Positions 1-64,000 of a stretch of 64,000 bases of DNA are shown here, in pieces. Origin of the DNA: an uncultured Candidatus Nemicrothrix sp. (GTDB taxonomy: Bacteria > Actinomycetota > Acidimicrobiia > Acidimicrobiales > MedAcidi-G1); assembly GCA_913055915.1 (NCBI GenBank), contig CAJXKL010000005.1:1-64000 (forward strand), read 5' to 3'. Under the pieces are notes generated by a model. It made no database searches and had not been told where the DNA came from. It saw nothing but the letters and a program-made list of their open reading frames with translations. Position 1 is the first letter of the stretch; each line of letters begins with the position of its first letter. The translations under genes and the position numbers were made by a program.

Positions 1-123
1 CCACACCGCGAACCCGCAGAGCAGGCTCGGTATCGAGATCCAGAGATTCCGGGTAGCTACCTTCTTACCTGTGCTCTCCCAGAAGTCGTCGTCCTCGACT
101 TCCCATTCGTACAAGTCAGCCAT
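1..123 (-). CDS. narK: Second NarK-type nitrate/nitrite transporter, N-terminal fragment
   Basis: Only the first 41 codons are inside the window; the gene continues off the left edge. The N-terminus is acidic (MADLYEWEVEDDDFWES), followed by GKKVATRNLWISIPSL and the start of a first membrane helix. This resembles the N-terminus of NarK2-type members of the NNP family of the major facilitator superfamily, which exchange nitrate and nitrite or import nitrate with protons. The ATG is preceded by an AGGA box. It lies 104 bp downstream of another narK in the same direction, so it is probably the last or next gene of the nar operon. A tandem narK1-narK2 pair downstream of narI is known from Thermus. 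The family is fairly clear from the fragment; the transport mode cannot be judged. Confidence 0.75.
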   Translation of the reverse strand, partial: MADLYEWEVEDDDFWESTGKKVATRNLWISIPSLLCGFAVW

Positions 124-227
124 TCCTATTCCTCACTTCTAGGTTCAGGGTCGATTTGGGGATCAAAGGGCTCCCGGTTGGCCCCAGGGGACGTGTCGCC
201 CGTCATCACTGGTTGACCTGCTGCTCA

Positions 228-1571
228 TCATGTCGCCACTGGGTACTCGCGTTGGTCGAACTCATGCTCAAGGTGGGGAGCCGCACTTCGAAGAATCCGC
301 AGGACCGTCAGGTGCAACCACACCCAAGCTGCTGATGAGAACAGGAACAGCACGAAGAAAGCGCTCGAGGGGAGGTTAGTGAGAGACAGTGCTCCTGCGA
401 ATATGAGAGGCAGGTAGAAGCCGCCAAAGCCGCCGACCGCGCCCACCAGCCCGCCCACGGAGCCGACGTCCTCCTCGAAATAGTCGGGGATGTACCTGTA
501 GACAGCCGCCTTCCCTATGCCCATAGCGACTCCGATGATGAACACGAGCGTGCTGAACAGCCATATGTTCTGATCAAAGGGCAGTATCTCTCGAACCCCT
601 ACCATCTTGGTTTTGTGAAGGGTGAGGTGTCCATCTGGAAATGACAACAAGAACGAGGCCCCCGCAATCGTTGCGAAGACCCAGTGCATGACTCGGCGAG
701 CACCTATCCGGTCGGCCAGATGGCCTCCCACGGGTCGAAGCAGGCTGGCGGGGAATATGAACAGTGCGGTGAGCGCGCCGGCAACCTTGAGGTCAACTCC
801 GAACACATCCACGTAGTACTTCGGTAGCCACAGGGCTAGTGCCACGTAGGCACCGAAAACCACGACGTAGTAGTAGCCGAATCGCCAGACGCGGATGTGT
901 CCCAACGGCTTGAGCAACTCCCTCACGGGTCGCCCCAGGCCGGGCTTGATGTCATGTGATGGGGTTAAGGTCCAAATCAACATCGCCATGACAACCAGCA
1001 CCACGGCATAGGAGAACGGCACGAATCTCCACCCACCGGGGATGTAGCCGCCAGCCAGACCACCGATGGAAACAGCGGTAACCAAGGTGGGGGCTAAGAG
1101 TTTGGTGATGGATGCACCCACGTTGCCAGCACCGAACACTCCCAGGGCGTAGCCCTTTCGCTCATGGGGATACCAGGCAGATACCCAGGCGATCCCGACA
1201 GCGAACGTGGCTCCCGACAGGCCTATGAAGAGAGCCGAGATGAGCAGTTCGGGATAGGAATCAGCCTTGCTCACCAGATAGGCGGAAATGGCTGTAACCA
1301 GTAGCAATATCGTGAATACCCGACGACCGCCGAATATGTCCGTCAAGATGCCGAAGGGAATTCTTAGGAGCGATCCGGTGAGAATGGGGGTGGCGGCAAG
1401 CAACGCGAACTGGGAGTCGGATAATCCGAATTCTTGTCGCAGTGGAAGTCCGATGATCGCGAAAACCACCCAAACCGCAAAACAAAGAGTGAACGCGATG
1501 GTGGCGGTAACAAGGATCCGGTTCGCCCCACGGGATTGGGCCTCCGGTTCCATCTGGCTGTTCACAGCCAT
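228..1571 (-). CDS. narK: NarK-type nitrate/nitrite MFS transporter
   Basis: A 447-residue, 12-helix major facilitator protein of the nitrate/nitrite porter (NNP) family, expected in the cytoplasmic membrane, where it imports nitrate and/or exports nitrite. Both glycine-rich nitrate-signature motifs are visible: GAGNVGAS about a third of the way in and GAVGGFGGFYLP in the second half. The reading frame stays open about 98 codons upstream, but that part overlaps narI and is Arg-rich shadow. The ATG at 1571 is preceded by GGGAGG at a good distance, gives a normal family length, and sits 32 bp after the narI stop. Position directly after narI and before a second narK supports coupling of transport to nitrate respiration. 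Transport polarity cannot be read from the sequence. Confidence 0.92.
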   Translation of the reverse strand: MAVNSQMEPEAQSRGANRILVTATIAFTLCFAVWVVFAIIGLPLRQEFGLSDSQFALLAATPILTGSLLRIPFGILTDIFGGRRVFTILLLVTAISAYLVSKADSYPELLISALFIGLSGATFAVGIAWVSAWYPHERKGYALGVFGAGNVGASITKLLAPTLVTAVSIGGLAGGYIPGGWRFVPFSYAVVLVVMAMLIWTLTPSHDIKPGLGRPVRELLKPLGHIRVWRFGYYYVVVFGAYVALALWLPKYYVDVFGVDLKVAGALTALFIFPASLLRPVGGHLADRIGARRVMHWVFATIAGASFLLSFPDGHLTLHKTKMVGVREILPFDQNIWLFSTLVFIIGVAMGIGKAAVYRYIPDYFEEDVGSVGGLVGAVGGFGGFYLPLIFAGALSLTNLPSSAFFVLFLFSSAAWVWLHLTVLRILRSAAPHLEHEFDQREYPVAT

Positions 1572-1603
1572 TTGATCCTGCCTCCCCACTGTTCTGACCG
1601 TGG

Positions 1604-2299
1604 TTACTGTGCGGCCTTTCTTCCCGTGCCGGTCAACTTCCTGTTCCAGATGACCACCTGATGTGGCCTCCACAGGTAGGTGATGGGCCAGATCACAGCG
1701 TGCACGAGGCGTGTGAACGGAAACACGCCGATAATGGCAAACCCGCCGAGGATGTGGAGTTTGACCACCCACGGAAGCGTCGTGACGGTTGCGGCGTCGG
1801 GCTGGAACTTCACGAGGGAGACGACCCACGGCACCGTCGTGTGCAGGTACCAGTCTGCACCCCAACGGAAGAAGAGGGATACCCAGAAGCCGAGCACCAC
1901 CTGAGCCAACAGGAGGGCGAGCAACAGCCAGTCGGCCGGTGTCGTCACGGTCCGCACCCGGTGCGTCGTCAGACGCCGATAGACGAGCACACAGAGGGCA
2001 AAGATTGCCATCAACGCCAACGACATGCCAGTCACCTCAAGGGTGTAGAGGCGGACAGGCGCTGAGATCACAGATGCCCAGATTGACGGAACCACAAGGG
2101 CCACGAAGTGCGCCATCAGGATCGTCAGGATGGCGTAGTGCCATGGCGCCGACCCCCAACTGAGCATCCGGTTCTCAAGGAACTGGGACGACTGGGTTGA
2201 ATAGGAGAAGCGATCATTCCGGAAGCGGTAGATCCCGACCCAGACGGCGGTGATAAACGCCAGGTACGGGAAGGCCACGAACAGCACGTCATCCAACAT
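1604..2299 (-). CDS. narI: Respiratory nitrate reductase, gamma subunit (cytochrome b)
   Basis: A 231-residue integral membrane cytochrome b that passes electrons from quinol to NarH. Five hydrophobic helices are visible. The four histidines that hold the two hemes in the family are at residues 54 and 64 (WHYAIL, MAHFVAL) and 182 and 200 (KLHILGG, RLVHAV), nearly the same numbers as in E. coli NarI (56, 66, 187, 205). The ATG at 2299 has an AGGAGAGG ribosome site and lies 13 bp after the narJ stop; an open extension upstream is shadow of narJ. All four heme ligands are present, so the subunit looks functional. Confidence 0.95.
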   Translation of the reverse strand: MLDDVLFVAFPYLAFITAVWVGIYRFRNDRFSYSTQSSQFLENRMLSWGSAPWHYAILTILMAHFVALVVPSIWASVISAPVRLYTLEVTGMSLALMAIFALCVLVYRRLTTHRVRTVTTPADWLLLALLLAQVVLGFWVSLFFRWGADWYLHTTVPWVVSLVKFQPDAATVTTLPWVVKLHILGGFAIIGVFPFTRLVHAVIWPITYLWRPHQVVIWNRKLTGTGRKAAQ

Positions 2300-2312
2300 T
2301 GTCAGCCTCTCC

Positions 2313-2930
2313 TCACGTTGTCGGCCATCCCACAGCAGTGGTTGCTGCGAGCGGTTGGGTGCTACCGGATGTGGAAGCCCGCACAAAGAGAAGCAGGGAA
2401 TCCAGCAACTCGTGGTAGGGAAGGAGGGCTGCCACCGGCGGTCCCTCTTCATCCGGGTCCGCGTCGTCGGCGTCGTCATCCTTTGAGATCATCTCAAGGG
2501 TGGGCCAGACCGCGTCATAGACGATCTCGTCGACCATGTCATGGTCGTCACAGACGGTCAGAAACCGCAGGACCACCGGCAGGTGGTCAGCCAACTCCCC
2601 GGCCACCTCGACCCCGTGCGCCCTGTACCGCTCCATGAACTCAAGGAGCATCGCGCTTCTCTTGTAGCTCTCACCCAGCAGGTGGTAGCCCACGTACAGG
2701 CTGTGGGACTCGTCCATGTCGAACGCCCGGGTGTACTCCTCCTGCAGGCGACCAAAGGTTGACCCTTCGACGAACTCCTGGAACCGGGCCAGCAGGGCGT
2801 CGGCCTCAGGCGAAACCCCTGCGACCAGGCTCCGACACTCCCCGATGGCGTCGAGGGGATTCTCAGACGGGTAGTCAAGCAGCCCGGCATAGAACCCCCA
2901 GACGGACCTCGCTGTAGCCCGGTCCTCCAT
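2313..2930 (-). CDS. narJ: Nitrate reductase assembly chaperone NarJ
   Basis: A 205-residue soluble, acidic protein of the NarJ/TorD chaperone family, needed for molybdenum-cofactor insertion into cytoplasmic NarG and for membrane attachment of NarGH. The family core is recognisable in the segment around LDYPSE and in the EEYTRAFDMDESHSLY region, followed by the typical helical half and a low-complexity Asp/Glu tail. A GTG at 2939 could also start the gene, but the ATG at 2930 lies 8 bases after GGAGG and is preferred. The start region abuts the narH stop, so translation is probably coupled. Order narG-H-J-I is the standard one. Confidence 0.93.
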   Translation of the reverse strand: MEDRATARSVWGFYAGLLDYPSENPLDAIGECRSLVAGVSPEADALLARFQEFVEGSTFGRLQEEYTRAFDMDESHSLYVGYHLLGESYKRSAMLLEFMERYRAHGVEVAGELADHLPVVLRFLTVCDDHDMVDEIVYDAVWPTLEMISKDDDADDADPDEEGPPVAALLPYHELLDSLLLFVRASTSGSTQPLAATTAVGWPTT

Positions 2931-2932
2931 GG

Positions 2933-4441
2933 TCACCACCTCCGCCCTGGAGCGGTGCGGCTACCGAACCCGCCCTCGCGCTTGCGATCGTAGGGGCTCT
3001 CGATCTGCTCGATTGCCACCTCACGGGCCAGCGGCGGCACGACGAAGCGCTCCTCGAATGACGGCAGCGCCGTGAGGCGGAAGATGGCCTCAGCCTCCTC
3101 AGCTGTCATGTTCCCCAACGCCAGGGCCTCCTGCGCCTCCTCCTGGGATATGTCTCCGACCTTCTCGGCACGCTTGTAGACACGGACGGCGATGAGCTTC
3201 CGGTAGACCTCGGTCACGATCTCCTCGTTGCCCGCCGAGAACAGGTTGGCCATGTAGGCCAACGGAGCTCTGGCGTTCTCCAGCGACGTCAACTGTGGCT
3301 TGAGACCCTCAGCCTCTGCATCGGCAACGTCGTACTTGCCGTCCTTCATCTTGGCGAGGACTGGCAACATGGGGGGCACGTAGTAGAGCATCGGCACCGT
3401 ACGGAATTCGGGGTGGAGCGGCAGGGCCAACTTCCACTCCTTGACGAACTTGTACACAGGCGAATGCTTTGCTGCCTGGAGCATTCCGTCGGTGACACCG
3501 TTGGCCTTTGCCGCAGCGATCACCTCTGGATCAAACGGATCCTGGATGATTCCCCGCTGTGCCTCAACCAACTCGGATTCTGGCGAACTCGCAACCTCCT
3601 CTATCCGGTCGGCGTCATACAGCAGTACACCTAGATAGCGAATTCGGCCGACGCACGAGTGGAAACAGGCCGGTGCCTGGCCGCTCTCAAGCCGTGGGAA
3701 GCAGAGGACGCACTTCTCCGACTTGCCCGTTGACCAGTTGTAGTAAACTTTCTTATAGGGACATCCTGAGATGCACATCCGCCATGCACGGCACTTGTCC
3801 TGGTTGACGAGCACGATGCCGTCCTCGCCACGCTTATAGGCAGCCCCGGCAGGACAGGCAGCCACACAGCCCGGGTTGATGCAGTGGTTGCAGATCCGGG
3901 GCAGGTAGAAGAACATCACCCTCTCGATCTCGTTCAGCTGGGCCCTCTCCTCGTCGGTCAGCGAGCCCACGTTCGGGTCATTTGAGGCGTACACGGGTGA
4001 GCCACCCAGGTCGTCATCCCAGTTTGGGCCGGACTCGATCTCCATGAACTCACCGGTGATCAGCGAGATCGGCCTAGCAGTCGGCTGGTCATCACCCTCA
4101 GGTGCGTTGAAGAGGTGCTCGTAGTCGTAGGTCCAGGGCTCGTAGTAGTCGTTGACGGTGGGCAGTCGACGGTTGTAGAAGATGTTGCCGAGCGTGCCGA
4201 TCTTGCTCTGCAACTTGAGTTGCAGCCGACCGTCCTCTGCCTCCCAGCCTCCCTTGTACTCATCCTGGTTCTCCCAGAGGGTGGGGTAACCGGTACCGGG
4301 CTTGGTCTCCACGTTGTTCCACCACTGGTACTCGACACCTTCACGGTCGGTCCAGATGTTCTTGCACGCGACGCTGCACGTGTGACAGCCGATGCACTTG
4401 TCCAGGTGGAAGACCATCGATACCTGGGCCCTAATGTCCAT
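2933..4441 (-). CDS. narH: Respiratory nitrate reductase, beta subunit (iron-sulfur)
   Basis: A 502-residue iron-sulfur subunit that wires electrons from NarI to the NarG active site. Four Cys groups are visible: C16-C19-C22-C26, C184-C187-C192-C196, C217-W220-C223-C227 and C244-C247-C259-C263. The Trp at position 220 in place of a Cys is the family hallmark that leaves one cluster as [3Fe-4S]; E. coli NarH has Trp at the same number. The ATG lies 27 bp after the narG stop. All cluster ligands are intact. The length is close to the usual 490-520 residues. Confident assignment. Confidence 0.97.
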   Translation of the reverse strand: MDIRAQVSMVFHLDKCIGCHTCSVACKNIWTDREGVEYQWWNNVETKPGTGYPTLWENQDEYKGGWEAEDGRLQLKLQSKIGTLGNIFYNRRLPTVNDYYEPWTYDYEHLFNAPEGDDQPTARPISLITGEFMEIESGPNWDDDLGGSPVYASNDPNVGSLTDEERAQLNEIERVMFFYLPRICNHCINPGCVAACPAGAAYKRGEDGIVLVNQDKCRAWRMCISGCPYKKVYYNWSTGKSEKCVLCFPRLESGQAPACFHSCVGRIRYLGVLLYDADRIEEVASSPESELVEAQRGIIQDPFDPEVIAAAKANGVTDGMLQAAKHSPVYKFVKEWKLALPLHPEFRTVPMLYYVPPMLPVLAKMKDGKYDVADAEAEGLKPQLTSLENARAPLAYMANLFSAGNEEIVTEVYRKLIAVRVYKRAEKVGDISQEEAQEALALGNMTAEEAEAIFRLTALPSFEERFVVPPLAREVAIEQIESPYDRKREGGFGSRTAPGRRW

Positions 4442-4468
4442 CTCAGGTGCTCCCGTTCGTTTCGTACA

Positions 4469-7400
4469 TCACCATTCCAACTTCTCCATCTTTCGGACAA
4501 CCACATACGTGTCACGGGTGAAGATGCCGATCGGGCCCCAGTAGTTGAAGCCGTAGGTGAACTGGGCATAGCCACCGGCAAGCAGCAACGGGTTGATTCG
4601 GGTACGGGTCAGGCTGTTGTGGCCACCGGCCCGCCTTCCCCCACGAACCTGCGACTTGGGGATGTAGATGGTCCTCTCAACGGCGTGGTAGTAGAGGCAG
4701 ATCCCGGCGGGAATCCTGGAACTCACCGCAGCCCTCGTCACCACGACCCCGTTGTCGTTGTAGACCTCGACCCAGTCGTTGTCCACGATCCCGACCTTGG
4801 CGGCTTCCTTGTCGTTGATCCAGACCGGATCCATCCCGCGTGACAGGGTCAACATCCGGAGGTTGTCCTTGTAGGTGGAGTGGATGTTCCACTTGCCGTG
4901 GGGCGTGATGTAGTTGAGCACCAGGGACTGGTCGTCGACCGGGCTGCGGACGATGTCGCCCGTTGCCACAGGATCCAGCTTGGGCTTGTACGTAGGAAGG
5001 TGCTCGCCGAAGTCGATGTAGTAGGGGTGGTCGTTGTAGAGTTGCTGTCTCCCGGTGAGCGTGCGCCATGGCACCAGTCGTTCCACGTTGAGGGTCCACG
5101 CCGAGTAGGTGCGGCCGTCCCTGACGTCACCTGACCAGCACGGGCTGGTGAGGGTCCGCCTCACCTGCCTTGTTATGTCGTGGAAGGTCATCGTGACCCC
5201 ACGTGTGTCATCGGCCAGGTCCGTCAGGGGAACCCCGATCCGCTCCTCTTCGGCCTTGAACGCCTTATACGCCTGCTCACCGTTTGTCTCGGGTGCCAGG
5301 CGGAGGAGGATGTTGGCAGCGTCAAGCGAGTTCTCCAGGCCCGGGTACTTCTGGCCGCCCCACTCGACAGCGCGGGTCCGGCGCGGATCGGGTGCAGTGC
5401 CAACCGGGCTCTCCAGGAGTTCGTCGTAGGCCTCGGCTACGGGGATGTGCACACCGTGACCGTTCACACCATCCTCGCGGAGCCGTGGACCCAGGGAGAT
5501 GAAACGGTTGTAGAGGTTCGCGTAGTCACGTTCCACGACGTTGAGGTGGGGTGCCGTCACACCGGGGACCAGGTCGCATTCGCCCTTGCCCCAGTCCAGC
5601 GGCTGCGGCTGGGCCAACTCGTCGGGAGTGTCGTGCTTGAGCGGAGAGGTGACGATGTCCTTGAACGGCTCGGGGAAGACCGAGGGAGCCATGTCACTGA
5701 CACTCTTTGCGAATGCCTTGAAGATCTCAAAGTCCGTCTTGGACTCCCATACCGGCGGCACCGCCTCGCCAAGCGGGTGGACGAAGGAGTGGAGGTCTGT
5801 CGTGTTGAGGTCGTTCTTCTCGTACCAGAAGGCGGCTGGCAGCACGATGTCGGAGTAGAGGGCCGTGGAGTCCATGCGGAAGTTGAGATCCACGACCAGG
5901 TCCATCTTCCCCCTGGGTGCCTCCTCACGGAACTTGACCGTGTCGGTCTTTCCTGCGGCGTGTTCGATCGCCTCGATGTTGTCGTGGGTACCCAGGTAGT
6001 GGCGAAGGAAGAACTCAGCACCCTTGGCACTGGACTGCATGGCATTGCCCCGCCACACGAACCAGACCCTGGGCCAGTTCTCCTCAGCGTCGGGATCCTC
6101 AACGGACAACTTGACCTCGCCGCTGCTCAACTGGCCGGCGACGCGTTCGACTATCTCCTCGTTGCTCCCGGCACCCGCTGCCTCGGCTTCACTCACCAGG
6201 TCCAGGGAGTTGTCTCCGAACTGGGGGAAGAAGGGCATCCATCCCATTCGGACGGATGCGGCCGCCAGGTCGACCGCGTGACCTTTGGCCCACTTGGTCT
6301 CCGGAGGAACGCGGGCGTAGTCGGTGAAATCACCCTCGTAGCGCCACTGGTCGCTATGGATGTAGTGCCATATCGGTGTCTGCTGGAGGCGGGGGGGCTT
6401 TGACCAGTCCAGGCCAAGGGCCATGCTCGTCCACGGTGCAACCAGGGACAACTTCTCCTGGCCGACATAGTGGTTCATGCCGCCACCGTTCCGGCCCGGA
6501 CATCCGGTCATGATCAACGCGGTGATTGGCGCCCGGTAGGACTGGTTGTTGTTGTACCAGTGGTTGACGGAGGCCCCGATGATGACCATCGACTTGCCAT
6601 TGGTGGCCTCGGCGTTGCCTGCGAACTCGCGTGCCAGGCGCGTGACCGTGTCGCGACCGATGCCGGTGAACTTCTCCTGCCAAGCGGGGGTGTAGGGACG
6701 GTCGTCGTCGTAGTCCACCGGGTAGTCGCCGCCAAGGCCCCGGCTGACCCCGAACTGGGCCATGAGCAGGTCAAACACGGTCGTGACGGCAACCGGCCCG
6801 TCGTTGGTCTGGACGTAGCGGATCGGCACCTCACGCTCGTAGACCCCGCCCGCTGCGAACTCGTGGAAGGAGACCATCGCAACCTCGTCGTGCTCCTCGA
6901 TGAAGGTCAGGTCGGGGTTGATTGGCTGGTGGTCCAGGCCGTCCTCCATCTTGATGTTCCACTGGCCCATTTCCTCCTGCCAGCGGAAGCCGACGGTGCC
7001 CTTGGGCATCCGCAGTGACCCGGAGTTGCGGTCGTGGACCAGCATCTTCCAGTCGCCGTTCTCAACCCCCGCGTAGCGCTCCACGCGGTCGGCACGCAGG
7101 AACTGGCCAGCCTTGAGTGAGTCACCTTCAGGCGTCAACTCCACCAGGAACGACGAGTCGGTGAAGCGCCTGACGTAGTCGTTGAAGTAGGGCACAGTCC
7201 GGTCAGCATGGAACTCCTTGAGGATGACGTGGTTGACCGCCATCCACAGAGCCGTGTCCTGCCCGGCCTCTACGGGTATCCACCAGTCCGAGTACTTGGC
7301 CACCTGGTTCAGGTCGGGGGCGATCACCACGAACTTGGCACCCTCATGGCGGGCTTCGGAGATGAAGTGGACATCGGGCGTCCGGGTCATGCTGAGGTTG

Positions 7401-8113
7401 GAACCCATCGAGACGATGTACTTGGAGTGGTACCAGTCGGCACTCTCAGCTACGTCGGTCTGGTCACCCCAGATCTCCGGGAAGGCGTTGGGCAGATCGG
7501 CGTACCAGTCGTAGAAACTCATGTTGACGCCACCGAAGAGCTGCAGGAAGCGTGAACCGGCCGCGTACGACAGGTAGGACATCGCGGGAATCGGCGAGAA
7601 ACCGAACACCCGGTCGGGTCCGTACTCCTTGGCAGTAAAGAGGCAGGCCGCCGCGATGATCTCGAGCACCTCGTCCCAACTGGACCGCCTGAAACCTCCC
7701 TTGCCCCGGACCCGCTGTATTCGGGAACGCTTTTCGTCATCCGTTGCGATAGATCCCCATGCCTCGACGGGGCTGGCATGGGTGGCCATGGCCTCGCGCC
7801 ACAGGTCCAATAGAGCGCCCCTGACATACGGGTACTTGACCCGGATCGGGCTGTACACGTACCAGGAGGCCGACATTCCACGCTGGCAGCCGCGTGGCTC
7901 GTAGGGCGGCAGATCATCGCAGAGCAGTGGGTAGTCGGTCTGCTGCATCTCCCAGGTGATGATCCCGTCCTTCACATAGACGGCCCAGGAACACCCACCG
8001 GTGCAGTTGACGCCGTGGGTGGTGCGAATGACGTTGTCGTGCTGCCAACGGTTCCGGTAGAAGTCCTCCCAGTTACGCGCTTCGGGGTTGACTAGGTCCT
8101 GAATCCAACCCAC
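4469..8113 (-). CDS. narG: Respiratory nitrate reductase, alpha (molybdenum) subunit
   Basis: The catalytic subunit, reducing nitrate to nitrite at a bis-MGD molybdenum centre; about 1214 residues, near the 1230-1250 of known NarG proteins. Residues H33-x3-C37-x3-C41-x34-C76 reproduce exactly the spacing of the His/Cys FS0 cluster site of E. coli NarG. The YDWYADLP segment carries the expected aspartate molybdenum ligand. No twin-arginine export signal is seen, so the active site should face the cytoplasm, as fits NarJ and NarK. The GTG at 8113 is chosen because it lies 4 bp after the upstream stop and behind AGGTAGG; an upstream ATG at 8182 would overlap the cytochrome gene by 65 bp. Confidence 0.97.
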
Positions 8114-8117
8114 GTGC

Positions 8118-9065
8118 CTACCTGCTTTCCGTTCCGGGCGTTGCTTTCCGTTGCTCTTCCTGTGCCTGCCTCGCGCGTTCAATCCGTGCCCGTGAACGGG
8201 CGACCATCGGCCTGCGCACCTCCCTGAGACGGCGCCTCCAGAGGAACTGCATCACCATCAAGAGGAATACCGCACCAACCAGCCCCAGCAGCGCCAACTG
8301 GCCGACGGAGGCCGCTGTCCGCTTGCTGACCGCGGCCCGGCTGAGGAACAGCGAAAGGTGGGCCTGTTCCTCGTCCGTGAGCGGCTGATCGTCAAAGATC
8401 GGGGTCATGGTCTCGAAGGGGGTGGTGGCGAGGATTGAGGCCATTCCGTCCTCACCGAACTTGCCGAAGGAGCCGGTCAGGTCAGGGCCGAGGGCGCCAC
8501 CACCGAGGGCACCGATACCCGCGATGCTGTGGCATGCCAGACACGGTGGACCACCGTTCTGGAACCGGTTCGAACCCTCGAAAAGGGCCTTGCCGGTGGC
8601 GGCGTCTGGTTCGGATGAGCCGACAGTGGACTGCTCGGCGACCTGAACGGGAACTGCTGCAGGGGCCGCACTGGATCGTGTGCCCAGATAGGCGACGAGG
8701 CTCGCCACCTCGGTATCGGAAAGGCTGAGGTTGGGCATCGGGACGTTGTTGAACTCGGCGAGCATGTCGACGGCAACCGGGTCGCCTTCGGCCAGCATCG
8801 CATCCGGCTCTGCGATCCACCTCGAAAGCCACGCCGGATCTCGCCGATCGCTCACACCTTCGAGGTCTGGCCCGACCAGGTCCCCACCACCGAACGTATG
8901 GCATGCGGCACACTTTTCACTGAATACGGCCTCGCCCTCATCGGCCGACTGGGCTGCAACGGGGGTGAGAATCGCCAACCAGAAGACCACAAGAAAGGTG
9001 AACAGGGCTAGGAGCAACCCCAAACCCGAACCCGCCCTTCGAAAGACAACCTGTTGCGCCTGCAC
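8118..9065 (-). CDS. Membrane-anchored diheme cytochrome c, NarC-like, first gene of nar operon
   Basis: A 315-residue protein with an N-terminal hydrophobic export/anchor segment (about residues 12-38), two c-type heme sites (C52-AA-C55-H56 and C175-LA-C178-H179), likely axial methionines downstream of each (NVPMP near 110; TMTP in the second domain) and a C-terminal membrane helix with an Arg-rich cytoplasmic tail. It should carry electrons on the outer face of the membrane. It lies 4 bp upstream of narG in the same operon, the position and domain plan of NarC of Thermus thermophilus, which is needed for assembly and activity of that enzyme. Start: GTG 9065, behind GGAG; a TTG 12 bp upstream includes that site. 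The role as NarC is inferred from context. Confidence 0.85.
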
Positions 9066-9189
9066 TGCTCTCTCCAAATTGTCACTAGATCAGGTCCCCA
9101 CCCGTGACTAGCCATGATCATTCCGGGAAGTGGGCCGTGGGAATAGGGACGAAGGTCCCTGCCTCCAGAGGCACAGCTAGGTTGACGCG

Positions 9190-10152
9190 GTGCCCGAATC
9201 ACCAACACAGGTCCCCGTGGTGGACCTCCGTGGGAGGGCCGCTGCCACGGAGCTGGACCACGCATGGCGCCACGTTGGGTTTGTGTCGGTCGTGGGCCAT
9301 GGAATCGAACCGTCGCTGTTCAACGAGATGCGCTCCCTTGTAACACGGCTCTTCGCGCTTGGCGACGAGATGAAGGCGCACCACACGATCACACCGGACA
9401 ACTACCGGGGCTTTGTCCCACTCGGCTTCTTCACCCCGAATCGTGCTGAAATGACCGGCACGATGCCCGACGCCTACGAGGCCTACAAGCTGCACTGGGA
9501 GTGCCCACCCGGACACCCCGCCATGGGCCAGTGCCACCTCTACGGACCGAACCTGTGGCTGCCCGAAGTCCATGACATGGTCGACGTCATCATGCGCTAC
9601 TGGAGTTCATGCGACGCCCTCGCCGGGGTGCTGATCGAGGCTGTGGCCTCGTCGCTCGGGGTGAACGCCGCCACCCTGCACTCCATGTTCAACGCACCCC
9701 TGACCAACATGACCCTCATGCACTATCCGGAGATGCCACCTGAGGCCGGCTTCGGCATCCACCCCCACAAGGACACCAACATCCTCACCCTCCTGCACCC
9801 CGACCCTGTCGGAGGCCTCGAGGTGGCCGACCTGAACGGCGACTGGTTCGTGGCTGAGTGCCCGCCCGACGCCATGGTCGTGAACGTGGGCGAGATGCTC
9901 GAGATGCTCTCCGGCGGGCACCTCATCGCCACACCTCACCGTGTGGTCAACCGGGGCTCCGACCGATACTCGTTCCCGTACTTCATGGTGCCGGACCACA
10001 ACGTGGTTATCGAACCGCTCGTGACCACCCGGTCCGGCTTTGAACCCAGGTCCATGCCGGTGGGAGAACTGAGCGCCGAGGTGTGGCGGACCAACTGGCC
10101 TGATGAGCAGCCGATGGGCCATGGCTTCGACCTCGGATCACTCCACACCTGA
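9190..10152 (+). CDS. 2-oxoglutarate/Fe(II)-dependent dioxygenase, isopenicillin N synthase-like
   Basis: A 320-residue protein with the two-domain layout of the isopenicillin N synthase / 2OG-Fe(II) oxygenase family: an N-terminal DIOX_N-like part (GFVSVVGHGI) and a C-terminal double-stranded beta helix. The iron triad is visible as H193-x-D195 and H250, and R259-x-S261 is the usual 2-oxoglutarate-binding pair. It starts at a GTG, diverging from the nar operon across about 125 bp, and is followed 33 bp later by a flavin monooxygenase, so the two may act on the same substrate. Substrate unknown; members hydroxylate or desaturate amino acids, peptides and secondary metabolites. Confidence 0.85.
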   Translation: MPESPTQVPVVDLRGRAAATELDHAWRHVGFVSVVGHGIEPSLFNEMRSLVTRLFALGDEMKAHHTITPDNYRGFVPLGFFTPNRAEMTGTMPDAYEAYKLHWECPPGHPAMGQCHLYGPNLWLPEVHDMVDVIMRYWSSCDALAGVLIEAVASSLGVNAATLHSMFNAPLTNMTLMHYPEMPPEAGFGIHPHKDTNILTLLHPDPVGGLEVADLNGDWFVAECPPDAMVVNVGEMLEMLSGGHLIATPHRVVNRGSDRYSFPYFMVPDHNVVIEPLVTTRSGFEPRSMPVGELSAEVWRTNWPDEQPMGHGFDLGSLHT

Positions 10153-10185
10153 GACCGGTGGATCCTGTTGGAGAGGCCCTCGGAT

Positions 10186-11697
10186 GTGGCACTCACCTCC
10201 CGGATGGGGAACGCTCTGGCTGTGAGCGGTTCCGAGGTAGAGCACTTTGACGTGTTGATTGTGGGTGCCGGCATCTCCGGCGTGGGCGGTGCCTACCACC
10301 TGACCCAGCAATGCCCCGACAAGAGCTTCGTGATGATCGAGACCATGGGCAGCTTCGGCGGCACGTGGAAGACCCACACCTACCCGGGCATCCGATCAGA
10401 CAGCGACCTCTACACGTTCGGGTACCGGTTCAAGCCGTGGACCGGTCCACCCATTGCAACCGCCGACGAGATCCTCACCTACATGGGCGAGGTGATCGAC
10501 GACAACGACCTGGACCGCCACATCCGCTACAACCACACCATCACCGCCGCCACCTGGTCGACCGACGACAGGCGTTGGACGCTCGAGGTCACCCGCACCG
10601 ATACCGGCGAACAGGTCAGCTTCACCGGCAACTTCCTGTGGATGTGCCAGGGGTACTACCGCCACAGCCGGGGTTACACCCCTGAATGGGAGGGAATGGA
10701 TCGTTTCAACGGCGAGATCGTGCACCCCCAGACATGGCCCGACGACCTCGACTACAGGGACAAGCAGGTGGTCGTCATCGGCTCCGGCGCGACAGCGGCG
10801 ACCCTCATTCCGGCCATGGCCGACGAGTGCGGCCACGTCACGATGCTGCAGCGCTCACCCACGTTCTTCGTGGCCCGGCCCAACAGCAACGAGATGGCCG
10901 ACACGCTCCGGGAGCTGGACATCCCCGAAGAGTGGACCCATGAGATCGTTCGACGCAAGATCCTCCACGACCAGGCAGCTGTGATCGAGCTGTCCTTCGA
11001 GCATCCCGACCTGGTGAGGGAGGAGCTCTACAAGGGCATCCGGGAGATCCTTGGGGAGGACTTCGACGTAAGCCCCCACTTCACGCCCGCATACCGGCCC
11101 TGGCAACAGCGCCTGGCCCTCATCCCCGACGGCGACCTGTTCCACACCATCGCCGCCGGTGACGCCTCGGTAGTCACCGACGAGATAGTCGAGTTCACCG
11201 AGACCGGCATCCAGCTCAGGTCGGGTGACCACCTCGATGCTGACATCATCATCACCGCCACCGGCTTCGAGCTGAGCGTGCTCGGCGACATCGACTTCAG
11301 CATCGACGGCGAACCCCTCGTATTCTCAGACACGGTCGGCTACCGGGGAACGATGTTCACCGGTGTCCCGAACATGGCATGGATCTTCGGGTACTTCAGG
11401 GCCAGCTGGACCCTCCGCGCCGACCTCATAGCCGACTTCGTCTGCCGGCTGCTCAATCACATGGACGAGTTTGACGCCTCGACCGTGACACCGGTTCTCC
11501 GCGACGAGGATTCCGACATGGAGCTCCTCCCGTGGCTGGACTCGGACAACTTCAACCCCGGCTACCTGATGCGTGCCATGCACATGCTCCCCAGCCAGGG
11601 GTCGAACGAGCCGTGGTGCCACTCCCAGGACTACTGGAAGGACAGGGAAGACCTTCCGGTCGCAGACCTGGACGACGGCGCCCTGGTCTACGGCTGA
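10186..11697 (+). CDS. Flavin-containing monooxygenase, Baeyer-Villiger type
   Basis: About 503 residues with two Rossmann folds: GAGISG at 27-32 for FAD and GSGATA near 199-204 for NADPH. Between them lies the type I Baeyer-Villiger fingerprint FxGxxxHxxxWP (residues 174-185, FNGEIVHPQTWP). FGGTW follows the FAD fold as in cyclohexanone-monooxygenase relatives. The enzyme should insert oxygen next to a ketone, or oxidise N or S, using FAD and NADPH. Start: GTG 10186, nine bases after GGAGAGG; an upstream TTG at 10168 and an ATG at 10204 are alternatives. It probably forms a two-gene unit with the upstream dioxygenase. Substrate not predictable. Confidence 0.87.
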   Translation: MALTSRMGNALAVSGSEVEHFDVLIVGAGISGVGGAYHLTQQCPDKSFVMIETMGSFGGTWKTHTYPGIRSDSDLYTFGYRFKPWTGPPIATADEILTYMGEVIDDNDLDRHIRYNHTITAATWSTDDRRWTLEVTRTDTGEQVSFTGNFLWMCQGYYRHSRGYTPEWEGMDRFNGEIVHPQTWPDDLDYRDKQVVVIGSGATAATLIPAMADECGHVTMLQRSPTFFVARPNSNEMADTLRELDIPEEWTHEIVRRKILHDQAAVIELSFEHPDLVREELYKGIREILGEDFDVSPHFTPAYRPWQQRLALIPDGDLFHTIAAGDASVVTDEIVEFTETGIQLRSGDHLDADIIITATGFELSVLGDIDFSIDGEPLVFSDTVGYRGTMFTGVPNMAWIFGYFRASWTLRADLIADFVCRLLNHMDEFDASTVTPVLRDEDSDMELLPWLDSDNFNPGYLMRAMHMLPSQGSNEPWCHSQDYWKDREDLPVADLDDGALVYG

Positions 11698-11777
11698 TCA
11701 GGCTGTCCGGATCCTTCCTTGTCTTTCTGGAAGGCCCCCTCGGCCAGGACTGAGCGAATCCGCAGACGGCGCAGGTC

Positions 11778-13469
11778 TCACCAACCCAGGGTTGCCGGCG
11801 CATCAGACGGAACGGTCGGGGACCGCGGCGACGTCGGCTCAACCCTCTCATAGGTGGCCCCCAGAGGTGGCCTAGGATCTGCTTCGCCCCGGTTTGGCCA
11901 CAGCGCCATTGCCCGCTCCGCCTGAGCGGTGATGGTCAGCGAGGGGTTGACACCCAGGTTGGCGCTGATCGTCGAGCCGTCGGCGATGTGCAGCCCGGGG
12001 TGGCCGAACACCCTGTGGTAAGCGTCGATCACACCGTGCTCGGCATCGGCGCCGATGACACAACCACCCAGGATGTGGGCCGTGACCGGAACGTCCAGGA
12101 GTGCCTCGTTGAGCGAACCGAATGCGTCGCCGCCCATGATGTCGGCTGCCTGCCTGGCGGCTTCGGACGCCTCGGGGATGTACGTGGGGTTCGGCTTGCC
12201 GGTGCCCTGCTCCGATCGCAGTCTGACGCCCCGCCTCTTCCGTCGCCAGCGCAAGTTGATGCTGTTGTCGTGGCTCTGCATAACCAGCAGGATCACCGTA
12301 CGTTCGGACCAGCGACGCACCGAGAGGCTCCGTAGGAAGCGGACCGGGTGGCACAGGACCTGGCCAAGGAAGCGGAGTTGGCGTGGCACCCCGCCTCCAC
12401 CGTCGACTAGGACGGTCGCCAACAGGCCCATGGCGTTGGACCCGGCCGGGTAGCGGACGCCCTCTATGTGGGTGTGGTCGTCCGGGTAGATGGACGAACT
12501 GATGGCGATGCCGGTCGAGTAGTCCACCTCCGAGTCCGGTGCAGAGCTGGCTCCGGGGATGGACTCGGAGTTGGTCCGCGCCAGCCCACCCAGCCGCGAA
12601 GACAGGTTTGGCAGGCTGCCCCGCTCCTTCATGTCTGCCAGGAGGCGCACGGTGCCCAACACGCCGGCTGAGAACACGACCTGCTCGACACGGTGGTACC
12701 TGACGGCACGCCCGCGCACCGGACCGGGGCGTTCCGACACGACCTCGTAGCCGCCGTCCGGCAGGGGCCTCACCCCGGTCACCTGCCGCTTCGGGAGCAC
12801 CGACGCACCGGCCTTTTCGGCCAGGTACAGGTAGTTGCGGTCCAGGCTGTTCTTGGAGTCGTGGCGACAACCGACCATGCACCCTCCGCAGCCGATGCAA
12901 CCGGTGCGGTCAGGGCCGACACCACCGAAGAAGGGGTCGGCGCTGACCTCGCCCGCCTGGCCGAAGAAGACGCCGACCTCGGCCTGCCTGAACGAATCTG
13001 CCACCCCCATGCGTTCACCCAGTTGACGCATCACATCGTCGTTGGGTGAACCCCCCGGGGCCGTGCACACCCCCAGCATCCGGGTGGCCTGGTCGTAGAA
13101 CGGTTCCAGCTCGGCCCGCCAGTCGGTGATGCCCACCCACTGGGGGTCGACGTAGAAGGCATCAAGGGGCCGGTAGAGGGTGTTGGCGTACACGAGCGAC
13201 CCGCCACCCACGCCCGCTCCGGACAGGACCAGGGCGTCGCTCAAGAGGTCGATGCGCTGGATGCCGTGCAGGCCCAGTCGGGGGAAGTAGAGGAACTTCC
13301 GCAGGTTCCAGTTGGTCCTCGGGAAGTCCCCTGAGGCGAACCGCCTACCGGCCTCGAGGACCCCGACCCTGTACCCCTTCTCTGTCAACCGCAGCGCGCT
13401 GACGCTTCCGCCAAAGCCACTGCCCACCACCAGTACGTCGAAGTCGAACCCGTTGGTCTCAGCGGTCAT
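11778..13469 (-). CDS. GMC-family flavin oxidoreductase with four-cysteine cluster (cholesterol-oxidase-like)
   Basis: A 563-residue FAD enzyme. GSGFGG (residues 16-21) is the FAD-binding loop; GAGVGGGSLVYAN is the second GMC signature; the NPSLTI segment near the C-terminus is the catalytic/flavin-side end. C191-x2-C194-x2-C197-x3-C201 is a ferredoxin-like four-Cys motif, of a kind I recall from actinobacterial ChoD-like GMC proteins; whether it binds iron-sulfur is unknown. No signal peptide is evident, so it is probably cytoplasmic. It likely oxidises an alcohol on a sterol-like or other hydrophobic substrate. Its first 11 bp overlap the 3' end of the nucleoside hydrolase gene, suggesting coupled translation. 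The gene is convergent with the monooxygenase. Confidence 0.87.
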   Translation of the reverse strand: MTAETNGFDFDVLVVGSGFGGSVSALRLTEKGYRVGVLEAGRRFASGDFPRTNWNLRKFLYFPRLGLHGIQRIDLLSDALVLSGAGVGGGSLVYANTLYRPLDAFYVDPQWVGITDWRAELEPFYDQATRMLGVCTAPGGSPNDDVMRQLGERMGVADSFRQAEVGVFFGQAGEVSADPFFGGVGPDRTGCIGCGGCMVGCRHDSKNSLDRNYLYLAEKAGASVLPKRQVTGVRPLPDGGYEVVSERPGPVRGRAVRYHRVEQVVFSAGVLGTVRLLADMKERGSLPNLSSRLGGLARTNSESIPGASSAPDSEVDYSTGIAISSSIYPDDHTHIEGVRYPAGSNAMGLLATVLVDGGGGVPRQLRFLGQVLCHPVRFLRSLSVRRWSERTVILLVMQSHDNSINLRWRRKRRGVRLRSEQGTGKPNPTYIPEASEAARQAADIMGGDAFGSLNEALLDVPVTAHILGGCVIGADAEHGVIDAYHRVFGHPGLHIADGSTISANLGVNPSLTITAQAERAMALWPNRGEADPRPPLGATYERVEPTSPRSPTVPSDAPATLGW

Positions 13470-14361
13470 GAGCGTACTCCTCCCCCAGGGCCATCAGTAT
13501 CGCCCCGCGGACGCGGTCGGGATCCAGGTCGGTGACCACTCCCACCGAGGACGCCCCGTCGGCCTCTCCGACAGTACGGCCATGGTCATCGACCGTGACC
13601 GCCATCTGGGCCACCTCGAACAGGTCCGGTTCAAGCAGGGCCAGCAGAGCGCAGGGGTCATGCGCGGGGCTGGCCCTGTGTGGCGCACCCGGGAGCCGGG
13701 TGCGCAGCCATTCCCAAAAGCGGTCGGCCTGGTCGGCCATCAGGACGCCCAACGGGTGGCTCTCGGTGACCACGGAAAGGTCTTCGGCCGAAAGGAGCAC
13801 CCGCAGGGTCTGATCCAGCGGCACCACGGTCACCGGGATACCTGATCCGAAGACAACCCGAGCCGCATCCACGTCGGAGGAAACGTTGTGTTCAGTCCAG
13901 CCACGGCTGAACTCGCCACCCATGACGACCAGGTGACCCACATCGGTGGCAAATGAAGCGTCAGCCTGAATGGCAGCGGCGATGTTGGTCAGAGGTGCGA
14001 TGGCGACCACGTCCACACCACCGGGATCAGCCGAAACGGTGTCGCACAGCAGGTCCACAGCACCCCCGAGCCCTGACGAGGCGTCGTCAATCCCGGGGAC
14101 TCCGACCCCCTCGAAGCCGGCCCACATGACCTCCTTGCCACTCATCGGCTGCTCCAACCCGCGGGCTACCGGCGCCGACACCCCCATGCCTGCAAGTGCC
14201 AGCGAGGCGAGGCGGGCCCGCAGGCAGGTGTCGCCGTAGGCAACGGTCACCGCGACAAGTCCCATGTCTGTGCGACCTGAAACCATGGCGAGCGTCCAGA
14301 GGTCGTCCACATCGGTTCCGATGTCGGTGTCAATGACCACCCGACGCTGCGACGGTTCCAC
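13459..14361 (-). CDS. Inosine/uridine-preferring nucleoside hydrolase family protein
   Basis: About 300 residues. The N-terminal DTDIGTDVDD stretch is the calcium-binding aspartate cluster that defines nucleoside hydrolases; PLTNIAAA and VVMGGEF follow in the expected order, and HDPCALLALL matches the C-terminal His-Asp region. The enzyme should split nucleosides into base and ribose in the cytoplasm. The start is uncertain: GTG 14361 places the first motif close to the N-terminus, but has no clear ribosome site; a TTG at 14409 is also open. It precedes and overlaps the GMC oxidoreductase gene, an unusual partner, so a nucleoside-like natural product is possible. Confidence 0.85.
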   Translation of the reverse strand: MEPSQRRVVIDTDIGTDVDDLWTLAMVSGRTDMGLVAVTVAYGDTCLRARLASLALAGMGVSAPVARGLEQPMSGKEVMWAGFEGVGVPGIDDASSGLGGAVDLLCDTVSADPGGVDVVAIAPLTNIAAAIQADASFATDVGHLVVMGGEFSRGWTEHNVSSDVDAARVVFGSGIPVTVVPLDQTLRVLLSAEDLSVVTESHPLGVLMADQADRFWEWLRTRLPGAPHRASPAHDPCALLALLEPDLFEVAQMAVTVDDHGRTVGEADGASSVGVVTDLDPDRVRGAILMALGEEYAHDR

Positions 14362-14861
14362 GACTGCAAGGTAGCCAGTCGCCGGACTAGGCGAGTGGCG
14401 CCACCTCAACTACCCGGCCACTCGGCAATGAGGTCCAGGTTCCTTGGCAGGCCTCGGTGGGTGATGCCGCAGGATCTACAAGAAGGTTGGCTACCGCAGA
14501 CCATCTACCCTGACCCTCCGATTCCTTCACGGGAATCATCGGCCCCAGCAGTTTTCCAGTCAAGTTGTAGGCCACCGGGCTGGAGACCAGAGAGGTCCAA
14601 CCTGAACCACGTTCTGAACAGGCCTTCCGCCCCGCAACTGGTTGGATCGCATCAGCGGGGCAACTGCTACGGGGGTGGTTCAGGGCGAAGTCGTGGGCTT
14701 CCCTGCCCACCTCGTTCAAAACGACCAAGATCAACTGGTCGATATGATGGGGCCGCCTACCTCGGCACCACGCTGTTGCGACCGGCGTGTCCCGACCTCT
14801 GGGCCATCCGTACCGGCAATTGGCCGATGAGCCGCTGAACCCGAGAGGCGATGAGCTACCC
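14362..14861. other. 500-bp gene-free stretch upstream of the aldehyde dehydrogenase operon
   Basis: No ORF here shows recognisable protein features; open frames on both strands have shuffled, Arg/Ser-rich translations. It separates two divergent transcription units, so it should hold both promoters. The one structure that stands out is the inverted repeat at 14722-14741, listed separately. The region may also hold a decayed regulator gene, but no fragment could be recognised. Confidence 0.5.
14722..14741. promoter_or_regulatory. Inverted repeat, candidate operator of the ALDH-DapA-AspDH operon
   Basis: CGACCA, eight bases, then TGGTCG: a perfect 6-bp inverted repeat with AT-richer centre (AGATCAAC), 120 bp upstream of the aldehyde dehydrogenase start. 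The arm spacing suits a dimeric repressor. No regulator gene is adjacent, so this is only a structural suggestion. Confidence 0.3.
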
Positions 14862-16298
14862 ATGACCAGCTACCCGGAGTTGAAGCTCTACGTTGACGGG
14901 GCCTGGCGCACAACCACTGGAGACCTGCCGGTTGTCAATCCGGCGACCGGAGCAGCCATCGGCAAGGTTCCCATCGCTGACCCAGACACCCTTGATGACG
15001 CGCTGGTCGCCGCAACGAGCGGGTTCGACGTGTGGAGGCGGACGTCGCCTAGGGAACGGGCTGATCTCATCCGGTCAGCAGCTGCCCTCTTGCGTACCCG
15101 CCAGGATGAAATAGCCCATTCGATAACTATTGAAAATGGCAAGCCGTTCGACCAAGCACGGGCTGAAGTGATCCGTGGTGCGGAGTTCTTCGAATGGGAC
15201 GCCGGCGAAGCGACGCGAACCTACGGGCGGGTCATCCCGAGCGGTCCAGGGGTGAAGCACGTCGTCAACCACCAGCCGATCGGCCCGGTCGCAGCGTTCT
15301 CGCCCTGGAACTTCCCGATGAGCCAGCCCGCACGAAAGGTCGCCGGTGCCCTGGCATCCGGTTGTTCGATCATCCTCAAGGCCGCCGAGGAGACCCCAGC
15401 GGGCGCAATGCACATCGCCGAGGCATTCCACGATGCCGGGCTCCCAGCGGGCGTGCTCAACCTCGTCTTCGGGCTCCCGGCCGACATTTCCCAGCACCTC
15501 ATCTCCAGCGACGTGGTCCGGATGGTGGCCTTCACCGGCTCCACGGCGGTGGGGCGCCACCTCACCGGTCTCGCATCCGACCACATGACACCGGTCCTGA
15601 TGGAACTCGGTGGGCACGCCCCGGTAATCGTGTGCGAGGACACCGACGTCAAGGCGGCGGCGGAGAGTTCGGCAGTCCGGGCGATGCGCAACGCCGGCCA
15701 GGTGTGCACCTCACCAACCCGATTCTTCGTCCACGAAGCTGTCTTCGACCAGTTCCTCGACGGCATCACCCGGCGAACCGCAGCCACCGTCGTGGGCGAC
15801 GGAATGGAACCAGGTGTCGAGATGGGGCCGCTCGCCAACGACCGCCGCCTGGCCAACGTGGTCGCGCTGGTCACAGATGCGTGCGAGGCAGGGGGCGAGG
15901 CGACCACCGGCGGCGAGTGCATCGGCACGACCGGCTTCTTCCACGAACCAACGGTCCTCGCCAACGTCCCCGATCGGGCCCGGATCATGCAGGAGGAGCC
16001 ATTTGGGCCGGTAGCGATCGTGAACCCAGTCGACTCGCTAGACACGGCTATCGAACGTGCCAATTCGCTCCCGTTCGGGCTGGCCGCCTACGGCTTCACA
16101 AACCGGGCCGACTACGTGGACCGAATGGTCGACCGGGTCGAGGCTGGCAACCTCTCGATCAACACCCTCGAGGCGTCACTTCCAGAGACCCCCTTTGGCG
16201 GCATGAAGTCCAGTGGGTACGGCCGCGAGGGTGGCACCGAAGGCCTCCACCACTACATGGTGATCAAGAGCGTCTCCCACAGCATCTCCATTGTGTGA
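14862..16298 (+). CDS. NAD(P)-dependent aldehyde dehydrogenase (succinate-semialdehyde dehydrogenase-like)
   Basis: A 478-residue aldehyde dehydrogenase. PWNFP (N150), ELGGHAP with the general-base E249 and GQVCTSP with the nucleophile C282 are all present, and the C-terminal PFGGMKSSGYGREGG motif is intact. Length and motifs are those of the succinate-semialdehyde / alpha-ketoglutarate-semialdehyde dehydrogenase group. The ATG at 14862 follows GAGAGG; the frame is open 25 codons upstream but without similarity. First gene of a three-gene unit with a DapA-family lyase and an aspartate dehydrogenase, so its aldehyde may be the product of the lyase step; KDG-type pathways pair a DapA-family dehydratase/aldolase with a semialdehyde dehydrogenase. 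Exact substrate unknown. Confidence 0.9.
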   Translation: MTSYPELKLYVDGAWRTTTGDLPVVNPATGAAIGKVPIADPDTLDDALVAATSGFDVWRRTSPRERADLIRSAAALLRTRQDEIAHSITIENGKPFDQARAEVIRGAEFFEWDAGEATRTYGRVIPSGPGVKHVVNHQPIGPVAAFSPWNFPMSQPARKVAGALASGCSIILKAAEETPAGAMHIAEAFHDAGLPAGVLNLVFGLPADISQHLISSDVVRMVAFTGSTAVGRHLTGLASDHMTPVLMELGGHAPVIVCEDTDVKAAAESSAVRAMRNAGQVCTSPTRFFVHEAVFDQFLDGITRRTAATVVGDGMEPGVEMGPLANDRRLANVVALVTDACEAGGEATTGGECIGTTGFFHEPTVLANVPDRARIMQEEPFGPVAIVNPVDSLDTAIERANSLPFGLAAYGFTNRADYVDRMVDRVEAGNLSINTLEASLPETPFGGMKSSGYGREGGTEGLHHYMVIKSVSHSISIV

Positions 16299-16319
16299 CC
16301 CCGGATAGGACCACGGGAC

Positions 16320-17273
16320 ATGAACTACGACAGGAGTGACGCCAAGGCCTACGCCCGCCAGAACATGAAGGGCATCTGGGCCGCTGCTCTCATACCGTTC
16401 ACCGAGGACCTCCGGATCGACGAGGACGGCTTTCGCCAGAACATCAAACACTGGACTGAGGACCTCGGAATCGAAGGCCTCTTCATCGCCGGCAAGCAGG
16501 GAGAGTTCTTCTCGATGACGCTCGAGGAGCGGAAGCGGTCGTTTGAGTTGGCCGTCGAGGCGACCCACGGACGTGGCCAGACAATCATGTCGTGCTCGGA
16601 CCAGAACATGGACGTGGTCTTGGAACTGGCCCACCATGCCGAGGACGTCGGGGCCGACTACATCGTCGTCCACGCACCGGCGCTGCACTTCTCAACGGCT
16701 CAGGACGAAACCCTCTTGGGCTACTACCGGTCGATCTCCGACAACGTCGACATCGGCATCGCCCTGTGGAGCCACCCGGACAGCGGCTACCTGATGTCAC
16801 CCAACCTGTGCAACCGTCTCGCCGACCTCGAAAACGTGGTGGCGATCAAGTACAGCGTGCCGCGCCCGATGTACTCGGAACTCTCGGCCCTGGCCTCTGA
16901 TCGCATCCACGTGAGCACCGCTTCCGAAGATGAATGGCTCGACAACATCATCGAACTGGACTGGACGCTCTACCTGTGCTCCTCGCCGCCGTTCCTCCTG
17001 CAGACGGCGAACGACCGGAGGATGCACGAGTACACACAGGCCGCGTTCGAGGGGAGGATCGCCGATGCCCGGCGAATCAGTGCCAGCCTCAACCCGGTAC
17101 GGGCCGCCCTGAAGGGCACGCGTCCTCCCGAGAAGCCCCACGCCCACCAGAAGTACTGGCAGGAACTGCTCGGACAGGTCGGTGGTCGGGTCAGGGCTCC
17201 GCTGCTTGAGTTGACCGACGGTGAGAAGCGAGTCACCCGCGAGGCGTTCGAGCAGTGCGGGATCAGGGTTTGA
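16320..17273 (+). CDS. DapA/dihydrodipicolinate-synthase-family lyase or dehydratase
   Basis: A 317-residue (beta/alpha)8-barrel class I aldolase-family protein. The Schiff-base lysine is K177 in VVAIKYS. The segment that carries the catalytic Tyr in DapA (YNxP) reads LWSHP here, with Trp at residue 150, so it is not a biosynthetic dihydrodipicolinate synthase; related dehydratases and pyruvate lyases act on sugar acids or hydroxyproline products. It starts 22 bp after the aldehyde dehydrogenase and its 3' end overlaps the next gene by 19 bp, a tight operon. The reaction is inferred only to the level of a pyruvate- or keto-acid Schiff-base enzyme. Confidence 0.82.
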   Translation: MNYDRSDAKAYARQNMKGIWAAALIPFTEDLRIDEDGFRQNIKHWTEDLGIEGLFIAGKQGEFFSMTLEERKRSFELAVEATHGRGQTIMSCSDQNMDVVLELAHHAEDVGADYIVVHAPALHFSTAQDETLLGYYRSISDNVDIGIALWSHPDSGYLMSPNLCNRLADLENVVAIKYSVPRPMYSELSALASDRIHVSTASEDEWLDNIIELDWTLYLCSSPPFLLQTANDRRMHEYTQAAFEGRIADARRISASLNPVRAALKGTRPPEKPHAHQKYWQELLGQVGGRVRAPLLELTDGEKRVTREAFEQCGIRV

Positions 17274-18091
17274 GCGAAGAGGTCGTGGCGACGGGGGCTG
17301 TGCTGCGCATCGCCTTCGTAGGTTGGGGTGCGATGGCCAAAACAGCGTGTCGCCTGCTCTACGACTCGCCGGTCGAGATCGTGGCCGTCGCCGTGCGGCC
17401 CGAGTCGGAACCGCCCAAGGGCCTGCCGCCCGGTGCAATCCTTATAACCAACCCGGGCGAACTGGCATCAACGCTCCCCGACGTGGTCGCCGAGACCGCC
17501 GGGCGAGATGCCGTAGGCCCGTGGGGCCGAGCCACCCTCGAGGCGGGATCCGACTTCATCGTGTCGTCAGCGTCGGCCTTCGCCGACACGACACTCGTTG
17601 AGGAGTTGCAGGGCATCGCCGCAGCGCACGACGCCCAGGTTCACGTCCAGCCCGGTGCACTGGGTGCCGTTGATGCGATCGCTGCGGCGAGCCTCCTGGG
17701 GCTCGAGATGGTCAAGCACCGGATCATCAAGCCGCCAGTTGCGTGGCAGGGAACTCCAGCCGAGGAGCGGTGCAACCTGAACGCCCTCGAGGAGCTCGAG
17801 GCCTTCTTTACTGGAACGGCAACCGAGGCAGCTTCGCAGTTCCCCAAGAACGCCAACGTGGCCATCACGACCGCCCTCGCCGGAATCGGCCCCGAAGACA
17901 CACTGGTCACGCTCATCGCTGATCCCATGGCGACCGAGAATCGACACGAGATCACGGCCGTTGGTGACTTCGGTCGACTCGATGTCTCGATCAGCAGCCG
18001 CCCGCTGCCGGACAACCCGAAGACCTCGACCATGGCGGCGCTCAACTTGGTTCGCTGCATCAAGAACCGCGTGACGCCGCTCGTCGTCTGA
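17255..18091 (+). CDS. L-aspartate dehydrogenase family protein
   Basis: About 278 residues. An N-terminal Rossmann loop (IAFVGWGAMAK) is followed by the family-specific blocks PGALGAVDAI, KPPVAWQGTPAEE, FPKNANVA and DNPKTSTMAALN, which match NAD(P)-dependent aspartate dehydrogenases (NadX type). These interconvert aspartate and oxaloacetate or iminoaspartate. NRHEI holds a plausible catalytic His. The GTG at 17255 overlaps the upstream gene by 19 bp; a TTG at 17270 or GTG at 17300 could start it instead. In this catabolic operon the enzyme probably acts on aspartate or a related amino acid rather than supplying NAD synthesis. Followed by a terminator. Confidence 0.85.
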   Translation: MRDQGLSEEVVATGAVLRIAFVGWGAMAKTACRLLYDSPVEIVAVAVRPESEPPKGLPPGAILITNPGELASTLPDVVAETAGRDAVGPWGRATLEAGSDFIVSSASAFADTTLVEELQGIAAAHDAQVHVQPGALGAVDAIAAASLLGLEMVKHRIIKPPVAWQGTPAEERCNLNALEELEAFFTGTATEAASQFPKNANVAITTALAGIGPEDTLVTLIADPMATENRHEITAVGDFGRLDVSISSRPLPDNPKTSTMAALNLVRCIKNRVTPLVV

Positions 18092-18145
18092 TCGTCAGGC
18101 GTCCCGGGGGACCTTGTCATACCCCACCCGGGCCAATAACCAGAG

Positions 18146-18180
18146 AGGCCCGGAACCGTTGAGATTCCGGGCCTTTCGCT
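18146..18180 (+). terminator. Rho-independent terminator of the ALDH-DapA-AspDH operon
   Basis: A perfect 10-bp stem (AGGCCCGGAA with TTCCGGGCCT) around a 9-base loop, followed by TTTCGCTT, 55 bp after the aspartate dehydrogenase stop. The hairpin is among the strongest in the window; the T tract is short. Confidence 0.85.
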
Positions 18181-18242
18181 TGGTGGGGTCTCGGCAGGTT
18201 TGTGTTTGCCCAGCGTGTTAGTGATTTCCGGGCTGCGGCTCC

Positions 18243-18276
18243 GGGATATATCCCAGCGAAACGCCGGATATATCCC
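18243..18276. repeat. Paired ATATAT-centred palindromes, candidate operator
   Basis: GGGATATATCCC (18243-18254) is a perfect palindrome; a second copy GGATATATCC (18266-18275) follows in a longer repeated context (CGGGATATATCCCAG and CCGGATATATCCCAG). The centres are 22 bp apart, two helical turns, so two dimers could bind on one face. It lies in a 370-bp gap between the aspartate dehydrogenase terminator and the end of the LLM gene. No start codon is close downstream on either strand, so its target is unclear. The remainder of the gap (18181-18468) shows no gene; an 8-G run sits near 18399. Confidence 0.5.
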
Positions 18277-18468
18277 AGTCGAATCGACCACCGAAGGTGA
18301 TCGAGCAACTAGGTGTTGTGGCACGCCCCCTAGCGCGAGGGACTACCTACGAAAACACACGTTCCCCATGTGTGCACCTAGAAGGCATCGGCACCCATGG
18401 GGGGGGTGGCATGGAAACTGCAGCAGTGATCCACCTGCGTCGCTCGGCAATGACGACCGGCCGTCAGT

Positions 18469-19437
18469 TCAACTCGCCGTTGCCGCCAATCCGATTTCGC
18501 CAAGAAGGCCGATCCGCTCAGTCTTGTGACCGTTGGCGGCAAGGTTGATGGTCATCCCGTCGATACCCGTGTCCATACAGGCCTGGAGTTTCTCTCCGAC
18601 GGTGTCGGGATCGCCGTAGATCAGGATCATCTTGGCCATCTCGATGACCTCATCGGACCATCCCTTTGCCGCTGCAACCTCGTGCAAGTCCGATTCCGCC
18701 TCTTCCATGGTTGGAGCAACACAGACCATCTGCAGCTTTGTAACCACGATCTCTGATCGGTCGCGACCTAGACGTTCACAATGCTCCTCAAGAACCTCGA
18801 GCTTGTGTGGAATCTCGGTGATCGGACCGCTCGAGAGATTGGACTCATCGGCGTACTCGGCGACCATCCGCAGCGTCTTTTTCTCACCACTGCCTCCGAT
18901 CATGATCGGAATACGGGAAACAGGCAGCGGGGAGTTGACCGCTTCGGAGACCTGGTAGTGCTTCCCCGCGAGACTCACCTTTTCCCCGCGAAGCATCGGA
19001 ATCACAATCTGTAGTGCCTCTTCGAGCTTCTCGAACCGGTCGGTGAACGTACCGAACTCAAAGCCAAGGGAGTCATGTTCGAGTTGGAACCAACCGGCAC
19101 CAATCCCCAACGTCGCCCTACCCGACGATACGTGATCGAGAGCGGTCACCGTCTTGGCCAGGAGGGTGGGATGCCGGTATGTGTTACCGGTCACCAACGC
19201 CGCGAGACGGACTGTCTCGGTGTGCTGAGCAAGTGCCGACAGGACCGAATAGCACTCGAACATTGGCTCTTCCGGGGCTCCAATTCCCGGGAGTTGGTAG
19301 AAGTGGTCCATAACGAAAACCCGATCGAAACCGGCAGCTTCTGCCGCCCTGGCCTGGGCTACAACCGAGTCGAAAATACCCGCCTCCAGGATATCCGGGT
19401 AGGTGAAGTTCGGGATCTGGTAGCCAAGCCGGGTCAT
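18469..19437 (-). CDS. LLM-class (probably F420-dependent) oxidoreductase
   Basis: A 322-residue luciferase-like TIM barrel. The order YQIPNF, FVMDHFYQ, TGNTYRHPTLLAKT, GRATLGIGAGW and IPIMIGGSGEKKTLR is that of actinobacterial F420-dependent oxidoreductases, in which IGGSGE contributes to cofactor phosphate binding. Enzymes of this class reduce or oxidise carbonyls, enoyl groups or imines using F420; FMN use cannot be excluded from sequence alone. Single transcription unit, upstream of which lies the initiator tRNA on the same strand. Substrate not known. Confidence 0.88.
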   Translation of the reverse strand: MTRLGYQIPNFTYPDILEAGIFDSVVAQARAAEAAGFDRVFVMDHFYQLPGIGAPEEPMFECYSVLSALAQHTETVRLAALVTGNTYRHPTLLAKTVTALDHVSSGRATLGIGAGWFQLEHDSLGFEFGTFTDRFEKLEEALQIVIPMLRGEKVSLAGKHYQVSEAVNSPLPVSRIPIMIGGSGEKKTLRMVAEYADESNLSSGPITEIPHKLEVLEEHCERLGRDRSEIVVTKLQMVCVAPTMEEAESDLHEVAAAKGWSDEVIEMAKMILIYGDPDTVGEKLQACMDTGIDGMTINLAANGHKTERIGLLGEIGLAATAS

Positions 19438-19545
19438 GGATGGTTCCTTTGGGTCGCTTCGATCGTTATTGGTCGGTCATTCAACCAACTCTGGGACAGT
19501 GGTCGAAACCTGCCGAGCCGATTTCAATAACCTGCCGAGACCCCT

Positions 19546-19622
<77 letters not shown>

Positions 19623-19671
19623 GACGGGAGGATAACGGGAGCCCACCAACGCGCCTACACATATACGGCGA

Positions 19672-19791
19672 TCAGCAGATCGCGTGACCGGCCTCGACGG
19701 GAACGATTAACTCGATCATGTAACTGGAGATACCCAAGGCCTGAAAGGCCACCACCTCGTCTACCTCTTCGGACTTAATGAGGCACTTCAT
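19672..19791 (-). CDS. Possible 39-residue protein of unknown function
   Basis: An ATG-started ORF of 40 codons just downstream of the MaoC-like gene, on the same strand and 50 bp before the tRNA. The translation (begins MKCLIKSEEVDEVVAFQALG) has a protein-like composition with a hydrophobic second half and ends in Cys. Codons such as ATT and TTA are rarer than in neighbours. The frame stays open 19 codons upstream without a start. No good ribosome site is seen, so it may be the remnant of a longer gene. Not recognised. Confidence 0.3.
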   Translation of the reverse strand: MKCLIKSEEVDEVVAFQALGISSYMIELIVPVEAGHAIC

Positions 19792-19837
19792 GGTGACGAA
19801 CTGGCCAGCAACGACCTGGAGTTCCTCAGGGTGAGTG

Positions 19838-20587
19838 TCACAAATCGATGGGTCTCAGCGACACCAACGCCTCATGGACGATGTTAGCCACGGGTACGCC
19901 ATCGACCGAAATGTGCACGTCAACCACCGCCCGGGTACCCCGTCTGGTCTCGAACTTGTCGGCCACCCGGGCCTCAACCAAAGCCACGGCCCCGGCGGGT
20001 ACGACCGTGTGGTGGATGATCTGGCTCCGGGTGTGAATCCATGAACCGTCCACAAGGTGACGGACCATGATGCCGTTGGCCAACGCTGTCCACGTACACG
20101 GGTGCACGAGGCCCTCATCGGCGTAGATGTCCAGGTCGTCCCCTGCCCGCCTGGCGTAGTCGGTCCATGGACCGTCCAGCCTCTCTAGCCACGGTGTCAA
20201 CGGGCCATCGTCCAGCCTGTCGCCCTCCACCACCGGGGCCTGGCCAAACTTCGTTCCGAGTCGAGCCACGAGTCGCGCTCGGAGGTCACCACGGACCTCA
20301 GCCCTAACCTCCACTGAACCATTCTGGTCAGCCATGGGTATGCAGTCGACCGGGTCACCGGCCTCAACCGGGGCCAAGAACTCCACGATCGAGGTTCCAC
20401 CAGCCAGCCAGGCAGTCCCCCACGCCTCGACAACGGGCCGGGTCAGGTAGGCGTGCACCGTCGTTCCAGCCACCAAGGCCGCCCCGAACCCGGCGGATCG
20501 GGCGCCCTCATCGGTGTGGATCGGGTTGTCGGCATGCTCGGACAGATTGCGGGCGACCACCGACCACGGACGAAACTCTCGAGCCAT
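19838..20587 (-). CDS. MaoC-like (double hotdog) dehydratase/thioesterase-family protein
   Basis: A 249-residue protein. HADNPIHTDEGARSAGF near the N-terminus resembles the NPxH(x)D hydratase motif of the MaoC family, followed by the glycine-rich hotdog helix region (AALVAGTTVHAYL). The second half (from about residue 140) repeats the hotdog pattern with HTRSQIIHHTVV. MaoC-like proteins hydrate enoyl-CoA or handle other acyl-CoA thioesters in the cytoplasm. It stands alone, downstream of two gene remnants. The acyl substrate is unknown. Confidence 0.75.
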   Translation of the reverse strand: MAREFRPWSVVARNLSEHADNPIHTDEGARSAGFGAALVAGTTVHAYLTRPVVEAWGTAWLAGGTSIVEFLAPVEAGDPVDCIPMADQNGSVEVRAEVRGDLRARLVARLGTKFGQAPVVEGDRLDDGPLTPWLERLDGPWTDYARRAGDDLDIYADEGLVHPCTWTALANGIMVRHLVDGSWIHTRSQIIHHTVVPAGAVALVEARVADKFETRRGTRAVVDVHISVDGVPVANIVHEALVSLRPIDL

Positions 20588-20663
20588 GACCGGCGACCCT
20601 ACGTCAAGAAGTTGGCCACAGCGCTCGCCTCACCCGCGGCGACTCAGGTCAAAAGTGGTCTGG

Positions 20664-20852
20664 TCAAGACCTCTCACGAAGTTTCGGATGCGCCCTTACT
20701 CCGTTTAGGAGAGAGCCGATGGGGGTGTAGCGCACTAGGTAACGGTATGTGAGCAACAAGAGGCCGCTCACGCCCCAGCAAATCGCCAGGAACTTCAATA
20801 ACCGGGGGATCTCCCAGTCACGTGTCCAGTCCTGGGTGAGGATCACGAGTGG
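20664..20852 (-). pseudogene. C-terminal remnant of an acyltransferase-like membrane protein
   Basis: The minus-strand reading PLVILTQDW, then a hydrophobic helix (FLAICWGVSGLLLLTY) and RYLVRYTPIGSLLNG resembles the last helix and tail of acyltransferase-3 / glucan-biosynthesis-C type membrane proteins, which end in a LxRxTPIGxxLNG-like motif. Only the last 60 or so codons are present, with no start. The 5' side runs into the broken PhnD-like remnant, so a deletion has probably joined two different genes. No function expected. Confidence 0.5.
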
Positions 20853-20995
20853 CAAGTGGGCGCATCCACCCCGGCCTCCCCAAGTCTTCGGGCGATCGCC
20901 GACCACAGGGCATCCACCTCGTCGCGGACCTCGGGCCAGTCGTACATGGACAGGCCGGCCACCCAGCCACCGGCCGGAGCAGCGGAACGGATCAA
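20843..20995 (-). pseudogene. N-terminal remnant of a PhnD-like phosphate/phosphonate-binding protein
   Basis: A TTG that overlaps the hutI stop (TTGA) opens a 50-codon frame reading ASLPMYD-like (here AGLSMYDWPE) followed by VDALWSAIARRL and GVDAP, the typical N-terminus of PhnD-type periplasmic-binding proteins lacking a signal peptide. It then stops at a TGA, about 200 residues short. Translational coupling to hutI suggests the intact gene was once part of the hut operon. The stop falls where an unrelated acyltransferase tail begins. Confidence 0.5.
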
Positions 20996-22129
20996 GTGAT
21001 GGTCTGTCTCACGAGCGGCACGCCCGGACGGTAGGCGAGATGGTGATGGCTTGGTGCCTCAAGGACCACCAGGTGGCCCGCCGAGCCGGGGCTGAGTCGA
21101 CCCACGTCAGTGCGCCGCAGCGCCACAGCGCCGCCGAGGGTTGCCGCCTGAACAGCCGCGTCAATCGTCATGTTCATGTCGCGCACCGCAAGGGCAATGC
21201 AGAACGACATGGAGGTCGTGTAGCTGGACCCCGGGTTGCAGTTGGTGGCCAGGGCCACGGTGGCACCGGCGTCGATGACCCGTCGGGCATCCGGATACGG
21301 CTGGCGCGTCAAAAAGTCGGTCGCCGGCAGGAATGTGGCGACCGTGTCGCTCCCCGCCAGGGCCTCGACGTCGGAATCTGACAGGTAGGTGCAGTGGTCA
21401 ACCGAAGCACACCCGGACTCGACTGCCAACTGCACCCCCGGACCGTGACCCAACTGGTTGCCGTGAAGGCGCAGACCGAAGCCTGCAGCCCGTCCGGCGT
21501 CAAGCACGGCCCGGCACTGGTCGGCATCGAACGCTCCCATCTCGCAGAAGGCGTCGATCCAGCGGGAATGCGGAGCACACGCCTCAAGCATCGGGCCACA
21601 CACCAGGTCGATGTAGTCGTCGGCCCGACCCTCGTACTCAGCGGGCAGCAGGTGTGCCCCGAGGAACGTGGTCTCATCGGTGACCTCTGTGGCAAGGCGA
21701 AGGGTGCGGGCCTCATCGTCGACGTTCAGGCCGTAACCGGACTTGACCTCGACCGTGGTCGTCCCGGCCGCCCGGAGCTCGGCCATTCGGGTAGCTGTCA
21801 GGGCCCGCAGGTCATCGTCGGATGCCGCCCTGGTCGCGTCCGTCGTCACGCGAATGCCACCACCGTCGTAGGGCCGACCTGCCATCCGAGACGTGAACTC
21901 CTCGGCCCTGTCGCCGGCGAAGACGAGGTGTGTGTGAGTCCACGAAGCCCGGCAGCACGCAGGCACCGCCAACGTCGATGCGCTCATCGGCCACCTGCCC
22001 AGCCGGCCCGACAGATACGACCTGGCCATCGGCGACAACCACCGAGGCGTCGCGCACGAGTCCAAGGAAACCCACGCCCAGGCCCGGGTCGTTGGTAACC
22101 AGCAGGCCGATCCTGTCGACCACCAACAT
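20992..22129 (-). pseudogene. hutI: Imidazolonepropionase, frameshifted
   Basis: Imidazolonepropionase hydrolyses imidazolone-5-propionate to formimino-glutamate in histidine breakdown. The first 67 or so codons ([14 protein letters not shown] to [10 protein letters not shown]) are in one frame and the rest ([12 protein letters not shown] onward, through [19 protein letters not shown] and [14 protein letters not shown]) in another. The break is at 21928-21936, where a CA repeat reads one CA unit short; adding CA restores [13 protein letters not shown] with its metal-binding HxH. All other catalytic features are intact, so this may be a recent mutation, phase variation or an assembly error. 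The ATG overlaps the hutF stop as TGATG. Confidence 0.85.
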
Positions 22130-23472
22130 CACGAGGTGACCAGCCTGACCGCCTCCGCCAACTCATTGGCGACGTCCACCGACACGTGGGCCCTGTCGTG
22201 TACCACCACCTCGCCAGCAACCACCAGATCCGTAACATCGGCCGCTGAGGCGGCAAACACGATCGACGCCATTGCGGTCTCTGCTTCGGCACCTGCCAGA
22301 CGCACCGAATCCAGTGCCACGGTCACCATGTCGGCCAGTGCGCCCGGCTCCAGTACCCCACCACCGCTCCAGCCAAGTGCCCGGTAACCGTTGACGGTAG
22401 CCATGGCCAGGAGGTCGTCGACCCCGTGGGTGCCACGCTCCAGGCTCGCCAGCCGCTCGTCCAACTCGACGGCCCTCGCCTCCTCGAACATGTCGATGAC
22501 GGCATGGCTGTCGGATCCCAGGCTGAGTGGGGAACCGGCGACTGCCAACGCCCCCGAAGGACCGATGCCATCGGCCAGATCACGTTCTGTGGTCGGACAC
22601 ATGCAGACACCGACCCCGGCGGCACCCAGCAGGCCCACGTCGGCCGGTGTCAGGTGGGTGCCATGCACGGCCGTAAGCCCCTCTCTCAACACACCCAGCC
22701 CGGCCAATAGGCCGGTGGGACTGCAGTCGTGGCTGGCAGCACACTGCTCGTTCTCCGTCGGCTGCTCCGAGAGGTGCACGTGCAGGGGTGCCTCCCGGCC
22801 CTCAGCCCATGCCGCCACCTCCGCGATCGCCACCGGATCGACGGCGCGGACCGAGTGCACAGCCGCGCCTATCTGTGCCAGTGGTCCCGACCGCAATCCC
22901 TCGACCCGCTGCGCCCAGCCATCGACCGATCCGTCCCCGAAACGCCTCTGGTCCTCTCCGAGCGGAAGATACCCGTCTGCCGACAGGCCACCGTGCAAGT
23001 AGCAGGAATCCAGCAAGGTGATCCTGATGCCCACATCGGCTGCCGCCGCCAGGATCGCCTCACCCATGGCGTTCGGATTCACATACGGCGTGCCATCAGG
23101 CTGGTGGTGGAGGTAGTGGAACTCCCCAACGGCCGACACACCGGACAGTGCCATCTCGCCGTAGGTGGCCCTCGCAAGGGCGTAACAGGCGTCGGGATCC
23201 AGGCGACGGGCCACCTCATACATCTGCTCCCGCCAGGTCCAGAAGGTTCCGGCCCCTGCCTGGGTCCGTCCCCGCAGGGCCCGGTGGAAGGCGTGGCTGT
23301 GGGCATTGGCAAAGCCGGGCAGGGTGAGGCCCGTTAGCCGTTTTGCACCCGGTGGTGGCGCAGCCACCCCGGCGACAACGGCGGACACGAAGCCATCCGC
23401 TGTATCAATGAGGATGCCGGGCTCCACCTGGCCGCGGCCCAACCATGCCGCCTCACACCAGTAGCTGTTCAC
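22129..23472 (-). CDS. hutF: Formimidoylglutamate deiminase
   Basis: A 447-residue amidohydrolase-superfamily enzyme that converts N-formimino-L-glutamate to N-formyl-glutamate and ammonia (histidine degradation, HutF branch). Metal and substrate motifs are visible: NAHSHAFHRALRGRTQ, HVHLSEQP, VHGTHL and LGSDSHAVID. The QxxGxGTFWTWRE segment is characteristic of HutF. GTG 23472 gives the usual length; the longer open frame upstream is shadow. It overlaps hutI by TGATG. HutH, HutU and HutG are not in the window. Use of HutF implies N-formylglutamate amidohydrolase elsewhere. Confidence 0.92.
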   Translation of the reverse strand: MNSYWCEAAWLGRGQVEPGILIDTADGFVSAVVAGVAAPPPGAKRLTGLTLPGFANAHSHAFHRALRGRTQAGAGTFWTWREQMYEVARRLDPDACYALARATYGEMALSGVSAVGEFHYLHHQPDGTPYVNPNAMGEAILAAAADVGIRITLLDSCYLHGGLSADGYLPLGEDQRRFGDGSVDGWAQRVEGLRSGPLAQIGAAVHSVRAVDPVAIAEVAAWAEGREAPLHVHLSEQPTENEQCAASHDCSPTGLLAGLGVLREGLTAVHGTHLTPADVGLLGAAGVGVCMCPTTERDLADGIGPSGALAVAGSPLSLGSDSHAVIDMFEEARAVELDERLASLERGTHGVDDLLAMATVNGYRALGWSGGGVLEPGALADMVTVALDSVRLAGAEAETAMASIVFAASAADVTDLVVAGEVVVHDRAHVSVDVANELAEAVRLVTS

Positions 23473-23579
23473 GAGCCGACCCGGTCCACAAAAGCGGTGA
23501 TGCGTTCCACAAAGGCGTCGCTGTGGTGGGCCTCGTACTCGTGCCACGTGGAAAGCGTTGTGGGGTCGGCCAGACGCAT
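23469..23579 (-). CDS. Possible 36-residue protein overlapping hutF start
   Basis: An ATG-started 37-codon frame (begins MRLADPTTLSTWHEYEAHHS) that ends with a TGA overlapping the hutF GTG (GTGA), which suggests translational coupling. Composition is protein-like. It could be a short leader gene of the hut operon or the tail of a lost upstream gene. Not recognised. Confidence 0.35.
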   Translation of the reverse strand: MRLADPTTLSTWHEYEAHHSDAFVERITAFVDRVGS

Positions 23580-23668
23580 GGTGGCGACCGTACCAGCGGC
23601 CTGTGGTTCCCGAGCCCGCCTAGAGTCCTGCCACGATTGTCGGCATCCACGACCTGGTTCGTGAGCGA

Positions 23669-24175
23669 ATGAGTTACGAAACCGGTTCAACCCACATCGG
23701 AATCGACGTCGAGAAGTTTCTCTCCGACGGTCACGGGGTCTGCCAGGACTTCGCACACCTGTCGGTCGCAATCTGCCGGAGCCTCGGGGTTCCGGCACGG
23801 TACGTGTCGGGCTACCTGTTCACGGCCAGCGACGAGACCGGGGAAGACACCGGCGACGACGTGGTCGACGTAGAGACTCACGCATGGTTCGAGGCGGCCA
23901 TTCCGGGACAAGGTTGGATGGCAATAGACCCCACCAACGGCCGCGAGGTTGGGCCCAGGCACGTCAAGATCGGACACGGCCGCGACTACGACGACGTGCC
24001 ACCGCTGCGCGGCTCGGTGTCAGGTAAAGCCGGGACCGAGGTCGAGACCAGTGTGGAGATCCGCCGAATGGACCCCTCACACCAGGCGACGGTCGTTCAA
24101 CCGCCTCTGACCCACTCCGACATGGAGCACCCAGGCTTCCAGCAACAGCAACAGCAGGGCCGGTCAGCCGGCTGA
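23669..24175 (+). CDS. Transglutaminase-like cysteine protease domain protein, N-terminally short
   Basis: 168 residues carrying the full transglutaminase-core triad: Cys in GHGVCQDFAHL, His in ETHAWFE and Asp in AIDPTNG. Full-length bacterial homologues have about 270-290 residues, with an N-terminal beta domain that is missing here. Family-like codons continue about 10 codons upstream of the ATG (IHDLVRER) up to an in-frame TAG, so the 5' part was probably lost and the ATG may be a makeshift start. The tail is Gln-rich. It is divergent from the hut genes and ends tail-to-tail with an SDR gene, sharing 12 bp. Activity possible but unproven. Confidence 0.7.
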   Translation: MSYETGSTHIGIDVEKFLSDGHGVCQDFAHLSVAICRSLGVPARYVSGYLFTASDETGEDTGDDVVDVETHAWFEAAIPGQGWMAIDPTNGREVGPRHVKIGHGRDYDDVPPLRGSVSGKAGTEVETSVEIRRMDPSHQATVVQPPLTHSDMEHPGFQQQQQQGRSAG

Positions 24176-24919
24176 GATTCCACCGTCCACCGGCACGATG
24201 GCGCCCGTGACGTAACGAGCCTCCTCGGAGGCCAGGAAGAGCACCACCCGGGCAACCTCGTCGGACTGGGCGAGGCGCTTCATGGGGATGGTCGCTTCGG
24301 CGAGTTCTTCAAGGTCGGCTGCGGTTGGTGGTGTGTCGCGTTCGGAAACCAACATCGGAGTATCGATGTGCCCGGGAGCCACGGCATTGATGCGAACGCC
24401 TTCAACTGCGTGGTCCAGAGCCATTGACCTGGTGATCTGGTGGACCGCACCCTTGGATGCGCAGTAGGCGAGCACCCCTGCCGCGCCCACACCACCCCAG
24501 ATGGACCCGAAGTTGACGACGGATCCCGACCCCCTGGGAGCCATGTGGCGGAGCGCCGCCCGCGACATGTAGAAGACACCGTCGACGTTGACCGACATCA
24601 CCCTGCGCCAGTCGTCGTCGTCTGTACCGGGAGCAGCCGCCCTGTGGATCACCCCCGCTGCGTTGACCAGCACGTCGATGCAGCCGTGCGTGGCCACCAC
24701 TGCGTCGACCGATCCGTCACAGAACTCCGGGTCGCTGACATCACCGACCACCACCACCGCCCCTGTCTCGTGAGCCACCCGGCGTGCACCTGCCTCGTCC
24801 CGATCGACCAGCGTGACGACAGCACCAGCCTCAATGAAGGCCCGCACGGTGGCCGCGCCCATGCCCGAGGCGCCACCGGTGACCACGGCGACCTGCCCGG
24901 CGAGCGTGCCGCTGCTCAC
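24164..24919 (-). CDS. Short-chain dehydrogenase/reductase (SDR)
   Basis: A 251-residue classical SDR: TGGASGMG cofactor loop at 14-21, NAAG at 86-89, Ser138, and catalytic Tyr152-x3-Lys156 in AYCASKG. DR after the second strand (VDRDE) favours NAD(H). It follows another SDR gene with a GTGA overlap, and its GTG start is 8 bases after GGAGGG, so the two are co-translated. A keto/alcohol oxidoreductase of unknown substrate. Confidence 0.9.
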   Translation of the reverse strand: MSSGTLAGQVAVVTGGASGMGAATVRAFIEAGAVVTLVDRDEAGARRVAHETGAVVVVGDVSDPEFCDGSVDAVVATHGCIDVLVNAAGVIHRAAAPGTDDDDWRRVMSVNVDGVFYMSRAALRHMAPRGSGSVVNFGSIWGGVGAAGVLAYCASKGAVHQITRSMALDHAVEGVRINAVAPGHIDTPMLVSERDTPPTAADLEELAEATIPMKRLAQSDEVARVVLFLASEEARYVTGAIVPVDGGISAG

Positions 24920-25668
24920 CGGTCCATTCCCTCCAAGGGGTCGAAGTTGACGCCCCCGTAGGTCTGCTCCGTCGGCTGCAGTTCCACCCGGGCGACGTTG
25001 ACGTACCAGGGAGCTTCCAGGGCGTAGGCGATCGAGGCGGCAACGTCCTCGCTGGTAATCTCGGTGATTCCGGTCTCCTTGAAGTTGTGCCGCAGGTCGG
25101 GGTCGTCGATGGCGGCGTCGTAGAACTCGGTGCGTACCCTCCCGGGGCAGATCTCGGTTACCCGCACGCCGGTTCCCGCCAGTTCGAGACGCAGGTTGGT
25201 GGACATCAGGTGGATTGCTCCCTTGGAGGCCCCGTAGACACCTGACAGGAGCGGGTAGAGGCCGGCCACGGATCCCACGTTGACAATGTGGCCGCGTCCC
25301 CGTTCGATCATCGGTCCGAGAACCGAGCGAACAGCATGCAGGGCAGCAGTCACGTTTGTGTCGATGGTTTGGTCGATGTCGGCCGGGTCGGCATCGGGAA
25401 GTGACTGGATGGCCCGACCCACACCGGCGTTGTTGACGAGCACGTCCACCCCGAGGGAGCCGAACAAGCCGTCCATCGCAGCGGTGTCCCGAACGTCGAG
25501 CACGTGGGTGGAACACCCGGTGGCGTCGGCCAGGGCCTTGAGCCTGTCCTCGCGGCGGGCGACAGCGTGAACGGTCAGACCCCGTGCGCACAGGTCTGCG
25601 ACAACGGCCGCTCCGATACCCGCCGAGGCACCCGTAACCAGTGCGGACCTGTAGTCGCTGATCGTCAT
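24916..25668 (-). CDS. Short-chain dehydrogenase/reductase (SDR)
   Basis: A 250-residue classical SDR with TGASAGIG near the N-terminus, NNAG in the middle, and the Ser...Tyr-x3-Lys triad in VGSVAGLYPLLSGVYGASKG. ARREDR after the second strand suggests NADP(H). Such proteins with PGRVRTEFYD belong to the serine/3-hydroxy acid dehydrogenase-like (YdfG-related) group. The ATG at 25668 has a weak ribosome site; a longer open frame to 25773 is not supported. First gene of a two-SDR unit, divergent from the dimethylglycine-dehydrogenase-like gene, so both may belong to methylated-amine or hydroxy-acid catabolism. Confidence 0.9.
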   Translation of the reverse strand: MTISDYRSALVTGASAGIGAAVVADLCARGLTVHAVARREDRLKALADATGCSTHVLDVRDTAAMDGLFGSLGVDVLVNNAGVGRAIQSLPDADPADIDQTIDTNVTAALHAVRSVLGPMIERGRGHIVNVGSVAGLYPLLSGVYGASKGAIHLMSTNLRLELAGTGVRVTEICPGRVRTEFYDAAIDDPDLRHNFKETGITEITSEDVAASIAYALEAPWYVNVARVELQPTEQTYGGVNFDPLEGMDR

Positions 25669-25757
25669 GGACGACAACCGTAGACCGCCCGGAACAACTA
25701 CACCCTGAGCCGGTCTGGGTGTACCTTCTCGCCCAACGAATCGCAAGGAGGTGACGC

Positions 25758-28202
25758 ATGCGCGACGAGGCACAGTGCGTAATCGTTGGAGGCGGCGCCA
25801 TGGGCGTCGGCCTCCTCTACCACCTGGCTCACGAGGGCTGGACCGACACCCTCCTCATAGAAAAGGGGGAGCTCAGCTCCGGATCCACCTGGCACGCTGC
25901 CGGCCTCGTAACGAACCTCATCGGCAGCCTCAACATGGCCAAGGTCCACGAGCACGGCGTCCAGCTCTACCAGCAACTCGAAGCCGAAACCGGCCTGTCA
26001 ACCGGCTGGCACGCCTGCGGCTCCATACGCCTCGCCACCAGCCCCGACGAGGCCGACTGGTTCCACTACGTCAAGGGCATGCTCAACTCGATCGGCGTCG
26101 AAGCGCACATCATCGGCCACGCCGACATCAGGGAAAAGCAGCCCCTCATAGACGACCTCGCCGACGTCGTCCTCGGACTCTGGACCCCCGGTGACGGCTG
26201 GACCGATCCCACCAGCGCCACCAACGCCATGGCCGCGGGCGCCCGCCAACTGGGCTGTGAGCTCGCCCGCCACACGCTCGTCACCGACATGAACCAACTT
26301 CCCGACGGACGCTGGGAGGTGGTTACCGAGCATGCCGGCGAACAGGCCCGGGTAGTCGCCGACCACGTCGTCAACGCAGCCGGACACTACGGCCCACAGG
26401 TGGGCGCCATGGTCGGGCTAGAGGTCCCGATCGTCTCGATGATCCACCAGTACCTCATCACCGAAACGCTCCCCGAGATGGTCGATCTTGACTTCGAGCC
26501 ACCGGTCATCCGCGACCCACGGGCATCGTGCTACTACCGCCGTGAGATCGACAGCCTCCTGGTGGGCCCGTACGAACGCGCCGGAGCCCGTACCTACGGC
26601 ACCGAGGGCATCGACTGGGACCTCCACTTCCACCTAACCCCACCCAACGTAGAGGTCCTGGCACCCTGGCTGGAACTGGCCGCCCAACGAATACCCGTTT
26701 TCGGCGAAGCCGGCATCAAGACGGTGATCAGTGGCCCAATCACCCACACACCCGATGGTGGCTACCTGATGGGGCCGGCGCCCGGCATGCGCAACTACTG
26801 GATGTGCGTCGGCTCCTCAATAGGCGTCGCCCAGGGACCGGGAGACGGCAGGTACCTGGCCCAGTGGATGGTGCACGGCCAGACCGAGGTGAACGTGCGC
26901 GAGATGGACCCACGCCGCTTCGGCCCATGGGCGACCCTCAACTACACGGTCGACAAGTCCACGGACGAGTACCACGAGATGTACCAAGTCCGCATGCCGG
27001 GCGAACACCGCTCCGCCGGCCGGCCCCTGGACAAGACCCCCATCTGGGCCGAACTCGAGGCCCTCGGCGCCCAGTGGCAGGACACCTGGGGCTGGGAGAG
27101 GGTCACCTACTACGGCCCGGCCGAGGAATTCTCGTGGCGACGCTCCAACGCCTTCGAGGCCGTGGGCGACGAATGCCGCGGGGTTCGGGAGCGCGTGGGC
27201 CTAGCCGACCTCACGGCCTTCGCCAAGTTCGAGGTCACCGGCGCCGACGCAGGCGCCCTGCTGGACCGATTGTCGGCCAACCGGCTGCCCACCCGACAGG
27301 GCGGCACCCGCCTCGTCCACATGCTCACCGACCTGGGAGGCATTGAGTGTGAGATGACGGTCACCCGTATGAACGACGAACGGTTCTACCTGAACTCGTC
27401 GATCTCGGGCGAGTCCCACGACCTGGACTGGCTCGTACAGCACATCCATCCCGGAGAACAGGTGACCGTCACCGACGTGACCGCCAACCTGGGTCTGCTG
27501 GCCGTAAGCGGCCCCCGGGCACGCGATGTACTGGCCGGCCTGACAGACGCCGACCTCAGAAACGACGCGTTCCCCTGGCTGACAGGTCAGGAAATCACCG
27601 TCGCCGGCGTGCCCTGTATCGCCCTGAGGGTGTCCTACGTGGGGGAGTTGGGCTGGGAACTGCACCATCCGATCGACAAGATGCCCGAACTCTACGCAGC
27701 GCTGATCGAGGCCGGCACCCCCCACGACATGGTCCACTTCGGCGCCTACGCCATGAACTCGATGCGCATGGAGAAGGCCTACAAGGCCTGGGGCGGTGAG
27801 CTCACCACCGAGATCACACCCGTCGAGGCCGACCTGGGTCGCTTCGTGGCCCTCGACCGTGAGTTCGTGGGGCGTGAAGCAGTCGTGGCCCGGCGGGAAC
27901 TAGCCGGCGATGACAACACCGGCCTGACCATGTTCATCGTCTACTGCGAGGTCGATGCCATCGACTCCGACTGCCGGGGCAACGAGCCCGTTTATGAGGC
28001 GGGAACCGACACCATCATGGGCATTACCACCAGCGGAGCCTGGGGCCACACGGTCGGGAGGTCACTCTGCTTCGCCTATGTAGATCCGGCATTCCGGGAG
28101 CCTGGCTCGACATTCGAGATCGGTCTGCTGGGGGAACGCCACGTGGCGACCGTGCTGGACAGCCCGGCCCACGACCCGACGAACAAGCGACTCAGAGCCT
28201 GA
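25758..28202 (+). CDS. Dimethylglycine/sarcosine-dehydrogenase-family flavoprotein with GcvT domain
   Basis: An 814-residue two-part enzyme. The N-terminal half is a DAO-type flavoprotein (GGGAMG FAD loop at 11-16; STWHAAG with H46 at the position of the covalently flavinylated His of dimethylglycine dehydrogenase). The C-terminal half (about 430 onward) is a GcvT/aminomethyltransferase fold that binds folate and takes up formaldehyde units, with YVGELGWELH as a typical block. It should demethylate an N-methyl glycine-like amine oxidatively in the cytoplasm. Starts at ATG 25758 behind AGGAGG. Next gene is an MttB homologue, suggesting stepwise demethylation of a betaine or methylamine. Confidence 0.9.
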   Translation: MRDEAQCVIVGGGAMGVGLLYHLAHEGWTDTLLIEKGELSSGSTWHAAGLVTNLIGSLNMAKVHEHGVQLYQQLEAETGLSTGWHACGSIRLATSPDEADWFHYVKGMLNSIGVEAHIIGHADIREKQPLIDDLADVVLGLWTPGDGWTDPTSATNAMAAGARQLGCELARHTLVTDMNQLPDGRWEVVTEHAGEQARVVADHVVNAAGHYGPQVGAMVGLEVPIVSMIHQYLITETLPEMVDLDFEPPVIRDPRASCYYRREIDSLLVGPYERAGARTYGTEGIDWDLHFHLTPPNVEVLAPWLELAAQRIPVFGEAGIKTVISGPITHTPDGGYLMGPAPGMRNYWMCVGSSIGVAQGPGDGRYLAQWMVHGQTEVNVREMDPRRFGPWATLNYTVDKSTDEYHEMYQVRMPGEHRSAGRPLDKTPIWAELEALGAQWQDTWGWERVTYYGPAEEFSWRRSNAFEAVGDECRGVRERVGLADLTAFAKFEVTGADAGALLDRLSANRLPTRQGGTRLVHMLTDLGGIECEMTVTRMNDERFYLNSSISGESHDLDWLVQHIHPGEQVTVTDVTANLGLLAVSGPRARDVLAGLTDADLRNDAFPWLTGQEITVAGVPCIALRVSYVGELGWELHHPIDKMPELYAALIEAGTPHDMVHFGAYAMNSMRMEKAYKAWGGELTTEITPVEADLGRFVALDREFVGREAVVARRELAGDDNTGLTMFIVYCEVDAIDSDCRGNEPVYEAGTDTIMGITTSGAWGHTVGRSLCFAYVDPAFREPGSTFEIGLLGERHVATVLDSPAHDPTNKRLRA

Positions 28203-28218
28203 ACCAGCAGCAGACAGC

Positions 28219-28254
28219 GGGGCACAATGACAACTGGGGGCACAATGACAACTG
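28219..28254 (+). repeat. 18-bp perfect tandem duplication in the mttB leader
   Basis: Two adjacent copies of GGGGCACAATGACAACTG, followed by a partial third (GGGGAACAAC). Each copy contains an ATG. The unit length is a multiple of three and lies inside the small ORF that overlaps the mttB-like start. Confidence 0.95.
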
Positions 28255-28286
28255 GGGGAACAACGCCAGCACGGGGAACCCGATGA
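28227..28286 (+). CDS. Possible 19-residue leader peptide of the mttB-like gene
   Basis: ATG-started ORF reading MTTGGT twice, then TPARGTR, with its TGA overlapping the MttB ATG (ATGA). The repeat of six residues comes from the 18-bp tandem duplication. The overlap would allow translational coupling; GCGGGG upstream is a poor ribosome site. Could be accidental. Confidence 0.3.
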   Translation: MTTGGTMTTGGTTPARGTR

Positions 28287-29863
28287 GCGACACCGCCACC
28301 ACCGAGGAGGTGCCACGGCGCAGGTCCGGTGGTCGCGCGGCCCGGATCGCAGCCCGGGCCGCTGGACCCACCGAGGACGAGAGGGCAGTGCGACCCGGCT
28401 ATCCCGGTGGCCGCTACTCCCCCCTCACCGAGTCGGACTGTGCGCAGGTCTACGAAGCCGCCCTGTGCCTACTCGAGGACATCGGCATGGCCGGCGCCGT
28501 CGAGGAGTTCGTAGAAGTGGTTACGGCTGCCGGTGGTCGACTGGACGAAGACGAGCGCCTCCTCTTCCCCCGTTCAGTCGTGGAACATGCCATTTCAACA
28601 GCCGCCAAGACGTTCACCTGGTACGGCCTCGACGACAACCGCTCCATCGAGGTCGGCGGTGACGGGGTCCACTTCGGCACGGCCGGTGCAGCCGTTTCGG
28701 TATGGGACCATGAGACCCGCCGGCACCGGCCGTCAACACTCCTGGACATCTACGACACCTCCCGTCTCATCGACACGCTCGACCACATCCACTTCCACGG
28801 CCGCACCCTCGTCGCAAGAGACATGGTCGACAGCCACGACCTGGACCTCAACACCTCCTACGCGGTGGCCATGGGCACCACCAAGCCGATCGGCATCTCG
28901 TACTTCCAACCTGAGCACGTCTTCGAGGCGATCGAGATGTTTGACACCATGCTCGGGCGTCGGGGCGCCTTTGCCGAACAGCCCTTCTGCATGGCACACA
29001 ACACCTTCGTCGTGCCGCCACTGCGCTTCGCCGACGACGCAGCCCGATGCATGGTCGCCCAGACCAGGCTCGGAATGCCGATCAAGTTGGTGTCGGCCGG
29101 GCAGGCGGGCGCCACCTCGCCGGCTGCACTGGCCGGATCGCTCGCCCAGGGTCTGGCCGAATGCCTCGGGGCGCTCACGTGCGTCAACCTCCTCAGGCCC
29201 GGGCACCCCTGCGTCATGGCCCTCTGGCCATTTGTGTCCGACCTGCGCACAGGCGCCATGAGCGGAGGCTCAGGCGAGGAGGCAGTAATCAACGCAGCAT
29301 CGGCCCAGGTCTGCAACTGGCTTGGGCTGCCCTCAGGGGTGGCAGCCGGCATGACCGACTCCAAGCTTCCAGACGCCCAGGCTGGATACGAAAAGGGACT
29401 CACCGTGGCCCTTGCGGGCCACGCGGGCGCCAACCTCGTCTACGAGTCGGCCGGGATGCTCGCCAGCCTGCTGGCATGCTCGTTCGAGGCCCTCGTCATC
29501 GACAACGACATGCTCGGCGCCATCAACCGTTCCATCCGGGGAATCGAGGTCACCCCCGAAACCCTGTCAACCGAGGTGATCCACGATGTCATACACGGAC
29601 AAGGGCACTTCCTGGGCCATGACCAGACCCTCTCGATGATGCAGACCGAGTACCTCTACCCCGAGGTCGGCGACCGCCTCAACCCCGACAACTGGTATGA
29701 CGCCGGTTCCAGGTCGGTCGACGAGCGGGCCCGGGAACACGTACAACAGGTGCTCTCGACGCACTTTCCCTCCCACATCCCACCCGCTGTCGATGCCGCT
29801 GTCCGGGAGCGGTTCGACATACACCTGCCAGCAAAAGAACTGACCTCCAACAGCCGCTGGTAG
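28283..29863 (+). CDS. MttB-superfamily (non-pyrrolysine) amine/betaine methyltransferase
   Basis: A 526-residue protein of the trimethylamine methyltransferase MttB superfamily, a TIM-barrel that moves a methyl group from a quaternary or tertiary amine to a corrinoid protein. The frame has no internal TAG, so it is a non-pyrrolysine member of the MtgB (glycine betaine) kind. The first 40 residues are a basic, disordered-looking extension rich in Arg/Ala. The start ATG follows GGGGA. No corrinoid-binding protein gene is adjacent, which is odd if it acts through a corrinoid; the upstream folate-linked flavoprotein could be the functional partner. Confidence 0.87.
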   Translation: MSDTATTEEVPRRRSGGRAARIAARAAGPTEDERAVRPGYPGGRYSPLTESDCAQVYEAALCLLEDIGMAGAVEEFVEVVTAAGGRLDEDERLLFPRSVVEHAISTAAKTFTWYGLDDNRSIEVGGDGVHFGTAGAAVSVWDHETRRHRPSTLLDIYDTSRLIDTLDHIHFHGRTLVARDMVDSHDLDLNTSYAVAMGTTKPIGISYFQPEHVFEAIEMFDTMLGRRGAFAEQPFCMAHNTFVVPPLRFADDAARCMVAQTRLGMPIKLVSAGQAGATSPAALAGSLAQGLAECLGALTCVNLLRPGHPCVMALWPFVSDLRTGAMSGGSGEEAVINAASAQVCNWLGLPSGVAAGMTDSKLPDAQAGYEKGLTVALAGHAGANLVYESAGMLASLLACSFEALVIDNDMLGAINRSIRGIEVTPETLSTEVIHDVIHGQGHFLGHDQTLSMMQTEYLYPEVGDRLNPDNWYDAGSRSVDERAREHVQQVLSTHFPSHIPPAVDAAVRERFDIHLPAKELTSNSRW

Positions 29864-29884
29864 CCACCCAGCAGGCCAGATGCC

Positions 29885-30562
29885 ATGCTTGGAGCGATGA
29901 CACCTCCCACCGAACTTGAACTGATTGCCCGGCTTGCCCTGGCCGTGGCACTTGGAGCGGTTCTCGGCCTCGAACGCGAAACTCGCCACAAGACCGCCGG
30001 TCTACGTACCCACACACTCGTAGCACTCGGAGCTGCACTGTTCACGATCGCCGGAGCATTCGCCGTGGTTGGTGTTCAAAACGACCCCTCCAGGGTCGCA
30101 GCCCAGGTGGTGACCGGCATCGGCTTCATCGGTGCAGGCGCCATGATCCGCAGCGGTGTGACGATCACGGGCATAACAACGGCAGCAACACTCTGGGTGG
30201 CAGCCGCCTTCGGGGTTGCCGCCGCCTTGGGCCTCTACCTGGTGTCCGTGGCAGCGGGAGCAATGGCACTCATCGTCGTTCTGGCCTTTGGGCCCCTCAA
30301 GCCCTACGTCCTGTTCGCCCGCTCACGACGTCGCCTCGACATCAGCCACGTGGCGGGCCACGACATCCTCGACGCCCTCATCTCCCAGGTCGGCGACTCC
30401 GGCGGACGCCTCAGCGTCATAGAGACATCCGACGAGGACGACATGCGTCGCACCAGCGTGGTCGTGTGGGGAATCACGGCACCGCAGTTGAACAACCTGC
30501 TTCGTCGCCTCGCAGACCATGCCGACGTCATCGAGATCAGCCCGCCACCCCCGACCGGTTGA
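29885..30562 (+). CDS. MgtC/SapB-family membrane protein
   Basis: 225 residues; four hydrophobic helices in the first 140 residues with the MgtC blocks GAVLGLERE, GLRTHTLVALGAA, VVTGIGFIGAGAM and TTAATLWVAAAFGVAAALG, then a soluble C-terminal domain with an ACT-like look. MgtC proteins affect magnesium and acid homeostasis in pathogens; in environmental bacteria their task is unclear. Start ATG 29885 or 29897 (MTPPTEL). It ends 5 bp before the sulfatase start, probably one transcript with mttB. Confidence 0.88.
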   Translation: MLGAMTPPTELELIARLALAVALGAVLGLERETRHKTAGLRTHTLVALGAALFTIAGAFAVVGVQNDPSRVAAQVVTGIGFIGAGAMIRSGVTITGITTAATLWVAAAFGVAAALGLYLVSVAAGAMALIVVLAFGPLKPYVLFARSRRRLDISHVAGHDILDALISQVGDSGGRLSVIETSDEDDMRRTSVVVWGITAPQLNNLLRRLADHADVIEISPPPPTG

Positions 30563-30567
30563 CCCAG

Positions 30568-32139
30568 ATGGCCGACCAATTCGCCACCCCGGAACCGAAG
30601 CCGTTTGTCGAGGGTTCGGGGCCACGAAACGTCGTGGTCATCCTGCTCGACAGCCTCAACCGGCGAATGCTGGGCTGCTACGGAGGCACCGAGTTTGAGA
30701 CTCCCAACCTTGACCGGCTGGCAGCCCGATCCCTGCGCTTCGACCGCCACTACTCGGCCTCGCTCCCGTGCATGCCGGCACGCCACGACATCCTCTGTGG
30801 CGCATGGGACTTCCTGTGGCGGCCATGGGGATCCATCGAGGTATGGGAGTCCAACATCGCCCGCGAGATGAAGATGAGCGGCGTGGCGACCGGCATCATC
30901 ACCGACCACCCGCATCTGTTCGAGACCGGTGGCGAGAACTACCACACCGACTTCGGAATGTGGGACTACGTGCGCGGACACGAGGACGACCCGTGGAGGC
31001 TGAGAGAGGACCCCTCCTGGGTCGGGACACCTGCACTACCAGCCACAGAGGGCTGGGTCCACAGGGGCTACGACACCTCTCGTACATGGTTCCGGGACGA
31101 GGCCGACTTTCCCGGACCGCGGACCATGCAGGCAACCGCCGACTGGCTGGACCGCAACGCCGGACACCACGACCGGTTCTTCCTGTTCGTGGACGAGTTC
31201 GATCCCCACGAACCCTTCGACACCCCCGAACGCTGGGCGTACCGCTACCACGACCAGCGTGACGAGCCGCTTGAGATCTGGCCTCCCTACGGACGCAAGG
31301 TGATCGAGAAGGGGGTCATCACAACACGTCAGGCCGAACAACTCAGGGCCAACTACGGATCCAAACTGTCGATGATCGACCACTGGCTCGGGAAGGTCCT
31401 CGACTCCATGGACCAGAACGGCCTATGGGACGACACAGCGCTGTTCCTCGTAACGGACCACGGCCACTATCTGGGCGAACGCGACGAGATGTTCGGGAAG
31501 CCCCTATCCCCCATCTACGACCTGCTCGGAGCCATCCCGATGCTCGTGGCATGGCCCGGGGTCGAACCCGGCGACCGCGGTGCACTCACCACCAGCGTCG
31601 ACGTCCACGCCACCCTCACCGACCTCTTTGACCTGGAGACCGAGCACCGCACGCACGGTGTGTCGCTACGAAGCGTGATCGAGGGAACCCGGCCCACGGC
31701 ACGCGACCACCTCCTACAGGGCTACTTCGGACGCGAGGTCAACGTCATCGACAAGGACGGCAAGTACATCCGTGGGGTCGAGGGTGAACAGACCGACGTG
31801 AGCGTCTGGTCGAACCGGTGGTCGACGATGCCCGTCCACGCGTTCCCGCGGCTGAGCCTCGCCAGGCCCGACGACAGGGCGACACTCGACCACATGCCGG
31901 GGAGTGATGTGCCGGTCATCCGGCAGCCGTTCACCGCCGACGACCTGAACAGCGGCGCTGTCTACCTTGCAGGGCGTACCTCCGGAGCAGTGTCCGAGCT
32001 CTACGACGCCTCCGACACCGAGGAATCCGAGGACCTCGCCGACTCAAGCCGTTCCGACCACTACGTGGACCTACTCCGCCACGCCCTCACAGAGGTTGAA
32101 GCCCCTACCGAACAGTTTGTGAGGCTCGGCCTCAACTGA
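30568..32139 (+). CDS. Sulfatase (formylglycine-dependent, arylsulfatase/choline-sulfatase-like)
   Basis: 523 residues. LLDSLNRRMLGCYG holds the metal-binding aspartate; C68-M-P-A-R72 is the CxPxR motif whose Cys is converted to formylglycine; FLFVDEFDPHEPF and TDHGHYLGERD supply later active-site residues. No signal peptide is visible, so it is probably cytoplasmic. ATG 30568 is chosen because the longer frame overlaps the MgtC gene. It hydrolyses a sulfate ester or, less likely, a phosphonate. Downstream of methylamine genes, choline-O-sulfate would be a sensible but unproven substrate. Confidence 0.88.
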   Translation: MADQFATPEPKPFVEGSGPRNVVVILLDSLNRRMLGCYGGTEFETPNLDRLAARSLRFDRHYSASLPCMPARHDILCGAWDFLWRPWGSIEVWESNIAREMKMSGVATGIITDHPHLFETGGENYHTDFGMWDYVRGHEDDPWRLREDPSWVGTPALPATEGWVHRGYDTSRTWFRDEADFPGPRTMQATADWLDRNAGHHDRFFLFVDEFDPHEPFDTPERWAYRYHDQRDEPLEIWPPYGRKVIEKGVITTRQAEQLRANYGSKLSMIDHWLGKVLDSMDQNGLWDDTALFLVTDHGHYLGERDEMFGKPLSPIYDLLGAIPMLVAWPGVEPGDRGALTTSVDVHATLTDLFDLETEHRTHGVSLRSVIEGTRPTARDHLLQGYFGREVNVIDKDGKYIRGVEGEQTDVSVWSNRWSTMPVHAFPRLSLARPDDRATLDHMPGSDVPVIRQPFTADDLNSGAVYLAGRTSGAVSELYDASDTEESEDLADSSRSDHYVDLLRHALTEVEAPTEQFVRLGLN

Positions 32140-32150
32140 GCCCGAAGACC

Positions 32151-33005
32151 TCAGCCTGCTACCAGGTGTCCGACCGGGCCGTTCGGGTCGACAAACTCGC
32201 CGATCTCCGACCATGGAACCGTCACCCTCGGCGCCCCGAGGACACCCGGCCCGACCTGGTAGCGGTCAAACAGGAGGACCACCCCTTCTGCACTGAGTGC
32301 AAGGTGCTCGAAGTTGGATTCTTCAACCGCAAGGCCATCGGGCCAGACCACGTTCTCACCAAAGCGTTCCACCAGGTCGACGATGGCCACCCTCGCGAGC
32401 GTCTCCAACCACGGACTGTCGTCATAGAAGACATCCAGCGGGCCCACGAGGCTGCCGTCGACCAGGTCGACCACAACCGCGTCCACCCACTGGTCTCCGC
32501 TGGCAGCGCCACCCCATTCAACGGTCAGGTCGTACTCGACACTGACAACCCGGGTATCAAGCAGTGACACGATGCCACCTCCGAAAAGGTGGCTCGGCTC
32601 CACGCCGGAGGACTCGTCCTCGAACAGGTCAGCTGCGAACAGGGCCCTGGCGTGCTCAACCGGCTGTCGCAGCAGGGCATCGACGCCAGTTGCCACGCCA
32701 TCACCGTCCACGGCCGGAAATGCCATGTCGAAGGTTCCGTCGGGTTCAATCGTGCCGGTCAACCGCTCGACTGACAACAGCGGTGTTGCCGGAAGGAATA
32801 TCCACGAGCCGGCGGACGATACCGCCGGAGGTGCGAGCGTGGCGGTGGAGTCGGCAGTTCGCCACGAGGTGGTGGTTGAGGCGACAACAGCCTGGTCCTG
32901 AGCATCCGAAAGCCCACGGCCACCATCGGTTGCACAACCCGGCAAACCCCAGACAAGCACGACCACGGCTGCTGTGAGGATCGACCTTGCGGACCGGCTG
33001 CGCAC
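32151..33005 (-). CDS. Lipoprotein with DUF3298/RsiV-like domain
   Basis: About 284 residues. The N-terminus has Arg residues, a hydrophobic stretch (ILTAAVVVLVWGL) and LPGC, a plausible lipobox that would anchor it outside the membrane. A low-complexity Thr/Ser/Ala spacer follows. From about 130 the protein shows the DUF3298 pattern: VVSVEYDLTVEWGG, a middle region, then FDRYQVGPGVLGAPRVTVPWSEIG at the end (RsiV-like anti-sigma or lysozyme-binding fold). GTG 33005 gives a normal signal. Convergent with the sulfatase with 11 bp between stops. Function unknown. Confidence 0.72.
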   Translation of the reverse strand: MRSRSARSILTAAVVVLVWGLPGCATDGGRGLSDAQDQAVVASTTTSWRTADSTATLAPPAVSSAGSWIFLPATPLLSVERLTGTIEPDGTFDMAFPAVDGDGVATGVDALLRQPVEHARALFAADLFEDESSGVEPSHLFGGGIVSLLDTRVVSVEYDLTVEWGGAASGDQWVDAVVVDLVDGSLVGPLDVFYDDSPWLETLARVAIVDLVERFGENVVWPDGLAVEESNFEHLALSAEGVVLLFDRYQVGPGVLGAPRVTVPWSEIGEFVDPNGPVGHLVAG

Positions 33006-33125
33006 GGCCGCAGGGTAGCCACAGGTCCATCCCGACAGGGGTCGGCCCCTAGTCGACCCACATGACTGTCCAACCGGTCGCGGCGGCGCCACCCACCCCC
33101 GTGAGGCTCTTAGTACCATCACATC

Positions 33126-33515
33126 GTGCGACCACGAAGAAAACGGCTGTCCAACGACCCGGGCCCAGACCAGATGCTGCTTGACCTCGTCAACAGCCTC
33201 CGCGACGTTGAGGACCGTTTGTCCGCCCTGGAGAACCGCTTCGACTCGCTTGATGAACACGCCACGAACAGCGACGACGACGCAGTCATGGAGCTTCGCC
33301 TCCACGCCGCCCGCCTGTCCGCCGAACTGTCGAGGGTAACCGTTGAACTACGCGGCCGAATCGCAGAACTGGGAAACCAGGCAGGCCTCGCCTTCGAAGA
33401 CGAACCGCCCACACCCGCTCTTGCCGACGACGAGGCCTTTGAGGACCTCAGCGCAGACTCACCGGCCCGGGCGCCTGCAAGCCAGCGCACGAGCGGCTGG
33501 CAACCGGCCAGCTAG
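33126..33515 (+). CDS. Small coiled-coil protein of unknown function
   Basis: 129 residues from a GTG. Residues 17-85 show a heptad-like pattern (LLDLVNSLRDVEDRLSALEN, then LRLHAARLSAELSRVTVELR), a probable coiled coil; the last 40 residues are acidic and disordered-looking. No signal peptide or membrane helix. It diverges from the lipoprotein gene and is convergent with UPF0182. Not recognised; a cell-division or scaffold role is possible only by analogy. Confidence 0.6.
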   Translation: MRPRRKRLSNDPGPDQMLLDLVNSLRDVEDRLSALENRFDSLDEHATNSDDDAVMELRLHAARLSAELSRVTVELRGRIAELGNQAGLAFEDEPPTPALADDEAFEDLSADSPARAPASQRTSGWQPAS

Positions 33516-33560
33516 GCGACAGCCGGGCCCTCTGCCAACCAACCTTCCAGATCGGCCCTG

Positions 33561-36533
33561 TCAGCTGGCCCTATCGGCCAGGACAGCCACCAGTTCCTGC
33601 ATGCGGGCCTGGATGCGCCCGAACTCCAGCCAGTCGGCCGGATCCTCGGCGAGGGCACCGGCCGCGGCAGCCTGGAGCCGTTCTATATCGGCCACGATCG
33701 TGGCCACATCACCAGCCACGGCCTCATAGACACCACCTGAGGGTTCGCCAGAAGCGGGTGAAGTGGATCCGTCCTCGCCATCACCTTCGGGCGACTCCGC
33801 CACGACGGCTCCGCCGAACACATCGCTCAGGTCGGCCCCGGTCAGGTCCTCGAGGGCCTCCTGGAGTGAGTTGGCCATCACGACCCGTTCACCTACCGAG
33901 GCGATCACACGCTCCAGTTCGGGCACGGTTCTGTCGCCCTCGGCCTGAACGTAGAGCGGCCTCACGTACAAGATCGAGTTGCCGATCGGCACGAGCAGAA
34001 GCTCACCGAAAAGCACCGAGGAACCACGCTGGCTCAGGAGGGTCTGGAGACTGGCGACCTCCTCGTCGTTGCGGATCCGCTCCTCTGCCAGGGCGGGGCC
34101 GTCAAAGTTGGAGGTCGGCGGGCGGAAGACGATTGCCTCCCCGTAACTTCCACCGTCGCTTCGACCCACCACGTAGGCGGCAAGCTCTTTTCGGGCATCA
34201 TCCTCGTCGAGAGGAACGAACGCCCTCATGATCACGAACTCGGCACCGTCGCCGGCGCCGTCGGGGATGTCGACCATCGTGCGGTACGGGGGCATCCGGG
34301 CATCGCGGGTTCCAGAAGCAATGCCCTGTTCATCCCTGACGGTCAGGTTGGCTGCGCCCTGCCCGGTACGACCCGGATCCTGGGATACAGCCCACTCGGC
34401 TGCCCGCTGGTAGAAGTTCTCAGTGTCACTGACGTGGTAGGCGCCCCAGAGTGTGGTCTGGATCCGGAAGTAGTCCTCGGCATAGCGCAGGTGCTCGACA
34501 AGAGATGTGGGCATCTCTGACATCGGTGTGAACAAGCCCGAGAACGCACCCTGGTAGGTCCTGATCAGAGGATCGTCGGGCTCGGCAACGTAGAAGGTGA
34601 CCTCACCGCTGAAGGCATCGACCACCGCCTTCACCGAGTTGCGCATGTAGTTGAACCGGCGAGGCAGGTCGTCGTTCGCCGGTAGGTCCTCGACCGGCGC
34701 CCGCTGCGAGTAGGGATACCGGTCGGTGGTCGTATAGCCGTCGACCACGTAGGAGATACCACCGTCGACGAGCACCGGATACGGATCGGCGTCGAAGTGG
34801 AGGAACGGAGCCAACTTCTCTACCCGCTCACGCACGTCCCGCACGTAGAGGACCCGGGAGTCGTCGGTGATGAAGTTGGAGATCAGCGGCTCAATCTGGC
34901 CGAACCTGAGGGCGAAGGCCACCTTGCGCAGCATCGACCCCATCTGGACGCCGCCCTCGCCTCCAATCTCGGAGTACCGGACCGCCCTGGTCTCCTGGTT
35001 CTCGTCGGTGTAGTCGACCTCGTCACGGCTGGCGCCGACGACTGCATAGCCCTCGAGGCCCTCACCGACGTATATCTGTGGGGTGTCGAGGGCCACATCG
35101 ACGCCCTCGTCGATCGCAACCGGCAAGTCTCCGATGATGAAATCGGGGTCTCCGGAGCCCTTCACCCGGCTGACCGGTGCCATCGCGACGCCGTAGCCGT
35201 GGGTGAAGGCGACGTGCTGGGCCTCCCATGAGCGGGTCGTGTTGAGGTCGAGTTCACGGGCGCCGAGGATCACCTGGGTCGCCTCGCCGTCAATCTGGTA
35301 CCGGCCGTCGTCGAGGATCCCGCTGAACTGGTAGAACTCGCGCTCACCCTGGAGACGGTCGAAGGTGGCCTGCACGATGAGAGGGTCGAGTATTCGGATG
35401 TTCTGCACGGTCGTGACGTTTGCCCGAAGGTCGACAGCTGTGATCTCGGTGTCGAAGTCGTCGATCGTCACCTCCTGGATCCTGTCAAGCCCGTAGGCAA
35501 TCCTCGTGGCCTCGATGTTGCGCTCGATGTAGAGCGCCTCCTTTTCGGACTCGGCCGGTTCAACCCTGAGGCCCTGTACGACCGCCGGGTAGATGCCACC
35601 CATGACCAGCGCCACGAACGACCACAGGCCAACGGCAAGCGTCGGCAGCACCCAGCCCCGCCGCCGGATGTTCACCAGCAGCAGTACGACGGCCAGCAGG
35701 GAGATCAGGATCAGCAGGTTCGTTGCAGGAAGTTCTGCATTGACATCGGTGTACGAGGCGCCGTCGACCACCCCCCGGGTTGACGTCGTCAGCTCGAATC
35801 TGGCCAGCCAGTAGTCGGCGGCCTTGACCATGGCGATCACACCGAGCAGCACCGAAAGGTGGGCCTTGACCTGGGGCTTGACCCTCTCGCCGATTGTCTG
35901 GAACCTGATGCCACCGTTCAGGTAGTGGGAGATCGAGGTGATGACGAGGGTGACGAGAAACGTCGAGAAGAGCCAACCCACCACGAAGGTGAGCAACGGC
36001 AACTGGAACACGAAGAACCCGATGTCGCGCCCGAACTGTGCATCAACGGCGCCGAAGTCGACGCGGTTGGTGTAGAGCAGCCACTCCTGCCACCTGCCCG
36101 AGACGCCGAGCCCGGCGATGAGCGAGAAGAGGCCTGAGACGCCCAGGCGCAGCAGCCTGCCGCGGCCCCCCACGATGAGGTGGTAGTGGACCAGAAGATC
36201 CTCTTCGGGGCCGGGCGGTCGTACAGCCGGAGCCAGCCGTTCCGCGATGACCAGGTTCCCGAACAGGATTCCGAAGAACAGCACCGCGAAGAGGACAATC
36301 AACACCACCTGGGCGCCGAGCACCGACGTGAACACGTCGCGGTGACCGAGTGAGTCAAACCACAAAAAGTCGGTGTAGAAGCTGGCCAGGCCCCTGAGCG
36401 ACACCATGGCAATGAAGAAGACGGCCACCCCACCAAGGGCCATGGCCCGGAACCTGCCTGATCGGGCCAGCTGGCCCCTGCGGGGCATCGAGCGGGGCCG
36501 TGGTGGTGGTGGTGGTGCATCCTCGGGGCGCAT
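33561..36533 (-). CDS. UPF0182 (COG1615) family large membrane protein
   Basis: About 990 residues. Seven hydrophobic helices lie in the first 320 residues; the rest is a large exposed domain with family blocks such as TYQGAFSGLFTPMSEMP, AYHVSDTENFYQRAAEW and a C-terminal acidic, Gly/Ser-rich linker followed by a short helical end. The UPF0182 family is common in actinobacteria and cyanobacteria; its function is not established. The N-terminal tail has a Pro run (PPPPPRPR). GTG 36536 precedes the chosen ATG. The next gene upstream on the same strand encodes a PDZ/Lon-type protease, as in mycobacteria (Rv3193c-Rv3194c). Confidence 0.9.
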   Translation of the reverse strand: MRPEDAPPPPPRPRSMPRRGQLARSGRFRAMALGGVAVFFIAMVSLRGLASFYTDFLWFDSLGHRDVFTSVLGAQVVLIVLFAVLFFGILFGNLVIAERLAPAVRPPGPEEDLLVHYHLIVGGRGRLLRLGVSGLFSLIAGLGVSGRWQEWLLYTNRVDFGAVDAQFGRDIGFFVFQLPLLTFVVGWLFSTFLVTLVITSISHYLNGGIRFQTIGERVKPQVKAHLSVLLGVIAMVKAADYWLARFELTTSTRGVVDGASYTDVNAELPATNLLILISLLAVVLLLVNIRRRGWVLPTLAVGLWSFVALVMGGIYPAVVQGLRVEPAESEKEALYIERNIEATRIAYGLDRIQEVTIDDFDTEITAVDLRANVTTVQNIRILDPLIVQATFDRLQGEREFYQFSGILDDGRYQIDGEATQVILGARELDLNTTRSWEAQHVAFTHGYGVAMAPVSRVKGSGDPDFIIGDLPVAIDEGVDVALDTPQIYVGEGLEGYAVVGASRDEVDYTDENQETRAVRYSEIGGEGGVQMGSMLRKVAFALRFGQIEPLISNFITDDSRVLYVRDVRERVEKLAPFLHFDADPYPVLVDGGISYVVDGYTTTDRYPYSQRAPVEDLPANDDLPRRFNYMRNSVKAVVDAFSGEVTFYVAEPDDPLIRTYQGAFSGLFTPMSEMPTSLVEHLRYAEDYFRIQTTLWGAYHVSDTENFYQRAAEWAVSQDPGRTGQGAANLTVRDEQGIASGTRDARMPPYRTMVDIPDGAGDGAEFVIMRAFVPLDEDDARKELAAYVVGRSDGGSYGEAIVFRPPTSNFDGPALAEERIRNDEEVASLQTLLSQRGSSVLFGELLLVPIGNSILYVRPLYVQAEGDRTVPELERVIASVGERVVMANSLQEALEDLTGADLSDVFGGAVVAESPEGDGEDGSTSPASGEPSGGVYEAVAGDVATIVADIERLQAAAAGALAEDPADWLEFGRIQARMQELVAVLADRAS

Positions 36534-36594
36534 CACGGCAGCCTAACGGCGGTTCCGGTTGGCCCTACCGGCACCCGTACAGGTGAACCGGTAC

Positions 36595-37701
36595 CTACCC
36601 GGATGTAGCCGGAAGCGCCAGGGCATCAGCGTTACCACCCAGTTCAGTCAGTACGGCCAACGCCTCGTCCAGGTTCCTGACACCCTCGACCCTGAGGTCA
36701 CCTGCAACGTCGCGGGCATCAGACACCTCGTGTTCCGGAACCAGGAACAGGTCAATCCCGGCCCGGCGGGCGGCAACCACCTTCTGCCTGATTCCACCAA
36801 TGGGGCCAACCACGCCGTCAAGGTCGATCGTGCCGGTGCTGGCGACACGGAGGCCCGCTGTCAGTTCACCGGGCGTCAACACCTCGAGAAGCGCCAGGGT
36901 CAGGGCGAGGCCGGCCGAGTTTCCACCCACCTTGTCGGTCCGGATACCCACGTCGATCGGGAGGTCCTCGACGTCCTCCCAGCGTGTCTGAGGACCAATG
37001 CCGAGGAACCCGACAGTCGGATCATCGTCTCGTGCTGCCAGTTCCACAACCACTGTCCTGGGGTTGTCGCCGTCAAGGCCCTCGATGAGGATCTCAATCC
37101 TGTCACCCGGCGAACGTCCCTTGACGAGGGCCACCAGTTCCTCGACGTGCATGGTCGCGACGCCGTCGATTGCCACGATCACATCTTCGGTGGTCAGGTG
37201 GGCGGCGGCGGGGTCTTGAACCGAGGCCATGCCGACACCTGTTGCAACGAACGGATCAAGGCCCAGGTGCCTCAACGCAACTGCCTCGGCCGTGGACTTG
37301 GAGACCCGCATCAACTCGATGTTGAACTGGCGGTTCTCGTCGCGGCTCCGGTCACCCAACACCGACTCCTGGTCGACAAGGAGGTCGGCGTCATCGACGA
37401 AGGCCCACAGGTACTCCCAACCGTTCACCGTCGAGTCCTGTCGGACAGTGGTGAAGTACACCTCACCGGCAGCCGGAAAGGCCTCACCCTTGAGTACCAC
37501 GATGCGATGAGACAGAGCGTTGACGGTTCCGGGCCTGAAGATGAAGTAGGGCAACCTGACGAACGTCATCGCCATGGCTGCCAGACCGATGAGGAGCAGG
37601 GCAACTGCAACTACCGGCCGCACCTGCCGGGAGGTGCTGCCAGGCGCGTCAATGCCTGGCTGTAGCCTGTCTTCTGCCGTGTTCACGCTGTTCGTAACCA
37701 C
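36595..37701 (-). CDS. Membrane-anchored PDZ and Lon-like serine protease (YlbL type)
   Basis: About 368 residues. One membrane helix near residues 30-50, then a PDZ domain (about 140-220, GVGMASVQDPAAAHLTTEDVIVAIDG) and a Lon-type protease domain with the Ser-Lys dyad: S262 in GGNSAGLALTL and K307 in GGIRQKVVAARRAGI. This is the YlbL/Rv3194c architecture, with the catalytic part outside the membrane. GTG 37701 starts after GGGA; the frame is open further upstream without a signal. Both catalytic residues are intact. Likely cotranscribed with UPF0182, 61 bp apart. Confidence 0.88.
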   Translation of the reverse strand: MVTNSVNTAEDRLQPGIDAPGSTSRQVRPVVAVALLLIGLAAMAMTFVRLPYFIFRPGTVNALSHRIVVLKGEAFPAAGEVYFTTVRQDSTVNGWEYLWAFVDDADLLVDQESVLGDRSRDENRQFNIELMRVSKSTAEAVALRHLGLDPFVATGVGMASVQDPAAAHLTTEDVIVAIDGVATMHVEELVALVKGRSPGDRIEILIEGLDGDNPRTVVVELAARDDDPTVGFLGIGPQTRWEDVEDLPIDVGIRTDKVGGNSAGLALTLALLEVLTPGELTAGLRVASTGTIDLDGVVGPIGGIRQKVVAARRAGIDLFLVPEHEVSDARDVAGDLRVEGVRNLDEALAVLTELGGNADALALPATSG

Positions 37702-37845
37702 CCTGTTCCCGGGCCTCGCCCTCGTTGCCCTGCTGGTTCTACACGCCCGGACGGTCAACGGGTCACCAATCGGGGCCAGAACCATCCACATGGCCGGTAG
37801 GGCCCAGCCTGCCACGACAACGGACAGGTCGTGGGGCAGGCAATC

Positions 37846-38094
37846 ATGAGCACCCAACAGGAGCATGAGTACGCAGTTGACCGGCCATGGGGTGCGGCGG
37901 CCCTGTCAGGACTGTGGTTCCACCCACCCCACAAGGTGGTTACCGGAAAGCGGGCCAGAATCCGGTGGTGGCACAGGCTGCGCTCACTCGTCCTGCTCAC
38001 GGCACTCGTGATTGTCGGCGGAGTCGCGCTTGCCACCGTGATTGGCGTAATTGTCATCGGAGCCGGCTTCCTGCTGGAACAGGCCATCGGCTGA
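37846..38094 (+). CDS. Small membrane protein of unknown function
   Basis: 82 residues from ATG 37846 (a GTG 15 bp upstream is also open). A His/Trp/Arg-rich soluble part of 45 residues (VDRPWGAAALSGLWFHPPHK) is followed by one or two helices (LVLLTALVIVGGVALATVIGVIVIGAGF). It is three bases upstream of the HEAT-repeat gene in the same direction, so the two are probably cotranslated. No family recognised. Confidence 0.65.
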   Translation: MSTQQEHEYAVDRPWGAAALSGLWFHPPHKVVTGKRARIRWWHRLRSLVLLTALVIVGGVALATVIGVIVIGAGFLLEQAIG

Positions 38095-38097
38095 CCG

Positions 38098-38775
38098 GTG
38101 ACGGCCCGCCACGAGCACACGGAACCGCCACCGACCGCAGACAGCGCACTCCGGCGCCAGCAGGCGATCCTTGCCGGGCACACGAGGGACCCCCGGGAGG
38201 CCCGTCGACACCTTGTCGATGTCGACCCCCCAGTCCGATCCGCCGCAATCGGCGCGCTCGACCGGTTGGGCTGCATCACTGACGCTGAACTGGGTACCTC
38301 TCTGAGCGACCCGTCACCACAGGTTCGACGACGGGCACTCGAAATCGTCGCCACCACCGCCCACCCGAGCGGAGGCCCAGGCCTCGTGGCCCTCCTCTCC
38401 GACAACGATTCAGGAGTAACAGAGGTTGCCTGCTGGGCCGCAGGTGAGAGAAGCGACCTTGCCGACCTGACCGTCGCACTGCTCAGTGGCATCGCCGGCA
38501 ACCACGAGGACGCTCTGTGCCGCGAAGCGGCCGTTGCCTCCCTCGGGTCCCTCGCCCACGAGGCCGGGCTGCCGGTAGTCCTCGACGCCCTACAGGACCG
38601 ACCACCGGTTCGACGTAGGGCAGTGCTCGCGCTCGCCGCATTCGAAGGCCCCGACGTCGAGGCAGCCCTGGAACGGGCACTCGATGACAGGGACTGGCAG
38701 GTTAGTCAGGCAGCCGAGGACCTGCTTGGAGAATCGACGCGGCAGCGCCTACCGGCTACCGCCGAGGATCGATAA
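38098..38775 (+). CDS. HEAT-repeat protein
   Basis: 225 residues from a GTG. From about residue 35 to 210 the protein is a series of 30-residue helical pairs with the HEAT pattern (DVDPPVRSAAIGALDRLG, DPSPQVRRRALEIVAT, DRPPVRRRAVLALAAF, DRDWQVSQAAEDLLG). Such solenoids bind other proteins or act as phycobilin-lyase-like scaffolds; no catalytic residues are apparent. Cotranscribed with the small membrane protein before it; its last 20 bp overlap the 3' end of the mreB gene on the opposite strand. Confidence 0.8.
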   Translation: MTARHEHTEPPPTADSALRRQQAILAGHTRDPREARRHLVDVDPPVRSAAIGALDRLGCITDAELGTSLSDPSPQVRRRALEIVATTAHPSGGPGLVALLSDNDSGVTEVACWAAGERSDLADLTVALLSGIAGNHEDALCREAAVASLGSLAHEAGLPVVLDALQDRPPVRRRAVLALAAFEGPDVEAALERALDDRDWQVSQAAEDLLGESTRQRLPATAEDR

Positions 38776-39760
38776 ACATGGCCCGCATCGCCTCAAAGGA
38801 CTCGATGCACTGACCGGCACCCATCACGACACACTCCATGGGAGCCTCAACATGGGTGACCGGTATTCCGGCCTCATCGGCCAGACGCTTGTCGAAACCA
38901 CTCAGGAGGCTGCCACCACCTACCAGGTGGAGGCCCTGCACGAGCAGGTCCTGTGCCAGTTCGGCGGGCGCCTGGGCAAGGCATGACACCACCGAGTCGA
39001 TGATCGCCGAAACGGGCTCGTCGATTGCCCGACGGATCTCGGCCGGGGTCAGGACAATCGTCTTCGGAAGACCAGTGACGAGCTCGCGGCCGCGCACCTC
39101 GGCACGCATCTCACCTGTCGTCTCTGCGGCGGAGCCGCAGACCAACTTGATCTCCTCTGCGGTCACCTCTCCGATCGCAACGCCGTACTCCCTGCGGACA
39201 TAGGCCTGAATCGCAGCATCTATGTCGAACGACCCGATCCTGAGGGCCTCAATCGCGACAACCCCTCCGAGGGACAACAGCGCCGACTCGGAAGTGCCAC
39301 CACCAATGTCGACGACCATGTTGCCGACCGGTTCGCTGATCGGCAGGTTGGCTCCGATCGCCGCCGCAAGTGGCTGTTCGATCAACTGTGCGTCAGCCGC
39401 ACCAGCGCTCTTGGCCGCCTCGGTGACCGCACGTCGCTCAACCGCCGTGATTGCCGAGGGCACACACACCAGGACCTTGGGGCGGTTCAACCGGCTCACA
39501 CCGACCCGCTCAAGCAGGAGCCGGACCATTCGCTGGGTCACATCGAAGTCCGTGATGGCACCCTTCCTGAGAGGCCTTACGGCCACAATGTGGGCTGGAG
39601 TCCGTCCGATCATCTTCCAGGCGTCACGGCCCATCGCCAGGACCTCACCGGTCCGCTGGTTCATGGCGATCACCGATGGTTCAGCCAGGACGACGCCCTC
39701 ACCGCGTGTGTAGACGAGGGTGTTCGCGGTACCGAGGTCTATCGCAAGGTCGCGTGCCAT
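38756..39760 (-). CDS. mreB: MreB/Mbl-like actin-family cell-shape protein
   Basis: 334 residues. The actin-fold nucleotide motifs are visible: IDLGTANTLVYTRGEG (phosphate 1), VVDIGGGTSESALLSLGG (phosphate 2) and HLVGGGSLLSGFDKRLADE (adenosine). It would polymerise under the membrane and guide peptidoglycan synthesis. No mreC, mreD or rodA is adjacent; the upstream genes are a 74-residue membrane protein and moaE. ATG 39760 follows the stop of the small gene by one base (TGAGATG), consistent with coupling. Its match to bona fide MreB motifs is good. Confidence 0.9.
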   Translation of the reverse strand: MARDLAIDLGTANTLVYTRGEGVVLAEPSVIAMNQRTGEVLAMGRDAWKMIGRTPAHIVAVRPLRKGAITDFDVTQRMVRLLLERVGVSRLNRPKVLVCVPSAITAVERRAVTEAAKSAGAADAQLIEQPLAAAIGANLPISEPVGNMVVDIGGGTSESALLSLGGVVAIEALRIGSFDIDAAIQAYVRREYGVAIGEVTAEEIKLVCGSAAETTGEMRAEVRGRELVTGLPKTIVLTPAEIRRAIDEPVSAIIDSVVSCLAQAPAELAQDLLVQGLHLVGGGSLLSGFDKRLADEAGIPVTHVEAPMECVVMGAGQCIESFEAMRAMFIDPRR

Positions 39761-39761
39761 C

Positions 39762-39986
39762 TCAGGACGAGTTCTCGGTCTTGCCGGTCTCGTCGTCTCC
39801 GATAATCCGCACTGCACTGGAGCTGTACGAACCAGGGTGCTGATCACGGTTCAACTTTCGCAGCGTCCTTCGAAACTCGTCGGGATCGACGTTGTGCTTC
39901 CTTGGGCGGCTCAACAACCAGACCAGTGTCGACCCCAGCCCCGCCATGATCATGGCCCCGAAGAGAAACACGAGGCTGGAGTTCAT
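39762..39986 (-). CDS. Small single-helix membrane protein between moaE and mreB
   Basis: 74 residues. An N-terminal helix (LVFLFGAMIMAGLGSTLVWLL) is followed by a basic stretch (SRPRKHNVDPDEFRRTLRKLNR) and a charged tail. ATG 39986 overlaps the moaE stop (ATGA), and its own stop is one base before mreB, so the three genes form a tight unit. Topology suggests a short anchor with the C-terminus in the cytoplasm. Not recognised; a link to MreB is possible from position only. Confidence 0.65.
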   Translation of the reverse strand: MNSSLVFLFGAMIMAGLGSTLVWLLSRPRKHNVDPDEFRRTLRKLNRDQHPGSYSSSAVRIIGDDETGKTENSS

Positions 39987-40522
39987 ACCTGGCCTCCTGG
40001 AGCGTCGACAGGTACCGACCCGGTGGAACCGGGAGGCCATTCCAGGTCGTCCAGGTCGACAAGATGCTGAGCACCGGTTCCCCAGTGCTCACCACCGTCC
40101 CACGTCTCAAGTTTCCAGATCGGGACGGTTGCCTTCACGGCGTCGATGCAGAATCGACCTGCCGAGAACGCCTCACCGCGATGGGCAGAGGACACCACGA
40201 CCACCACGGCAGCCTCTCCGATCGGGACAGAACCGACCCGGTGCAACAGCGCGATGCGGGCAACCGCCGGCCATCGCCGACGCGCCTCTTCGGCCACACG
40301 GAGGAGCCTTGGTACTGCCTGCTCCTCGTAGGCCTCGTACACGAGTCCGGTCACATCCACGCGACCCTCCGCGTGGTCCCGGGCGTTGCCGCTGAACAGG
40401 ACCACGGCGCCACAGTCGCGTCGGCCCGCCCACCTGAGGGCCTCCTCGACGGGGAGGGGTTCCTCAATGAGACCGAGCCACGTTTCGGAGTCGACTGGCG
40501 CCGTGGATGACATCGTCGTCAT
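39983..40522 (-). CDS. moaE: Molybdopterin synthase catalytic subunit
   Basis: 179 residues. MoaE joins with MoaD-thiocarboxylate to convert cPMP into molybdopterin. Visible blocks are CGAVVLFSGNARDHAEG, LVYEAYEEQAVPRL, ALLHRVGSVPIGEAAVVVVVSSAHRGEAF and the lysine-containing DAVKATVPIWKLE, all in the family order. The C-terminal 30 residues are a Pro/Gly-rich extension. No MoaD-like gene lies adjacent. The product is needed for the nitrate reductase at the left end of the window. First gene of the moaE-small protein-mreB unit. Confidence 0.93.
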   Translation of the reverse strand: MTTMSSTAPVDSETWLGLIEEPLPVEEALRWAGRRDCGAVVLFSGNARDHAEGRVDVTGLVYEAYEEQAVPRLLRVAEEARRRWPAVARIALLHRVGSVPIGEAAVVVVVSSAHRGEAFSAGRFCIDAVKATVPIWKLETWDGGEHWGTGAQHLVDLDDLEWPPGSTGSVPVDAPGGQV

Positions 40523-40625
40523 GGTACGACCACCACCCGGCTGACCGACGGCAGCCTGTCCGTACGGTTAGGTGTAACTACCGGACCGATATGAGTACCC
40601 CCCGACATGGCCCTACGATGCCACC

Positions 40626-41900
40626 GTGGATCTACCCGAAATGCCCGAACCTGACGATGAGGACCCCTCGATCGAAGACCTGATGGCCCGGGTCTTCGGT
40701 GGCTCCTTCGGAGACATGCTCGGAGGGGCCCTTGAGGCCATGGAGAACCAGGGAACAGACGGGTCTGCTGCCCGCCAGCTGGCAATGACGATCGCTACAG
40801 GTGGCGAGAGCGAACCCAACGTGGATCCGACGGTCAGAATGGAATACGAAGCCCTAGCACGGGTCGCAGAACTCCATGTCGCCGACCAGACCGGCCTCCC
40901 AGCAGGCCGGAAGGGGCCGGCAACGGTTGAACCGGTCTCCAGGGCAGTCTGGGCAGCCCGCATGGTCGACACACTTCTACCCCTGCTCGGTCGGGTGTCC
41001 GGGTCACTCCACGCCGGTCCCGACCCCGACCACGAATCCGGTCCCGACCCCGACGGCGACCCTACGACCGCGTGGCTGGCCGGGTTGATGGAGGCGATGG
41101 CACCGCTGTTGTCGAACCTGACGACGGGAACGATGGTCGGCCGCCTGGGATTCCGCAACCTCGGAACCTACGACCTGCCAATCCCGAAAGACCCGACCTC
41201 ACTGGGCGCCGACCGCCTCATGTTGATCGTCCCCAACATCGAGACCTTCGCCACCGACTGGAGCATCCCGGCCGCAGACCTGCGGCTCTGGGTCTGCCTG
41301 CACGAACTCACCCACCACAGCGTCCTCAGCGTCCCCCATGTGGGTGACACCCTCACCGGCCTCCTGATCCGCCACGCCGGGGCATTCCGCAACGACCCCT
41401 CGAAACTGGAACAGCACCTGGGCGGGATCGACCCGATGGCGGGGCCCGACGCCATAGCCCAGCTCCAGCAGATCCTTGATCCCGAGATAGTCCTCGGAGC
41501 GGTCAGGTCACCTGACCAGGAGGCCCTGCAGCCGAGAATCGAATCGCTGGTAGCGGTCCTCATCGGCTACGTGGACCACGTAATGGACGAGATCGGCGGC
41601 CGCCTCATCGCGACGTATCCGATGGTTACCGAGGCACTACGGCGCAGGCGGGTCGAGACCAGTGGCGCTGACCGGTTTGTCGAACGGATTCTGGGCCTGA
41701 ACCTGACCCAGGCACGGGTGGACCGTGGCAGTGCGTTCATCTCCGGCGTGGTCGATCGGGCCGGCCCCGATGCCCTGGAGCGCCTCTGGGCGAAGGAGTC
41801 CCATCTTCCGACACCGAACGAGGTGGACGCCCCGGGCCTCTGGCTGGCCCGCATCGACCTGGGCGAGGACCCCGACGGATTGAACACGTCCGCGACCTAG
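40626..41900 (+). CDS. Zincin-like metallopeptidase, DUF2342 (zincin_2) family
   Basis: 424 residues from a GTG. The zinc motif H226-E-L-T-H230 sits in LRLWVCLHELTHH, typical of the DUF2342/zincin_2 family common in actinobacteria, together with the preceding long helical region and the PHVGDTL segment. No signal peptide is seen. Residues 125-148 are a low-complexity Pro/Asp stretch. Family members are annotated as hydrolases or coenzyme F420 biosynthesis-associated proteins; real substrates are unknown. Single gene, convergent with an MFS transporter. Confidence 0.85.
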   Translation: MDLPEMPEPDDEDPSIEDLMARVFGGSFGDMLGGALEAMENQGTDGSAARQLAMTIATGGESEPNVDPTVRMEYEALARVAELHVADQTGLPAGRKGPATVEPVSRAVWAARMVDTLLPLLGRVSGSLHAGPDPDHESGPDPDGDPTTAWLAGLMEAMAPLLSNLTTGTMVGRLGFRNLGTYDLPIPKDPTSLGADRLMLIVPNIETFATDWSIPAADLRLWVCLHELTHHSVLSVPHVGDTLTGLLIRHAGAFRNDPSKLEQHLGGIDPMAGPDAIAQLQQILDPEIVLGAVRSPDQEALQPRIESLVAVLIGYVDHVMDEIGGRLIATYPMVTEALRRRRVETSGADRFVERILGLNLTQARVDRGSAFISGVVDRAGPDALERLWAKESHLPTPNEVDAPGLWLARIDLGEDPDGLNTSAT

Positions 41901-41913
41901 CTGCACCCGGCCA

Positions 41914-43260
41914 TCACGGAGGAGGCTGGTCGCCGTCATTCCGGTTCCAGAAGCCGAGCTGGCCGTCGGGACGATCGGGGTCAACCGGTGTGTCAACCCT
42001 CCTGGCTGCCCGTGACCCTGCCAGGTACCACACGAGGGCGAGCCCCGTACCCAGGGCCACCAGCCCGTAGCCGAGCTCTGCCGGCAGTGGAACCACGACC
42101 GCCACAAACGCACCGGCCGCCCAACTCAACTGGAAGCGGCCCTCGAACCTGCTGAACGTCCGACCGTGGTTCGCATCGGGTGCGTCGCGCTGCACCAGCG
42201 AGTCAAACGCCAATTTGGCGGCGGCTGACGACCCCGCCACCATCACCGCCAGGACCATGGCCCCCCTGACGGCTCCAATCCAACTCGCAACGACACCACC
42301 CAGCATTGCCGCCACCAGGACGCCTGTGATGATCCTCTCCTCACTGGCCGTTCGACGAAGGCGCGGAGCAAACCATGCACCGAACAGAGCACCGACACCT
42401 GCACAAACAAGCACTGCTCCAAAGTGCCAGACCGGTGCGCCGGGACTGCCCAGGATGTCCTGGCCACGCGCAACGCCGACCGCCGCTCCAACCGCCCGGC
42501 CGGAGCCGTCGAGGCTGAGGCCCTCATCACCTCCCCTGAACTCAAATGCCAGCAGGAACGTCATGAAGCCAACCGCTGCACGCAGCATCGCCATTGCGGA
42601 AGCGGCCATGAGGATCCCGGCCTGTCGCAACTCGGCCCGCTCATCTGCCGTTGCAGGCCGATCCGCCACCGTGACACGCGGCAACTGGACGGCAAACAGG
42701 GCGGTGGCCACGAAGCCGACCATCGCTGCGTTGGCAGCCCATGAGGCCGCACCGAGCATCGCCAACCCACCTATGCCGGCTCCAACCATACCGCTGATGG
42801 CGCTCAGCAGGGCCAGCTTGGAGTTGGCCTCCACCAACTCCAGGTCGGACCTCACGAGCTTGGGAACGACGGCGCTCTTGGCCACCGAGTAGCCCTTCTG
42901 GAGGATCAGGAACCCGAATGCCTCGGGAAAGAGGAGCAGGCCGTCAATGTGTCTCGCCATGAGGTACGCCAGGGTGGCCCGGCCCAGCACGGTGAAGAGG
43001 ATCATTCCCCTGCGACCACCGCGGATGCGGTCCACGAGGGGGCCAACCAGCGGTGTGACTACGGCAAAGGGTGCGATCGTGAGCACCAGGTAGAGGCCGA
43101 CCCTCCAGCGGGCGTCATCGGGGTCGATGGAAAAGAAGATCGACCCGGCAAGCGCAACGGCGATCATGGCATCTGACATTGCCCCCAGCGCGTGGGTACG
43201 AGCCAGCCTCGTGAACGGGCTGGCTACAGGGCGAGGTGCGGGTTGGTCCGCTGTGTCCAC
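41914..43260 (-). CDS. Major facilitator superfamily transporter
   Basis: 448 residues with about 12 hydrophobic helices. LVGPLVDRIRGGRRG in the loop after helix 2 is a recognisable MFS motif A. It resembles the actinobacterial permeases of the drug-efflux/MFS_3-like group; no substrate-specific motif is evident. Starts 17 codons after a charged N-terminal tail. It lies 24 bp upstream of... the regX3 stop is on its upstream side, on the same strand, so it may be the last gene of the regX3/senX3 transcript. Confidence 0.8.
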   Translation of the reverse strand: MDTADQPAPRPVASPFTRLARTHALGAMSDAMIAVALAGSIFFSIDPDDARWRVGLYLVLTIAPFAVVTPLVGPLVDRIRGGRRGMILFTVLGRATLAYLMARHIDGLLLFPEAFGFLILQKGYSVAKSAVVPKLVRSDLELVEANSKLALLSAISGMVGAGIGGLAMLGAASWAANAAMVGFVATALFAVQLPRVTVADRPATADERAELRQAGILMAASAMAMLRAAVGFMTFLLAFEFRGGDEGLSLDGSGRAVGAAVGVARGQDILGSPGAPVWHFGAVLVCAGVGALFGAWFAPRLRRTASEERIITGVLVAAMLGGVVASWIGAVRGAMVLAVMVAGSSAAAKLAFDSLVQRDAPDANHGRTFSRFEGRFQLSWAAGAFVAVVVPLPAELGYGLVALGTGLALVWYLAGSRAARRVDTPVDPDRPDGQLGFWNRNDGDQPPP

Positions 43261-43284
43261 GGCCCAAGGCTACGGGGCCGGATC

Positions 43285-43998
43285 TCAGGGCAGCCCAGGT
43301 TCGTACTTATATCCAAGACCCCTGATGGTGACAATGCGCTCGGGCTTCTTCGGATCCAGCTCTATCCGGCCCCGCACCCGCTTCACGTGGACGTCCAGGG
43401 TCTTGGTGTCGCCCACATAGTCGTCACCCCAGACGCTGTCGATCAGCATGTCGCGGGTCAGCACACGACCGGCGTTCTCGATGAGCAGGGCCAACAGCTC
43501 GAACTCCCGCAGAGGCATGGTGACCGGTTGGCCTCGGACAACCACCTCGTGGCGCTCCGCATCGACGCTCACATCGCCCACGACAACTGCCTGGGCACTG
43601 TCACGCTCCGGGGATTCCACTGCTGTGGTCTCCCCTGCGCGCCTCAGCACCGCCCGCATTCTGGCAACCAGTTCCCTCAACCGGTACGGCTTGGTCACGT
43701 AGTCATCGGCACCGATCTCGAGGCCGACGACCGTGTCGATCTCAGCCCCCTTGGCGGTGACCATGATTATCGGGACATCGGAGCGTGTACGGATCTCCCG
43801 ACAGACGTCGATTCCCGATAGCCGGGGCAACATGAGGTCCAGAAGAATGAGGTCGGGCTCATGCCTGCCGAATGCCTCAAGGGCGGCAATCCCGTCCGAT
43901 GCCACCTCGACCTCGAACCCCTCGCGGCGCAGGCCGACGTCGAGCGCGTCGGCAAAGGACTCCTCGTCCTCCACGACGAGAATCCGTACGCCGACCAT
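43285..43998 (-). CDS. regX3: OmpR/PhoB-family response regulator, RegX3-like
   Basis: 237 residues. Receiver domain with acidic pocket ED at 10-11, phosphorylation site D54 (LILLDLMLP) and K103 in DYVTKPY; then a winged-helix DNA-binding domain (about 135-235) with LREFELLALLIEN and KTLDVHVKRVRGRIE. These match the phosphate-responsive RegX3/PhoB group. The ATG overlaps the histidine kinase stop (TGATG). With phoU and a Na/Pi symporter nearby it should switch on phosphate-starvation genes; the PHO-box repeat at 47132-47149 is its probable site. Confidence 0.92.
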   Translation of the reverse strand: MVGVRILVVEDEESFADALDVGLRREGFEVEVASDGIAALEAFGRHEPDLILLDLMLPRLSGIDVCREIRTRSDVPIIMVTAKGAEIDTVVGLEIGADDYVTKPYRLRELVARMRAVLRRAGETTAVESPERDSAQAVVVGDVSVDAERHEVVVRGQPVTMPLREFELLALLIENAGRVLTRDMLIDSVWGDDYVGDTKTLDVHVKRVRGRIELDPKKPERIVTIRGLGYKYEPGLP

Positions 43999-45128
43999 CA
44001 GGCCACCGCCGCCCCGGCTGGCAGCCGTACCAGGACCGTCGTTCCACTGCCCTCCGTGGAGGACAGGTCAACCCGACCACCGTGAGCGTGAACGACGTTT
44101 CGGACAATGGACAGACCCAGACCGGTGCCCCCGGTTTCACGGGTTCGGGCACGATCTACGCGGTAGAAGCGCTCGAACACCCGCTCAATGTCACGTTCGG
44201 GGACTCCGATGCCCTCATCAGCTACCTCGAACCGGACCCCGTCGTCATCTGACCCGAGACCAACCGTGACCTTGCCTCCGTCATCTGAGTACTTCACCGC
44301 ATTCTCAACCAGGTTCCGCATCATGCTCACCATCTGGTTGCGGCTGGCCTCGAGATGGGCGCCTGAGCCGACCTCCAGACGGATACCGATACCGCGCTGT
44401 TCGGCTATCGGCAACACCCGCTCAACCACCTGGGCAGCCAGCCCCGCCAGATCCAGCAGTTCGACCCTGTCAGGTGACTCCCCCTCGATGCGGCTGAGGT
44501 CCAGGAGGTCCTCGATTATCGAACCCACACGCTGCGATTCGGTTTCGATACGGGCTGATAGGCGACCAACGACATCCGGGTCGGTCTCGGCCGCGAGGGT
44601 CTCGGCCAACAGGCTGAGGGCCCCGATGGGGGTCTTCAACTCGTGGCTGACGTTGGCCACGAAATCCCTACGAACCGACTCCTGACGACTTCTCTCGGTG
44701 ATGTCCTCGAGAATGACAACCGCTCCCACCACGCCCACGCTGCCATCATCAGACTGCAGTGGCCTGGCGACAACCTGGAGGATGTGGCTGGATGAACCGG
44801 GTGTACGTACCTGTTCGGAGGACGACCCACCGGCAGCCGCGGCCACGAGTCGCTCCACCACGAGGCGGCCGACCACACCGTCGACCCAGGAATCCACCAA
44901 TGCATCTGCCGTGGTGTTGCGATAGACGGTTCCGCCGTTCTCGTCGGCGACGACGATTCCGAGGGGGATCACGTCGAGCACCCTGCCCTCGTGACTGTCG
45001 ACCAACCCTGCGGGAGCCCCGGTCGGCTCAGCCCCGGCATCACCTGCAGGTGCCCCCGGGGCACCCCTCCGTCCGAGCAGGAATCCCAACCCGAGGGCCA
45101 CGATGACGAGCGCCGCCGTCAGAAGCAT
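43998..45128 (-). CDS. senX3: Sensor histidine kinase, SenX3/PhoR-like
   Basis: 376 residues. One N-terminal membrane helix, a Pro/Ala linker, a PAS-like domain (about 45-145), HisKA with H162 in FVANVSHELKTPIGALS, and a HATPase_c domain with NLVENAVKYSDDGG (N box), ADEGIGVPERD (G1) and GGTGLGLSIVRNVVHAHGG (G2). Only a single helix and no sensor domain outside, as in SenX3, which reads phosphate status through PhoU. Operon with regX3 (TGATG overlap). Upstream, phoU lies 88 bp away on the same strand. Confidence 0.92.
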   Translation of the reverse strand: MLLTAALVIVALGLGFLLGRRGAPGAPAGDAGAEPTGAPAGLVDSHEGRVLDVIPLGIVVADENGGTVYRNTTADALVDSWVDGVVGRLVVERLVAAAAGGSSSEQVRTPGSSSHILQVVARPLQSDDGSVGVVGAVVILEDITERSRQESVRRDFVANVSHELKTPIGALSLLAETLAAETDPDVVGRLSARIETESQRVGSIIEDLLDLSRIEGESPDRVELLDLAGLAAQVVERVLPIAEQRGIGIRLEVGSGAHLEASRNQMVSMMRNLVENAVKYSDDGGKVTVGLGSDDDGVRFEVADEGIGVPERDIERVFERFYRVDRARTRETGGTGLGLSIVRNVVHAHGGRVDLSSTEGSGTTVLVRLPAGAAVA

Positions 45129-45216
45129 CGTCGACCCGATCCGATGAAGACATCCCGCCGGTGCCCGACAGGAAATTCCACGTCGAGAGGCGTGGTTGGC
45201 GCTGTCGCGCTCAGGC

Positions 45217-45885
45217 TCAGATCCGTGTGTCGTCGCCCTCGTCGAAGTAGTCGAGTCGGTCCACTGGCATGATCACCGCCGAGGCCACGTTCAGCGCATG
45301 CGCGGTAACGCGCTTGAGGAAGCGGTACAGCAGGGCACGGGGCACGGCCGTCAGGGCGGTCTCCGAGGAGTGGATCAGGTCGTTGATTCGACTGTCGTAC
45401 TCGCGTCGCAGTTCGCCGCCGCGCTGGATGTAGGCGCGGGTTCGGTCCTCGTCCCTGACCGAGAGAATCTCGCCCACAAGGGCAATTCGTGTCGATACCT
45501 CGTCACGGTAGGCGAGTATCTGGTCGATGTCGTCTGATCCGGCGAACGACACGCCCTCCTCGGCCATATCGAAGATGTTCTTGTTGTAGTCGCCGATCCT
45601 CTCCAGGTCCTTGATCATGTTCATGATCACCAGCACCTCGGGTGTGTCGGCACCACCGTGAACCGAGGCGTGCACAACCAACTCACGGCGGATCTCCATC
45701 TCGGTGACGTTGATCTGCCGGTCGGTTCGACGCACGTCCTTGGCAACGGTCTCGACCGCACCACCTGTCACGGCGTTCATCGCCAGGTCAAAGGTGTGAC
45801 GGGCATCTGTGACCATGCGCTGCACCTTGGCATCAATGGAATCGAAGCCGGACTCGCCGGAGCCACGGAAGAAGCTCATGACCAT
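45217..45885 (-). CDS. phoU: Phosphate signalling protein PhoU
   Basis: 222 residues forming two PhoU three-helix repeats; the metal-binding-type acidic/polar motifs appear as DRQINVTEMEIRRELVVH in the first repeat and DLERIGDYNKNIFD in the second. PhoU represses the phosphate regulon together with the sensor kinase when phosphate is ample. The start at ATG 45885 follows AAGGA; an upstream ATG at 45936 would overlap the symporter stop. Here it is joined to a Na/Pi symporter instead of the usual pstSCAB. Confidence 0.93.
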   Translation of the reverse strand: MVMSFFRGSGESGFDSIDAKVQRMVTDARHTFDLAMNAVTGGAVETVAKDVRRTDRQINVTEMEIRRELVVHASVHGGADTPEVLVIMNMIKDLERIGDYNKNIFDMAEEGVSFAGSDDIDQILAYRDEVSTRIALVGEILSVRDEDRTRAYIQRGGELRREYDSRINDLIHSSETALTAVPRALLYRFLKRVTAHALNVASAVIMPVDRLDYFDEGDDTRI

Positions 45886-45922
45886 GGTTGTGGGTTCCTT
45901 CCAGGAAGGTTTGGTGTGGGGT

Positions 45923-47098
45923 TCATCGGAGGACAATTACGACTACCAGTGGCAGCACCACGAACATGCCGATCGTATAGAAAAGCGCCGCGCTGCGTCG
46001 TTCGGCAGCTGCGTCGGCCAGGGCTGTCGCCAGGCGGATTGGAAGGTTCCGCATGGCCGACACCGGGTAGAACAGCAGGATTCCGCTGACGTTGAAGAGG
46101 GTGTGCACCACCGCAACGGTGACCGCAGCCGAACTACCCGTGGCTAGAGAGGCCAACAGAGCGGTGACCGTCGTCCCGACATTGGCACCAAGGGTCACCG
46201 GATAGATGTTCGGCAGGGTCAGGACCCCCGAGGCAGCCAGTGGCACGAGCACCGAGGTCGTGATCGACGATGACTGGACGGAAACGGTGATGACCATGCC
46301 GATCATGATCGCCACGAACCCCGAGCCCGCTCCGAGCGCCCTGTTGATCGCCACCTCGACACGGTCGGCGACCAGCAGGCGCATGTTCTTCGTGATGTAG
46401 GCCAGGGCCAGGAAGATGAAGGCAAGGCCGACGACGATCATCAACGCGCCCTTGACGTCACCGTGGGCACCCAGGTCCGAGAGCCAACCCTTGACCCAGC
46501 CGGCTGGCATCTTCACCGCCGTCTTGAGCGGGCTCTTGAACGAGGCGCCCGAGCTACCGATGACCATGTCCGTTATCCAGTCGGCCGACCGGGACAGGTA
46601 ACCCGTAAGCAGTTCGATCGGCAAGAACACGATCACCGCCAGGATGTTGAAGAAATCGTGGACCGTGGCAGCGGCGAAGGCCCTTCGGAACTCGTGGTCA
46701 CGACGCAGGTGACCGAGGGAGGCGAGCGTGTTGGTGACCGTCGTCCCCAGGTTGGCGCCCATGACCATTGGAACGGCATCGTCGATCCCGACCACGCCGC
46801 TGGCCACCAATCCGACGATCACCGAGGTCGATACGGACGAGGACTGGACCAGGACGGTTGCCAACAGGCCCACGAAGAGGCCACCCAACGGGTTGGACAC
46901 CCCCTCGAAGAGGCCGTCCACGAAGTCCTTGCCAAGACCCTTGAACCCATCTCCGAGCAGGCTCACCCCCGTCAGGAAGAGGTACAGGAGCAGCACGACG
47001 AGAACAGCCCGTACTGATGTAGCGACATCACCCGCACCACGGCCCCCGGTTTCGGCTTTTGCCACGGTCGTCTCCGGGACCCAACTCGTCTCAGACAT
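45923..47098 (-). CDS. Na+/phosphate symporter, NptA-type
   Basis: 391 residues with two inverted halves, each with the QSSS signature: LVQSSSVSTSVIVGLVASG followed by MGANLGTTVTN, and SVQSSSITTSVLVPLAASG followed by LGANVGTTVTA. This is the Na/Pi cotransporter (SLC34/NptA) fold. It imports phosphate with sodium. The gene is first in a run with phoU, senX3, regX3 on the same strand. ATG 47098 gives a short cytoplasmic tail; a far longer frame is shadow of whiB. A PHO-box-like direct repeat lies 34-51 bp upstream. Confidence 0.93.
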   Translation of the reverse strand: MSETSWVPETTVAKAETGGRGAGDVATSVRAVLVVLLLYLFLTGVSLLGDGFKGLGKDFVDGLFEGVSNPLGGLFVGLLATVLVQSSSVSTSVIVGLVASGVVGIDDAVPMVMGANLGTTVTNTLASLGHLRRDHEFRRAFAAATVHDFFNILAVIVFLPIELLTGYLSRSADWITDMVIGSSGASFKSPLKTAVKMPAGWVKGWLSDLGAHGDVKGALMIVVGLAFIFLALAYITKNMRLLVADRVEVAINRALGAGSGFVAIMIGMVITVSVQSSSITTSVLVPLAASGVLTLPNIYPVTLGANVGTTVTALLASLATGSSAAVTVAVVHTLFNVSGILLFYPVSAMRNLPIRLATALADAAAERRSAALFYTIGMFVVLPLVVVIVLR

Positions 47099-47131
47099 TG
47101 CCGGAAACCTAGACACCCCGCGTTGCCACAA

Positions 47132-47149
47132 GCTGAACCTCAGGTGAAC
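47132..47149 (-). promoter_or_regulatory. PHO box (two 11-bp-spaced repeats), probable RegX3 site
   Basis: On the minus strand GTTCACC, TGAG, GTTCAGC: two near-identical 7-mers starting 11 bp apart. This is the GTTCACC-N4-GTTCACC direct-repeat consensus described for actinobacterial PhoP/RegX3 regulators. It is 34-51 bp upstream of the Na/Pi symporter ATG, and regX3 itself is 3 kb away in the same cluster. The second repeat differs by one base. Confidence 0.75.
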
Positions 47150-47230
47150 AAAACCGGAATTGTGGGGTTGGTCCGGTCCTTTACGGTGACTTTCGGTTCC
47201 GTGTGGGAGAAATAGCGTACCGAGAGCAGG

Positions 47231-47509
47231 ATGCAACAGATTCGGGACCCCATGAACACGATTCAACTTCACAACAACTGGATGACCCGGGCGAGGTGTG
47301 CAAACACCGATCCGTCGCATTTCTTCCCCAGCGACGGCGTAGGGGTGGAGTTGGCCAAGAAGACATGCGCCGGTTGCCCGGTCGCAGAACAGTGCCTCGA
47401 GTATGCACTCACCCACCGGGTGGAACACGGGGTCTGGGGTGGCTGCTCAGAGAGGCAGCGTCGCCGGATCCGCAGGCAACGGCGGGAGGTCGCAGCCACA
47501 GCGGCCTGA
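47231..47509 (+). CDS. WhiB-family iron-sulfur transcription regulator
   Basis: 92 residues. Four conserved Cys: C23, C46-x2-C49 and C55, which hold the redox/NO-sensitive [4Fe-4S] cluster; then the GVWGG turn and a basic C-terminal DNA-binding tail (SERQRRRIRRQRR). Unusual is Cys72 directly after GVWGG, where Leu or Met is usual. ATG 47231 or 47252 could start it. Divergent from the Na/Pi gene. Regulon unknown. Confidence 0.92.
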   Translation: MQQIRDPMNTIQLHNNWMTRARCANTDPSHFFPSDGVGVELAKKTCAGCPVAEQCLEYALTHRVEHGVWGGCSERQRRRIRRQRREVAATAA

Positions 47510-47517
47510 CCGCCTAC

Positions 47518-47541
47518 GGGGGCGGGCCCCTCAACGCCCCC
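47518..47541. terminator. Hairpin terminator between whiB and the convergent tatA unit
   Basis: GGGGGCG, ten bases, CGCCCCC, eight bases after the whiB stop; followed by TTCTC. It lies between two converging genes, so it may stop transcription from both sides. T tract short. Confidence 0.55.
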
Positions 47542-47598
47542 TTCTCGGCAGTGGCCCCGACATCGTCGGGGTTGCTGTCGCGTGCCGGGGCCAGAGGT

Positions 47599-47877
47599 TC
47601 AGGCGTCTTCTTCCTCCTCGTAGCCGAGATCCCAGAAGACCAGCACGTTCTCTCGTTCGGCATCGCGGTTGATGCGTTCCCGGTTGCGCCGAAACTGTGG
47701 GTCATGGGGCGGCAAAAGCATCAGCCGTGCGTTGATGCGGTCACGGAACGACTCGACCAGCTGCCGATCACCAAAGGTGGACCTGACCTCCCAGTGGGGG
47801 GCCACAGGTCCGAGGTAGACGACCGTGACATCACCTACCGGTGGCTGAGGCTCGAGTTCTATGGCGGTGTCGGTCAT
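47599..47877 (-). CDS. Conserved-looking 92-residue protein of unknown function
   Basis: No signal or helix. A central part DVTVVYLGPVAPHWEVRSTFGDRQLVESFRDRI-like in character (beta strands then a helix) is followed by an acidic C-terminus ending EEEEDA. Its ATG overlaps the tatA stop (ATGA), so the two are cotranslated. Function unknown; the PPHDP loop and Arg-rich helix are the only notable features. Confidence 0.6.
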   Translation of the reverse strand: MTDTAIELEPQPPVGDVTVVYLGPVAPHWEVRSTFGDRQLVESFRDRINARLMLLPPHDPQFRRNRERINRDAERENVLVFWDLGYEEEEDA

Positions 47878-48074
47878 GAGCCGTTGCTGGCCTCAGGATC
47901 GGCGTCTGCCGCATCAACCTCCTTGGCGCCCTCTGCGAGGCCCTGCTGGAGTTCCTTCTGGGCGCGGCCCAGGTTGCGTGCCAACTTCGGGAGTTGGCTG
48001 CCGCCGAAGAGCACGACGCCGACTACCAGGACAATGAGCAGCTCGTTGGTGCTGAGAAATGCAATAGCGTTCAT
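47874..48074 (-). CDS. tatA: Sec-independent translocase protein TatA
   Basis: 66 residues: a short periplasmic start, one membrane helix (ELLIVLVVGVVLFGG), the conserved hinge FGGSQLPKLARNLGRAQKEL and an acidic tail. TatA forms the pore for folded-protein export. The FG and P of the hinge (GGSQLP) are intact. Cotranscribed with a 92-residue unknown; tatC is not in the window. TatA and TatB-like proteins are similar at this length; TatA is preferred because of the short tail. Confidence 0.9.
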   Translation of the reverse strand: MNAIAFLSTNELLIVLVVGVVLFGGSQLPKLARNLGRAQKELQQGLAEGAKEVDAADADPEASNGS

Positions 48075-48107
48075 GGCGGCACTCTAACCGCCGTTGACGC
48101 AGGTGGG

Positions 48108-48386
48108 TCAGCCGGCCTGCGCTGCAGCAGTTGCGCGCTCGAGCGCACGTTGGCGCCGAATGCGACGACGCTCCCGTTCGCTCATGCCACCCCAGATGCC
48201 GAACTTCTCGCCGTTCTGGAGTGCGAACTCGAGGCAGTCCGTTCGGACCACGCATGCACGACAGACATCCTTGGCCTCCCGGGTGCTCGCACCACGCTCG
48301 GGGAAGAAGAGATCTGGATCGACTCCGAGGCAGTTTGAGTACTCCTGCCAGTCGATGTCGAGATCTGGTTTGGCGAAGATGCCCAT
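48108..48386 (-). CDS. WhiB-family iron-sulfur transcription regulator (WhiB2/WhmD-like)
   Basis: 92 residues. C19, C42-x2-C45 and C51 are the cluster ligands; GIWGGMSERERRRIRRQRA is the family turn and basic tail. The sequence resembles the WhiB2/WhmD type linked to septation in actinobacteria, but this needs phylogeny. The ATG follows GGAAGG; a longer reading frame upstream is unrelated to the family. A promoter-like region with a palindrome lies 92-121 bp upstream. Confidence 0.92.
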   Translation of the reverse strand: MGIFAKPDLDIDWQEYSNCLGVDPDLFFPERGASTREAKDVCRACVVRTDCLEFALQNGEKFGIWGGMSERERRRIRRQRALERATAAAQAG

Positions 48387-48472
48387 CTTGTTCTGCCTTC
48401 CGTCGCCCGGTCCCTCGGACGGTTGCCTGAACCCGTTGCAAAGGGCCTGGGTGTCCACAACAACTCCCAACC

Positions 48473-48507
48473 GTGTAATTACACCACTGTTATTCCCACA
48501 AAAGCAA
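48473..48507 (-). promoter_or_regulatory. whiB promoter with a palindrome over the -10 box
   Basis: On the minus strand: TTGCTT (48502-48507) as -35, an 18-base spacer, and TGTAAT (48478-48483) as -10. The -10 lies inside the perfect 12-bp palindrome GTGTAATTACAC (48473-48484), which could be an operator. The whiB start is about 90 bp downstream. AT content is higher than in the surroundings. Confidence 0.55.
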
Positions 48508-48549
48508 GGGGTAGGACAGAAAAACCCCCATATCCCGGTCAGTTTGAAA

Positions 48550-49575
48550 TCACCAGGAACCAGCCTCATCGATCAACTCGGCCGCCCTGGAGGCCAGGTT
48601 GAGCACTGCATCGGCCAGAGAAGGGGTGACCTCGCGGGTCGGATCATCGACCTGGCGGACGCGGACCCCTTCGAGCATGCACGTCAGCTTGAAGGTGCTC
48701 ATTACCGCATACCAACCCAAAGCCTCGGGTGTGCGTCCGGTCCGAATCGACCAGCGGCCAACCAACTCGTCACGCCCGGGAAGGTCCGGGTCGTCTGGTC
48801 GCCAACCACTCAACAGGTAGCCGAGGTCCATCAACGGATCACCAACGGTCGCGTTCTCCCAGTCCAGCACCGCTACCAGCCGGGTCGGTTGTTCTCTCGT
48901 AAACAACATGTTGTGGCGGTTGAAGTCACCGTGCATGATCCCCGCCCGCATCCCCGTCGGCCGATTCTCGTCCAGCCAGTCCCCGACCCCGTCGATACCG
49001 GGTAGGTCCCGCCTGCGGTAACCGTCCAACTGGCCACGCCAGCGCCTGACCTGGCGTTCCAGGAACCCGTCGGGCCTGCCGAGGTCGGAGACCCCCGCCT
49101 CATCCACGTTGATTAACGCAAGGTCAGCCAGAGCGTCGATCATCTGCTCCATCACGAGGCGGCCGGCGGATTGGCCACCGACCTCCTCCGACGGTGGATC
49201 TGCGAGCACCAGACCATCGACGAACTCCATTACGTAGAAGATCGCCCCGGTCACCTCAGTATCCGAACACAGGGCCAACGGCTTCGCATGGGGCACTCCC
49301 GACCCGTCAAGTGCGCCCTGGAACCGGTATTCACGAACCATGGTCGTGTTGGCCCCCTCGACCGACAGGGGAACCGCAGAGGGCCGACGCAGCACCCAGG
49401 TCGAACCACCCCGGCGGACAATGAACACCTCGTTGGACTCACCGGCGGCCACCCGTTCAAAGCTGATGTCGGATCCTGTACCCAGGCCAACCTCGTCGAA
49501 CCACCGCCTGAGCGGCCCGACCCGCAGAAGGGTCGGATCGGGGTCAGCCGGGTCACCGATGCTCAAGTCACCCAC
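48550..49575 (-). CDS. Phosphotransferase of the APH/ACAD10-like family
   Basis: 341 residues. A kinase-like fold: N-lobe with VAAGESNEVFIVRRGGSTWVLRRP, then HGDFNRHNMLF (catalytic loop) and LDWENATVGDPLMDLGYLL (metal-binding). This is the aminoglycoside-phosphotransferase / acyl-CoA dehydrogenase 10 N-domain group, many of which act on hydroxyacyl-CoA in actinobacteria; antibiotic resistance is not implied. It is next to a MaoC-like hydratase gene on the other strand, consistent with fatty-acyl metabolism. Substrate uncertain. Confidence 0.88.
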   Translation of the reverse strand: MGDLSIGDPADPDPTLLRVGPLRRWFDEVGLGTGSDISFERVAAGESNEVFIVRRGGSTWVLRRPSAVPLSVEGANTTMVREYRFQGALDGSGVPHAKPLALCSDTEVTGAIFYVMEFVDGLVLADPPSEEVGGQSAGRLVMEQMIDALADLALINVDEAGVSDLGRPDGFLERQVRRWRGQLDGYRRRDLPGIDGVGDWLDENRPTGMRAGIMHGDFNRHNMLFTREQPTRLVAVLDWENATVGDPLMDLGYLLSGWRPDDPDLPGRDELVGRWSIRTGRTPEALGWYAVMSTFKLTCMLEGVRVRQVDDPTREVTPSLADAVLNLASRAAELIDEAGSW

Positions 49576-49690
49576 CCATTTCGGGGCATTCCATTCCAGA
49601 ATCGTAGTGAGGGGGAACCGCCGGCCCGCTGTTGGCTCCGACCCACAGGGTCAAATAGCATCGCTGTCGACAGCGACTCAGGAGCATGAG

Positions 49691-50530
49691 ATGCCGATCA
49701 ACCCGGACGCAGCAGGAACCGCAGGTGAACCATCCGAGTTCTCCTGGACATCCGCCGAAAGCCTGCTCTACTCGCTCGGAGTCGGCGCCGGAATCACTGA
49801 CCCAACAGGCTTTGAACTGGAGTTCACGACCGAGAACAGCAACAACGTCACACAGGCGGCCCTACCCACCCAGGTGGTGGTGATGGGTGGTGGCAACAGG
49901 CCCGGCTTCGGCGACTTCAACCTGGCAGCGCTGCTGCACGCTGAGCAGCACATCACCCTGCATCAACCCCTGACAGTCGAAGGAACCGCCGTGTCGACGG
50001 GAAAGGTCGCCGAGATCTACGACAAGGGAAAGGCAGCGCTCGTCTACATTGAGGCCGACGTGGCCGACACCGACGGAAACCCGCTCTGGTCTGTCAGGTC
50101 GGGCCTGTTCATCGGAGGCGAGGGAGGCTGGGGAGGCGACCGAGGGCCGTCAAACACCTGGGAACTACCTGACAGACCCGCCGACACGATCATCTCCTAC
50201 GAGACACGCACGGACCAGGCCCTCCTCTACCGCCTCAACGGCGACAGGAACCCGCTCCACTCAGACCCCACCTTCGCCGCGATGGCCGGTTTCGACAGGC
50301 CGATACTCCACGGCCTGTGCACCTACGGCTTCACCGGCCGTGCCCTCCTACACGGTGCCTGTGACTCCGACCCGACCCGCTTCACGAGCATGGGTGGCCG
50401 CTTCAAGTCGCCGGTAATGCCAGGTGAAACCCTTGACGTCCACATCTGGGCAGACGGCAGCGACGTCCTCTTCCAGACGAGGGTCGCGGACCGGGTCGTG
50501 TTCGACAACGGAACTATGACCCGGAGTTGA
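49691..50530 (+). CDS. MaoC-type (R)-specific enoyl-CoA hydratase
   Basis: 279 residues, two hotdog domains. GDRNPLHSDPTFAAMAGFDRPILHG is the type-2 hydratase motif with catalytic Asp and His, as in the hydratase-2 part of multifunctional enzyme 2. It would add water to trans-2-enoyl-CoA to give (R)-3-hydroxyacyl-CoA. ATG 49691 follows GGAG. Single gene between a phosphotransferase and sdhC. Confidence 0.9.
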   Translation: MPINPDAAGTAGEPSEFSWTSAESLLYSLGVGAGITDPTGFELEFTTENSNNVTQAALPTQVVVMGGGNRPGFGDFNLAALLHAEQHITLHQPLTVEGTAVSTGKVAEIYDKGKAALVYIEADVADTDGNPLWSVRSGLFIGGEGGWGGDRGPSNTWELPDRPADTIISYETRTDQALLYRLNGDRNPLHSDPTFAAMAGFDRPILHGLCTYGFTGRALLHGACDSDPTRFTSMGGRFKSPVMPGETLDVHIWADGSDVLFQTRVADRVVFDNGTMTRS

Positions 50531-50654
50531 CCGACACCGCAGGTGATGCCTGACCCCCACCGCGCCACCCGGAGCGCGCGGACACCGGATCTCCCCGCTA
50601 CCTTCTGAGGCAGATCAGGCACCTGTCCAACCGCCCGAGGGCCCGGAGAAACCA

Positions 50655-51494
50655 ATGGCGCAGAGCACCCGCGAGCGATACCGGGTTGGCCCGGTACGCA
50701 CCCGCAAGCGCGCCTGGCCGTTCCCGCTCAACATCTACCAGAGCGCCGTTGGCCGCAAATGGGTCATGGCCCTCACAGGCATCGGCCTTGTCGGCTTCGC
50801 CCTCATCCATATGGTCGGCAACCTGCACGTGTATGAGGGCCCGGCCCGCATGTACGAGTACGCAGAGACCCTCCGCACCCTCGGAGGCGGCCTCGTCCCC
50901 AAGAGCTTCATCCTCTGGTTGATGCGCCTCGGCCTGACGGGAATGTTCGCCCTGCACCTGCATGCCGCAATCACCCTCAAGGACATGAGCCGCCACTCCA
51001 GCGACGACGCCGGCCTCATGAGCGGAGCCAAGAGGTACGCCGGTGGCCGTGACCACATCGCCGCCACCTACGCCAGCCGCACAATGCGCTGGACCGGCCC
51101 GATCATCGCCCTCTACCTGCTGTTTCACCTGGCCGACCTGACGTGGGGATGGTGGCTCGGCCCCGACTTCGTCCGAGGCGATCCGTACCACAACGTGGCC
51201 ACGTCGCTGGCGAGCCTGCCGGTGGCAATCCTCTACGTGGTGGCCAACATCGCTCTCGCCCTCCACATATTCCACGGCGCCTGGTCCATCTTCCAGAGCC
51301 TCGGAGTCAACAACCCCCGCTACAACCACCTGCGACGAGGCCTAGCAACCGGCATCGCCGGCCTGATCCTGATCGGCAACCTGTCGTTTCCGATACTCAC
51401 CCAGACCGGCCTCATCAACGAAGACAACCGGGCGTGCCCCGTCAACGACAGCGACGGCCTTGTCTGCCTCGCCGAAGAGGCAGAGGGACACTGA
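50655..51494 (+). CDS. sdhC: Succinate dehydrogenase cytochrome b subunit
   Basis: 279 residues with five membrane helices: [54 protein letters not shown] and a last [16 protein letters not shown]. The His-rich helices supply ligands for two b hemes, as in the single-subunit B-type cytochrome of Bacillus/Wolinella-like succinate:quinone oxidoreductases. It carries electrons between SdhB and the quinone pool. The stop overlaps sdhA (TGATG). Order C-A-B is normal for this type. The 45-residue N-terminal extension is unusually basic. Confidence 0.93.
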
Positions 51495-53443
51495 TGGAAC
51501 CCACCCCCGCTTCCCAACCCAACTCGATGGTTCTGGACTCACAGGTCCCCGACGGGCCTATCGCCGACCTGTGGGAGAACCACAAGTTCTCGATGAACCT
51601 GGTCAACCCATCGAACAAGCGGAAGTTCGAGGTCATAGTCGTAGGCACCGGCCTCGCCGGAGCATCAGCCGCAGCGACTCTGGGCGAACTCGGCTACAGG
51701 GTCAAGGCATTCACCTTCCACGACAGCCCGCGCCGGGCCCACAGCATCGCCGCTCAGGGCGGCATCAACGCAGCCAAGAACTACCCGAACGACGGCGACT
51801 CCGTACACCGCCTCTTCTACGACACCGTCAAGGGCGGCGACTACCGCTCCCGCGAAGCGAACGTCCACCGCCTCGCAGAGGTGTCGGTAAACATCATCGA
51901 CCAGGCCACCGCCCAGGGGGTTCCATTCGCCCGCGACTACGGCGGCCTGCTGGACAACCGCTCCTTCGGTGGTGCCCAGGTCTCACGCACCTTCTACGCA
52001 CGCGGCCAGACCGGCCAGCAACTCCTGCTGGGTGCCTACTCGGCCCTGATGCGACAGGTCGCTGCGGGTACCGTCGAGCTCCACAACAGGTCCGAACTCC
52101 TCGACGTCGTGCTCAAGGACGGTCGGGCCTGCGGAATCGTCACCCGTGACCTGCTCTCGGGCGAGGTGACCCCCCACTCCGCACATGCCGTGGTCCTGGC
52201 AACCGGTGGATACGGCAACGTCTACTTCCTGTCCACCAACGCAATGATGTGCAACGTCACAGCAGCCTGGCGGGCCCACCGACGCGGCGCCCTGTTCGCC
52301 AACCCCTGTTACACACAGATCCACCCGACCTGCATTCCCGCCAGCGACGACTTCCAATCCAAGTTGACCCTAATGTCCGAGTCGCTGCGCAACGACGGCC
52401 GCATCTGGGTTCCCTCAACAGCCGACGAGAGCAGACAGGCAGGCGACATTCCAGAGGCTGAACGCGACTACTACCTCGAACGCAAGTACCCGGCGTTCGG
52501 AAACCTCGTCCCCAGGGACGTGGCATCCCGCAACGCAAAGACGGTCGTCGACGCAGGACACGGCGTCGGGCCACTCCGCAACGGCGTCTACCTCGACTTC
52601 GCCGCAGCCATCGAACGTGACGGCCAGGACGCCATCGCCGCCCGTTACGGAAACCTCTTCGACATGTACCAGCGCATCACCGGCGAGAACCCGTACTCGA
52701 GCCCGATGCGCATCTACCCCGCCAGCCACTACACGATGGGCGGGCTCTGGGTCGACTACCACCTGATGACCAATGTGCCGGGCATGTACGCCATCGGCGA
52801 GGCCAACTTCAGCGACCACGGCGCCAACCGCCTGGGTGCCAGCGCCCTCATGCAGGGACTGGCCGACGGCTACTTCGTCCTTCCATACACGATCGGCGAC
52901 GACCTGGCCGGCCTGCTGGGAGACTCAGTCGTACCCACCGACGACCCGGTGTTCACCTCAGTTGTCACTGGGATCGAGGACGAAACCAGCAGGTGGCTCT
53001 CAACCAACGGAAGCAGGTCTGTCGACCACTTCCACCGGGAGTTGGGCCGCATGGTCTGGGACAACATCGGAATGGCAAGGAACGAACAGGGGCTCAGACA
53101 GGCCCTGTCAGACATCCCGGCGCTCCGAGAAGAGTTCCACAGGGACGTCCGGGTCCTCGGCAGCGCCGACACGCTCAACCAGTCCCTGGAAAAGGCGGGA
53201 AGGGTTGCCGACTTCTTCGACCTGGCCGAGTTGATGGCCCGCGACGCACTTGAACGAGAGGAGTCGTGCGGCGGCCACTTCAGGGAGGAACACCAGACCA
53301 CCGAGGGAGAGGCCCAGCGTGACGACGACAACTTCTCCCACGTTGCCGCCTGGGAGTGGAACGGTCCAGACACACCGCAGACCCGTCATGTCGAAGAGCT
53401 CACATTCGACAACGTTGCGCTTTCACAGCGCTCGTACAAGTAG
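51494..53443 (+). CDS. sdhA: Succinate dehydrogenase flavoprotein subunit
   Basis: 649 residues. [18 protein letters not shown] is the FAD-binding loop; [11 protein letters not shown] holds the His that carries covalent FAD; later [24 protein letters not shown] and [21 protein letters not shown] form the substrate pocket. It oxidises succinate to fumarate on the cytoplasmic side. The start overlaps the sdhC stop; sdhB follows after 9 bp. Lengths and motifs suit the fumarate reductase/succinate dehydrogenase subfamily that has a diheme SdhC. Confidence 0.96.
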
Positions 53444-53452
53444 GAGCCAGCC

Positions 53453-54223
53453 ATGAGCGACACCATCTCCGTCACCATCAGGGTCTGGCGACAGGACGGC
53501 CCCGACACCCCTGGCCGCTTCGAAACCCACCCGCAGCAGATAACCACTGATGCCTCATTCCTCGAGATGCTCGACCTCCTCAACGAGCAGCTCAACGACC
53601 GCGGCGAGGAACCGATCGTCTTCGAGTCCGACTGCCGCGAAGGCATCTGTGGAACCTGCGGTGTGATGATCAACGGCCGCGCCCACGGCCCACAGAGGGC
53701 CACGGCGACCTGTCAGCTCCACATGCGCGAGTTCGCAGACGGTGACGAGATCGTCATCGAGCCCTTCCGTGCAGCGGGCTTCCCCATAATACGCGACCTT
53801 GCCATTGATCGGTCGCCGCTCGACCACATCATTGAGAGCGGTGGCTACATCTCGGTGGGGTCAGGAGCCGCACCCGACGCCAACCTCACACCAGTCCCCA
53901 GGGAAGCGGCCGAGCGGGCATTTGACGCTGCTGCCTGCATCGGTTGTGGTGCGTGCGTGGCCGCCTGCCCGAACTCGGCAGCACAGCTGTTCACCTCGGC
54001 GAAGGTCGGGCACATGGCACTTCTTCCGCAGGGCCAACCTGAGCGCTGGAGCCGCACTGAGGCGATGGTTGAGGTAATGGAGTCCTATTTCGGGCCCTGC
54101 ACCAACCACGGCGAGTGCCACGAAGCGTGCCCCAAGGAGATAAGCCTCGACTTCATCGCCTACCTGAACCGCGACTACGTGAAGGCCAAGGTCAAGAACC
54201 GGGCCCTCTCCGGCCAGCGCTGA
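53453..54223 (+). CDS. sdhB: Succinate dehydrogenase iron-sulfur subunit
   Basis: 256 residues. The plant-type [2Fe-2S] site is C61, C66, C69 and C87 (CREGICGTCG); the C-terminal ferredoxin part has C162, C165, C168 and C172, and C216, C222, C226 (CTNHGECHEACP), giving [4Fe-4S] and [3Fe-4S]. It links SdhA to the cytochrome. Last gene of the sdhCAB operon. All ligands present. Confidence 0.96.
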   Translation: MSDTISVTIRVWRQDGPDTPGRFETHPQQITTDASFLEMLDLLNEQLNDRGEEPIVFESDCREGICGTCGVMINGRAHGPQRATATCQLHMREFADGDEIVIEPFRAAGFPIIRDLAIDRSPLDHIIESGGYISVGSGAAPDANLTPVPREAAERAFDAAACIGCGACVAACPNSAAQLFTSAKVGHMALLPQGQPERWSRTEAMVEVMESYFGPCTNHGECHEACPKEISLDFIAYLNRDYVKAKVKNRALSGQR

Positions 54224-54801
54224 ACCCCCGCTCCACCTGCCACCACTCCCACCCGGCCCGGATCGCCGGCACGTCCTCCGTTTCACAGGACGTTCGGCTA
54301 CGGACACACCGACACTCCGGCCCCCGCCAGTCCTCTCCCCCCGGGAGGGCCCTGAAGCCACAGGACCCGCTATATGTCCGAAAGACCAGAGGAACGAAGA
54401 GCCTCCCGGATTAACCGAATCTGCGCGATTGACACCTCAGGTGGTTGCGGTCTCGGTTCTCCAGGAGGTAGGAGCGCGGCTAGGTGCCGGGTACTCCGAA
54501 GGCAACGTCTGGTGAGCCGTAGGAGTGTCCGGCGACCAGTCGCTGCAGGTCCAGAGATAGGGACCGAACAGGTTGACAAGGGGTGGGCCCGGCGCGACAG
54601 TGAGGCCAGCACGTTCGGTAGTCGCCAGCGACAGGAGAACAGACCGTGCGAGAAGACCGGTACGAGGAACGCAGCCGAGCCCCGCCTGGCGGGTGAGTCC
54701 GAGGCCCCTGACCGAGCCGGTCCCCTCACGCTCTCGCGACCAACGCCCTGCTGGGCCATGGAGAACGTTGACGCGCGACGACCCGATCAGGGACTCAGAG
54801 G
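54224..54801. other. 578-bp gene-free GC-rich stretch after sdhB, possible structured RNA
   Basis: Open frames on both strands have shuffled, Arg-rich translations and no recognisable domain. The plus strand from about 54400 contains several short self-complementary arms (for example GGTCC-GGACC near 54549-54565, TGCC-GGCA near 54487-54505) and ends in a strong hairpin at 54802. It does not match RNase P RNA, tmRNA or SRP RNA conserved elements by eye. Either an untranslated, structured 3' region of sdhCAB, an unknown ncRNA, or decayed DNA. Confidence 0.4.
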
Positions 54802-54835
54802 AACGGCGCCCTCCCGGCCGGGACGGGCGCCGTTT
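54802..54835 (+). terminator. Strong nested hairpin terminator
   Basis: AACGGCGCCC pairs with GGGCGCCGTT (10 bp, perfect); the loop itself holds TCCCGGCCGGGA, a palindrome, so the stem could extend. TTT and CGCGG follow. It lies 11 bp before the stop of the convergent alpha/beta hydrolase, so it may serve both directions. Confidence 0.75.
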
Positions 54836-54846
54836 CGCGGGGAGCC

Positions 54847-55674
54847 TCAGACAGTCAGGTGTTCGAGGAGCCTCGGCAGCAGGTCCGGGAGGCAGGCATC
54901 GGGAACCTCATGTCCCAGTCCTTCGACGAGCCAGAGGCGTGCACCGGGAATTCCGTCGGCCAGGGCCAGAGCATGTTCAACTGGAAATACGGGATCCGCT
55001 GTTCCGTGGACCACGAGTGTGGGCACGGTGATCTCGCCGAGGCTGTCGAGGCGTGACAGCGAGGCCCCCACGGCGGGCCCGTGGCCAGACTCTGGATACC
55101 AGCAGCGTTCAACCTCTAGTTCGGCAACAGATCTGGATGCCTCATCGTCAAACGGGTAGCGGGGGCCAGCGAACAGGCGATCCAGCTCCACAACCCAGGC
55201 CACCCGCTCGGCCTCGTCTGCGGGAGGCGGAGCGAAGAGCCTTTCGGCCATCCTGTCGACCAACCAGTCGGCCGCCGACGGGAGCCGTTCATCGCCCAGC
55301 CCCGGGGATGAACAGAGCAGGGCGAGCGACCGAACCCTCTCAGGATTCGTGAGCGCCAGCACCTGTCCGACCATGCCGCCCATTGATCGACCGATCACGT
55401 GGGCTGAGTCGACTGAGAGACCGTCCATGACAGAGAGGGCATCGGTCGCCATGTCGTCAAGGGTGTAGCCGATATCGGAGGCAACCTTGGTCGAGAGCCC
55501 GCTGTCCCTGTTGTCAAAGCGCACAACACGAAAGCCGGAAGCTACAAGGGGATCGACCAGCGCCGGCGTCCAACGGGTGCAGTGGGCGTCCGCACCGGAG
55601 ATGAGCAGAACCGGCTCGGCGTCGTCATCGCCGAAGACCTCCACGAACAGGTCGACTTCGATTCCCCCGGCCAT
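54847..55674 (-). CDS. Alpha/beta-hydrolase
   Basis: 275 residues. VLLISGADAHCTRW begins the fold; GRSMGGMVGQ holds the nucleophile Ser; VVHGTADPVFP carries the acid (D) and GLGHEVPD the catalytic His. Members of this kind hydrolyse esters, lactones or epoxides. The 5' end begins soon after a divergent thioesterase gene. Substrate unknown. Confidence 0.88.
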   Translation of the reverse strand: MAGGIEVDLFVEVFGDDDAEPVLLISGADAHCTRWTPALVDPLVASGFRVVRFDNRDSGLSTKVASDIGYTLDDMATDALSVMDGLSVDSAHVIGRSMGGMVGQVLALTNPERVRSLALLCSSPGLGDERLPSAADWLVDRMAERLFAPPPADEAERVAWVVELDRLFAGPRYPFDDEASRSVAELEVERCWYPESGHGPAVGASLSRLDSLGEITVPTLVVHGTADPVFPVEHALALADGIPGARLWLVEGLGHEVPDACLPDLLPRLLEHLTV

Positions 55675-55751
55675 GGGACCGGAGGCTAGCCACGGATCCG
55701 CTGTGTCTACCCGTCCATGACAGCGCTCGACAAGGCACTAGCGTCACACGG

Positions 55752-56165
55752 GTGCCAGCACACCTCCATCCGGTGAAGGTCCGCTTCTACGAACTGGACC
55801 CGTACGGACATCTCAACCATTCGGTATACGTCCAACTCTTCGAAACGGGACGCATCGAGTTGCTCGATGCCGTGGGCCTGGGCCTCAGCGACCTTGACGA
55901 ACAGGGCTACAGATTCGTGGTCACCAACATTGAAACCACTTTCGTAAAGTCGGTCGAGGCCGGTGATTCGCTCGTGGTCGAGACCGAGGTGGTTGAGACC
56001 CGGCGAGCGTCGTCTATCTGGCACCAACGAATCCTCCGGGGAGACGACGTGATGGCCACCCAGCAGGTCCGGGCCGCTATCACCGACTCGAACGGCAGGC
56101 CGACCAGGGCCCCGGCCGAGTTGACTGAAGGGCTCGCACCGTTCACGGCGGACACCGACACGTGA
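55752..56165 (+). CDS. Acyl-CoA thioesterase, 4-hydroxybenzoyl-CoA thioesterase type (hotdog)
   Basis: 137 residues. RFYELDPYGHLNHSVYVQLFETGRIELL is the 4HBT active-site segment (D in ELDPYGHLNH). It would hydrolyse acyl-CoA thioesters. GTG start; the stop overlaps the next gene (GTGA). It is translationally coupled to the DUF368 transporter gene, an odd combination. Confidence 0.86.
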   Translation: MPAHLHPVKVRFYELDPYGHLNHSVYVQLFETGRIELLDAVGLGLSDLDEQGYRFVVTNIETTFVKSVEAGDSLVVETEVVETRRASSIWHQRILRGDDVMATQQVRAAITDSNGRPTRAPAELTEGLAPFTADTDT

Positions 56166-57073
56166 CCGGATGCCGCCGTGCGGCGGTGCACATGCTCCGC
56201 GGGCTGTGCATGGGGGCCGCTGATGTGGTTCCGGGGGTGTCGGGTGGAACCATCGCCCTTCTTCTCGGCATCTACGACCGTCTCATCGATTCGGTCAGAA
56301 ACGGATCAAGGTCGCTGGGCCTTCTTCTCCGTGGCGACCTGCGGGGCTCTCTAACCCGTGCGCGGTCAGTCGAATGGGCGTTCCTCCTTCCTCTGCTGAT
56401 CGGGGTCGCCGTAGCTGTGACAGCGCTTGCCGGCCCGATCGAAGCCGGCCTGGCCAACCATCCCGAGTCCATGGCTGGGCTGTTTCTAGGGCTGGTACTG
56501 GCCTCAATCCTGATCGCTCGGCGAATTCCCGACTCCTGGACCACAGGGGGGGTGGGCCTGATGGCCGCAGTTGCCGTCGCCCTGTTCGTGGCCCTTGACT
56601 GGCAAGCTGGCCCGGTGGCGGACCCGTCGGCCCCAGCCCTGTTCGTATCCGGAATGGTCGCCATCTGCGCCATGATCCTCCCCGGAATCTCGGGCGCATT
56701 CCTCCTGTTGATGCTCGGCATGTACAGCCACGTCCTGGGAGCGGTCGACGACAGGATGCTGGGCGACCTGGCCCTGTTCGGCCTGGGTGCCGTCACAGGC
56801 CTTGCGCTCTTTTCAACCCTGCTGGGTCGCCTGCTGGATCGCCACCACGACCTCGTGCTGGCAGCCCTGATCGGCCTGATGGTCGGCTCGCTACGGGTGC
56901 TCTGGCCCTGGCCCAACGGTGTCGGCGTGATCGAAAGGGACAGCACCGAGGTGGTCTCGGGTGCATCCCTGGATTGGCCGACCGCCTCGGAGATGCCAGT
57001 GCCCCTGCTGTTGGCAGTGGCCGCCATGGTGGTAGTGCTGGGCCTTGACTCCCTCGCCCGTCGCCGATCCTGA
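56162..57073 (+). CDS. DUF368 (PopT-like) membrane protein
   Basis: 303 residues with about 8 helices. MGAADVVPGVSGGTIALLLGIYDRLI near the N-terminus and CAMILPGISGAFLLLMLGMY in the second half are the paired DUF368 signature blocks. DUF368 proteins have been reported to return undecaprenyl phosphate to the cytoplasmic face for envelope synthesis (PopT). Overlaps the thioesterase stop. A role in cell-wall lipid recycling is inferred from family knowledge only. Confidence 0.88.
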   Translation: MTGCRRAAVHMLRGLCMGAADVVPGVSGGTIALLLGIYDRLIDSVRNGSRSLGLLLRGDLRGSLTRARSVEWAFLLPLLIGVAVAVTALAGPIEAGLANHPESMAGLFLGLVLASILIARRIPDSWTTGGVGLMAAVAVALFVALDWQAGPVADPSAPALFVSGMVAICAMILPGISGAFLLLMLGMYSHVLGAVDDRMLGDLALFGLGAVTGLALFSTLLGRLLDRHHDLVLAALIGLMVGSLRVLWPWPNGVGVIERDSTEVVSGASLDWPTASEMPVPLLLAVAAMVVVLGLDSLARRRS

Positions 57074-57074
57074 C

Positions 57075-58022
57075 TCAGCCGCCCTGGGGCTGGTTGTACT
57101 CCACCCAGGCGTGGCCACTGCGTCCATCATCGGTGGTGACGGCCATGAGGCCCCGCGGAAGCCTGGATTCACGACCGTCGTCAGGGTTGACGAGCAGCAC
57201 AGGCGCCCAGCCCACTGGATCCAGTTCGAACGTGACGTCACCGAGTGTGACAATCCCGCTGGCGGGAATGCCATCCGGTCCCAATGCGGGCACCGATGCC
57301 ACCTCGTAGCTACCCACCAGGCCGGCGGGGGTCGATCGGTAGCCGATGCCCACCTCACGGTCCGCAGCGACCACCACATGGAAGCGTTCCCCGTCATCCA
57401 GGCGGCCCGAGAACCAGATCCACCCGTGGGCCCACCAGTCGCGAACGGCCCACGAGTGGTCGCGTTGACCCCAACCGTCCACCCTCACCAGCTGGTCACC
57501 AACCGTCACCTCGCCGGACACGCGGCACGGAACCTCGTACCTGGGGGTGAGCCCGTAGTGGAATGCCCACGGCAGAGCGCCTTCAGGGGCCTCCTCAGGA
57601 CCATCCGTCTCCCACCCGAGGTCAACGCCCACCGCCACCCTGTCACCGCGGATCCCTGCGGAACCGCCACGGTAGGCATCCGCCGGATCGGCCACGGCGA
57701 CGCCGTAGGCCTCCACGTTGACGCTGAAGTGCTCCAACGGCTCATCGACCCGCAGTTCGGCCCACAACCCGGCTGCCCTGACCTTTAGTTCGGCGGGTGC
57801 CGGAAGGGGCACCTCGTGGTCCACCACCAGGACGGTGGGTTCATCCTCGCCCACCAGGCAGCACCAGACCCAGGACACGCCCAGGTTCGGATAGAGGCCC
57901 AGGCGCACATAGCCGCCCGTGCGGCCGTCGGAGTCGAACCAGTCGAGGTAGTAGGACTCGTTCCAGAACAGGTCCGGTTCCGGCTCGTGGCGGTTCTCAT
58001 CCCCCAGGTCTGGAACTCTCAT
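57075..58022 (-). CDS. Hydroxyneurosporene-synthase/AttH-like beta-barrel protein
   Basis: 315 residues. The C-terminal half has the GWGQRDHSWAVRDWW block typical of actinobacterial DUF7064/AttH-related proteins (carotenoid-type CrtC and tocopherol cyclase relatives), with an N-terminal LFWNESYYLDWFD block. All-beta lipocalin-like double domain expected; function not established. ATG 58022 is chosen because upstream residues look like shadow. It is the last gene of a three-gene operon with a protein of unknown family and a phosphohistidine domain. Confidence 0.6.
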   Translation of the reverse strand: MRVPDLGDENRHEPEPDLFWNESYYLDWFDSDGRTGGYVRLGLYPNLGVSWVWCCLVGEDEPTVLVVDHEVPLPAPAELKVRAAGLWAELRVDEPLEHFSVNVEAYGVAVADPADAYRGGSAGIRGDRVAVGVDLGWETDGPEEAPEGALPWAFHYGLTPRYEVPCRVSGEVTVGDQLVRVDGWGQRDHSWAVRDWWAHGWIWFSGRLDDGERFHVVVAADREVGIGYRSTPAGLVGSYEVASVPALGPDGIPASGIVTLGDVTFELDPVGWAPVLLVNPDDGRESRLPRGLMAVTTDDGRSGHAWVEYNQPQGG

Positions 58023-58035
58023 CTGATACCCCGAT

Positions 58036-59142
58036 CTACGTGTACAAGGGGTAGGGCACGTCGTCCGGGTTCCGTTCCGGGGGATCAGCATCCGCCGTCA
58101 CCAACCCGTAGAGGTCCTCAGAAGTGTCGCGCGGACAGGTCCAGTCGATGGTGTCGGCCACCCCGGCAATTTCAGCAAAGGGCCGAAGGAACGTGAAGTA
58201 GACGTAGGCACCGCAGGCGATCTTGTCGTCCCGGGACATGGCGACCACGTCCCTGTAGTGCTGTCGCTGTGCGAGCCGCGCCACACCGGTCAACGCCGGG
58301 CACTCCTCGTCAGGTACCGGCACCAGGGACCCGCTGTCGGTCGTGAACAGCCCGAAACCCGTCAGGTGCTCCAGGTAGTCCTCCGGTCTGGTGATCGCCG
58401 TTCCGAAGTCGTTGACGGCCACCTCTACCTCCGGATCCAGCACAAGGGCCGCCGTCAGGCCCGAGTACGGCATGTCGGAGGCAACCCCTGACCACCAAAA
58501 GTCACTGGGCCCCAACCTGTGGTAGTCGCGGACGAGCATTATCCGACCGTCGGGCAGGCGGTACGGCCCGGTGTCGCCGTGGCCCACCCTGGTGTCGAAG
58601 TAGAGGAGGAAGAGGTGATTGATGAGCGTGGCGTTGAACCGACGGACCAACTCCAGGCGCCCATTATCGAGGGGCCTGGCCCCCTCTGCCAGGGCCTCGA
58701 TCGTCGGCCTGTCCAAGACCTCAATCCTGTTGCCCGCCTCCGCCGCATGGAGATACCCACCACCCCTGTACGCGTAGGAAACCCGTGCCCAGAAGTCCAG
58801 AACGGTGTGGGCACGGTCAACCGAGTCCAGGGACGGATCAACCATGTTCATGACGTTGCGCCCAAGTAGCCAGAAGTTGGCTATCCCCCACAGGAACACT
58901 GAGTTGACCTGGCAACCGGGCCTCCGGGCAGCCTCCCCAATCTCCTCCGGGGACATGACTGCTGTGATGGCCTCTACTGCATCCGGGTACCTGTGGAAGG
59001 CCTCCACCACGGACACCGCCACATACGGCGTAACGGGAACGAGTTGTGAGGAGTACCCGGTCCGCTCCGCCACGAGCCGAGCCGACACAGGGTTGATTGC
59101 CTCCAGGAAGCCGTTGACCCGTTCAACCCGACCGGCGGCCAT
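58036..59142 (-). CDS. Unrecognised 368-residue protein
   Basis: No signal peptide or membrane helix is evident. It is rich in aromatic residues and Arg/Asp. Notable stretches are WGIANFWLLGRNVMNMVD, YFDTRVGHGDTGPYRLPDG and MLVRDYHRLGPSDFWWSG, which look like a globular alpha/beta enzyme or binding protein. It does not recall a known family. ATG 59142 overlaps the stop of the phosphohistidine-domain gene (TAATG), implying coupled translation; the AttH-like gene follows 13 bp later. Probably works with both. Confidence 0.65.
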   Translation of the reverse strand: MAAGRVERVNGFLEAINPVSARLVAERTGYSSQLVPVTPYVAVSVVEAFHRYPDAVEAITAVMSPEEIGEAARRPGCQVNSVFLWGIANFWLLGRNVMNMVDPSLDSVDRAHTVLDFWARVSYAYRGGGYLHAAEAGNRIEVLDRPTIEALAEGARPLDNGRLELVRRFNATLINHLFLLYFDTRVGHGDTGPYRLPDGRIMLVRDYHRLGPSDFWWSGVASDMPYSGLTAALVLDPEVEVAVNDFGTAITRPEDYLEHLTGFGLFTTDSGSLVPVPDEECPALTGVARLAQRQHYRDVVAMSRDDKIACGAYVYFTFLRPFAEIAGVADTIDWTCPRDTSEDLYGLVTADADPPERNPDDVPYPLYT

Positions 59143-59495
59143 TAGCTTCCACCGACCACCCTGACGATGCCCACCTCGCCCGTACCATCCAGTTCAACGC
59201 AGGCACCGGTGGTTGGTTCGTCCGTGATCTCGGCAGCTACTACGCCGGGAACCCGGAACTCCCGGCTGATGATTCCTATGTGGCTCCGGATGGTTCCACC
59301 TGTACAGACCACACCGGCCAACTCGTCGAAGATCGGAGAAAGAAACGTTGCACCGGCATCCCTGATGACGGCCACAACCCCCTCAGCACCGGAGGCCATG
59401 AGATCCAAGACCTCCTCGGTGCCTTCCAGTCTCTGCCACACCCCACGAGTCGGTTCATAGTCGAACGTCTTTTGACCACGGGCGATGACCTCCAC
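59142..59495 (-). CDS. Stand-alone PEP-utilising-enzyme swivelling (phosphohistidine) domain
   Basis: About 117 residues. The segment VCTGGTIRSHIGIISREFRVPGVV holds the phosphorylated His of the PEP-synthase/PPDK mobile domain (TGG...SH), and VELDGTGEVGIVRVV is the domain end. Normally this domain is part of a protein of 500-900 residues, with nucleotide-binding and PEP-binding domains; here it is alone. Start uncertain: GTG 59495 is the best candidate, as the frame upstream is not family-like. First gene of the three-gene unit. Whether it is phosphorylated, and by what, is unknown. Confidence 0.7.
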   Translation of the reverse strand: MEVIARGQKTFDYEPTRGVWQRLEGTEEVLDLMASGAEGVVAVIRDAGATFLSPIFDELAGVVCTGGTIRSHIGIISREFRVPGVVAAEITDEPTTGACVELDGTGEVGIVRVVGGS

Positions 59496-59537
59496 GATCT
59501 GGACCGTAGCCCCGGCCCCTCCATCTAGGCTTGTTCG

Positions 59538-59927
59538 GTGACCGCTGCCGCCCACCTCTCGCCTGAGTGGATAGCGACCCTCGACGAGGCCGCCGCCCGA
59601 CACCCCGAGCTTCCTGCTGGCATGGGCGACCTTCCGATCACCATCGGGTATCTGATCGCCGACGGTCCCTCCTGGTACCTGGTGATCGGTGCCGACCGGA
59701 TACGTGTGCTTGCCGGAAACGTGTCATCCCCGGACGTGTCGTTCAGCACAGATGCTGCGACCGCCACAGAGATTCTCGCGGGCCGCACCGATCCGCTCAG
59801 AGCGGTTGTCGACGGGGACCTCGACATAGGAGGTGACCCTCGGCTGCTCATGGCGAACCGGGATGTACTGGAAGCCGTGGGCGACCTGTTTGCTGCCGCC
59901 CGGGGGGACCTCGGTGAGGGCCGGTAG
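59538..59927 (+). CDS. SCP2 sterol-binding-domain-like protein
   Basis: 129 residues from a GTG. The pattern DGPSWYLVIGADRIRVLAGN then DVSFSTDAATATEILAGRTDPLRAVVDGDLDIGGDPRLL is the SCP2-like fold that binds lipid or acyl-CoA. Divergent from the swivelling-domain operon and convergent with mdh. No signal peptide. Ligand not known. Confidence 0.8.
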   Translation: MTAAAHLSPEWIATLDEAAARHPELPAGMGDLPITIGYLIADGPSWYLVIGADRIRVLAGNVSSPDVSFSTDAATATEILAGRTDPLRAVVDGDLDIGGDPRLLMANRDVLEAVGDLFAAARGDLGEGR

Positions 59928-59937
59928 TCCTCTGACC

Positions 59938-60927
<990 letters not shown>

Positions 60928-61038
60928 GAGGACTCCTGGGTGGCCGACGGCGTGCCTCCGAGGGTACCGAGGCACTAGAGCGGTACCGCCACCAGGTCAT
61001 GTGACCAACGGCTCAGGGAGACCGGGCTGTCCCCGGTG

Positions 61039-62877
61039 TCAGGGCTCCATCAGGCGGGTGTTTCCCAGCCAGGATTCGTACAGGGCCGCATAGGTTCCGC
61101 CGGCTTCCACCAGGTCGACGTGGGAGCCGTTCTCGACGATCCGGCCACGGTCAAAGACAAGCACCAGGTTGGACCGCTCCGCCGTCGAGAGCCTGTGGGC
61201 GACGCTCACGGTGGTGCGCCCTTCAGCCAGATGCTCAAGGGCCCTCTCGAGCGTCTGCTCGGTATCAGGGTCGACCGCGGAGGTCGCCTCATCCAAGATG
61301 AGCAGACCCGGATCCGCCAACTGGGCCCTCAACAGGGCAACCAACTGCCTTTCGCCTACCGACAGCGCTGACCCTCTCTCACCGACCCTGGTGTCCAGAC
61401 CTGCGGGAAGGCCCGCCACCCACGTGCCGAGCCCGAGTTCATCCACAGCTGCCCGGACATCTGCCTCAGTCGAACCCCTACGACCGAACCTGATGTTGCC
61501 GCCGACCGTGGTGTCAAAGAGAAATCCGTCCTGGGGGACCATCCGGACCGACCGCCTACGGTCGTCGGCTGAAACCGTCCTCAGGTCGATGCCCCCGAGC
61601 ATGACCTGCCCGGCTGTCGGGTCGGCCAAACGGGCGAGCAGCATCGCGAACGTGGTCTTCCCAGAACCGGTCTCGCCGACCACGGCTACCGATGAGCCGG
61701 CGTCCAACTCCACGTCAACTCCGTGAAGAACCCGGTCGCTGCCCCTGTAGGAGAACTCGACACCCCTGGCCGCCACCGCCAACGCACCCCGGGGAAGTGG
61801 TCTGGTCCCACCTGGAGACGGTTCTGCGACCTCAACCTCGGTGTCCAGGACGTCCAGGATCTTCCACCATCCTGCAAGGGCAGTCTGGGTCTGGTCGAGG
61901 GTCTCGCCCAACGAGGTGATCGGCGTCACGAGCATGTTGACGAGGAACACGAATGCCACAAGTTCACCGGAGGTGACACCCCAGCCTGATCCCCAGTGGA
62001 CGCCGGCGCCGATCACGGCGGCGACGGCGGCCACCCCGAAGATGTCGGTGCTGGGCAGCACCAGCGAAAAGTACCTGGCTGCACGCATCTGCTGCCTGTA
62101 CTGCACCTCGACGACCCTGTGGAGTCGACGCCGGACCGCCTCGCGCTGACCGTACGTCCTGACCACCTCGATGCCGTGGACGGTTTCGGCCAGGGCACCC
62201 ATGGTCTCGCCGACCCGTGTACGGAGCATGTCGTAGGCACGCAGTTGGCGCCTCTGCATGTCGCGTAGGACCGGCAGGAGCGGAAGGTGCACCATCACGG
62301 TGACGAGCGTCAACTGCCACGAGTAGATGGCCATGACGGCGACCACCCCGAGGATCTGTACCGAGTTCACGATCCAGGAGATGGCCCCCCACTGCGCGAA
62401 CTTGGCGAGTGCCTCGACGTCGCTTGTAACTCGGGCAGTCAGGACACCGGTCTTTGTCGATATGTGCTCGGCCAGGCTGAGCCGGTGGAGGTGCGCGAAC
62501 GTCCGAAGCCGAAGGCCCAGCAGCACAGCCTCGGCAACCCCGACAAGTCGCCAGTAGACAACCTGGGACACGAAGATCGAAACCGTTGTCAGGGCCAGCG
62601 CACCTCCGGTTGCTGCCACCACGAGACCTAGGCGCACAGTTCCGCCGATGAATCCCCGATCCAGCACGAACTGGATTACCAGCGGAACGACAAGGCGGCT
62701 TCCGGCCACCGAGAGGGTCATCAGGGCAGAGAGCGACAGGCCGGCACGGAGTTCTGGTGAGGCCGCAAGACCCCTCCGCAGGACCGACAACGCTCCGACT
62801 TCGGCAATGTCGTCGAGGGCCCGTGGCTCTGGCTCCTCACTAGGCCCGAGGACGTCATGACCGTCGAAGCTGCTCAC
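61039..62877 (-). CDS. ABC exporter half-transporter, subunit 1 (TMD-NBD fusion)
   Basis: 612 residues: six membrane helices (about 40-330) and an ATPase domain with Walker A GETGSGKTT, signature LSVGERQ, and Walker B LLILDEATSAVD. The signature deviates from the usual LSGGQ. The D-loop and H-loop (VSVAHRLST) are normal. Its ATG overlaps the stop of the second half-transporter (ATGA), so they form a heterodimeric exporter. Substrate (lipid, peptide or drug) unknown. Confidence 0.9.
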   Translation of the reverse strand: MSSFDGHDVLGPSEEPEPRALDDIAEVGALSVLRRGLAASPELRAGLSLSALMTLSVAGSRLVVPLVIQFVLDRGFIGGTVRLGLVVAATGGALALTTVSIFVSQVVYWRLVGVAEAVLLGLRLRTFAHLHRLSLAEHISTKTGVLTARVTSDVEALAKFAQWGAISWIVNSVQILGVVAVMAIYSWQLTLVTVMVHLPLLPVLRDMQRRQLRAYDMLRTRVGETMGALAETVHGIEVVRTYGQREAVRRRLHRVVEVQYRQQMRAARYFSLVLPSTDIFGVAAVAAVIGAGVHWGSGWGVTSGELVAFVFLVNMLVTPITSLGETLDQTQTALAGWWKILDVLDTEVEVAEPSPGGTRPLPRGALAVAARGVEFSYRGSDRVLHGVDVELDAGSSVAVVGETGSGKTTFAMLLARLADPTAGQVMLGGIDLRTVSADDRRRSVRMVPQDGFLFDTTVGGNIRFGRRGSTEADVRAAVDELGLGTWVAGLPAGLDTRVGERGSALSVGERQLVALLRAQLADPGLLILDEATSAVDPDTEQTLERALEHLAEGRTTVSVAHRLSTAERSNLVLVFDRGRIVENGSHVDLVEAGGTYAALYESWLGNTRLMEP

Positions 62878-64000
62878 CTGGTGGCCTCCTCGTAGGCACG
62901 CGCCAGCGCCGAGTACCCGGGCAGGGTGAGCAGTTCCTCGTGGGTTCCATCGGCGGCTATGCGCCCCCCGTCCATGAACAGAACACGGTCGGCCAGGCGA
63001 ATGGTGGCGAGGCGGTGGGCCACCACCATGAGGGTCCTCCCACTGTGGGCCTGCAGGTTCTCGAGGATGGCTGCCTCGACGACAGGATCCACAGCCGAGG
63101 TGGCGTCGTCGAGCAGCAGCAGGCGGGGGCGGCGTAGCAGAGCCCGGGCTATGGCCAACCGCTGCCGCTGGCCACCTGAAAGCGTCACGCCCCTCTCTCC
63201 CATGACAGTGTCGGGTCCGTCTGACAGTTCGGAAACGAACCGGTCGGCTGCCACGAGGCTCAACACCCTGTTCAGCTCGCCTTCAGACACCTCCGCGTCG
63301 AGGGCCAGGTTCGCCCTGAGCGTGCCGGCGAACATGAAGGTCTCCTGCAGGACCGGTGCAACCAGCTGGGCCACCCCGTCAGGTCCCAGGTCGGAGACGT
63401 CGGCACCTCCTATGACTATCCGCCCCCTGTCCGGCGGCATCATCCCCGACATGAGGCCCACGATTGTGCTCTTGCCGCAACCAGTGGCCCCCACGAGGGC
63501 GACCACCTCACCCGCCTCTATCCGCAGTGAGAGGTCATCGAGCACCGTCGTACCGTCCGGGTACGCAAACGAGACTCCCTCAAGGACGACACCGACCGAA
63601 TCGGGAACTGCTACCAGCGCTGGCTCAGGGTCGGGGCGGCGCTCCGGTTCCACACGCAAAACCGAGTCGATCCGGTCCATGGCGACCACCGACCGGGGCA
63701 TCTCCTGGAACAGAAATCCCAGGATCTGGACCGGTAGCCACAGAATGCCGAACAGGGTCATGGCCTGCACCACCTCGCCGACCGTCACGGCGTTGCGACC
63801 CACAAGCCATACACCGATCAGGAGGAGCACAAGTACCCCGAGGCCGGGCAGCGAGTAGAGGATGGGCTCGAACCGGGCCCTGATGGCACCCACCTTGAGG
63901 CGTTCGCTCCGCAACTGCTCAGAGGCCACGGTCAGGCGCTCGACCTCGTCGGATTCCCGCCCAAGCGTCTTGACCACGAGAACCCCCTCGAGGCTCTCGT
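62874..64000 (-). CDS. ABC exporter half-transporter, subunit 2 (5' end outside window)
   Basis: The visible 375 or so codons include the last two to three helices and a full ATPase domain: Walker A GATGCGKSTI, signature LSGGQRQ, H-loop VVAHRLAT. Walker B reads LLLLDDATSAVD: the catalytic Glu is replaced by Asp. The frame is open to the window end, so the start lies further right. Together with subunit 1 (canonical Walker B, odd signature) it should form an asymmetric exporter of the TM287/288 kind with one degenerate ATP site. Confidence 0.88.
   Translation of the reverse strand, partial: ESLEGVLVVKTLGRESDEVERLTVASEQLRSERLKVGAIRARFEPILYSLPGLGVLVLLLIGVWLVGRNAVTVGEVVQAMTLFGILWLPVQILGFLFQEMPRSVVAMDRIDSVLRVEPERRPDPEPALVAVPDSVGVVLEGVSFAYPDGTTVLDDLSLRIEAGEVVALVGATGCGKSTIVGLMSGMMPPDRGRIVIGGADVSDLGPDGVAQLVAPVLQETFMFAGTLRANLALDAEVSEGELNRVLSLVAADRFVSELSDGPDTVMGERGVTLSGGQRQRLAIARALLRRPRLLLLDDATSAVDPVVEAAILENLQAHSGRTLMVVAHRLATIRLADRVLFMDGGRIAADGTHEELLTLPGYSALARAYEEATR

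Follow-up and report, generated by a model that had tools for sequence, protein, structure and literature searches.

HpeHI, PpsAB and CreHI are two-component phenol dikinases, and the swivel histidine of HpeHI is essential (PMC12167813). VadK (Rv1127c) of M. tuberculosis, which shares an operon with its partner Rv1126c, autophosphorylates on the histidine of its swivel domain (PMC13400623). RPH (NF041857) combines ATP-grasp, swivel and substrate domains in a single polypeptide, and PPDK, PEP synthase and PTS enzyme I each contain a PF00391 swivel with its histidine.

The window, by which we mean the whole 64,000-nucleotide stretch of DNA analyzed here, encodes a trio of proteins, SWIV, M368 and an AttH-like protein, that can be set beside these systems. 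SWIV has the same PF00391 swivel and histidine as PPDK, PEP synthase and enzyme I, but the trio lacks their ATP-grasp and PEP-binding domains. With HpeHI, PpsAB and CreHI, the module shares the swivel histidine domain and, in its relatives, an ATP-grasp partner on a separate polypeptide; some relatives also lie in catabolic operons with biotin carboxylase and a ligase. It differs from them in that the swivel is a separate small protein, M368 has no detectable HpeH-type homology, the dikinase of the relatives is PPDK-derived with a swivel of its own, w201 and the AttH-like protein are added, and a dedicated dikinase is missing from the window genome. The dikinase of complete relatives resembles VadK in having an ATP-grasp domain and a swivel without a PEP domain. 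A partner gene of about 200 aa stands beside both, w201 occupying on the M. avium and M. branderi plasmids the position that Rv1126c has beside VadK. SWIV and M368 are not described for VadK. RPH follows the same ATP-grasp, swivel and substrate-domain logic, although its substrate domain is not detectably related to M368.

Searches of open-licence papers for stand-alone swivel domains, DUF7064/7065 and dikinases in Acidimicrobiia returned nothing relevant. Within that literature, the module seems to mark a branch of small-molecule dikinases not described so far, in which the phosphohistidine carrier is a protein of its own and the substrate subunit has no recognized fold. It occurs in two phyla and is associated with catabolic plasmids.

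Three linked genes in the window

The features of the locus are as follows:

57075..58022, minus strand: AttH-like protein, 315 aa, with DUF7065 and DUF7064 (PF23212, PF23213)
58036..59142, minus strand: M368, 368-aa protein of no known family, proposed substrate-binding partner of SWIV
59142..59495, minus strand: SWIV, stand-alone PEP-utiliser swivel (phosphohistidine) domain, 117 aa (PF00391)
59280..59282, minus strand: catalytic-type histidine of SWIV, CAC codon, motif CTGGTIRSHIGIISREF

As the first-pass annotation had described, the genes are tightly linked; all three are on the minus strand. The SWIV stop (59142-59144) overlaps the M368 start (59142) by 1 nt in a TAATG, and a 13-bp gap separates the M368 stop (58036) from the start of the AttH-like gene (58022). 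The SWIV frame is open upstream to a GTG at 59603; the GTG at 59495, which gives the 117-aa protein originally annotated, is the better start because the alignments with most homologues begin near residue 36. An SCP-2-like gene (59538-59924, plus strand) is divergent from SWIV, with 42 bp between the two starts, and this neighbor is retained in most of the window genome's family.

SWIV matches PF00391 with an E-value of 2.2e-7 and 30.8 bits (cut-off 23.1), in keeping with its earlier description as a swivel domain, and what it matches in searches are swivel domains lying centrally or at the C-terminus in PEP synthase, RPH-like and PigC/RedH proteins. Its histidine, residue 72 of the 117-aa protein and 108 when counted from the upstream GTG, is invariant in a 22-sequence alignment, in which SWIVs carry G-T/S/A/D before the histidine where canonical swivels have G-G. 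The pattern H..[ILV]..R is present in all 94 distinct SWIVs, kinase-less genomes included. The altered G-G motif, together with the loss of the kinase in the window's family, would suit a relic in which the SWIV fold is kept as a stabilizing subunit of M368 and the activity of M368 is independent of phosphate, but the constancy of the histidine even in kinase-less genomes makes this reading very improbable.

The first-pass annotation had also noted that the partner kinase and PEP domains were missing. This is correct for the trio, since Pfam finds no ATP-grasp or PEP-binding domain in the three proteins, but not for distant relatives, whose operon holds a dikinase (see below).

M368 has no match in Pfam, NCBIfam or PDB sequences, in line with the first-pass annotation, which saw no recognizable fold in it, and none of our searches made it a known enzyme with a fixed function. 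Its conserved positions are Arg, Trp, Asp and Gly-Pro; R185, G192, P193, R205 and W217 recur in 99% or more of 94 sequences, and no Lys, His or Cys is conserved in the 22-sequence alignment. This pattern suggests an anion- or substrate-binding protein rather than a nucleotide kinase. The ATP-grasp or PEP-binding fold that the first-pass annotation proposed to look for in M368 finds no support in its sequence, and we rejected these and other known enzymes on the grounds of the database results and the lack of an invariant Lys, His or Cys. Nor did we find support for M368 as the N-terminal part of PRK08296/RPH-type proteins. HHalign gave no match, with a probability of about 0.1% for the M368 profile against the window genome's five RPH-type paralogues, and no RPH chain was among the matches of the PDB sequence search. 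The AlphaFold2 model of M368, built from a 7-row alignment, was poor (pLDDT 60.5); Foldseek with this model returned nothing at E 0.001 or better, and its best VIA-align result (Z 4.3 over 102 residues) is uninformative.

In the third protein, PF23212 (E 2.9e-17) and PF23213 (E 1.9e-15) both exceed the gathering score (the two domains score 57.8 and 63.6 bits), as in AttH and DUF7064-DUF7065 proteins, which agrees with its annotation as AttH-like. A two-domain lipocalin-like fold as in AttH is putative; the profile match to the solved AttH 2ich is weak (E 0.029), and the AlphaFold2 model is unusable (pLDDT 44.9). In 39 of 77 loci the gene stands no more than 1.5 kb from M368, and many sister genomes in the window's family have a truncated copy or lack it; it is a frequent companion, not an obligatory one. 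DUF7064/7065 proteins over the Pfam cut-off adjoin the module on Methylibium, Paraburkholderia and Rhodococcus sp. 008 plasmids, and one under the cut-off does so in R. oxybenzonivorans (L134). The lipid-modifying role that had been suggested for the trio was weighed and dropped, since nothing in the analysis speaks for it.

SWIV and M368 as a conserved module

SWIV lies within 2.5 kb of M368 in 91 of 93 distinct M368 loci, with a median gap of 57 bp. Of the two exceptions, L051 is truncated where its contig stops, and L139 has no recognized SWIV nearby. SWIV comes first in 80 of the paired loci and M368 in 8, and the two are on opposite strands in 3. Chance synteny was rejected as an account of the trio, because order and strand vary and yet SWIV and M368 remain together; with 91 of 93 loci paired, the association is not due to chance. 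SWIV-M368 is a real conserved module.

M368 homologues were found in 44 of 100 relatives and in 39 of 296 Acidimicrobiia genomes, as well as in a few other Actinomycetota, and no relative was found in the viral contigs searched. The paired loci span Acidimicrobiia, other Actinomycetota and Pseudomonadota. The trio itself recurs across numerous families, as well as on plasmids of other classes, and this co-occurrence of its parts bears out the proposal of a small phosphotransfer module, not described as such in the open-licence papers searched.

Tandem SWIV-M368 units are found within single loci, four in G279 and three in G292 (both Acidimicrobiia). Two further loci, L134 and L136, combine three tandem units with a single dikinase, so that SWIV-M368 looks like the substrate-specific part of the system.

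Dikinases and other partners in relatives

In distant relatives, SWIV and M368 are encoded in one operon with w201, a protein of about 200 aa with a winged-helix N-terminus, and a PPDK_N/PEP-utilisers dikinase that is VadK/PPDK-like. This arrangement was observed in L098, L100, L153 and four Rhodococcus plasmid loci; G279 is among the genomes that have it, and the plasmids belong to Rhodococcus oxybenzonivorans, R. pyridinivorans and Rhodococcus sp. 008. A dedicated PPDK_N component is present in the distant relatives L098, L100, L134, L136, L137 and L140. These dikinases consist of ATP-grasp and swivel domains, usually without a PEP domain. The L098 protein (582 aa) has no PF02896/PEP-binding domain and scores 656.8 bits against NF004531, whose cut-off (456) can also be passed by full-length PPDKs; the L100 protein (851 aa) has a weak PEP-binding domain.

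The components are also found fused. SWIV is joined to M368 on Rhodococcus plasmids (L134, L136), and a 793-aa SWIV-M368-w201 triple fusion is present in R. opacus B4. Dikinase-w201 fusions occur in three Acidimicrobiia (L149-L151) and an AMP-ligase-w201 fusion in L147. Among the 296 Acidimicrobiia genomes, w201 is present in 36 of 39 that have M368 and in 45 of 257 others (Fisher p 2.5e-20, a value that overstates independence because the genomes are related).

Two Rhodococcus operons and the L098 cluster contain an AMP-ligase, biotin carboxylase parts, a thiolase and a tyrosine-phosphatase-like protein. Such a set is of the same kind as that of the Hpe pathway, which reportedly phosphorylates a phenolic ketone first. 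SWIV, M368 and w201 also occur together on plasmids of Methylibium PM1 and Paraburkholderia. On the plasmid of Methylibium petroleiphilum PM1, an MTBE degrader, the order is DUF7065, M368, a 152-aa protein, SWIV and w201 (L133, 10426-22869), a few kb upstream of a set of mutase, MeaB and B12-binding genes.

Plasmids of M. branderi (L146) and M. avium (L148) encode a VadK-like dikinase, w201 and a DUF7065 protein but no M368. Where SWIV and M368 would stand, they encode an RPH-like substrate-swivel protein of 503-543 aa, which M368 does not match. This protein carries its swivel at the C-terminus, as do the RPH-like paralogues in the window genome. The swap suggests that SWIV and M368 stand in for a substrate-swivel protein like the characterized HpeH (PMC12167813), and it is the main ground on which we call M368 a substrate-binding partner. 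The two Mycobacterium plasmid sets are a candidate acceptor set for VadK-type dikinases.

Judged from the sequences, SWIV would most likely be the carrier, with M368 as the protein that binds the substrate. Our preferred reading, held with moderate confidence, is that together they make up the acceptor side of a small-molecule dikinase with several components, a variant of the HpeHI/PpsAB/RPH kind. Gene order, co-occurrence, fusions and the conserved histidine are observations; beside them we infer a flow of phosphate, roles for M368 and the AttH-like protein, and the nature of the substrate, as follows. In the complete form, a PPDK-derived, VadK-like dikinase (ATP-grasp and its own swivel) would be loaded from ATP, with w201 helping, and the phosphoryl group would pass from the dikinase histidine to the SWIV histidine. 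Charged SWIV would swing to M368, where a bound small molecule would be phosphorylated. M368 would do the job of the rifampin-binding-type domain in HpeH, PpsA and RPH, with which it has no detectable kinship, and the AttH-like protein probably binds or alters a hydrophobic substrate or product.

Several points count against such a relay. The dikinase carries its own swivel, which makes a second one formally redundant; the G-G before the SWIV histidine is altered; and HpeH-like proteins have no detectable homology to M368. The operon neighbors suggest where the phosphate of VadK-type orphan dikinases may go, namely to a swivel and a substrate-binding protein, so that the acceptor becomes testable with a few purified proteins.

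The winged-helix N-terminus of w201, and its divergent position beside SWIV in many Acidimicrobiia, could instead point to a regulatory or scaffolding complex, with the swivel as a phosphorylation sensor instead of a catalytic carrier and w201 as the output; VadK has been described as a regulatory kinase (PMC13400623). We consider this improbable, as fusions join w201 with the dikinase, AMP-ligase or SWIV-M368, and as w201 is also present in sister genomes that lack M368 and stands in operons whose context (ligase, biotin carboxylase, thiolase) is catabolic.

Possible phosphate donors in the window's own lineage

The window genome (G000; 2.1 Mb, 94% complete) encodes one PPDK_N protein, a full-length PPDK. 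A dedicated ATP-grasp dikinase, with PPDK_N and a swivel but no PEP-binding domain, is absent from it. Its w201 (about 220 aa; G000:C9:68906-69562, or L115:8906-9562) has no Pfam family over the cut-off and is unlinked to the trio, lying between dapA and dapB. In a scan of 30 family members, PPDK_N was absent from 15 of the 21 M368-positive genomes, a count to be read with the caveat that metagenome assemblies may miss genes; 7 of these 15 are at least 92% complete. The dedicated dikinase has been lost in the window's own lineage. A relay fed by ATP therefore cannot be the whole story in these 15 genomes, and the loss raises the question of what charges the invariant histidine without an ATP-grasp donor.

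A PEP-binding domain was present in all eight genomes tested among the 15. At five loci (G008, G009, G010, G015 and G024), it is part of a half-PPDK of about 510-540 aa, in which the swivel and PEP-binding domains remain, ATP-grasp is lost and the motifs, including the histidine, are intact. Half-PPDK loci were recorded in seven genomes: L126 (G015), L127 (G024), L128 (G009), L129 (G010), L130 (G040), L131 (G008) and L132 (G034). The gene mostly adjoins dnaG and glycyl-tRNA synthetase, with dnaG present wherever the flank is visible. The half-PPDK is a possible PEP-dependent phosphoryl donor.

With a full PPDK here and half-PPDKs in sister genomes, SWIV may be fed by PPDK or by PEP, or may exchange phosphate between metabolites; in the window's lineage, SWIV-M368 is probably served by PPDK or acts as a phosphate exchanger. 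One alternative to the ATP-fed relay is that SWIV-M368 is PEP-driven or transphosphorylating in this lineage and needs no ATP-grasp, its phosphate coming from PEP or from a second metabolite. SWIV would be charged by the PEP-binding domain of PPDK (half-PPDK in the sister genera), or would shift phosphate between two metabolites in the M368 pocket. The genomes without PPDK_N and the intact half-PPDKs are consistent with PEP charging, and HpeH alone, which shifts phosphate from phenyl phosphate to another phenol, offers a parallel for the exchange. We nevertheless regard this alternative as unlikely, since the window genome retains a full PPDK and the half-PPDK is tied to SWIV by co-presence alone. 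To our knowledge, moreover, PEP charges a separate swivel domain only in PTS-like enzyme I chemistry. Its more specific form is likewise unlikely, namely that in the window's Acidimicrobiia family SWIV-M368 is an ATP-independent phosphotransferase, whose free swivel, charged by half-PPDK and PEP or by a phospho-metabolite, passes phosphate to a small molecule bound in M368. If true, it would be a soluble, non-transport analogue of the PTS made of dikinase parts.

The 2.1-Mb genome also encodes five RPH-like substrate-swivel proteins, with no dedicated ATP-grasp partner for any of them. Together with PPDK, they account for its six PF00391 matches besides SWIV. They are about 580-615 aa long and lie at 17.9 kb of C28, 41.8 and 60.0 kb of C10, 0.2 kb of C31 and 20.6 kb of C25 (L066-L070). 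Three of the five match RPH- and PRK08296-type NCBIfam models, and one, searched against the PDB, aligns with RPH.
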